39,800 nt of DNA from Bacteroidota bacterium (lineage in GTDB: Bacteria > Bacteroidota > Bacteroidia > Bacteroidales > GWE2-29-8), in assembly GCA_030706235.1 (NCBI GenBank), contig JAUZOY010000004.1, forward strand, positions 1 to 39,800. The letters run 5' to 3'. Shown piece after piece: positions 1-39,800 of the stretch. Position 1 is the first letter of the stretch. Each line of letters opens with the position of its first letter. Position numbers and translations under genes: made by a program. The notes under the pieces were generated by a model. The model did not search any database, had not been told where the DNA came from, and saw only the letters and a program-made list of their open reading frames with translations.

Positions 1-210
1 ATTTCTTTTATTAACTCATTAATATAAATTTTAGCTTATAGTTAGTTTAGTGTTACTAACAAAATATATTAAAAGCATAATCGTTGCATAACAAAACTCT
101 ATTATTATAAATGAGAGAGGGTGTAGTTAAAAGATTTATATCGTTTTTTTAATTGTTCATTATCAATTATCAATATATCGAATTTTTAAAGCTTATTAAA
201 ATGATATTTT

Positions 211-242
211 TTGCAATAATTACAGCTTTTTTTATACCTTTG
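211..242 (+). promoter_or_regulatory. Putative Bacteroidetes-type promoter of clpC (TTG at 211-213, 21-nt spacer, TACCTTTG at 235-242)
   Basis: Matches the Bacteroidetes primary-sigma consensus TTTG / ~19-23 nt / TAnnTTTG, about 28 nt upstream of the clpC ATG. Confidence 0.55.
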
Positions 243-270
243 CTAAAATTTAACTAAACCATTGTGATGT

Positions 271-2871
271 ATGGAAGCAAAATTTTCAGAAAGCGTTAAA
301 GACGTAATGCAATACAGTAAACAGGAGGCAATAAGGTTAGGTAATGAATATGTAGGAGTTGAACATATATTCCTCGGTATACTTAGGGAAGGGAAGAGTA
401 GGGCAGTGCAGGTTCTTTCTTTACTTGGGGTTGATTTGGATGAAATTAAAAGAAAAATAGAAAATGCAATAAGAAATGACGTATCATCCTCAACAAATCA
501 GGAAAATATTCCTCTTGTAAGACAAGCAGAAAAAACTCTTAAAATTACTTATCTGGAAGCTCGTCAATTCAAAAGTCCTGAAGTCGGAACAGAGCATCTG
601 TTATTGTCGATACTTAAAGATGATGAAAACATAGTTACAAAGTCATTGATACTTTATGGAGTAGATTATCAATCAGTAAAGGATGAAATTATAGATGTTT
701 CTTCTACAAATGATTTTAATCCAAAATCGCAGTATCCGGGAGGAGCAGATGATGAAACTGATGAAGAAAGAGGTGGATTTGGACCTGCAGGCGGAAAGAA
801 AATTTCTGAAACCAAGTCTAAAACCCCTGTTCTTGACAATTTTGGGAGAGACCTCACTAAATTAGCTGAAGAAAACAAACTTGATCCCGTTGTAGGAAGA
901 GAAAAAGAATTGGAAAGAATAGCACAGATATTATGCAGAAGGAAGAAAAATAATCCTATTCTTATAGGTGAACCTGGTGTAGGAAAGTCAGCTATTGCAG
1001 AAGGTTTAGCATTAAGAATAATGCAAAGAAGGGTCTCAAGAGCGATGTTTGATAAAAGAATTATTACCCTGGATCTTGCTTCTTTAGTTGCAGGTACAAA
1101 ATACAGAGGACAGTTTGAAGAAAGGATGAAGGCAGTGATTAATGAGCTTGAAAAAAATCCCGATATAATTCTGTTTATTGATGAAATCCATACTATCGTA
1201 GGAGCCGGTGGTGCTTCCGGTTCACTGGATGCTTCAAATATGTTTAAACCTGCTTTGGCAAGAGGAGATGTGCAATGCATAGGCGCAACTACACTTGATG
1301 AATACAGACAGTATATAGAAAAAGATGGTGCTCTTGAAAGAAGGTTTCAAAAAGTTTTGATTGATCCTACTTCTGTAGATGAAACTGTTGAAATCCTGAA
1401 TAATATTAAGGAAAAATATGAAGATCATCATCTTGTTAAGTATTCTGATGAAGCTATAAAAGCTTGTGTTTCTCTTACAGCAAGGTATATAAGTGATAGA
1501 TGTTTGCCTGATAAAGCAATAGATGCAATGGATGAAGCAGGATCAAGAGTTCATATTACTAATATTCATGTACCTGCTGAAATAATCGAAGTAGAGAAAA
1601 AAATTGAAGAAGCTAAAAAAGATAAAACAAAAGCTATTCAGAGTCAGAAATATGAAGAAGCTGCAAGGTTAAGAGATATTGAAAAGAAATTTACCGACGA
1701 ACTTGAAAAAGCTAAGCGTAACTGGGAAGAATCAGCAAGAATTAACAGGGAAATTGTTTCAGAAGAAAATGTAGCTCAGGTTGTTGCAATGATGACAGGT
1801 GTTCCTGTTCAAAGAATTGCCCAGAATGAAGGTGATCGTTTGTCAAAAATGGATGAAGAACTAGAAGATTCAGTAATAGGCCAGAATGATGCTATAAAAA
1901 AAGTTGTTAAAGCAATTCAAAGAAACAGGGCAGGACTGAAGGACCCGGGTAAGCCAATAGGTTCTTTTATTTTCCTGGGACCTACCGGTGTCGGGAAAAC
2001 ACATCTTGCTAAAGTATTATCAAAATATCTGTTTGATTCTGATGATGCTCTGATAAGAATTGATATGAGTGAATATATGGAAAAATTTGCTGTTTCCAGA
2101 CTTGTAGGTGCACCTCCGGGATATGTCGGTTATGAAGAAGGAGGTCAGCTTACAGAAAAAGTAAGACGCAAACCATACTCTGTAATTTTACTTGATGAAA
2201 TTGAAAAAGCTCATCCTGACGTTTTCCATATCTTACTACAGGTACTTGATGATGGTATTTTAACTGATAGCCTTGGAAGAAAGGTTGATTTTAAAAATAC
2301 AATTATTATTATGACTTCTAACATTGGTACCCGACAATTGAAAGAATACGGACAGGGCATTGGATTCAGTACTTCTTCTAAACAACAAAATAAAGCAGGC
2401 ATAGCTCAGAGTATAATTGAAAATGCATTGAAAAAGGCTTTTGCTCCTGAATTTCTCAATAGAATTGATGATGTAGTAATTTTCAATAGCCTTGAAAGAG
2501 CCGATATTCATAAAATTATTGATATTGAATTAAGACAATTATATAAGAGACTTGAAAATCTCGGCTATGGTGTAAAGCTTACTGAAGCAGTAAAAGATTT
2601 TATTGTAGAAAAGGGTTGGGACGCTCAGTTTGGCGCAAGACCATTGAAAAGAGCTATTCAGAAATACCTTGAAGATGCGCTTGCAGAAGAAATAATAAAA
2701 TCCAAACTTCACGAAGGTGATGTTATTACAATTGATTATGATGACAATCAAAAGGAAATAAAAGTAAATATTTCCGGACCTAATGATGATGTCGCACCTA
2801 AACACGAAAGAACAGAAAAAATTAAAGCAGAAAAAAATAAAACAAATGATACGGAATCAGATATAGATTAA
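271..2871 (+). CDS. clpC: ATP-dependent Clp protease ATP-binding subunit ClpC
   Basis: Clp-N repeats, two AAA+ modules (GEPGVGKSAIAEGLA, GPTGVGKTHLAK), UVR-like motif (YEEAARLRDIEKKF), GAPPGYVGYEEGGQLTEKVRRKPYSVILLDEIEKAH signature. Confidence 0.97.
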   Translation: MEAKFSESVKDVMQYSKQEAIRLGNEYVGVEHIFLGILREGKSRAVQVLSLLGVDLDEIKRKIENAIRNDVSSSTNQENIPLVRQAEKTLKITYLEARQFKSPEVGTEHLLLSILKDDENIVTKSLILYGVDYQSVKDEIIDVSSTNDFNPKSQYPGGADDETDEERGGFGPAGGKKISETKSKTPVLDNFGRDLTKLAEENKLDPVVGREKELERIAQILCRRKKNNPILIGEPGVGKSAIAEGLALRIMQRRVSRAMFDKRIITLDLASLVAGTKYRGQFEERMKAVINELEKNPDIILFIDEIHTIVGAGGASGSLDASNMFKPALARGDVQCIGATTLDEYRQYIEKDGALERRFQKVLIDPTSVDETVEILNNIKEKYEDHHLVKYSDEAIKACVSLTARYISDRCLPDKAIDAMDEAGSRVHITNIHVPAEIIEVEKKIEEAKKDKTKAIQSQKYEEAARLRDIEKKFTDELEKAKRNWEESARINREIVSEENVAQVVAMMTGVPVQRIAQNEGDRLSKMDEELEDSVIGQNDAIKKVVKAIQRNRAGLKDPGKPIGSFIFLGPTGVGKTHLAKVLSKYLFDSDDALIRIDMSEYMEKFAVSRLVGAPPGYVGYEEGGQLTEKVRRKPYSVILLDEIEKAHPDVFHILLQVLDDGILTDSLGRKVDFKNTIIIMTSNIGTRQLKEYGQGIGFSTSSKQQNKAGIAQSIIENALKKAFAPEFLNRIDDVVIFNSLERADIHKIIDIELRQLYKRLENLGYGVKLTEAVKDFIVEKGWDAQFGARPLKRAIQKYLEDALAEEIIKSKLHEGDVITIDYDDNQKEIKVNISGPNDDVAPKHERTEKIKAEKNKTNDTESDID

Positions 2872-2898
2872 TAACTGACATTTACAACTACAACTATT

Positions 2899-4341
2899 AT
2901 GTTAAAAGATATGTTTGCAAAGAAGTCTCTTACTAAACTTATGGACGAGACTACAGAATCTCAAAATGGTTTAAAAAGAACTTTGTCTGCAACAAATCTT
3001 ATAGCTTTAGGTGTTGGTGCTATAATCGGGACTGGTATTTTTGTTCTTACCGGAACAGCTGCTGCAAATCATGCAGGTCCGGCTCTTGCAATATCTTTTA
3101 TTATTTCAGGTTTGGGTTGTGCGTTTGCAGGTTTATGTTATGCTGAGTTTGCTTCGATGATACCAATAGCAGGGAGTGCCTATACATATTCATATGCAAC
3201 TCTCGGTGAATTTATAGCCTGGATTATTGGTTGGGATCTGATTCTAGAATATTTGTTTGGCGCTGCAACAGTTGCTGTTGGTTGGTCGGGTTACATCGTG
3301 AGTTTTTTAGCTGATTGTAAAATAAAAATCCCCGAAAATTTATGTCATGCACCCCTAGAACATACACCTGCAGGGTGGCATTTTACCGGGGCAATAATGA
3401 ATTTTCCTGCAATTTTTATTATTGCATTAATGACAACTTTACTTGTAATTGGAATAAAAGAATCTGCAAAATTCAATAATATAATTGTTTTTATTAAAGT
3501 TGTTGTAATTCTTTTGTTTATAGCATTTGGTGTATCATATATATTGCCTTCCAACTGGACTCCATTCATTCCTGAAAATACAGGTACGTTTGGTGTTTAT
3601 GGATTAAGTGGAATATTCGCAGGGGCAGGAGTTATCTTTTTTGCATATATCGGATTTGATGCAGTTTCAACTGCAGCGCAGGAAGCCAGGAATCCTCAAA
3701 AGGATATGCCTAAAGGTATATTGGTATCTCTTATAGTTTGTACTATACTATATATTCTTGTAGCGCTGGTTCTTACCGGTATAGTGAATTATAAGGAACT
3801 AAATGTACCAGCTCCGATAGCATTGGCAATTGACAGATCAGGAAATGCATTAAACTGGTTAAGACCACTGATAAAAATTGGTGCAATAGCAGGACTTAGT
3901 TCTGTGGTTCTTGTAATGCTTATGGGACAACCAAGAATATTCTTTTCGATGGCCAAAGATGGATTATTACCACAGAGTTTTTCTAAAGTTCATCCTAAAT
4001 TCAAAACCCCTTATATTACTACTATATTAACCGGGGGAGTAGCAGCACTTGTTGCCGGCTCTTTACCAATAGGTATTCTTGGTGAACTTGTTTCCATAGG
4101 GACTTTGCTTGCTTTTGTTATTGTCTGTGTTGGAATTATTGTCTTAAGAAGAAAAAATCCGGATATAAAACGTCCATTTAAAACTCCATTAGTACCTGTA
4201 GTACCTGTACTTGGTGCATTAATTTGTTTTGCTCAAATGTATTCACTTCCGTCTGATACGTGGTGGCGATTGATAATCTGGATGGCAATAGGGTTTGTAA
4301 TATATTTTACTTATAGTATTAAACGAAGTAACCTTAGGTAG
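2899..4341 (+). CDS. APC-family amino acid permease (cationic amino acid transporter-like)
   Basis: N-terminal LGVGAIIGTGIFVLTGTAAANHAGPALAISFIISG signature of APC transporters; many TM segments. Confidence 0.92.
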   Translation: MLKDMFAKKSLTKLMDETTESQNGLKRTLSATNLIALGVGAIIGTGIFVLTGTAAANHAGPALAISFIISGLGCAFAGLCYAEFASMIPIAGSAYTYSYATLGEFIAWIIGWDLILEYLFGAATVAVGWSGYIVSFLADCKIKIPENLCHAPLEHTPAGWHFTGAIMNFPAIFIIALMTTLLVIGIKESAKFNNIIVFIKVVVILLFIAFGVSYILPSNWTPFIPENTGTFGVYGLSGIFAGAGVIFFAYIGFDAVSTAAQEARNPQKDMPKGILVSLIVCTILYILVALVLTGIVNYKELNVPAPIALAIDRSGNALNWLRPLIKIGAIAGLSSVVLVMLMGQPRIFFSMAKDGLLPQSFSKVHPKFKTPYITTILTGGVAALVAGSLPIGILGELVSIGTLLAFVIVCVGIIVLRRKNPDIKRPFKTPLVPVVPVLGALICFAQMYSLPSDTWWRLIIWMAIGFVIYFTYSIKRSNLR

Positions 4342-4380
4342 ATTCAGGATTTTTATCCTGTAAGAAAATGTTGAGCTTGT

Positions 4381-4830
4381 ATGCAATCAGTAATAAATAT
4401 AAAAAATAAAAAAGCAGAATTCGAATATTATCTCATTAACAAATTTACTGCAGGTATTCAGCTGACAGGGACAGAGATAAAATCAATCAGAATGGGTCAT
4501 GCAAATCTTACTGACTCATATTGTTTATTTATTAAAGGAGAATTATGGGTAAAGAATATGCATATCTCTCAATATTCTGAAGGAACGTATAATAATCATG
4601 AACCCAAAAGAGACAGGAAATTACTTCTTACTAAAAGAGAATTGAGAAAACTTGAACTGAAACTAAAGGATCAGGGTGTTACTATTATTCCTACATTGCT
4701 CTTTATTAATGAAAAAGGTCTTGCTAAATTGGAAATTGCTCTGGCTAAGGGTAAAAAACTTTATGATAAAAGAGAGACAATGAAAAGCAAAGATGCAAAA
4801 CGGGAGATGGAAAAAAGGATGAAAGAATGA
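4381..4830 (+). CDS. smpB: SsrA-binding protein SmpB
   Basis: [40 protein letters not shown] and [21 protein letters not shown] are SmpB signatures. Confidence 0.97.
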
Positions 4831-4852
4831 TATAAATGTAATAAATCTAAAT

Positions 4853-4888
4853 AAAAAGCCCCTGCATTCTGAAATACCGGGGCTTTTT
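4853..4888. terminator. Bidirectional intrinsic terminator between smpB and the convergent T9SS gene
   Basis: Perfect inverted repeat AAAAAGCCCC (4853-4862) / GGGGCTTTTT (4879-4888). Confidence 0.85.
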
Positions 4889-4908
4889 ATTTAGTTATTT
4901 ATTATTCC

Positions 4909-7900
4909 TTAATTTTTAATTATATTTCTGATAATTCTATTATTACCATCATATGCTTCAAACATATAAACACCTTCAGGTAAATTACTGATATCTATTT
5001 GAGAAATTATTATTTTATTTTCAGCATTATATTTTTTTTCGAATACTACAATACCTAAAATATTCATGACTTTTACGTCAAACATTTTTTCAGTTGGGGA
5101 TGAAATTACCATATTATAGATTCCTGTTCCAGGATTTGGATAGATGTTTAAATCAATATTACTATTTTGTGTACCTGTAAATGTTATTTGATTATTATTG
5201 TCATTGCTATCAAAATCCTTACAATATATTGGCGTAACTACAACACTACTTGTTGAACTGCAGCCATAAAGATTTGTGGCTGTTACCGTATATGTTGTAA
5301 TCAGTTGTGGTGACACAATTATAAGTGGTGCAGTAGAACCATTGCTCCATTTGTAATAATTGCCTCCGCTGGCTATTAGAAATGTATATTTCCCTTTGCA
5401 TACTGATCTGTTTGCTCCAGCTCTAGCTATTGGCTGATTGCTTACTGATACAACGGTAAGGTCTGTAGCACTACAACTACCAGCATAAGCTGTTAATATA
5501 TATATTTTGGTGATTGTAGGGGTTAGTGTTATTGAGGCAGTTTTAGTTCCCGTACTCCAGCTATATGTTGTTCCTCCTGTTCCTGTCAGAGTTACAGAGT
5601 TTCCTTTACAAACTGTCCGGTCAGGACCTGCATTTGCTGTTATTGCATTATCAACTTTTATAGCTATTTGTGTTGTTTCGCTGCATAATGATGTTACATT
5701 AACAGTTACTTTATATGTAGTAGTTGCTGTTGGTGCAACTGAAATAGATTGAAGTAATGATCCTGTACTCCACTTATATGTTACACCACCTGTTGCTTTT
5801 AAATTAACAGTGCTTCCTTTACAGATTGTTTGTGATGGAGTTGCTGAAATCGTTGGTAATGTATTTACAGATACTACAATAGTATCTCTGTTGCCACAAC
5901 CATTTAAAGTTCCTGTTACAATATAAGTTGAAGTGACTGTTGGATTAACTGCGACTGTATCTTTTATACCTAACCCGTTGCTCCATGTATATGTAGATGC
6001 ACCTGTTGCAGTTAATTTTATAGAACTTCCATTACATAATGATACATCGGAACCAGCATTTACAACAGGAATCTGATTTACAGTTAATGCTTTAGACGTT
6101 GATGTAGCATTTGGTTGACATATACCTGATACAATACATCTGTATTTATAACCTGTCATTGAAAATTTACATCCTTTAATTGAAAGCAATGCAGTTTGTG
6201 AACCACTATAATTTCCGGTGTCAACTACATCTTTGAATCCTGAACCTCTATCTTCCTGCCATTTAAAACCAGAACCTGAGTTTGATGCCGTAATTGAAAA
6301 ATTTGCTGTACTACCATTACATACTGTTATATCGGAACCTGCATCTGTTATTACAGGTGCTTGATTTACATTTACAATAATTCTGTTTGTATTATAACAT
6401 GCCGGTTGAGAATTGCATTTTACAGTTAAAGTATATGTGGTTGTTAAAGAAGGTGCAAGACTATTTACGTTTTCAGTTGTGTCACCTGATGACCATAAAT
6501 ATTTCCAAGTACCTGTACAACCTGAACCGTTACCTGAATGGTTACCCGTTAGATTAACAATATCACCTTTACATATTGTTATTGAATTTACTGCTCCATT
6601 TGCCTGAGCTGAAATTGATGGTGTTGTGCAAGTAGTAACGCTTATGTAATCATAAGTAGCACCTGTGCATGTAACAGGACCTTTTACTCTGTAATAATAA
6701 GTAATGCCTGAAGAAATTCCTCTGACAATATAACTTGTTACATTGCCTACATTAAGATTGTTAAATCCTGTAACTATATTAGTGAAGTTAGAATCTGTTG
6801 CTACATCTAAATAATAAGAAGTAACTCCCGGAACAGCATTCCAGTTAGCAGTAAATTGTAAATCAGATATTCCTGTCGCTGAATTAGGTATAATTCTTGG
6901 AGCTGCGCATGATGTTGTAAAATAACCTATTTCTGAATAGCATTCATTCCCATTTGATGTGTTTGGGTTTGCATCATAAGGTAATACATAAACTCTGTAT
7001 GTTCCTGCATTTGCAAAACGTATTGTTACATTCCTTGTACCCTGACCTGATGTGATATAACTGGTATCGCTATAAATAATATCACCAGTTGTATTAACTT
7101 TTCTTACCATCCATTTATAATAATTTGCATAAGTTACCGCTGAACAGCTGAAATTATATTTCTTATTAGTATCCCATGGACCATTAATACCTGTGATTGT
7201 TGGTTTTGCTTGTTTACTTATTCTGCAATCACGATCTATTATTTTAATTTCATCTATTCCTTCAGTCATTGATGAACAGAATCCTCCATTTTCAATTTTT
7301 ATTCTTACATTTTTATTTAGTGTTTTGTATGCTGAAAGATCATAACATATTGTGTTATATGAATTATCTTCTTTTTTCCAGCTATTATTTGGAAAATATG
7401 ATTTAACAGGTAAACTTTTCCATGAGTTATTTGTGCTGTACATACCTATCATAATTGAGGCTTTGGGTGCGTAGAATGAATAATCTTCATCTGATACATA
7501 GCTATTTGGGCCTCCACATGGATATTGTGAAAGAAAATTGTATCTAAGTTCCGGATATGTAAGACTGTAGATATTTAATTCTTTTGTTACAATACCTGAA
7601 GTATTTGTAAGATTTGTACAAATTTCATTGCCATTGTTTAATGAAACATAATAATCTGAAGTTCCGTTTACTCCACCTGTTAATAGCCTTGAATTACAAT
7701 TTGTTGTTTGATTGTTTGAATGATAAACTATATATTTATTAGTATCAGTTGGCCACCAGTTTGAAGTGAATGAATATGACATGGTATTTGAAATTTTTCC
7801 TGCACCTGATGCATAGATATTAATATCGTCTATCACTACTGTATTTGCTGGGGTAGAACCTCCATTTGGAAAAAATATGCAAAATGAAATAAGATTTCCC

Positions 7901-8370
7901 CCGGCAATTTCTCTTGGAATGTTAAATGTTCCTGCACTTCCACATGATGACCCTGTAATTCCTACCGGTAAATTTGCTGTGCCAAGTTTAGTCCATTCAT
8001 TATCTGTTAAGTTTGAAGTGCTAAAGGTACAATGTCCACCTATTCTGAAATATATCACAGGTTGTGAAATTGTTGTTGCTCCTCTTTTGCCATTAAATGT
8101 AATTGAAACACCTGTACCCTGTGGAACTAAAATATCTGAAGTATACATGTATGCACTATTGGTCGTAGCTTGTATTAAAGGATTCCCAATTGCTCCGCCG
8201 CATGTGTAATTTGTACCTTGTGTTCTGGTGATACCAGATGATGTCCATCTGGTGGCAGAAGGCGTTGCTGTTGCTGTGAAATCTTCAGTGAATGGTAAAT
8301 TGTATGATTGAGCTAAAATATTGCTCAAAATTGTTACAATAAAAGAAAATGTAAATAATAATTTTTTCAT
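4909..8370 (-). CDS. Large secreted multidomain protein with Fn3-like domain, Ig/PKD-like repeats and T9SS type A sorting domain
   Basis: Signal peptide MKKLLFTFSFIVTILSNILAQ; Fn3-like segment (AAPRIIPNSATGISDLQFTANWNAVPGVTSYYLDV); repeats of the form ..AG.D..VC.G....L.A.GG..Y.WS.G...; C-terminal LNIYPNPGTGIYNM...ISNLPEGVYMFEA...IIKN typical of T9SS type A CTDs. Confidence 0.85.
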   Translation of the reverse strand: MKKLLFTFSFIVTILSNILAQSYNLPFTEDFTATATPSATRWTSSGITRTQGTNYTCGGAIGNPLIQATTNSAYMYTSDILVPQGTGVSITFNGKRGATTISQPVIYFRIGGHCTFSTSNLTDNEWTKLGTANLPVGITGSSCGSAGTFNIPREIAGGNLISFCIFFPNGGSTPANTVVIDDINIYASGAGKISNTMSYSFTSNWWPTDTNKYIVYHSNNQTTNCNSRLLTGGVNGTSDYYVSLNNGNEICTNLTNTSGIVTKELNIYSLTYPELRYNFLSQYPCGGPNSYVSDEDYSFYAPKASIMIGMYSTNNSWKSLPVKSYFPNNSWKKEDNSYNTICYDLSAYKTLNKNVRIKIENGGFCSSMTEGIDEIKIIDRDCRISKQAKPTITGINGPWDTNKKYNFSCSAVTYANYYKWMVRKVNTTGDIIYSDTSYITSGQGTRNVTIRFANAGTYRVYVLPYDANPNTSNGNECYSEIGYFTTSCAAPRIIPNSATGISDLQFTANWNAVPGVTSYYLDVATDSNFTNIVTGFNNLNVGNVTSYIVRGISSGITYYYRVKGPVTCTGATYDYISVTTCTTPSISAQANGAVNSITICKGDIVNLTGNHSGNGSGCTGTWKYLWSSGDTTENVNSLAPSLTTTYTLTVKCNSQPACYNTNRIIVNVNQAPVITDAGSDITVCNGSTANFSITASNSGSGFKWQEDRGSGFKDVVDTGNYSGSQTALLSIKGCKFSMTGYKYRCIVSGICQPNATSTSKALTVNQIPVVNAGSDVSLCNGSSIKLTATGASTYTWSNGLGIKDTVAVNPTVTSTYIVTGTLNGCGNRDTIVVSVNTLPTISATPSQTICKGSTVNLKATGGVTYKWSTGSLLQSISVAPTATTTYKVTVNVTSLCSETTQIAIKVDNAITANAGPDRTVCKGNSVTLTGTGGTTYSWSTGTKTASITLTPTITKIYILTAYAGSCSATDLTVVSVSNQPIARAGANRSVCKGKYTFLIASGGNYYKWSNGSTAPLIIVSPQLITTYTVTATNLYGCSSTSSVVVTPIYCKDFDSNDNNNQITFTGTQNSNIDLNIYPNPGTGIYNMVISSPTEKMFDVKVMNILGIVVFEKKYNAENKIIISQIDISNLPEGVYMFEAYDGNNRIIRNIIKN

Positions 8371-8657
8371 AAAAACTTAAAAAGATGATTGTGAACCTAT
8401 TAGATGTTTTGCTGTACGGGTACAAAAGTAATAGTTTTTCACTATTAAAAAAACATAATTATTTAATAATTACTGTGTTTGTGATTGATTAATGTTTTAA
8501 TAATTATACTATAGCTTTTTTTTATTATAATTTGACTTAATATTTGTGTTTTTTTTGTTTTAAATGATTGGCGCTAAAAATTATTTTCTATTAATCGGAA
8601 AATAGTACTTTTGTAAAATGTATCAACATTTTTTAAAACTTTTTAAAAATATTATAT

Positions 8658-10307
8658 ATGAATAGCAACTTAATTTTATCTTCAAACAGAGATACATATT
8701 TAAATATTGGAAAATATGGAATCACTAATGCAAAAGAATTATTTCATAACCCATCATATGAGGAACTCTTTGTTCATGAAACAGACTCCAACCTTACTGG
8801 ACTTGAAAAAGTTGTTGTAACAGATACTGGAGCAGTTGCAGTTGATACCGGTATATATACAGGTCGTTCTCCAAAAGATAAGTATATCGTTGAAGAAGAA
8901 GTTTCCAGAAACAATGTTTGGTGGGCAAGTCCCACAAGAAAAGGCTCTGATAATAAACCTGTTTCAGAAAAAGTCTGGGGTGAAATGCTTGAACTTGCGC
9001 AGAAACAATTGACAGGTAAAAAATTATATGTATTAGATGCTTATTGTGGAGCAAATGAAAGTTCAAGACTTAAGATAAGGGTAATAACTGAAGTTGCCTG
9101 GATGGCTCATTTTGCTAAAAACATGTTTATTCGTCCGGCAGAAGATGAATTAGCAGATTTTCAACCAGACTTTGTTCTTTTACATGCATGTAAAGCTACA
9201 AACCCTAAATGGAAAGAACAGGGATTGAACAGTGAAGTATTTGCTACATTCAATATAAAAGAAAAAATGGCTCTTATTGCAGGTACATGGTATGGCGGCG
9301 AAATTAAAAAAGGAATGTTTTCAATAATGAACTATTTCTTACCTTTGAAAGGTATGCCTTCAATGCATTGTTCTGCAAACATGGCTAAAAATGGTGAAAC
9401 TGCAATATTCTTCGGACTTTCAGGAACAGGTAAAACAACTTTATCAACAGACCCGGAACGTGCTTTAATCGGTGATGATGAACATGGTTGGGATGATGAA
9501 GGCATTTTTAATTATGAAGGAGGTTGCTATGCTAAAACAATAAACCTAAGCAAAGAAAACGAACCTGATATTTATAATGCAATTAAGAGAGATGCACTTC
9601 TTGAAAACGTTGTAGTAAATAAAAATGGAGAAATAGATTATAAAGATGGTTCAAAAACTGAAAATACCAGAGTTTCTTACCCAATATATCATATTAAAAA
9701 TATTGTTGCTCCGGTATCAAAAGGAACACATCCTAAACATATCATTTTTCTTGCTGCTGATGCATTTGGAATTTTGCCTCCAGTTGCAAAACTATCAAAA
9801 GACCAGACAATGTATCATTTCCTAAGCGGATATACTGCTAAACTTGCCGGAACTGAAAGAGGAATTGTAGAACCAACGCCAACATTCTCTTCTTGTTTTG
9901 GCGCTGCATTCCTACTTTTACATCCAACAGTATATGCACAGGAATTAAGCAAAAAGATGGAAGAATATGGCTCAAAAGCTTATCTTGTTAACACAGGTTG
10001 GGTAGGTGGCGCATATGGAACAGGTAAAAGAATAAATCTGCCAACCACAAGAGCAATCATTACTGCTATACTTAATGACACATTAGTTGATGGCGAATTC
10101 GAAGAACTTCCTGTTTTTGGACTTATGATTCCTAAACAAGTTAAGAATGTAGATTCAAGTATACTTAATCCAAGAAATTCATGGAGTAATAAAGAAGCTT
10201 ATGATAAGGCAGCTGTTGAGCTTGCGAAAAAATTCATTGCAAACTTCAAAAACTTCACTGATAATGATGAAGGGTTACGTCTTGAAAAAGCCGGACCCAA
10301 AATCTAA
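8658..10307 (+). CDS. pckA: Phosphoenolpyruvate carboxykinase (ATP)
   Basis: [71 protein letters not shown] signatures. Confidence 0.97.
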
Positions 10308-10332
10308 ATCAATCTTATAAATATTTCTAAAG

Positions 10333-10363
10333 GTCCTGTCAATTATTAAAAACTTGACAGGAC
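10333..10363 (+). terminator. Intrinsic terminator of pckA
   Basis: Inverted repeat GTCCTGTCAA (10333-10342) / TTGACAGGAC (10354-10363) followed by TTTTT. Confidence 0.85.
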
Positions 10364-10571
10364 TTTTTAATATACAGAAGATATCACCTGAATCAATTAT
10401 TTTTACGTTAATAAAATTATTGATATTTTCTGAAATTTTACTTCGTGTGTATTTATTCATTTGTTTTATGTATTAAAAAAAGTGTCAATAATCTAAATGT
10501 AAATGATCATTTTAATATATTAGTTGAAAATGTATAAATTTGCATATGAATAATTATAATAAAGCAAATGA

Positions 10572-11228
10572 ATGTTTAAAGAAATATTCCACTTAATATT
10601 GAAGGATTATAAAATTGAATTAAGACAGAAAAATGTGTTAATGGGTATTGTTCTGTATGTTTTTTCATCTGTTTTTATGATTTATATCACTTTCAAAGAA
10701 GGTATATGTGACAATAAAACATGGATAGGTCTGCTTTGGATAATAATATTATTTTCGGTAGTCAGTACCATTGGTACCGGTTTTGCAAAGGAAAGAAAGG
10801 AACTAAGGTTCTATTTGTGCACACTTGTAAACATAGAGGCTATTGTTTTTGGTAAAATGATTTACAATATTATTCTTATGCTTATAGTTGGCATTGTTTG
10901 CTATACTTTCTATATAGTTCTTACAGGTAATATTGTAAACAACATAATTATATTCGGAATTACTTTTTTACTTGGTATCACAGGTCTTGCTTCTATTTTT
11001 ACTTTGGTAAATGCAATTGCAATAAATGCAGACAATAATTTTACACTTTCAGCTATTTTAGGTATTCCATTGATTATTCCAATGTTGATTTTAATAATAA
11101 AATTGAGTGAGTATTCTTTGTTAGCAGAATATAATACGGAAATATTTAAATATTTCCTATTACTTTTTGCATTAAATCTTATAATTGCAGGGCTTACTTA
11201 TCTACTCGCTAAATTTATAAAAGGTTAA
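10572..11228 (+). CDS. ccmB: Heme exporter protein B-like (CcmB) membrane protein
   Basis: About 218 aa, six predicted TM segments, N-terminal KDYKIELRQKNVLMGIVLYVFSSVFMIYITFKEG and LRFYLCTLVNIEAIVFGKMIYNI pattern of Bacteroidetes CcmB. Confidence 0.82.
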   Translation: MFKEIFHLILKDYKIELRQKNVLMGIVLYVFSSVFMIYITFKEGICDNKTWIGLLWIIILFSVVSTIGTGFAKERKELRFYLCTLVNIEAIVFGKMIYNIILMLIVGIVCYTFYIVLTGNIVNNIIIFGITFLLGITGLASIFTLVNAIAINADNNFTLSAILGIPLIIPMLILIIKLSEYSLLAEYNTEIFKYFLLLFALNLIIAGLTYLLAKFIKG

Positions 11229-11231
11229 ACT

Positions 11232-12191
11232 TCAACTATTAATATTTGTAGTTTGACTAATAAGATATTTATTTCTGTCATGAGAGCTACGTGAGATCAT
11301 TTCTGCAAGAAATCCTGTAAGGAATAACTGGGTTCCTATAATCATTGCAACAAGAGCAAGATAAAAAGCAGGTTTTTCTGTTATATCTCTTTTAATTGTA
11401 CCATAAGATAATTGGTATAGTTTTTCACAAATTATCCATACTGAAACAAAACCTCCGATACCAAATGATAATGTTCCCAAAGTACCAAATAAATGCATTG
11501 GCTTTTTACCAAACTTTGTTACAAATACTATTGAAAGCAAATCGAGGAATCCGTTGATAAATCTTTCAAGACCGAATTTAGTAACACCATATTTTCTTTC
11601 CCTGTGCTGTACTACCTTTTCTCCAATTTTAGTGAACCCGGCCCATTTTGCAATAACAGGTATATATCTGTGCATTTCTCCATAAACTTCAATACTTTTA
11701 ATAACATCAAGTTTATATGCTTTCAATCCACAGTTAAAGTCATGAAGATAAATTCCCGACATTTTCCTGGTAGCCCAGTTAAAGAGTTTTGTAGGAATTG
11801 TTTTTGACAACGGGTCAAATCTTTTCTTTTTCCATCCTGAAACGATATCAAAATTTTCTTCCTTTATCATCCTTACAAGATCGGGAATTTCATCAGGACT
11901 ATCCTGTAAATCTGCATCCATAGTTATTACAACTTCTCCCTGTGCTTTTTCAAATCCCACATTCAGTGCAGCAGATTTTCCGTAATTTCTTCTGAATTTT
12001 ATCCCTTTGATATTATTGTTTTCAAAAGAGAGCTTCTCAATTAAATTCCATGACTTGTCTTTACTTCCGTCATCTACGAAAATTATCTCATAGCTGTAAT
12101 TATATCGATACATTACATCAACTATCCATGCTGATAACTCACCTATAGATTCGTACTCGTTTAAAAGAGGAATTACTACGGATATATCCAT
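11232..12191 (-). CDS. Glycosyltransferase family 2, dolichyl-phosphate mannosyltransferase/GtrB-like, with C-terminal TM helices
   Basis: DISVVIPLLNEYESIGEL, IIFVDDGSKDKSW, VVITMDADLQDSPDEIP motifs; two C-terminal TM helices. Confidence 0.92.
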   Translation of the reverse strand: MDISVVIPLLNEYESIGELSAWIVDVMYRYNYSYEIIFVDDGSKDKSWNLIEKLSFENNNIKGIKFRRNYGKSAALNVGFEKAQGEVVITMDADLQDSPDEIPDLVRMIKEENFDIVSGWKKKRFDPLSKTIPTKLFNWATRKMSGIYLHDFNCGLKAYKLDVIKSIEVYGEMHRYIPVIAKWAGFTKIGEKVVQHRERKYGVTKFGLERFINGFLDLLSIVFVTKFGKKPMHLFGTLGTLSFGIGGFVSVWIICEKLYQLSYGTIKRDITEKPAFYLALVAMIIGTQLFLTGFLAEMISRSSHDRNKYLISQTTNINS

Positions 12192-12769
12192 TACATTACA
12201 TCTTTAAAATTTGAATCATAAGATTTATCTCTTTTTTTTAGAAATGCTGAAGTTATCAGTGATATTATAAATGCCCCGATAGTGCTACTTATCAATCCTT
12301 TAATGTAATACAAATTTGAGTGCATTGAATCACGGCTTTGATCAATTATATTATCAATTTCTTCGTCTGATAATTTGTTAAAACTTTCCATTAATTCACG
12401 ACTTTTATCTAAAAGTCTTTCTATTAAATTAGGATCTATTTTATATAATGTAAATAAGACAAATATTGAAATTATTGAATTGAAAAAACCTATCAATGTT
12501 CCATTAACCAGGGCTTTGCCATAGGAAATATAGCCTCCGAGAATTTTATTTCTGTAATTCATTGTTCCTATGATAATACAAACAATTAAAATGATATTGG
12601 TAACTATATTGACTATGATCTGATGATTAACTAAAAAATTAGATATGTATGATATCAGAATTACAAAAGTAGTAATACCTCCTGCTATCCCTCCATAAAT
12701 AGATGAATTTTTAGCTAAAGATGTATTCTGAATTTGTTGATTTGTCTGATTGTTATTAAAATTTTCCAT
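12191..12769 (-). CDS. DUF4199-like membrane protein
   Basis: Four hydrophobic segments with a charged central loop (NLIERLLDKSRELMESF); typical Bacteroidetes DUF4199 layout directly upstream of a DPM1-like GT2. Confidence 0.7.
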   Translation of the reverse strand: MENFNNNQTNQQIQNTSLAKNSSIYGGIAGGITTFVILISYISNFLVNHQIIVNIVTNIILIVCIIIGTMNYRNKILGGYISYGKALVNGTLIGFFNSIISIFVLFTLYKIDPNLIERLLDKSRELMESFNKLSDEEIDNIIDQSRDSMHSNLYYIKGLISSTIGAFIISLITSAFLKKRDKSYDSNFKDVM

Positions 12770-12795
12770 TAAACAAAAAGTTTAAATTTAATTGA

Positions 12796-12826
12796 CAAAA
12801 GTATTATATTTTTTTCTATTTGATCA
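12796..12826 (-). promoter_or_regulatory. Putative Bacteroidetes promoter for DUF4199-GT2 unit (reverse strand TTG-N20-TACTTTTG)
   Basis: CAAAAGTA at 12796-12803 (TACTTTTG on the minus strand) and CAA at 12824-12826 (TTG on the minus strand), upstream of the 12769 start. Confidence 0.5.
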
Positions 12827-12846
12827 ATAAATATAATTCTGAAATA

Positions 12847-13407
12847 TTAATTATAAGATGGGTTTTCTGGATAATTGGCATATTGTGCAAATTCTTTACC
12901 CATATTAATCAGAGTTTTACGCCAAAGCATTCTTGGTTCTGTATTCATAATAAAATCAGTATCGAATTTTCCCATAAACCATGCATTTTCTTTTAGTTCT
13001 TCTTCAAGTTGACCTTCTGACCATCCGGAATGTCCGACAAAAAATTTAATATTATCTTCATTTATCAGACCGCTTTTTATACTTTCTTTAACAACTTCTG
13101 TTTTTCCGCCCCAGAATAATCCCTTTATAATAGGAATACTATCTTCAATTTGTTCTCCAAGAGTATGGACAAAAAAAAGAAGATCGTTTCTTACAGGTCC
13201 TCCATAAAATAAATTTCCTGAAAAAGGAGGGAAATCTTTAGCTACATTGGTGATCTTGATATCAAGAGGTTTATTCATAATAAAACCAAGAGAACCGCTT
13301 TCATTATGTTCAGCAAGAAGAATTACAGATCTTTTGAAATAGACTTCCTGTAAAAATGGTTCCGCTATTAATAAATTACCTGTTTCCGGCTTATTTTTCT
13401 GAAACAT
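12847..13407 (-). CDS. YqgE/AlgH family protein
   Basis: GNLLIAEPFLQEVYFKRSVILLAEHNESGSLGFIMNKPL, FYGGPV, FVGHSGWSEGQLEEELKENAW signatures; ATG at 13407 preferred over the TTG at 13410. Confidence 0.93.
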   Translation of the reverse strand: MFQKNKPETGNLLIAEPFLQEVYFKRSVILLAEHNESGSLGFIMNKPLDIKITNVAKDFPPFSGNLFYGGPVRNDLLFFVHTLGEQIEDSIPIIKGLFWGGKTEVVKESIKSGLINEDNIKFFVGHSGWSEGQLEEELKENAWFMGKFDTDFIMNTEPRMLWRKTLINMGKEFAQYANYPENPSYN

Positions 13408-13455
13408 CAAATAATAAAATTATTATGGCAGCAATATTACTAAATTTTTATTACA

Positions 13456-15603
13456 TCAGGATTCTGAAAATAAAAAATCTAATTGTCTTTTCTCAATATT
13501 AGCATTTTTTACAATTATTCTGACTTTATCTCCAAGCTTATATTTGTTCCCGTATTTTTGTCCAATAACACAATAATTTTCATCATCAAGGTAATATAAG
13601 TCTTCTTTTATATCATTAAGTCTAACCATTCCTTCGCATTTGTTTTCTTCAATTTCCACAAATATACCCCATTTAGAAACCCCTGAAATATGACCGTCGA
13701 ATTCCTGTCCAACTCTTTCTTTCATAAACTCAACCTGTTTAAATTTTATGGAAGTTCTTTCTGCTTCAGCAGCTTTCTTTTCCATCTCTGATGAATATTT
13801 ACATTGTAATTCAACTTTTTGTGTAGTAGGGAAGGTCTCATTATTCAGGTATAGATAAAGTAATCTGTGTACAATCAGATCAGGGTATCTTCTGATTGGT
13901 GATGTGAAATGAGTATAAAAATCAAAAGCAAGTCCATAATGTCCTTTGTTTTTGACAGTGTAATATGCTTTCTCCATTGTTCTGATAGAAAGCGTCTGGA
14001 TCATATTTTCTTCACCTTTTCCTTCTATTTGTTCAAACAGATCATTAAATGATTTGGCAATATTTTGTCGGGAATTGATTTTCATCTTATATCCAAATTT
14101 TGCAACAAAGCGGGAAAATTCCAGAAGTTTTTCTTTGGTTGGTTCATCATGAACTCTGTAAACCATTGCTTCATGTTTTCTTGGAGTTTTACTTCTCCCT
14201 ATAAGTTCTGCAACTTTTCTGTTTGCCAATAGCATGAAGTCTTCAATAAGCTTGTTTGAATCTTTCATTTCCTTAAAAAAAACATCAATCGGTTTACCGC
14301 TTTTATCAAGTTTAAATTTAACTTCTCCACGTTCAAATGCAATAGAACCTTTTTTAAATCTTTCATCTCTCAGTATTTTTGCTAATTTGTTCAGGGTATT
14401 TATTTCTTCCAGGAATTCACCATCCTGTTGCTCTATTATTTTCTGAACTTCCTGATAGGTGAACCGTCTGTCGGAATGTATTACTGTTTTACCAAACCAT
14501 TCGCTGATAATATTTGCTTTATTATCCATTTCAAATACAGCAGAAAAACATAGCCTGTCCACATTAGGCTTTAATGAGCAGATATCATTGGAGATGTTTT
14601 CCGGTAACATCGGTATAACTCTGTCTACGAGGTATATTGATGTAGCCCTGTTGAATGCATTTTTATCAAGAACACTGCCTTCTTTAACATAATGGGATAC
14701 ATCTGCTATATGTACACCAATTTCCCATTTATTATCATCAATTTTCTTTACGGATAGTGCATCATCAAAGTCTTTGGCATCTTCCGGATCTATTGTAAAA
14801 GTTGTTATATCCCTGTAATCTCTTCTGTTTTTAATCTCTGACTTATTAATTGTTTTTTTTATTTTTTTTGCTTCATCATTAACTTCTTCGGGAAATTCTA
14901 CCGGAAGCTCAAATTCTGCCAATATAGAAGATATTTCAACATCATTATTGCCTGGATATCCTAATACACGAATAATTTCTCCTATAGGATTTTTTGTTCT
15001 TTCAGGCCATTCAATAATTCGGGCAATCGCCTTTTGTCCTTCTTTTGCTCCATTAAGGCATTCAAGAGGAATGTATATATCAACAGGCATAGTTGAACTT
15101 CCTGGATTCAAAAAAGCAAAATGTTTACTTAATCTTACTATCCCTGTGAACTGAGTTTTTGATTGTTTAATTACTTCAACTATTTGTCCTTCCTGTTTTC
15201 TGTTTTTCCTTACCGGGAATAAAAGTACTTTTACTATATCCCCATGAAGTGCATGCTTTGTATTGTTTGGAGCAATATAAATATCTTCATCAAGAGTGTC
15301 TGATATAATATATGCTTTCCCTGTAGATTTCATATCCACCTTACCTGTAATATATGAATTCTGTGCAGTTACTTTTTCAATAAATTCTATATTCTTTTTG
15401 TATTTTCCATGGGATATTTCCTTCAATATTTTTTTTGCAGCAAGATCCTTTAGTAAATTATTGATTTCCTGTCTTTCCTGTCTACTTTTAATACATAGAA
15501 TTTCAGATATTTGTTTATAATTATAACTTTTTTTTCCATTTTTACTAAGTATATCAGTTATTCCTTTAATTAAACTATCTGTTTTTGATTTTTCTTTTGT
15601 CAT
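13456..15603 (-). CDS. rnr: Ribonuclease R
   Basis: RNB domain (DITTFTIDPEDAKDFDDALSVKK...IGVHIADVSHYVKEGS), C-terminal S1 domain; start assigned to ATG at 15603 (MTKEKSKTDS) because the track's start at 15651 lies inside a terminator hairpin. Confidence 0.95.
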   Translation of the reverse strand: MTKEKSKTDSLIKGITDILSKNGKKSYNYKQISEILCIKSRQERQEINNLLKDLAAKKILKEISHGKYKKNIEFIEKVTAQNSYITGKVDMKSTGKAYIISDTLDEDIYIAPNNTKHALHGDIVKVLLFPVRKNRKQEGQIVEVIKQSKTQFTGIVRLSKHFAFLNPGSSTMPVDIYIPLECLNGAKEGQKAIARIIEWPERTKNPIGEIIRVLGYPGNNDVEISSILAEFELPVEFPEEVNDEAKKIKKTINKSEIKNRRDYRDITTFTIDPEDAKDFDDALSVKKIDDNKWEIGVHIADVSHYVKEGSVLDKNAFNRATSIYLVDRVIPMLPENISNDICSLKPNVDRLCFSAVFEMDNKANIISEWFGKTVIHSDRRFTYQEVQKIIEQQDGEFLEEINTLNKLAKILRDERFKKGSIAFERGEVKFKLDKSGKPIDVFFKEMKDSNKLIEDFMLLANRKVAELIGRSKTPRKHEAMVYRVHDEPTKEKLLEFSRFVAKFGYKMKINSRQNIAKSFNDLFEQIEGKGEENMIQTLSIRTMEKAYYTVKNKGHYGLAFDFYTHFTSPIRRYPDLIVHRLLYLYLNNETFPTTQKVELQCKYSSEMEKKAAEAERTSIKFKQVEFMKERVGQEFDGHISGVSKWGIFVEIEENKCEGMVRLNDIKEDLYYLDDENYCVIGQKYGNKYKLGDKVRIIVKNANIEKRQLDFLFSES

Positions 15604-15630
15604 TAGTAAATTTGTTTGTTTATGAATATT

Positions 15631-15656
15631 AAAAAAGCCTTGATTTTTCAAGGCTT
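15631..15656 (-). terminator. Intrinsic terminator downstream of frr
   Basis: AAGCCTTG (15635-15642) / CAAGGCTT (15649-15656), with a T-run on the minus strand (A-run at 15631-15636). Confidence 0.8.
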
Positions 15657-15664
15657 CAGTTTTT

Positions 15665-16228
15665 TTATACAGTCATTATATCTGCTTCCTTCGTTCCAAG
15701 GATCTTATCAATCTTTGTAATATATTGGTTAGTCAATTCCTGAACATCATTTTCCAGCTTTTTTATTACATCTTCCGGAATACTTCCTTTGGAAAGTTTT
15801 TTTGCTGTTTCATTTGCATCACGTCTAATATTTCGAATAGATACCTTTGACGCTTCTGCTTCAGCCTTTGCTTTTTTTACAAGGTCTTTTCTTCTGTCTT
15901 CAGTAAGAGGAGGTACCGGAATACGTACAACAGACCCATCATTAATAGGATTAAATCCAAGGTTTGCATCTCTTATTGCTTTATCAATTGCATTCAGAAA
16001 GTTTTTTTCCCATGGTTGAACTACTATTGTCCTGGGATCAGGAGTATTTATACTTGCTATCTGACTAAGTGCTGTGTTAGTTCCATAATAGTCAATATAA
16101 ACACTTTCAAGCATTTGTGGACTTGCCTTCCCAGCTCTTATTTTAATCAGTTCATGTTCAAGATGAATTATTGCGCTGTTCATTTGCTCTTTGGCATGTT
16201 CAAAACAAAAGTTTACTTCTTCGTTCAT
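15665..16228 (-). CDS. frr: Ribosome recycling factor
   Basis: IRAGKASPQMLESVYIDYYGTNTALSQIASINTPDPRTIVVQPWEKNFLNAIDKAI and RRKDLVKKAKAEAE signatures. Confidence 0.97.
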   Translation of the reverse strand: MNEEVNFCFEHAKEQMNSAIIHLEHELIKIRAGKASPQMLESVYIDYYGTNTALSQIASINTPDPRTIVVQPWEKNFLNAIDKAIRDANLGFNPINDGSVVRIPVPPLTEDRRKDLVKKAKAEAEASKVSIRNIRRDANETAKKLSKGSIPEDVIKKLENDVQELTNQYITKIDKILGTKEADIMTV

Positions 16229-16379
16229 AAACTATAATTTGTATTCAATTAAATTTACATTATTTCATGACTGCAAACTTACAATTTTTTTTTAAATTGT
16301 AAAGCTTTAATCATATAAATTCATATAACTTTAACTTTTAATGTCAATTTTTATTGCTTTCACTTCTTTTGTATATAAA

Positions 16380-16413
16380 AAAGATTCCATTCTTTTTTAA
16401 GAATAGAATCTTT
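16380..16413 (-). terminator. Intrinsic terminator downstream of fabH
   Basis: AAAGATTCcATTCTT (16380-16394) / AAGAATaGAATCTTT (16399-16413) hairpin with a single mismatch; A/T-rich flank. Confidence 0.7.
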
Positions 16414-16439
16414 GATTTTTTTTAATTAAGCATTAATAA

Positions 16440-17435
16440 TTAACTATTGTATGCCCATTTCAGATAGATCGAGCCCCAAGTAAATCCGCCTCCGAATGCT
16501 GCAAGTATAAGGTTATCTCCTTTTTTAAGTTTATTTTCCCATTGTGCAAGGCATGAGGGAATTGTTGCTGAAGTTGTATTACCGTATTTATGTATATTTA
16601 GCATAACTTTTTCAGCCGGAAGCCCCATTCTTCTGCTTGTTGCTTCAATTATTCGAATATTTGCCTGGTGAGGAACTAACCATGCAATATCTTCTGATTT
16701 TAAATTGTTTTTTTCCATTATTTCTGCTGATACGTCTGCCATTAAAGTAACAGCAAATTTAAAAACAGGTTGCCCTTCCTGATAAATGAAATGTAATCTT
16801 TGATCAACAGTTTCATGAGATGGAGGCAAAATTGAACCACCTGCTTTCATATGTAAATGAACACGACCTGAACCGTCCGTTTTCAAAATAGAGTCCATTA
16901 TACCGTCACCTTCATCTGAAGGCTCCAGTAATACCGCTGCTGCTCCATCTCCAAAAAGTATACATGTCGCACGGTCAGTATAATCTGTTATTGATGACAT
17001 TTTATCTGAACCTACAACAATAACTTTTTTATGAGTACCTGATTCAACAAACTTTGAGCCAGTAATTAATGCATATATAAACCCGGAGCATGAAGCATTT
17101 ACATCATAACTAAATGCGTTTTTAATCCCCACTTTGTCGCAAATAATATTTGCAGTAGCAGGAAACAACATATCTGGTGTAACTGTACTACATATAAGCA
17201 AATCAATTTCATCCGGAGAAATATTTCTCTTTCGGAGTAATTCTTTTACTGCGTTAGCTCCCATATCAGATGTACCTACTCCTTCTCCTTTAAGAATTCT
17301 TCTTTCCGAAATTCCACAGCGTGTCATGATCCATTCATTATTTGTATCTACCATCCTGCTAAGTTCTTCATTAGTCAGAATATAGTCCGGAAACCAAGCG
17401 CTTACAGCTGTTATAGCTGCTCTAACTTTATTCAT
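16440..17435 (-). CDS. fabH: 3-oxoacyl-ACP synthase III
   Basis: [11 protein letters not shown] active-site Cys region, [25 protein letters not shown] motifs. Confidence 0.96.
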
Positions 17436-17447
17436 TTTTTATTAATT

Positions 17448-18413
17448 TTAAGACTGTACAGTATTTTGAGTGAATTTTCTCAATGCTTTTTTTATTTTTC
17501 CAGATAGTTTAGCTTTTGAAATATCTCTGGATTGTAGAATCATATTTTTAATTGCAAGTGGACTTGATATTCCATGACCAATAAGAACAGTAGAATTAAT
17601 TCCCAGAATTGGAGTTCCTCCAATATTCTCATAATTAAATTTCTCTAAATAATCGTCGTGGAAATTTCTTTTCTTAAAGATTCTATAGAATGATTCCATC
17701 TGTTTGAGTACTATATTTCCCGTAAATCCATCACAAACAATTACATCAGCTTTGTCTTTTATTAAATCCCTGCTTTCAATATTTCCAATGAAATTGAAAT
17801 CTTTATTATCTTTCATTAGTTTAAAAGTAGACTGGGTAAGTATGTTACCTTTTTCTTCTTCAGTACCAATGTTTAATAATCCAACTTTAGGATTTTTAAT
17901 ATTTAATACATATTCTGCGTAAATTGAACCGAGTATTCCAAATTGATACATTACATCGGGACGGGCATCCGGATTAGTTCCTACATCTAGCATTACACCG
18001 ACTGAACCGTTTTCTTTAGGTAAAGAAACTGATGTACATGGGCGAATTATACCTTCGATAGCATTAATACAATATATTGACCCTACTAACATTGCGCCTG
18101 TATTTCCTGCACTTGCAAATGAATCAATCTGTTTTTTTTTAAGCATATCAAATCCAATAACTATGCTGGAATCAGGTTTTTGAGTAAATGCCTTTGTCGG
18201 GTGTTCATTCATTTCAATAGTTTCTGATGTATGAACTATTTTAAATTTTTCAGGACTGACATTCTCTTCTTCAAGTATAGACAATATCTCATTTTTATTG
18301 CCTATCAGAAATATTTGTTCATCGGCAGATAATTCATTGATAGCGAGTATTGCTCCCATAACTGTAGCTTTAGGAGCATAGTCGCCACCCATTACATCTA
18401 AACCAATTCTCAT
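17448..18413 (-). CDS. plsX: Phosphate acyltransferase PlsX
   Basis: MRIGLDVMGGDYAPKATVMGA, SFASAGNTGAML, VCDGFTGNIVLK signatures. Confidence 0.97.
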   Translation of the reverse strand: MRIGLDVMGGDYAPKATVMGAILAINELSADEQIFLIGNKNEILSILEEENVSPEKFKIVHTSETIEMNEHPTKAFTQKPDSSIVIGFDMLKKKQIDSFASAGNTGAMLVGSIYCINAIEGIIRPCTSVSLPKENGSVGVMLDVGTNPDARPDVMYQFGILGSIYAEYVLNIKNPKVGLLNIGTEEEKGNILTQSTFKLMKDNKDFNFIGNIESRDLIKDKADVIVCDGFTGNIVLKQMESFYRIFKKRNFHDDYLEKFNYENIGGTPILGINSTVLIGHGISSPLAIKNMILQSRDISKAKLSGKIKKALRKFTQNTVQS

Positions 18414-18440
18414 GCTTGTATTAGTTTAAAAGATAGAATA

Positions 18441-18626
18441 CTAAACTGCTACTGATTTTTCAATAGCTAATTGTCCTTTATAATAACCGCACTGATTACA
18501 AACTCTATGATATAATACAGGAGAACCGCAATTTGAGCAAACAATTATTGTACTTGCAGTTGCCTTGTAATGTGTTCTTCTTTTATGTTTTCTTTCCTTC
18601 GAAATTCTACGTTTGGGATGTGCCAT
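18441..18626 (-). CDS. rpmF: 50S ribosomal protein L32 (zinc-binding C+ form)
   Basis: MAHPKRRISKERKHKRRTHYKA; CxxC...CxxC (CSNCGSPVLYHRVCNQCG). Confidence 0.97.
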   Translation of the reverse strand: MAHPKRRISKERKHKRRTHYKATASTIIVCSNCGSPVLYHRVCNQCGYYKGQLAIEKSVAV

Positions 18627-18645
18627 TTTATGTATTTATATTTAT

Positions 18646-19188
18646 TTAGTTATTATTCAAATTCTTTAATATGTTCCAACGGGGATCAAAATCATCCTCT
18701 ATGTCTTCTTTTGTTAAATGTTCATTTAATTTTGAAATAATTTCAGGATTACAAGACGGGGTCCCGTTATTATTTTCAGGATGAACCAATTTATATGGCA
18801 GTGACAATACAATATACTCATATATATAATGAGCAATATTTATCTGATTATCAGATTCATTAATAACAATAACCTCGTCTGATTCTTCAAATATTTTTGT
18901 TCCGAATTTTGCTATAAGTCTGTTTTCTGCACTTATATTGAAATCGAAATTATCCAAACACCTGTCACATGGGACATTTACTGTTCCATTAATCTTAAAA
19001 TCAAGAATCAACATATTGACCTTTTTTTCAAGTTTTAATTCAACTTTAAGTTTTCCTGTCTTTATCTCTGAATATTCAAAATTTTCAAAGAACGAATTGT
19101 CTATCGAATATTCAAAGTGATGTTTTCCAACGTTTAATCCTCCAAAGGATATCGTAAACTCTCTAATCTGTTTCAATTTGATAAACAT
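18646..19188 (-). CDS. DUF177 (YceD-like) family protein
   Basis: Position directly upstream of rpmF; VPCDRCLDNFDFNI CxxC motif and C-terminal DPRWNILKNLN. Confidence 0.88.
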   Translation of the reverse strand: MFIKLKQIREFTISFGGLNVGKHHFEYSIDNSFFENFEYSEIKTGKLKVELKLEKKVNMLILDFKINGTVNVPCDRCLDNFDFNISAENRLIAKFGTKIFEESDEVIVINESDNQINIAHYIYEYIVLSLPYKLVHPENNNGTPSCNPEIISKLNEHLTKEDIEDDFDPRWNILKNLNNN

Positions 19189-19535
19189 TTAACAACGTGC
19201 AAAAGTAAAAAGAATTTTTAAATACATACCTAATTTTTTATTAAGGTATAGCTAAAGTTATATTTAATTATAAGTATCTATCGAATTTCCTTAGTTATGT
19301 TTTTAATCAAAAGCACTATCAATCTATACAATAAAACCTTTCTTTATGTTGAATATCTCTATTATATTCCCTTTCTAAAATATACTATAAAAGTTTTTTT
19401 AATTTTATAAATTAGTTATAAAATACTATTCATTTTTTTATATTGACAGAAATATTTAATGAAAATATGCTGCTATTTTGTTATCACTTAAAGTTATTTC
19501 ACCTTATTTCTTCTCTTGTGTTAGGATTGATTTTT

Positions 19536-19603
19536 TTTTATTTGGTATTTGAATTTCTTTATTAAGCCAGAATATAGAACGCAGAATTTTTTACCAAATA
19601 AAA
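19536..19603. repeat. 12-bp perfect inverted repeat with 44-nt spacer in ORF-free intergenic region
   Basis: TTTTATTTGGTA (19536-19547) and TACCAAATAAAA (19592-19603). Confidence 0.7.
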
Positions 19604-19695
19604 CCTACCTGATCTGCATTTATTGTTTATATCGTTATCTCTTCAGTGAATTGATATGATGTAGTTATGTGTAATATTTGGAAAATACACATTAC

Positions 19696-20349
19696 TTATC
19701 TTTTATCTATAGGAATCTTTTTCTTAGCAAAGATATCTATTTTGGATTCTTCCCCTTTAAAAAGTCTTATTATGTTTTTGGTATGAGTAATTGGAACAAG
19801 TATTGCAACTGATACTGAAAAAATTACCTGTGAAGGATAGCCCATATTAAATAAAAATATTGATATAGCAGGGAAACTTATTGCTGTTATTATAGAACCA
19901 AGTGAAACGTATCTTGTTAATATAAATATTACCATAAATATACCAAGACCTATTAGAGCAGGAAATGTGAAAATTGTAAGCCCAATACCTAAAAGTGTTG
20001 AAATACCTTTGCCTCCTTTAAACCCTATATAAATTGGCAAAACATGACCTATAATTGCAGCAAAACCTAGAATTATTTCAAGATTAATATACGATTCACC
20101 TGTAAGAATACCCCTAAGGTAAAATATATATGCAATTTTTACTGCAAGAAACCCTTTTAATGCATCAAGGATTAGTACAGGAAGTCCTGCATTTAATCCA
20201 AGTACTCTTATTGTATTAGTTGCTCCGGCATTACCGCTACCATGTTTTCTGACATCAATGCCATAAAAGGTTTTTCCAATGATGATTGCAAAAGGAATTG
20301 CACCTATTAAATAAGCAATTATAAAAGCAATTATAAATTCCAATATCAT
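19696..20349 (-). CDS. plsY: Glycerol-3-phosphate acyltransferase PlsY
   Basis: YLIGAIPFAIIIGKTFYGIDVRKHGSGNAGATNTIRVLG and GFKGGKGISTLLG motifs. Confidence 0.96.
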   Translation of the reverse strand: MILEFIIAFIIAYLIGAIPFAIIIGKTFYGIDVRKHGSGNAGATNTIRVLGLNAGLPVLILDALKGFLAVKIAYIFYLRGILTGESYINLEIILGFAAIIGHVLPIYIGFKGGKGISTLLGIGLTIFTFPALIGLGIFMVIFILTRYVSLGSIITAISFPAISIFLFNMGYPSQVIFSVSVAILVPITHTKNIIRLFKGEESKIDIFAKKKIPIDKR

Positions 20350-20364
20350 ATATTTTTATGTTAA

Positions 20365-20886
20365 TTATTTACAATATTTCTTAATCCAGGTTTTTGCATC
20401 ATCATACCCCAACTCAAGGGCTTTTTGCCAGTCTATACAACATCCTGTCATATCTTTTAAATAATATTTTGAATTACCTCTGTTGAAATATGCCATTGCA
20501 TTGTCTGGTTTCAATTTTATAGCTAGTGAATAATCCGCAATACCTCCTTCAAAATCATTCATCCCGGTTTTGATGCGACCACGGTTAAAATATGCTTCAT
20601 AGTTATCGGGAAGTAATTCAATTACTTTATTAAAATCAGCCAGAGCATCATCAAGTAAATTTAGTTCAAAACGACATTTTCCTCTGATATAGTATGCAAC
20701 TCCATTTTCAGGAACAATCTGAATTAGTTTATTGAATGAAATTATTGCTCCATTATAATTTTTCTGTTCGAATTTTTCGTAGCCATCTTTTAGATACTTT
20801 TCTATTTCCTTATTATTTTGACAGAGCCCTCTTTCACATCTAAGAAATGCAATAAATAAAATAAATATTACAACCTTACTTTTCAT
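20365..20886 (-). CDS. Secreted tetratricopeptide repeat protein
   Basis: Signal peptide, then about three TPR units (AYYIRGKCRFELNLLDDALADFNKVIELLPDNYEAYFNRGRIK...). Confidence 0.88.
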   Translation of the reverse strand: MKSKVVIFILFIAFLRCERGLCQNNKEIEKYLKDGYEKFEQKNYNGAIISFNKLIQIVPENGVAYYIRGKCRFELNLLDDALADFNKVIELLPDNYEAYFNRGRIKTGMNDFEGGIADYSLAIKLKPDNAMAYFNRGNSKYYLKDMTGCCIDWQKALELGYDDAKTWIKKYCK

Positions 20887-20970
20887 CTATTTAAATTTGA
20901 TAATGTAGTTGTATATTCTTATATACAGGATGTACATTTTAAAATTGGAAAATTTACGGATTAATTATAT

Positions 20971-22083
20971 TTATTCGTGGAAAATTCTGATTTTATGTCC
21001 TCCATCCTTAAGGTATTTTTGACGTTTGAAATAATTCAAATCTGCTTCCATCATTTCTTTTACTAAACCATGCAGATTATATTTTGGAGTCCATCCAAGT
21101 TTACTTTTTGCTTTTGATGCATCTCCAATCAGCAAGTCAACTTCTGTAGGACGAAAATAATTTTTGTCAATGAGAACAACTTCTTTACCTATTTCAAGCT
21201 GATATTCAGAATTATTACATTTCCTGACTATTCCTTTTTCATCTATTCCACTGCCAATAAATTCAAGTTCGATTCCTACTTCTGCAAATGACATTTTAAT
21301 AAAATCTCTAACTGATGTAGTAATTCCTGTTGCTATAACGAAATCATCAGGTTTGTCTTGTTGAAGAACAAGCCACATTGCTTCAACATAATCTTTTGCA
21401 TGACCCCAGTCTCTTTTAGCATCAATATTTCCCATGTACAATTCGTTTTGTAAGCCTAAAACAATCCTGGATATTCCTCTGGTGATTTTTCTGGTAACAA
21501 AAGTTTCTCCTCTTTGTGCTGATTCATGATTAAATAAAATGCCATTGGCAGCAAACATATTGTAAGCTTCTCTGTAGTTTACTACTATCCAGTAACTGTA
21601 AAGTTTTGCAACAGCATATGGAGATCTTGGATAAAACGGAGTCTTTTCGTTTTGGGGTACTTCCTGAACAAGACCATAAAGTTCTGATGTAGATGCCTGA
21701 TATATCTTTGTCTTTTCTGTAAGATTTAACAACCGTACTGCTTCAAGTATTCTCAAAGTTCCAAGTCCATCTGCATTAGCAGTATACTCAGGAACTTCGA
21801 AACTGACTTTAACATGTGACATAGCCCCAAGATTATAGATCTCATCTGGTTGTACTTCCTGAATGATTCTTATCAGGTTGGATGAGTCAGTAAGGTCACC
21901 ATAATGCATTCTGAATTTTACATCTTTTTCATGTGAATCTTTATATAGATGATCTACTCTGTCTGTATTGATTAGTGAACTTCGACGTTTAATCCCATGA
22001 ACTATATATCCTTTTTTTAATAGAAATTCTGCAAGATATGAACCGTCCTGACCAGTAATTCCCGTTATTAGAGCTACTTTCAT
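20971..22083 (-). CDS. gmd: GDP-mannose 4,6-dehydratase
   Basis: [69 protein letters not shown] motifs. Confidence 0.97.
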
Positions 22084-22218
22084 TTTTTAAGAATATAATT
22101 TTTTACAAAAATAATATAAAAATTTTAAAAGATTATAAAATTTGAAAACTTATGTAAGTGTATAATTAACTTGTCGGATCAAATCAGACGATATATTACT
22201 TGTGTATTTATCGGGAAA

Positions 22219-23808
22219 TTAGATGGAAGAAACTGATTCCTGAAAATTTATTAAATATTTTGTGAAACTCGGATAATTTTCAATATAATTGATATTATCA
22301 AAATTACAGTGTGACCAATAGTCCAGATCCTGTAAAACCAGAACTTTTTTTCCTAGTTCTGTAGCTTCCTGTATGATGGTTGAATAATAAGAAATTACAA
22401 GACTTGAATTTAAAATAGATTCTCTGCTACTTGAAAAAGTATCATAAAAATATGTTTCTTTTTCAGAATCAATGAAATCACTTAGTTCGTGAGGTAGAAA
22501 AAAAGTTCCGGGATGTTTTCTGATTCTGAAAATGAGCGAATTATCGCTTTTTTTGTGATAATATTTAAGATACTCCAAAATTTTGATGTTATCTTCATGT
22601 ACATCAGATAAACATACCAAAACCTGGGATTTTAAAATATTTTTCGGCTTGATTTTTTCGTTTTTAAATAATTCTATCTTATATATGTTTTTTACTCCCC
22701 ATTCTTTGAAAATTTTATAAGAATTTTCATCATATACAAGAAGATTATCAACCGGAAGATATCCTGTTTTCTGAAGTGGGTATCCATGTTGAAGTATTCT
22801 ATAATTCAGAGATAGCTCACGGCTTAAGTTTATAAATAGTGATGTTCTTGAATGTACTGCTGAATTACTTAATATTAGTTTAGCATTTTTAAAATTTTTT
22901 TTAAAGAATTTTATGTAACAATCTTGTTCGGCAGCAGCCATTGATAAACTACGAAGTAATCTTTTGCGTGGTATATCTTTGTTTATATCGAAACCATAAT
23001 ATTGCCCTAAATCAATTTTTTTAAAGATTATTAAATTAGTGAAATAATTTTTATAAAAATTTCTAAAAAGTGAGAAAGGATTTAGTAATTGTGTAAAATA
23101 TATACATTTTGAGGAATTTACGAGTTTTTTTATTCTTTTGTCAGCAACAAGGTATAAATAATCTTCATTTTTATTGGAAATATATAAATTTAACCTTTTT
23201 ATCATTGACTGATTATATGTGTCATATACAACAAAATTTTCGTATTGTTTATAATGCTTAATATTTACGGGGATGGAAAATAGATTTTTAATATGTATGA
23301 TCATCCATTCTAACCAAAAGAATCTCAATGTATAATGTATTCTTGAAAATAAAGTTTTTTTTTCAATTTTCTCCGGATCAGCGAAGAAAACATTAATATT
23401 TCCTGAATATTTTAGTTTTTTATAAAGTGTTTTATCATCGACAATAGCTATGAAATCATTTTGTTTTTCATATTTTTTAAGTATGTCTGTAATAATGTAA
23501 ATAGCATAAAATAGTAATTGAAAATGTTCCTGAAGCTTAAGCATAATGGAAACTCCAGGTGAAAGATGTTTCTCTTTTGTTTTAAAATTATGATTAATAG
23601 TGTTTACGGTCTTTTGTATAAAACTATAGATAGAATCTTCTACTTTACTTTTATCTGTTTTATAATATTTAATTTTATTAGGGTCAATTTTATAATTTTT
23701 TAGTAGATTGTTTTGGGTAATAAGGTGATATTCAGTAGAATTGTCAATAAGCCTCTGAAGTTTGTCATTATATTTAATCCTTTTTCTTGTTATAAAGATT
23801 AAATTCAT
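22219..23808 (-). CDS. Putative GT-B-like glycosyltransferase of surface polysaccharide biosynthesis (family uncertain)
   Basis: Inside a glycan cluster; NYRILQHGYPL (QHG motif), FRIRKHPGT and SLVISYYSTIIQEATELGKKVLVLQD resemble capsule/polysialyltransferase-type GT-B C-terminal motifs. Confidence 0.55.
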   Translation of the reverse strand: MNLIFITRKRIKYNDKLQRLIDNSTEYHLITQNNLLKNYKIDPNKIKYYKTDKSKVEDSIYSFIQKTVNTINHNFKTKEKHLSPGVSIMLKLQEHFQLLFYAIYIITDILKKYEKQNDFIAIVDDKTLYKKLKYSGNINVFFADPEKIEKKTLFSRIHYTLRFFWLEWMIIHIKNLFSIPVNIKHYKQYENFVVYDTYNQSMIKRLNLYISNKNEDYLYLVADKRIKKLVNSSKCIYFTQLLNPFSLFRNFYKNYFTNLIIFKKIDLGQYYGFDINKDIPRKRLLRSLSMAAAEQDCYIKFFKKNFKNAKLILSNSAVHSRTSLFINLSRELSLNYRILQHGYPLQKTGYLPVDNLLVYDENSYKIFKEWGVKNIYKIELFKNEKIKPKNILKSQVLVCLSDVHEDNIKILEYLKYYHKKSDNSLIFRIRKHPGTFFLPHELSDFIDSEKETYFYDTFSSSRESILNSSLVISYYSTIIQEATELGKKVLVLQDLDYWSHCNFDNINYIENYPSFTKYLINFQESVSSI

Positions 23809-23881
23809 ATTAGTTTGATTAGTTGTGTGATTTGATAATTTATTTTAAACATTTGCTTGGTTAAAGCCGTAATTTGGTATT

Positions 23882-25036
23882 TTATTGTTTATTATTAACA
23901 ATATTTTTATATACCTCCAGTGTTTGTCTGGCTATTGATTCAGGATGATATCTTTCAAAAGCCAATTCTTTAGCTTTTGAGCCCATCTCTTTAGCAATAT
24001 TTTTATTGTTAATTAAAAAACGTATTTTGTCTCTTAATGTTTTGGTATCATTATTCTTAATAATAAATCCTGTTTCACTGTCTTTGATCATATATGGTAT
24101 ACCTCCTACATTTGAAGCAATTACAGGGACTCCAACTGCATTTGCTTCTCCTATTATCATAGGTGCAGTCTCTGCTTTAGTGGGGAGAACAAGACAGATT
24201 GAATTTGCAATTTGTTCCGGTATTTTACTGTTTTCGATAAATTTGTAATATTTGATTTTAGAATCGAGGTTCTTACTTTTTATATATGGTAATATTACAT
24301 TTTTGTAATATCTCGTCTGATCTGTAGAAATTATTAACAAAAAAACATTTTCTATTGACTCAATTGCTTTAACAATTTCAAATAATCCTTTTCTTTCTAC
24401 GTCATTACCGATAAACATTATCTGATTTGATTCAAAATTAGCGTTTTTATGAAAAAAATCTTCTGCAACAGAGTTGCAGATATAATATTTATTGATTTCA
24501 GGATTAATATTTTTTATTGAATCTTCAACGTATTTTGAAATTAAGATTAAATTTTTAATTTTTTTCAGAACTTTTTTCTCTACTTTAATTCCGTAAAGCA
24601 ATCTTAATTTATTTTTAAATCCAATAGCAAGTTTATAAAAATCTTTTGTAAGTCCATGAAGTGTAATAACCGAAGGATAATCAAGATTTATAACTTCGTT
24701 AGCAGGAAATTCAGTAGATTGTCCATGAATAATATCAGGTTTTATATCGTCAATTAATTTATAAAGTTTTTGTTTCTCCCTTTTAAAGTTTGTTAGAAAT
24801 TTTGATACTGAATCTGATGGTTTCAGGTAATGAATTATTACATCATTAACTGTAATTTCCTGATCAAATGTAATTTCTTTATTAAATGTAATGATATGGA
24901 CTTCATTTTCTAATTTAACCAATCCTTTTGCCAGATTAAAAACCCATGGATATGGATGCTGAGGTGTTTGAGATATTAAAGATAATATATCTCTGTTAAT
25001 ATAAGAAGGATACCATGAAAGTATTACAATTTTCAT
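23882..25036 (-). CDS. Glycosyltransferase family 4
   Basis: Rossmann GT-B; IMFIGNDVERKGLFEIVKAIES, LVLPTKAETAPMIIGEANAVGVPVIASNVGGIPYMIKDSETGFII. Confidence 0.92.
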   Translation of the reverse strand: MKIVILSWYPSYINRDILSLISQTPQHPYPWVFNLAKGLVKLENEVHIITFNKEITFDQEITVNDVIIHYLKPSDSVSKFLTNFKREKQKLYKLIDDIKPDIIHGQSTEFPANEVINLDYPSVITLHGLTKDFYKLAIGFKNKLRLLYGIKVEKKVLKKIKNLILISKYVEDSIKNINPEINKYYICNSVAEDFFHKNANFESNQIMFIGNDVERKGLFEIVKAIESIENVFLLIISTDQTRYYKNVILPYIKSKNLDSKIKYYKFIENSKIPEQIANSICLVLPTKAETAPMIIGEANAVGVPVIASNVGGIPYMIKDSETGFIIKNNDTKTLRDKIRFLINNKNIAKEMGSKAKELAFERYHPESIARQTLEVYKNIVNNKQ

Positions 25037-26097
25037 TAATTACCTTTTTTTAAAAGTTTTTTTATTATTTTATCTGTTTCATCAACAACGTCTTCCCAAC
25101 TTCTATAATGATTTTTAGAAGTATCCGGCATTTGATTTGCTACAAAATTATCAATAAAATTTATTATTTCATCAGGATTATTGCCGGGTATAAGATTATT
25201 GAAATTATCTTTTTTTATATGTCCTAACGGAGTTGCAACAACATATAACCCGTTTATCAGATAATCGAAATATTTAAGTGAACTCCCATAAAATCCATAT
25301 CTGGACCAACTGTAATCGCCATAGAGAGCAAGACCTATATTTGAATTAATAGTTAAATAACTAACCGAATCTCTCGATAAATCAGAAAATATAAAAACAT
25401 TTTGTATATTTTTATATTTTTCAATTAATGAGATATCATTGCATATTAATATAAAGGCCGTATTTTTATTGGTTTTAGTTATGATATTTTCAATTATATC
25501 AATCCCTTGCCACGAAGTATTTGTCCCAGACCAAATAACGGTTTTTATGAATGAAGACTTGATTTTATTAACAGCTTCAATTATTGAATCAGGAACATTT
25601 AGTTTACTTATATCAATCTTTTCCCCTCCATTTTCAACTATTACAACATTTTTACATTTTAATTCATTTATGCAATAATTTTTCATGTTTTCGCTGATTG
25701 CTATAACTGTATCTGCATAACTAATAAGCGATTTTAATTTTTTATCATTTTTAATTACCTCATTTTTATTTCTACCAAGCATAAGTAACTCATCTGAAGG
25801 ACTATTGAACTCCACTATGGTTTTTTTACGAAGTAATTTTGCTATCAGAGGTATATAATTTGTCTTTCCGAAATAAATAAAGCGAACATATACTAAATCT
25901 GAGATAAGTATTTTGTAAATCAGAGAGATGATGTTTTTTGATGCTTTAAATGTAAAATCATCTTTTTGATTTTGAAATGTAATGATCTCATATCCTTTAT
26001 TATGAAGACCTTTAGCTAAATAATACCCATGTACACTTGCTCCACCTGTAACCGGGAAAAACTTAGGATAAAAGAAAGCTATTTTAAAATTTTTCAT
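25036..26097 (-). CDS. Glycosyltransferase (GT4-like)
   Basis: YPKFFPVTGGASVHGYYLAKGL N-terminal GT-B signature; KTVIWSGTNTSWQGIDIIENII; YFDYLINGLYVVATPLG; ATG at 26097 preferred over TTG at 26106. Confidence 0.82.
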   Translation of the reverse strand: MKNFKIAFFYPKFFPVTGGASVHGYYLAKGLHNKGYEIITFQNQKDDFTFKASKNIISLIYKILISDLVYVRFIYFGKTNYIPLIAKLLRKKTIVEFNSPSDELLMLGRNKNEVIKNDKKLKSLISYADTVIAISENMKNYCINELKCKNVVIVENGGEKIDISKLNVPDSIIEAVNKIKSSFIKTVIWSGTNTSWQGIDIIENIITKTNKNTAFILICNDISLIEKYKNIQNVFIFSDLSRDSVSYLTINSNIGLALYGDYSWSRYGFYGSSLKYFDYLINGLYVVATPLGHIKKDNFNNLIPGNNPDEIINFIDNFVANQMPDTSKNHYRSWEDVVDETDKIIKKLLKKGN

Positions 26098-26184
26098 TGT
26101 CCGCAAAAATACTATCTATTTCTGTAAACATACACCTTTTTTTATTATTTGTTTATAGTATAAACATAACCTACACAGGTTTCT

Positions 26185-27509
26185 TTAAATTAGAAATTTA
26201 TGTTTATAAATATTGTTGTTAACAGTTGCTATAATAAAATAGGTGCCTTTTTTAAACCTGGAAATGTCAAACTCCTTAATGTTATCATATTGGTTAATGT
26301 ATAAGTCCTTTTGGTATATTAGTTTATTATCAATATCATAAATCATAAAATTAATTTTATCCTCTTTATCAGTATAAACCTGGACATACAATTTGTCTTT
26401 ACCCGGATTTGGATATATTTTAAAAATCTGATCATCTGATTTATTAATTAATTCAGGTTTGATATGTATTTTACCGGTATTGGGAATAGAATTAAATTCA
26501 AGATATTTAGTTCCGTTATTGTTCTCTATTACAAAAGGTAGATTTTTATAGTTTTGGGTTAATGATAGTATGCTTGTCCAGTTAATAGGCATTTTTATTC
26601 TCAATGTAAGAGGAAAATTATAAATACTGTCCGGAAGTTCTTCTGTTAATTCAAAACTATACTCATCATTTGTTATTTTAATAGATTTTATTTCGGCGGA
26701 TTTTCGTTCTTTAATATATCTAATAGCATTCCCAAATGTAGTTACCCAAATTTTGGATTCGTTAGCTTTAATTTAATCAAGATGTTGTTTTAAAAAAGAA
26801 GATTTTATAGGAGAGTAACCATTTGAATCAAGACCATGAATTAGTTCAACAAGCCATCGATTTTGTTTAATGTCAGTGTCTATCAATGAGTCAGCGTACT
26901 CTATTTTAGTAGTTGTATCAAAACTAAAACAATATATTTTATAAAAATTTATATTGTTAACATCTGAGTACCATCGTTCAGTTGATCTTGATCCTATATA
27001 ATAGTTAGAAACTAAATTTATTACATCAGTATTATATTTACCCCGGGGTAACTTAATGACACACATTTTGGGCTTTTAACCTTAGAATTTATTACATCTC
27101 TGGAAACGGACAATTCATAATTACATTCTTCAGGTGAAATATCAGTAAGATTATAATGATTTACTGTATGGCTTCCAATTTCATGTCCTTGGTTTGCATT
27201 ATTAATAACATCTGTCCAGTTAGCAAAAGAATTATGACCGATCAGATTAGTAATTATAAAAAAAGTTGCTTTAAAATTATTGGAGTTTAGCATATCTGTC
27301 GCCTGTCGAAACGGACTGCTATAACCATCATCAAATGTAATTGACAATGCACTTTGTTTATTATTATACCATTGAGTAATATTATAGTCAAGTTGAGAAT
27401 GACTTTTTAAAAAACTTAACAAAAACAACAAAAATAGCATTGCTGTTTTTATTTTAATGTTAAAACTTTCTTTAGAGAAGAATTCTAAATATTTAATCCT
27501 CTGTACCAT
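26185..27509 (-). pseudogene. Polysaccharide deacetylase (NodB-like) with T9SS type A C-terminal domain, disrupted
   Basis: Three ORFs (27021-27509, 26773-27066, 26185-26604) reconstruct one protein: NodB motifs SITFDDGY and HEIGSHTVNH, then SYPG(G)KYNTDVINLVSNYYIGSR after a 1-nt shift at CCCCGGGG (27041-27048), then an in-frame TAA at 26773-26775, then IKANESKIWVTTFGNA... and the CTD IYPNPGKDKLYVQV...FKKGTYFIIATVNNNIYKHKFLI. Confidence 0.82.
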
Positions 27510-28309
27510 ACCCGGATTAAGTTTCTTGGAAAATATCTAAATGGGCAAGCAAATATAAGGAAAATAGTTAAATAGTATGGATTCATAGGGTTTCTTTTAG
27601 AAAAAACATTGTTTTTTAACGAAAAAATGGTCCTTGAATATTTGTTTTGAATACCTGTAGGTTCATTTGTAATCCATAGTTTGAGATTTTCATCTGTAAT
27701 TAATTTATAACCTTTCCGATATGCTCTGATTGTATATTCATAATCTCCACCATAATGCGGTAGTAGTATGTTATGAAATTCTCCTATTTTAAGCATATCT
27801 GAAAATCTGAGAAAAAGCCCTCTTGTAGAAAAACAATTTGCAGGATTTTCCGGAGTCGCGTCATTTATCTTAAATCTCTTCCAGTCTATGCATTTTCCCT
27901 GATCAAATAAGATACCTGAATTCAAATCGTAGGCTTTTGCCAATAATATTGATTGTGAATTAATGTCCATTAATTTTACAGCAGTTTCAAGAAAATTTTC
28001 CTCAAAATATGTATCATTATTAATTAAAAGTACAATGCTATCAGATCCCTTTGCATTATTTATTAGCCATTTATAGCCCTTTTGAAAACAACCTCCGACC
28101 CATAAATTACCATTGCCTTTAATTAATGTTAAAGATTTTATCATTTTTTTTACAAAAATTTCTGTTCCGTCGGTTGAGCCATCGTCAATCAGTAATAAAT
28201 GATAATTTTTATATGTTTGTTTTAAAAGACAATTTATAAATATCTCAGTAATTTTAATACGATTATGTATAGGTACAATTATATAAACGCAAGTATTTTC
28301 CGGTGGCAT
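27485..28309 (-). CDS. Glycosyltransferase family 2
   Basis: VYIIVPIHNRIKITEIFINCLLKQTYKNYHLLLIDDGSTDGT; LLINNDTYFEENFL; C-terminal GGDYEYTIRAYRKGYKL. Confidence 0.93.
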   Translation of the reverse strand: MPPENTCVYIIVPIHNRIKITEIFINCLLKQTYKNYHLLLIDDGSTDGTEIFVKKMIKSLTLIKGNGNLWVGGCFQKGYKWLINNAKGSDSIVLLINNDTYFEENFLETAVKLMDINSQSILLAKAYDLNSGILFDQGKCIDWKRFKINDATPENPANCFSTRGLFLRFSDMLKIGEFHNILLPHYGGDYEYTIRAYRKGYKLITDENLKLWITNEPTGIQNKYSRTIFSLKNNVFSKRNPMNPYYLTIFLIFACPFRYFPRNLIRVWYRGLNI

Positions 28310-28359
28310 TCTTTCTTGTTTGATTATTTTAATTTAATATTTCAGAAAATGACTGTTGA

Positions 28360-29052
28360 TTATTCATTGAATTTCTTATAAAATTCATCAATACTTCTGA
28401 AATAATGTGCATTTTCCTGTATCCAGTTTTTGTCTTTATTCCACCACTTAAACTCATTTAAAAAAGATATTATTTTTTCATCAAATCTTGATTTAATTAG
28501 TTTTGCCGGAATTCCTCCAACAATAGTATATGGCGAGACATCTTTGGTTACAATAGCTCCTGCTGCTATTATTGCACCATCACCGATTTTTATTCCATCA
28601 AAAATAATTACATTATTTCCTATCCAAACATCATTCCCAATTTCTACAACATATTTCTTTTCTTTATCTATATATTTATGTTCTTCAAAAATTGTTTCAT
28701 TTGTATACGTAAAACCTGCCTGTCTGTTTGTAGAAAAAAAAGCTGGATGAATTGAAACAAATTCACTTGCAGGATGCATCCCTATACATGTCCTGACATA
28801 ATCTCCAATAGCACAATAACGACCTATTTTGGTTTTTCTGATTATAGAATTATTTGATATATAAGAACCATAACCTAAGTAACTGTCTAAAATTTCAGTA
28901 TTGTTATTAATAGAATTTCCGCCTTCGAAGAAAGAACTATTATTAATTTTCGATTCCTTGCCTGCAAGTATACCATATTTTTTAATTATCTTTTTTAAGC
29001 GATATTTATCCCTAAAGGATTCCGGTACCAATGAGCGAAAAATTTTTAACAT
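28360..29052 (-). CDS. CatB-related (xenobiotic acyltransferase-type) left-handed beta-helix O-acetyltransferase
   Basis: Hexapeptide repeats; VEIGNDVWIGNNVIIFDGIKIGDGAIIAAGAIVTKDVSPYTIVGGIPAKLIKSRF. Confidence 0.93.
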   Translation of the reverse strand: MLKIFRSLVPESFRDKYRLKKIIKKYGILAGKESKINNSSFFEGGNSINNNTEILDSYLGYGSYISNNSIIRKTKIGRYCAIGDYVRTCIGMHPASEFVSIHPAFFSTNRQAGFTYTNETIFEEHKYIDKEKKYVVEIGNDVWIGNNVIIFDGIKIGDGAIIAAGAIVTKDVSPYTIVGGIPAKLIKSRFDEKIISFLNEFKWWNKDKNWIQENAHYFRSIDEFYKKFNE

Positions 29053-29056
29053 AAAA

Positions 29057-29986
29057 TTATTGTTTTTTTCCTTCCCCTTTTGTTGCTATAAATGAAAATG
29101 AACCGGTAGAATATAATATCCTGTATTTTTCACTTGACCGGTATGAATTTGAAAAGTATGATCCTAACTTCCACCATATTCTATGAAGTAAATAAAGTGG
29201 AAGTACCAATAAATGAGCAAGTGATCGTGATAACCTTGGAAAAAGGCCCATTATAGCCTGTGCTTTCAGAACTGACCATGTTGCACTTGGTGCAACTTTC
29301 TCTATTTCGAATCCACTGGAAGATAGAGAATTGAAAACCCCTAAATGAGAATGGTGGTAAAAACTATTCCCATGAAAAGGTTCCATAAATGCAACAGTTC
29401 CAATTAATTTGCCTTCAGGTTTCAGTACCCTGTAAACTTCTTTCATCATTATAAATGGATTTTGAATATGTTCTAATACCGCAATTGAAAGTATAAAATC
29501 AAAACTGTTATCTTTGAAAGGAAGTGCATGTCCATCTCCCAATATATATGCATCGGATGAATTATCATAATCTAATCCTACATATTCAAAACCGGCGTGT
29601 TCACATACTCCCTTGTGTACAGTAGTCCCACATCCAAGATCCAGCATAATGCATTCCTGCCCTTTTGCTTTTGGAAAATAACTTAATAGTTCATTATTCA
29701 GATGACTTGGCACTTTGAAGTTCGTATAATCTACCTCAGGAAAAGGATTTTTATTCAAAACTTTGAAATCGAAACCTTTTTCCGGTAGAAGATTTGTCCC
29801 AACCTCAAATTGCAGTTGAACAGTTTTCCCCCTTCTAAGTCGAAAATCAATCTGACCTTTATTTGATGTAGTATATTTATCCTGACATACTGTGCATATA
29901 GCCTGATTGTCTGCTATTTTAAGTGGATTTCCGCAATAAGGGCATGCCAGAATATCAATTATTTTTTTTGAAAGTTTAATCTCCAT
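29057..29986 (-). CDS. Class I SAM-dependent methyltransferase with N-terminal Trm112-like zinc ribbon
   Basis: ILACPYCGNPLKIADNQAICTVCQDKY; MLDLGCGTTVHKG; DFILSIAVLEHIQNPFIMMKEVYRVLKPEGKLIGTV. Confidence 0.92.
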   Translation of the reverse strand: MEIKLSKKIIDILACPYCGNPLKIADNQAICTVCQDKYTTSNKGQIDFRLRRGKTVQLQFEVGTNLLPEKGFDFKVLNKNPFPEVDYTNFKVPSHLNNELLSYFPKAKGQECIMLDLGCGTTVHKGVCEHAGFEYVGLDYDNSSDAYILGDGHALPFKDNSFDFILSIAVLEHIQNPFIMMKEVYRVLKPEGKLIGTVAFMEPFHGNSFYHHSHLGVFNSLSSSGFEIEKVAPSATWSVLKAQAIMGLFPRLSRSLAHLLVLPLYLLHRIWWKLGSYFSNSYRSSEKYRILYSTGSFSFIATKGEGKKQ

Positions 29987-30314
29987 CTTTCTGCAATTTA
30001 ATTTAATCCGCTGATACTATTTGAATATTATATAATCTTATACAATAATAGTTTTAGCGTTTACAGCTATTATTTAGCATATAATTTTGCAAAGTTATTG
30101 TTTATTTCCATAATAAATAAAATGTAAATTTGTTCGCTTTTTTTTAATCAGAATTTTTTTTAATGTCTGAATGGGAAATAAAGTCTAAATTATTTTAAAT
30201 TTGTATAAAGCAATATGTGAATCATAGAAAATATTTTCAAAAATTTGTAATTTTATCCCGAATAAAAATCGGACCTTTGCAGTATAAAATAATTAAAAAT
30301 TAAAATTTAAAGAA

Positions 30315-31193
30315 ATGAATTCTATTATTACATTAGCTATTGTTATAGTTGTTATTTTTTTTATCGGTATTAAGATCATCAGACCAACTGAAAGAGGTTT
30401 GGTCGAAAGATTAGGAAAGTATCATCGTTTTGCTAACCCTGGTTTTCACTGGATAATGCCTGTAATTGAAAAAATGTACAGGGTAAATATAACCGAACAA
30501 ATGGTAAATGCAGAATCACAGGAGATAATAACAAATGATAATCTGAATGCAAGTGTAGATGCTCAGGTTTATTTTAAAGTTAAACCTGATGAAGAAAGCG
30601 TCAAATGTTCAATTTATAATGTCAATAACTATAAATGGCAGATTGTTAATCTTGCAAGAACTACTTTAAGAAATATAATCGGAACTCTTACTTTAAAGTC
30701 TGCAAATAGTGAAAGAGGTAAAATAAATGCTGAATTACACAAAACTCTTTTAATGGAGACACAAAACTGGGGTATTGAAATTGTACGCACTGAACTCAAG
30801 GAAATAGATCCGCCTAAAGATGTTCAGGAAACAATGAATAAGGTTGTAAAGGCCGAGAATGAAAAAATTGCTGCTATTGACTTTGCTTCTGCCCGCGAAA
30901 CAGTCGCTGATGGTGAAAAACGTGCAAAAATTAAAGAAGCTGAAGGTGTTAAACAAGCAACAATTCTTCATGCAGAAGGTGAAGCTGAAGCCATCAAGCT
31001 AGTAAATGAAGCAGCTGAAAAATACTTTATAGGTAATGCGCAAATATTGAGAAAATTAGAAGCTTTAGAAAAATCTCTTGCGAACAATTCTAAAGTTGTA
31101 ATTCCATCAGGATCTGAACTGGTTAATATTATTGGTGAGATGGCAGGTGCCGTTCCAATAAATGTTAAACCTAAAAACCAGGATAATAAATAA
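30315..31193 (+). CDS. SPFH/Band 7 domain protein (stomatin/paraslipin-like)
   Basis: N-terminal TM; IRPTERGLVERLGKYHRFANPGFHWIMPVIEKMYRVNITEQMV; coiled-coil AEGEAEAIKLVNEAAEKYF. Confidence 0.92.
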   Translation: MNSIITLAIVIVVIFFIGIKIIRPTERGLVERLGKYHRFANPGFHWIMPVIEKMYRVNITEQMVNAESQEIITNDNLNASVDAQVYFKVKPDEESVKCSIYNVNNYKWQIVNLARTTLRNIIGTLTLKSANSERGKINAELHKTLLMETQNWGIEIVRTELKEIDPPKDVQETMNKVVKAENEKIAAIDFASARETVADGEKRAKIKEAEGVKQATILHAEGEAEAIKLVNEAAEKYFIGNAQILRKLEALEKSLANNSKVVIPSGSELVNIIGEMAGAVPINVKPKNQDNK

Positions 31194-31201
31194 AGTTTAA
31201 A

Positions 31202-31219
31202 GCCTCTCTTCGGAGAGGC
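31202..31219. terminator. Intrinsic terminator with TTCG tetraloop between SPFH gene and convergent T9SS gene
   Basis: GCCTCTC-TTCG-GAGAGGC followed by GTTTT. Confidence 0.88.
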
Positions 31220-31222
31220 GTT

Positions 31223-32647
31223 TTACCTTATTAATTCCACAAACCCTTTTAAAATATACGTTCTGTTATTAAAGCCGGTATATTCTAATATCCAGAAATA
31301 AACGCCTTCCGGACAGTATGTTTCGTTATATTTTCCGTTCCAGCCATCTTTCAAAAAATCCGTTTTAAATATTAATTTTCCCCAGCGATTATATATTGAT
31401 AATTTGCTGTTTTTTGTTTCATTCATAATTATTGGAACAAAAATTTCATTCTTGTCATCATTCCCCGGAGTAAAAACATTGGGCATTTCTATTTCAGGAT
31501 CGCAAACTTTTAATAATACTTTTATACTGTCGGTTACGGAACACTTATTAAAATTCACAGTCACTTTATAGATACCTTCATTAGTGATTTTTTTTACAGG
31601 ATCAGTCGTTTTGTCATTCCAAATGCAGGTACTTCCGTCAAATATGGTATTTATTATTAAAGAATCTCCAATACATATACTTGTATCGTTGCCTATTTTG
31701 ACATCATATGATTTTACATTGACCTTGAACCATGTAGTGTCATTTTCTCCGAATGCAATATAAGTTTTAGATTCATATGGATTCGCTCTTATAGATTTGT
31801 CTTTTGATATAATTTTATCCGGTTGCAGGCTATCAGCCCATCCGATAAATTTATCATTACCGGTAACAAACAATGTGTCTTCTTCTCCTTTGCATATATC
31901 ATTTTTACCTGATATTTTTAAAAATGATTTTATCTGATATAATTCTATTTTGTCAATAAAATAATTGGCAGACATGTGACCCTTATTATTAGAACCGATA
32001 AAATCAGTGAGTAAATCATCCCGAAAATTTCCTATAGTTATATATTCATAATTATCAATTGGAATAAAATAAAATGTAAACTTCTTCCAATAATTCAGAT
32101 AATTGTCAATATGAAAATCTATCTGAGGGTTTAATATTATAGGCTCTGTTGTTAATTGTTTTAATGAATTCATGGAAAAGTTAATCCCAATGTTTGTGAT
32201 TCCGCTGTCATTCCCAATTTTTCTACCATTAGTAAGATAAAATGAAATCTGATATAAATTTCCTTTAGTTAATGATTTTGATAATTTTGTTGATAAATAT
32301 TCCCTGTAATTTGAATCATTTTTATATACTACCAAATATGTTGCAAATCTTGCCTGTCCTTCTCCGGAAAAAGGGGACAATGTACCAAATTCCGGAATGT
32401 TCATATATCCTTTTGTATTAAGGTAATCAGGTGATGCATATTTCCCTGAGCTCGAATAGTGACCGTTAACATTTGACCAACCAACTGCAAAATTCAATTC
32501 GCCTGCATCGTTCGGTAATTGTAAATATTCTTCGAAATCCCCGTTTGATACAAAATTCTGTGCTTCTGAATTGAATGTTGTAAATACAATAGAAATTACA
32601 GGTAGTAAAATTAAGCTTAAAACCTTAATGATAATGTTTTTTGCCAT
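31223..32647 (-). CDS. Secreted protein with T9SS type B (gliding motility-associated) C-terminal sorting domain
   Basis: Signal peptide; FVSNGDFEEY CBM-like N-terminus; C-terminal MPNVFTPGNDDKNEIFVP...SIYNRWGKLIFKTD...WNGKYNETYCPEGVYFWILEYTG. Confidence 0.9.
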   Translation of the reverse strand: MAKNIIIKVLSLILLPVISIVFTTFNSEAQNFVSNGDFEEYLQLPNDAGELNFAVGWSNVNGHYSSSGKYASPDYLNTKGYMNIPEFGTLSPFSGEGQARFATYLVVYKNDSNYREYLSTKLSKSLTKGNLYQISFYLTNGRKIGNDSGITNIGINFSMNSLKQLTTEPIILNPQIDFHIDNYLNYWKKFTFYFIPIDNYEYITIGNFRDDLLTDFIGSNNKGHMSANYFIDKIELYQIKSFLKISGKNDICKGEEDTLFVTGNDKFIGWADSLQPDKIISKDKSIRANPYESKTYIAFGENDTTWFKVNVKSYDVKIGNDTSICIGDSLIINTIFDGSTCIWNDKTTDPVKKITNEGIYKVTVNFNKCSVTDSIKVLLKVCDPEIEMPNVFTPGNDDKNEIFVPIIMNETKNSKLSIYNRWGKLIFKTDFLKDGWNGKYNETYCPEGVYFWILEYTGFNNRTYILKGFVELIR

Positions 32648-32763
32648 GTTTTTTTGACATTTAACATTAACTTTTTGAAAAAAAACTATGCAAATCTAAA
32701 AAAAGTATTGCTAATTCATTTTAATTTTTATAAAAAATAGATGTATTTGTAGAAAAATTATTA

Positions 32764-32793
32764 AAAAAGCATTGCAAATTTGCAATGCTTTTT
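32764..32793 (-). terminator. Strong palindromic intrinsic terminator downstream of ORF 32848-33288
   Basis: 30-bp perfect palindrome AAAAAGCATTGCAAA|TTTGCAATGCTTTTT. Confidence 0.75.
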
Positions 32794-32847
32794 GTAAAAT
32801 ATATTGAAGAATTAATTCTGTGATTAAAATAACGATAACTATAGCAA

Positions 32848-33288
32848 TTAAAAGATCAACTGTTTGACTTTATTTTCATATCCGTAATTGATTCTAAGTA
32901 TTCTTTTCCACATATTTATTAATTTTCTTCGGTTACGTGTGTCAACGAAGAAAACATATAATGCTTTAGATGCATCAGTAATGCTAAGGTTAAAATCTTT
33001 AATGGTAATTTGTTCAAATGGTTTATTTCTGCTTTCAATATCAAGGTCTGAATCAGTCAGGTGCAGAATCTTGGATTCGCTATTAATCCTTTCGTTATTT
33101 TTATTTTCCATCTTAGTATCTTTTAATAGTTTTTCCTTTTGGGTTTCATACATAAGACACACTTTTTCTAATTGGTTGCCGTTTTTTTTTAGGATTTTTT
33201 TTAGATTATTTCTTAAAAAATAAATCTTATTGATTATCAGATTTGAATAATAACGCATGTGTATTTTTTTTATTTTATACTTATTCAT
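32848..33288 (-). CDS. Hypothetical protein (start uncertain; internal ATGs at 33153 and 33111 possible)
   Basis: Long ORF followed by a dedicated terminator; no recognised family; the lysine-rich N-terminal part may be untranslated leader. Confidence 0.5.
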   Translation of the reverse strand: MNKYKIKKIHMRYYSNLIINKIYFLRNNLKKILKKNGNQLEKVCLMYETQKEKLLKDTKMENKNNERINSESKILHLTDSDLDIESRNKPFEQITIKDFNLSITDASKALYVFFVDTRNRRKLINMWKRILRINYGYENKVKQLIF

Positions 33289-33344
33289 TAAATAAAAATT
33301 CCGTAGGTTTGAACCCCAATATTTACAAATTTTTAATTAAAGTA

Positions 33345-35507
33345 ATGAAAAACAAAAAGTTATTAAGTTTATTATTTTTTATGATCATTTTTTCATGGTC
33401 TTTTATTCTCAAAGCAGATGAAGGGATGTGGTTGCCTATGTTTATCGATAGATTAAATTATGTCGATATGCAAAAGGAAGGGTTACATCTTACAGCTGAT
33501 GAAATATATAGTATCAATCATTCCAGTTTAAAAGATGCCATAATTTCTATGGGCGGTTGTACCGGTTCAATTATTTCTAAAGAGGGTTTAATGATAACCA
33601 ATCATCATTGTGGATATGGATATGTGCAATCTCATAGTAGTGTGGAACATGATTATCTTAAAAATGGCTTTTGGGCCAAAACCAAAGCAGACGAACTTCC
33701 CAATGAAGGAATGTATGTGAAATTTCTTGTAAGAATGGAGGATGTATCTAAAAGAATTCTTTCGTCTCTTAATGATAATATGACAGAAAAAGAAAGAAAT
33801 GCTAAAATAGAAGAAATTTCAAATGTTATTAAAAAAGAAGCAACTGATGGAACTGTATATGATGCTTCAGTAAAGAGTTTTTTTGATGGAAATGAATTTT
33901 ATCTGTTTGTATATGAAACTTATAATGATGTAAGGCTTGTTGGAGTTCCTCCTGAATCAATAGGGAAATATGGAGGAGATACTGACAACTGGATGTGGCC
34001 TCGTCATACAGGTGATTTTTGTGTTTTCAGAGTTTATGCTTCTCCTGACGGTAAACCTGCAAGTTATTCAAAAGATAATGTTCCTTTAAAACCCAAACGA
34101 TATCTTCCGATTTCAATTAAAGGAGTTAAGAAAGGTGATTATGCCATGATTTTTGGATATCCCGGAACTACTGACAGATTTTTAACTTCTTATGGCGTAA
34201 ATCTTGCTCTTGAACAAACTGATCCAGCAGTTGTTAAGGTCAGAACGAAGAAACTGGGAATAATGAAAGAATTTATGGATAAAGACACTAAAGTAAGAAT
34301 TCAGTATGCTTCAAAATACGCCGGATCATCTAATTATTGGAAATTCTTTATTGGACAGATTAAAGGATTAAAACGATTGAAAGTCTATGATAAAAAGATT
34401 GGTATAGAAAATGATTTTCAAAGTTGGTTTTCTTCTGATAATATAAGAAAAGAAAAATATGGTAATGTTATGAATGATATTAAAGATGCTTATTCTGTCA
34501 TCTCAAAATATAATCTGGCTAAATATTATTTCCTCGAATCCATTGCAAGAGGTGCTGAAATTATTTCATTTGCTAACAGATTTAAAACTCTTAATGATTG
34601 TCTTAAGGAAGCAAAACCAGACAATGAAAAAATTTCAAAAGAAATTCAGAAGTTAAAATCCGAATCGGAAAGGTATTTTAAGGATTATAATATGCCTACA
34701 GATAAAAAATTATTATCTGAATTGTTTAAAATGTATTCTGAAAATGTACCTGTTGAACAACAAGCATCTGTATTTGCAGATATAAAGAAAAAGTATGATC
34801 TTGATTTTGATAAGTTTGCAGATGATATATTCAAAAAATCAATATTTACATCAAGTGAAAAAGTAAATGAATTTCTTAAAAACCCTAAAGAAAAGACACT
34901 ATCAAAAGATCCTGCCTTTCAAACAATGAATTCTGTTTATGAGTCTTATCAGAAAACGAATGAATTGATGACTGATGCAAATGCAAAACTTGCTAAAGGA
35001 AACAGACTTTTTGTTGCCGGCATCAGAGAAATGAATAAGGATAAAAAATTTGCTCCTAATGCTAATTCAACTATGAGAGTAACATATGGTACTGTTAAAG
35101 ATTATACAGCTGCAGATGCAGTGCACTATGACTATTTTACTACTATGACAGGTGTTATGGAAAAAGAAGACTCAACAAATGAAGATTTTGTTTTACCTGC
35201 CAGATTAAGAGACTTATATCTTCAGAAAGATTATGGAAGATGGGGCCAAAATGGTGATTTGAGAGTCAATTTCCTTACCAACAATGATATTACAGGCGGA
35301 AATTCCGGTAGCCCTGTAATCAATGGCGATGGTCAACTCATTGGCCTCGCATTCGATGGTAACTGGGAAGCTATGAGCGGAAATATTGCATTTGAACCTG
35401 AATTACAAAGAACTATTAACTGTGATATACGTTACGTTCTTTTTATTGTTGATAAATATGCAGGTGCAACTAATATTATTAATGAACTTACACTTGTAGA
35501 TAAATAG
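33345..35507 (+). CDS. S46 family dipeptidyl-peptidase (DPP7/DPP11 family)
   Basis: Signal peptide then ADEGMWLP; GGCTGSIISKEGLMITNHHCGYG; GGDTDNWMWPRHTGDF; NDITGGNSGSPVINGDGQLIGLAFDGNWEA. Start at 33345 (MKNKKLLS) instead of 33243. Confidence 0.95.
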   Translation: MKNKKLLSLLFFMIIFSWSFILKADEGMWLPMFIDRLNYVDMQKEGLHLTADEIYSINHSSLKDAIISMGGCTGSIISKEGLMITNHHCGYGYVQSHSSVEHDYLKNGFWAKTKADELPNEGMYVKFLVRMEDVSKRILSSLNDNMTEKERNAKIEEISNVIKKEATDGTVYDASVKSFFDGNEFYLFVYETYNDVRLVGVPPESIGKYGGDTDNWMWPRHTGDFCVFRVYASPDGKPASYSKDNVPLKPKRYLPISIKGVKKGDYAMIFGYPGTTDRFLTSYGVNLALEQTDPAVVKVRTKKLGIMKEFMDKDTKVRIQYASKYAGSSNYWKFFIGQIKGLKRLKVYDKKIGIENDFQSWFSSDNIRKEKYGNVMNDIKDAYSVISKYNLAKYYFLESIARGAEIISFANRFKTLNDCLKEAKPDNEKISKEIQKLKSESERYFKDYNMPTDKKLLSELFKMYSENVPVEQQASVFADIKKKYDLDFDKFADDIFKKSIFTSSEKVNEFLKNPKEKTLSKDPAFQTMNSVYESYQKTNELMTDANAKLAKGNRLFVAGIREMNKDKKFAPNANSTMRVTYGTVKDYTAADAVHYDYFTTMTGVMEKEDSTNEDFVLPARLRDLYLQKDYGRWGQNGDLRVNFLTNNDITGGNSGSPVINGDGQLIGLAFDGNWEAMSGNIAFEPELQRTINCDIRYVLFIVDKYAGATNIINELTLVDK

Positions 35508-35526
35508 TAATATAATTTATATCATG

Positions 35527-35564
35527 AAAAAAGGTTCCAATTTTTTTTAATTGGAACCTTTTTT
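35527..35564. terminator. Bidirectional terminator between S46 peptidase and gltX
   Basis: AAAAAAGGTTCCAATT (35527-35542) / AATTGGAACCTTTTTT (35549-35564) perfect inverted repeat. Confidence 0.9.
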
Positions 35565-35580
35565 TATGAATGTTTGATTA

Positions 35581-37104
35581 TTAGCTGATAGTTATTGATT
35601 TATAGTTTCTCATTCTCGCAATAGTTTTATTTTTTCCAAGTACGCTCATTATTTCAAAAACAGAAGGTCCTTGTGCAAGTCCTGTGAGAACTAATCTTAA
35701 TGGTGCAAGTACATCGCTGTTCGAAAAATTATTCTTTTCAAGAAATTCTTTAAAACATTCCTCAACTGTAGTTAAATCAAATAAATTCAGCTTTTCAAAT
35801 TCAGAAGCAAGCATTTCCATAATTTCAGGCGATTTTTCTTTCCATCTTTTTTTCACTGCTGTTTTATCATATTCCTCTGGAGCTATGAAAAAGTATGGGC
35901 CTTGTTCCCAAAATTCTTTAGCAAAATTTACTCTGCTTTTTAGTGTATTACATACTTCAGCGATATAATTAATATCAGCATTAATTCCTTTTTCCTGCAA
36001 AAATGGTTTATATAATTCTGCCAGTGTCAGATTATCTTTAGCCACTAAATATTGGTGGTTAAACCATTTGGCTTTGTTTACGTCAAATTTTGAACCGGAC
36101 TTTCCAACTTTTTCCATTGAAAAGAGATTAATAAGTTCATCCATTGAAAATATTTCCTGTTCAGTTCCTGAATTCCATCCGAGGAATGCAAGTATATTTA
36201 CAACTGCTTCAGGAAAATATCCTGATTCTCTGTATCCTGAAGAAAGTTCACCTGTTGTGGGGTCGTTCCAGTTTAAAGGAAATACAGGAAATCCAAGCTT
36301 GTCACCATCCCTCTTACTTAATTTTCCTTTTCCATCTGGTTTAAGTAATAGTGGCAGATGAGCAAATTCAGGCATTTCTTTCTCCCAGCCAAGGAAACGA
36401 TAGAGAAGGACATGGAGTGGGGCAGAAGGTAACCATTCTTCTCCTCTTATTACATGAGTTATTTTCATCAGGTAGTCATCTACAACATTAGCAAGATGAT
36501 ATGTCGGCATGCCATCAGATTTGAATAGTACTTTATCATCCAGTATAGAAGTCTGAACTGTTACCAACCCTCTAATTTTATCATATACCTGTACTTCCGT
36601 ATTTTCAGGTATCTTAATCCTTATTACATAATGGACACCACTTTCAATTCTTTTTTTGACTTCATCTGCAGGTAAGGTAAGAGAGTTTTTCATGTTCCCT
36701 CTTGTCTGAGAATCATATTGTTGAGAAGAACTTCCTGCGTTTTTAAGCTTTTCACGCATAGCTTCCAGCTCTTCCGGAGTATCAAATGCATAATAAGCAT
36801 GGCCTTCTTTAACAAGCTTTTCAGCGTATTGTTTGTATATATGCTTTCTCTCAGATTGACGGTAAGGCCCATAAGAACCACCAATATGAACTCCCTCATC
36901 AAATTTAATATTCAGCCATTCCAGGCTTTCAATTATATATTTTTCTGCTCCGGGCACATACCGTGTCTGATCTGTATCTTCTATTCTGAGAATAAACTCA
37001 CCATTATTCTTTTTTGCAAAAAGATAATTATATAATGCTGTCCTTACTCCACCAATATGAAGCGGTCCTGTCGGACTTGGTGCAAACCTTACTCTTACTT
37101 TCAT
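35581..37104 (-). CDS. gltX: Glutamyl-tRNA synthetase
   Basis: VRVRFAPSPTGPLHIGGVRTALYNYLFAKK; GKGKLSKRDGDKLGFPVFPL (KMSKS-type). Confidence 0.97.
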   Translation of the reverse strand: MKVRVRFAPSPTGPLHIGGVRTALYNYLFAKKNNGEFILRIEDTDQTRYVPGAEKYIIESLEWLNIKFDEGVHIGGSYGPYRQSERKHIYKQYAEKLVKEGHAYYAFDTPEELEAMREKLKNAGSSSQQYDSQTRGNMKNSLTLPADEVKKRIESGVHYVIRIKIPENTEVQVYDKIRGLVTVQTSILDDKVLFKSDGMPTYHLANVVDDYLMKITHVIRGEEWLPSAPLHVLLYRFLGWEKEMPEFAHLPLLLKPDGKGKLSKRDGDKLGFPVFPLNWNDPTTGELSSGYRESGYFPEAVVNILAFLGWNSGTEQEIFSMDELINLFSMEKVGKSGSKFDVNKAKWFNHQYLVAKDNLTLAELYKPFLQEKGINADINYIAEVCNTLKSRVNFAKEFWEQGPYFFIAPEEYDKTAVKKRWKEKSPEIMEMLASEFEKLNLFDLTTVEECFKEFLEKNNFSNSDVLAPLRLVLTGLAQGPSVFEIMSVLGKNKTIARMRNYKSITIS

Positions 37105-37365
37105 TTTAATTTATTTATTATAATGGGTAATTAAATTACAATTTGTAAATTTTATGCCTCATTTTTTAACTATGAAAAAGCATATAATCTATTCCAATTT
37201 ATGAACACCGTTAATTTTATTAGATTCATAAATTTTTCAGCTGCAAAATTACAATTTATCATTAAATTATCGTTCAGAATTTATTTTCAAATATTACCGG
37301 ATTATGTTCGTTATTAAAAAATTATATACCTTTACAAAATTGTAGTCTTTTTTTATTAATAATTA

Positions 37366-39309
37366 ATGCATAGAAAAAAAATATTTAGGATATTATTATC
37401 CTTTTTAGCAATCTTTTTGTTATATATTAATGGTTTATTTGCACAGGGTGATACCTGCGAATCTGCTTTAACTCTTCCAAATCTGGTAAATTATAAATCT
37501 GCTCCGGATGCATTTAATAACATAGGTGCAAATTTAACAAAGTATAGTAATCCTTCCTGCTGGAAATATAGTGGCAATGAAGTATGGTTTAAATTTACTG
37601 CTATTGGTACAGATGTTGACATTACTGTTACCGGGAAAACCGATAGTACCGTTACCGGAACTTTGTTAAATCCTGAAGTAACTTTATATAACCTGGTGAA
37701 TCCATGCGATTTTCTTACTCCTCATCAGTCTGTATGTGGTGTTCAAAAAGGGAAGTATAATGTAGTTTCAATATATAACGGAGGTCTAAAACCAGGGAAA
37801 GAATATTATATTCAGGTTAATGGAAGTAATCAGGGTACTTTTGGCCTGTTAATAGATAATTATAATCCTCCTCCTTCTCCAAGTAGCGATTGTATAACTG
37901 CCAATACCTTGACCACAAGTTTTGATCCGGTTAATATACCTACATTTGCAGGTGGGGCAGGAAAAGATAATATGGAAGCAGCCGGTACTTGTATAAATCC
38001 GGATAGCAAAGATATATTTGCCGAGAAAAATACTGTCTGGTATAAATGGATATGCAAATCATCAGGTAGTCTTACTTTTACATTAACCCCTGCAGATACG
38101 GCAGATGATATTGATTTTGTTCTGTTTTTGCTACCTGATGGACAATGTAGTCAAAAAGTAATGTTACGTTGTGATGCTTCAGGTTATACCGGACCAACAG
38201 GAATGAGTATGACTGCAAAAAATTATACCGAAGAGGGGGGGACCGGAAAAGGACAGAATAATTTTGTTAAAAATATTAATATGGTAGAAGGTGAAACATA
38301 TGCTCTTATGATTGAGAATTTTTCCTCAAAAGGAGCTATAAAAAATGTATTTGGAGGAACAGGTTCTTTTCTGGGAACTTTATCAAAGTTTGATTTGTCA
38401 GACAGCAATTCAGTTGTTTGTGACACGTCAACATATATTACTCTTGTAAACAAGTCTGAAAATGCAAATATTTATTCGTGGACTTTTGGAAAAGATGCTA
38501 ATATACAATCTTCAAATCTTAAAACTCCTCCACCTATAAAATATAACACTTTTGGTGAAAAAACTATATTCCTGCAAGCACAAAAAGGTAATGGTAAACC
38601 GGCTTATAGCACTAAAGTAATCTATGTGAGACCTAATCCTGCTTTTTATATAAAAGATTATGATTGCAGTGGCTATGCAACTCTTTCATCTTCATTTCAA
38701 GATTCTCTTAATAAATATAGCTGGTCAACAGGTGCAACTTCAGATTCAATTACAGTGAAAAAACCTGTGAGTTATTCACGTAATGATATTAAATCCGATA
38801 ACTATTCACTACAATTAGTTGATAGATATGGATGTAAAAGCGCTAATTCAATAGCTGTAAAAGGTATAGTTAATTTAATTGATACTACAGTAGCCGACGG
38901 AAATTCAATGACTCTTGACCCCGGTAGTTATGGAACAGGATACTCATATAAATGGAGCACAGGAGAAAAAACTCAAACCATTTCTGTGAAGGATCCAGGA
39001 GATTATACCGTTTCTGTAACTTATGATTCAACAGGGTGTTCTACAGAAAATAAATGGAATATATTTACGGTAACAAATGTTATTACTCCAAATGGTGATG
39101 GCAAAAATGATTATTTAGTGATTAAATCTCCGAATCCTGATGCTCATAGAAGATTAACTATTATTGATCGTTGGGGTAGAAAAATCTATTCTTCAGAAAA
39201 TTACCTGAATAATTGGAATGCGAAAGACAATACTGAAGGTACTTATTTTTATATTCTTGAACTTCCTGATGGAAGAAGTACTAAGGGTATAATTACAGTG
39301 GTAAAATAA
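37366..39309 (+). CDS. Secreted protein with PKD-like domain and T9SS type B (gliding motility-associated) C-terminal domain
   Basis: Signal peptide; GDTCESALTL N-terminal PPC-like module; SENANIYSWTFGKDANIQSSNLKTPPPIKYNTFGEKTIFLQA PKD-like; C-terminal VTNVITPNGDGKNDYLVIKSP...TIIDRWGRKIYSSENYLNNWNAKDNTEGTYFYILELPDG. Confidence 0.92.
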   Translation: MHRKKIFRILLSFLAIFLLYINGLFAQGDTCESALTLPNLVNYKSAPDAFNNIGANLTKYSNPSCWKYSGNEVWFKFTAIGTDVDITVTGKTDSTVTGTLLNPEVTLYNLVNPCDFLTPHQSVCGVQKGKYNVVSIYNGGLKPGKEYYIQVNGSNQGTFGLLIDNYNPPPSPSSDCITANTLTTSFDPVNIPTFAGGAGKDNMEAAGTCINPDSKDIFAEKNTVWYKWICKSSGSLTFTLTPADTADDIDFVLFLLPDGQCSQKVMLRCDASGYTGPTGMSMTAKNYTEEGGTGKGQNNFVKNINMVEGETYALMIENFSSKGAIKNVFGGTGSFLGTLSKFDLSDSNSVVCDTSTYITLVNKSENANIYSWTFGKDANIQSSNLKTPPPIKYNTFGEKTIFLQAQKGNGKPAYSTKVIYVRPNPAFYIKDYDCSGYATLSSSFQDSLNKYSWSTGATSDSITVKKPVSYSRNDIKSDNYSLQLVDRYGCKSANSIAVKGIVNLIDTTVADGNSMTLDPGSYGTGYSYKWSTGEKTQTISVKDPGDYTVSVTYDSTGCSTENKWNIFTVTNVITPNGDGKNDYLVIKSPNPDAHRRLTIIDRWGRKIYSSENYLNNWNAKDNTEGTYFYILELPDGRSTKGIITVVK

Positions 39310-39339
39310 ATATCAAATTCCTATTAATAATTCCTTTAA

Positions 39340-39800
39340 TTATTTTTTTGTAAAAACTTCTGAAACATTATCAAAGTTTGCATAATATTTTCCTTTAGGT
39401 AGTGATGAAACATCAACTTTATTATCATAACCTGATAAAATTAAGTTAAGATTCATGTCCATTATTTCATAAAGAGTAGATCCTGAGAATTTTAATTCAT
39501 TTTCGGCTTTTTGAGTTAGAAGTTGAATAAGTTTACTTGTAGATTTAAACTTTGTTTCAGCTTTCACTTCAATCTCTTTATTGTTATCGAATTCTCTTAT
39601 TCTTATGTTATTTACTCCAAAATGCGGGTGAATTTCTGTATAATATACATAATTTGAAGCTTTATTTGCCCTGCTTTTTACTTTTGCAACTTCCACCCAA
39701 CGTTTCCATCTGTATTGTTCAACAATATATACAGTATTCGGTGTTTCACCAATAGTTTCCCATGTAACCTTCCCGTTTTTATCTATATTAAATTTTTTTA
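39340..39800 (-). CDS. C-terminal part of an uncharacterised (probably secreted) protein, truncated by window edge
   Basis: Frame stays open upstream of the track's GTG start at 39696 to the window end (KKFNIDKNGKVTWETIGETPNTVYIVEQYRWKRWVEVAKV...). Confidence 0.65.
   Translation of the reverse strand, partial: KKFNIDKNGKVTWETIGETPNTVYIVEQYRWKRWVEVAKVKSRANKASNYVYYTEIHPHFGVNNIRIREFDNNKEIEVKAETKFKSTSKLIQLLTQKAENELKFSGSTLYEIMDMNLNLILSGYDNKVDVSSLPKGKYYANFDNVSEVFTKK

Follow-up and report, generated by a model that had tools for sequence, protein, structure and literature searches.

A CE4/NodB polysaccharide deacetylase gene with a frame change and an in-frame stop in a Bacteroidota glycan-assembly cluster: a probable recent pseudogene

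Enzymes of the CE4/NodB polysaccharide deacetylase family (PF01522) share motif 1 (TFDD), motif 2 (H(T/S)xxH) and motif 5 (LxHG), and their usual motif 3 is R-x-P-[YF]. In Bacteroidota, proteins are found that join a NodB domain to a C-terminal accessory region, and these are unbroken over their catalytic and accessory parts. Ordinary recent bacterial pseudogenes, for their part, may carry one frame change and one nonsense codon in a frame that is otherwise intact. Here we compare with these three systems a gene on the minus strand of a 39,800-nt stretch of contig JAUZOY010000004.1 from an uncultured Bacteroidota bacterium of the order Bacteroidales, hereafter the window. The original prediction had read three consecutive minus-strand ORFs as one T9SS-tagged NodB deacetylase interrupted by a 1-nt frame change and an in-frame TAA, and its coordinates for the ORFs, the tract and the TAA all proved correct. 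The features of the gene are as follows.

27021-27509, minus strand: 5' ORF, 162 aa
26773-27066, minus strand: middle ORF, 97 aa
26185-26604, minus strand: 3' ORF, 139 aa
27045..27509, minus strand: 5' piece, with a signal-peptide-like start and the NodB/CE4 domain (PF01522, E 2.4e-22)
27041-27048, minus strand: CCCCGGGG tract, site of the reading-frame change (tblastn and alignment)
26776..27042, minus strand: middle piece, the later part of CE4 with the conserved motif-5 LxHG His (WLVELIHGLD; homolog alignment)
26773-26775, minus strand: in-frame TAA in ...KQHLD*IKANES... (translation and homolog alignment)
26188..26772, minus strand: 3' piece, with the last conserved catalytic segment, the accessory region and the T9SS type A sorting tail
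26188-26418, minus strand: T9SS type A sorting tail (Pfam and NCBIfam profiles)

Two lesions were directly observed in the assembled sequence. When homologs from other genomes were searched against the window DNA by tblastn, the match of 18 of them began in frame -1 on the 5' piece and went on in frame -3, the two matches being adjacent in both query and subject. In 15 of these 18 the first match ended at 27045 or 27033, i.e., no more than 12 nt from the CCCCGGGG tract, which is composed of four C and four G. Relative to the homologs, which keep YP-x-G at the tract, one residue more than can be read here without a frame change, the window is one base short, not two bases too long. The TAA at 26773-26775 was spanned by the alignments of 22 homologs; 12 of the 21 with a residue in that column have Tyr, two have Phe, and a single substitution is enough to turn a Tyr codon into TAA. 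Frame-by-frame translation gave a first part of 155 residues ending in CVSLSYP and a second part that begins with GKYNTDVI, holds one internal TAA and closes at a natural stop. Past the tract, the 5' ORF stays open in the wrong frame until a stop at 27021, and downstream of the TAA 195 codons are open, through the whole of the sorting tail, as expected from the earlier statement that the rest of the frame is intact. Every piece had a coding score in the frame assigned to it and a non-coding one in either alternative frame, with coding values among the lowest for genes of the window. Homologs from other genomes of the order, unbroken here, align across the three pieces in order, colinear with them, and the pieces together span the full length; on these alignments, the three minus-strand ORFs are pieces of one gene, as had been proposed. 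With the ATG at 27509 as its 5' boundary, the gene shares 25 nt with the upstream glycosyltransferase gene; the ATG at 27440, directly 5' of the hydrophobic stretch MLFLLFLLSFLKSHSQ, is equally likely to be the true start. By eye, this N-terminal stretch looks like a signal peptide.

By its domain matches and motifs, the gene is a broken member of the CE4/NodB family. The 5' piece alone scored 79.6 bits against PF01522 (Polysacc_deac_1; curated cut-off 23.1), and the end of the 3' piece matched both Por_Secre_tail (PF18962, 40.3 bits, cut-off 27, E 3.9e-10) and the NCBIfam profile TIGR04183 (36 bits, cut-off 23, E 5e-9), so that the predicted T9SS-tagged NodB deacetylase was borne out by three profiles above cut-off. 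Its relatives in the PDB are CE4 enzymes, e.g., the peptidoglycan GlcNAc deacetylases 4l1g and 5o6y. In the 5' piece motif 1 is TFDD and motif 2 is HTVNH, and the middle piece supplies motif 5 (LIHG), whose His is invariant in the homolog alignment. The gene differs from other members of the family in its motif 3 region, which reads SYP, in a frame that is broken before motif 5 and in its additional C-terminal accessory region and T9SS tail. Motifs 1 and 2 thus share no open reading frame with motif 5. T9SS genes were found directly: the genome encodes SprA (SprA_N, 461 bits) and 95 sorting tails above cut-off, indicating that the export route is present. Window positions 26455-26730, which link the catalytic domain to the sorting tail, are conserved across the Bacteroidota homologs and have no Pfam match; they may encode an undescribed accessory domain.

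Homologs were sought in a sample of 393 genomes from the order and in a sample from the phylum, in which G001 represents the same family as the window and no genome the same genus. The Bacteroidota proteins with NodB and accessory regions show the same domain order as the window gene and are colinear with it at roughly 25-40% identity. A T9SS tail was detected by Pfam in G007 (L021:4508-5812) and G330 (L135:629-1903) and was not detected in G005, G030 and G025. In the retrieved homolog loci, the catalytic and accessory parts are open; the G025 copy stops early within its sorting tail. A profile of the C-terminal part matched 53 of the 393 order genomes at E<=1e-5, the window's own genome included; G001 gave no match. 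None of the other order matches at E<=1e-30 contains an internal stop (0/27); the match to the window copy contains one TAA. The score of the window copy itself (4.1e-82) was left out as evidence, since that sequence had itself gone into building the profile. Besides G413 and G734 of the phylum sample, three weaker matches in the two samples are partial; of these partial matches, those in G261, G321, G413 and G734 run over one stop. A second copy of the subfamily was not found in the window's own assembly (88% complete). A scan of genome contigs with the 5' piece recovered no relative.

The original prediction had allowed for either recent decay or sequence errors. We surveyed the background of lesions in the same genome. 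The assembly comprises 389 contigs; 40 stretches were examined, six of which (12 kb) read as N, leaving ~393 kb readable, and proteins of G001 and of other relatives served as queries. This yielded 104 homologous segments covering 119 kb. Outside the deacetylase gene, ~118 kb of homology-checked coding sequence held no frameshift and three credible in-frame stops. One is a TGA at L159:5818, by which a GT2 gene 52% identical to its G001 counterpart ends ~20 codons before the end of the homolog; at L181:7689 (TGA) and L187:4429 (TAA), one in-frame stop each splits very large proteins that have relatives in G001. A further stop at L187:2317 was discounted, as it directly precedes an ORF start. 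The reverse test on G001 revealed no lesions in 196 kb. A gene of 1.3 kb would thus be expected to carry ~0.03 lesions and two were seen (Poisson P ~6e-4, or ~0.06 once all 104 segments are allowed for). Given this expectation, finding both lesions in a single gene speaks for decay rather than sequence error, relaxed selection fitting better than scattered errors.

It is conceivable, if unlikely, that the organism carries an intact gene and that at least one of the lesions arose as a consensus or assembly error, or from collapsed strain variants, in this metagenome assembly. The fragmented and incomplete state of the assembly is in keeping with this, as is the otherwise intact frame, and the three other in-frame stops, against none in G001, indicate that the consensus may carry errors; a dip in local coverage could even place two of them in one gene. 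However, errors of this kind would have to account for two independent lesions of different types in the same gene and for a frame change found nowhere else in the checked coding sequence, at a tract that contains no long homopolymer. Two further explanations, both of which we rejected, take the sequence as it stands. A -1 slip at C_CCC and then read-through at the stop could in principle give the full-length protein, since the frame change is of a kind that such a slip can bridge and the P-site CCC could re-pair on the preceding C. The A-site GGG, however, does not re-pair following the slip, one mRNA would need two rare events, and the homologs are encoded without recoding, making programmed recoding the least credible of the explanations considered. 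Scarcely more probable is that the pieces are separate functional proteins, the first ORF being, e.g., a short NodB protein. Each piece does offer a possible start codon, but the later ones fall within sequence homologous to the middle of full-length proteins, the motif-5 His is missing from the first ORF, and no signal peptide precedes the later pieces, whose sorting tail would then not be delivered to the T9SS.

We therefore return to decay of the gene, which we consider probable: a recently inactivated pseudogene whose intact form would have encoded a secreted CE4/NodB deacetylase with a T9SS tail. The intact product would have consisted of a signal peptide, the CE4/NodB domain, the accessory region and the T9SS type A tail, and would have crossed the inner membrane via Sec before export by the type IX system. 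Judging from the families concerned, the exported enzyme would have deacetylated a polysaccharide outside the cell. The one-base frame change lies within the CE4 domain, between motifs 3 and 5, such that the first product would end before the motif-5 His. Independently, the TAA, which falls late in the catalytic part and ahead of the conserved segment WVTTFGNAIRYIKER, would remove the accessory region and the sorting tail that follow. Either lesion by itself should abolish an active, exported enzyme, again on family grounds. That both lesions are genuine, that an active enzyme was once made and what kind of substrate it acted on are inferences. Disabling lesions stand here against intact homologs, and the gene shows no notable difference from ordinary recent bacterial pseudogenes, with a likewise single frame change and single nonsense codon; it is probably an ordinary, recent pseudogene of a known kind of enzyme. 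Most likely, then, the lineage has lost one exported carbohydrate-modifying enzyme, and the two sites give a base-level reason to check the reads ahead of annotation.

The gene lies inside a glycan-assembly cluster, in agreement with the original prediction. The surrounding genes are listed below.

29057-29986, minus strand: methyltransferase, upstream
28360-29052, minus strand: hexapeptide acyltransferase, upstream
27485-28309, minus strand: GT2 glycosyltransferase, upstream
25036-26106, minus strand: GT4-type glycosyltransferase, downstream
23882-25036, minus strand: GT4-type glycosyltransferase, downstream
22219-23808, minus strand: uncharacterised 529-aa protein without a Pfam match, downstream
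20971-22083, minus strand: gmd, downstream

In minus-strand order, the deacetylase gene thus falls between the GT2 gene and the two GT4-type genes. No flippase or polymerase was recognised in the part of the cluster scanned (window positions 20971-29986), and so the pathway may be incomplete here. Neither an Rfam scan nor a tRNA scan of the window gave a hit. It had also been suggested that loss of the gene could change the surface glycan of this strain; the location in the cluster stands, the effect on the glycan did not gain support, and such a change is possible. An external polysaccharide is as plausible a target as the cell's own surface glycan, since most homologs whose neighbourhoods were listed lie outside glycan-assembly clusters and two of them, in G030 and G154, adjoin SASA-type carbohydrate acetylesterases. 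A GH43 enzyme is also found in the G030 neighbourhood.

Among the listed neighbourhoods, only that of G025 and, in part, that of G330 resemble the cluster in the window. In G330 an epimerase-family gene adjoins the deacetylase, and in G025 gmd and an fcl-like epimerase are followed by the deacetylase and another epimerase-family gene. A break suspected in the fcl-like gene of G025 was ruled out, its frame being open. It is very doubtful that cluster-borne deacetylases of this subfamily are repeatedly switched off, the window and G025 being two cases and far too few; if true, surface-glycan acetylation would be altered recurrently by loss of an exported deacetylase. The loss described here would have little importance outside the lineage unless the truncated, cluster-borne copy of G025 is part of such a pattern. 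In that copy, a premature in-frame TAA is located inside the T9SS sorting tail (L023:10960-10962), and reading resumes after it (YILHIDSRNSGKLTTKMVKS).
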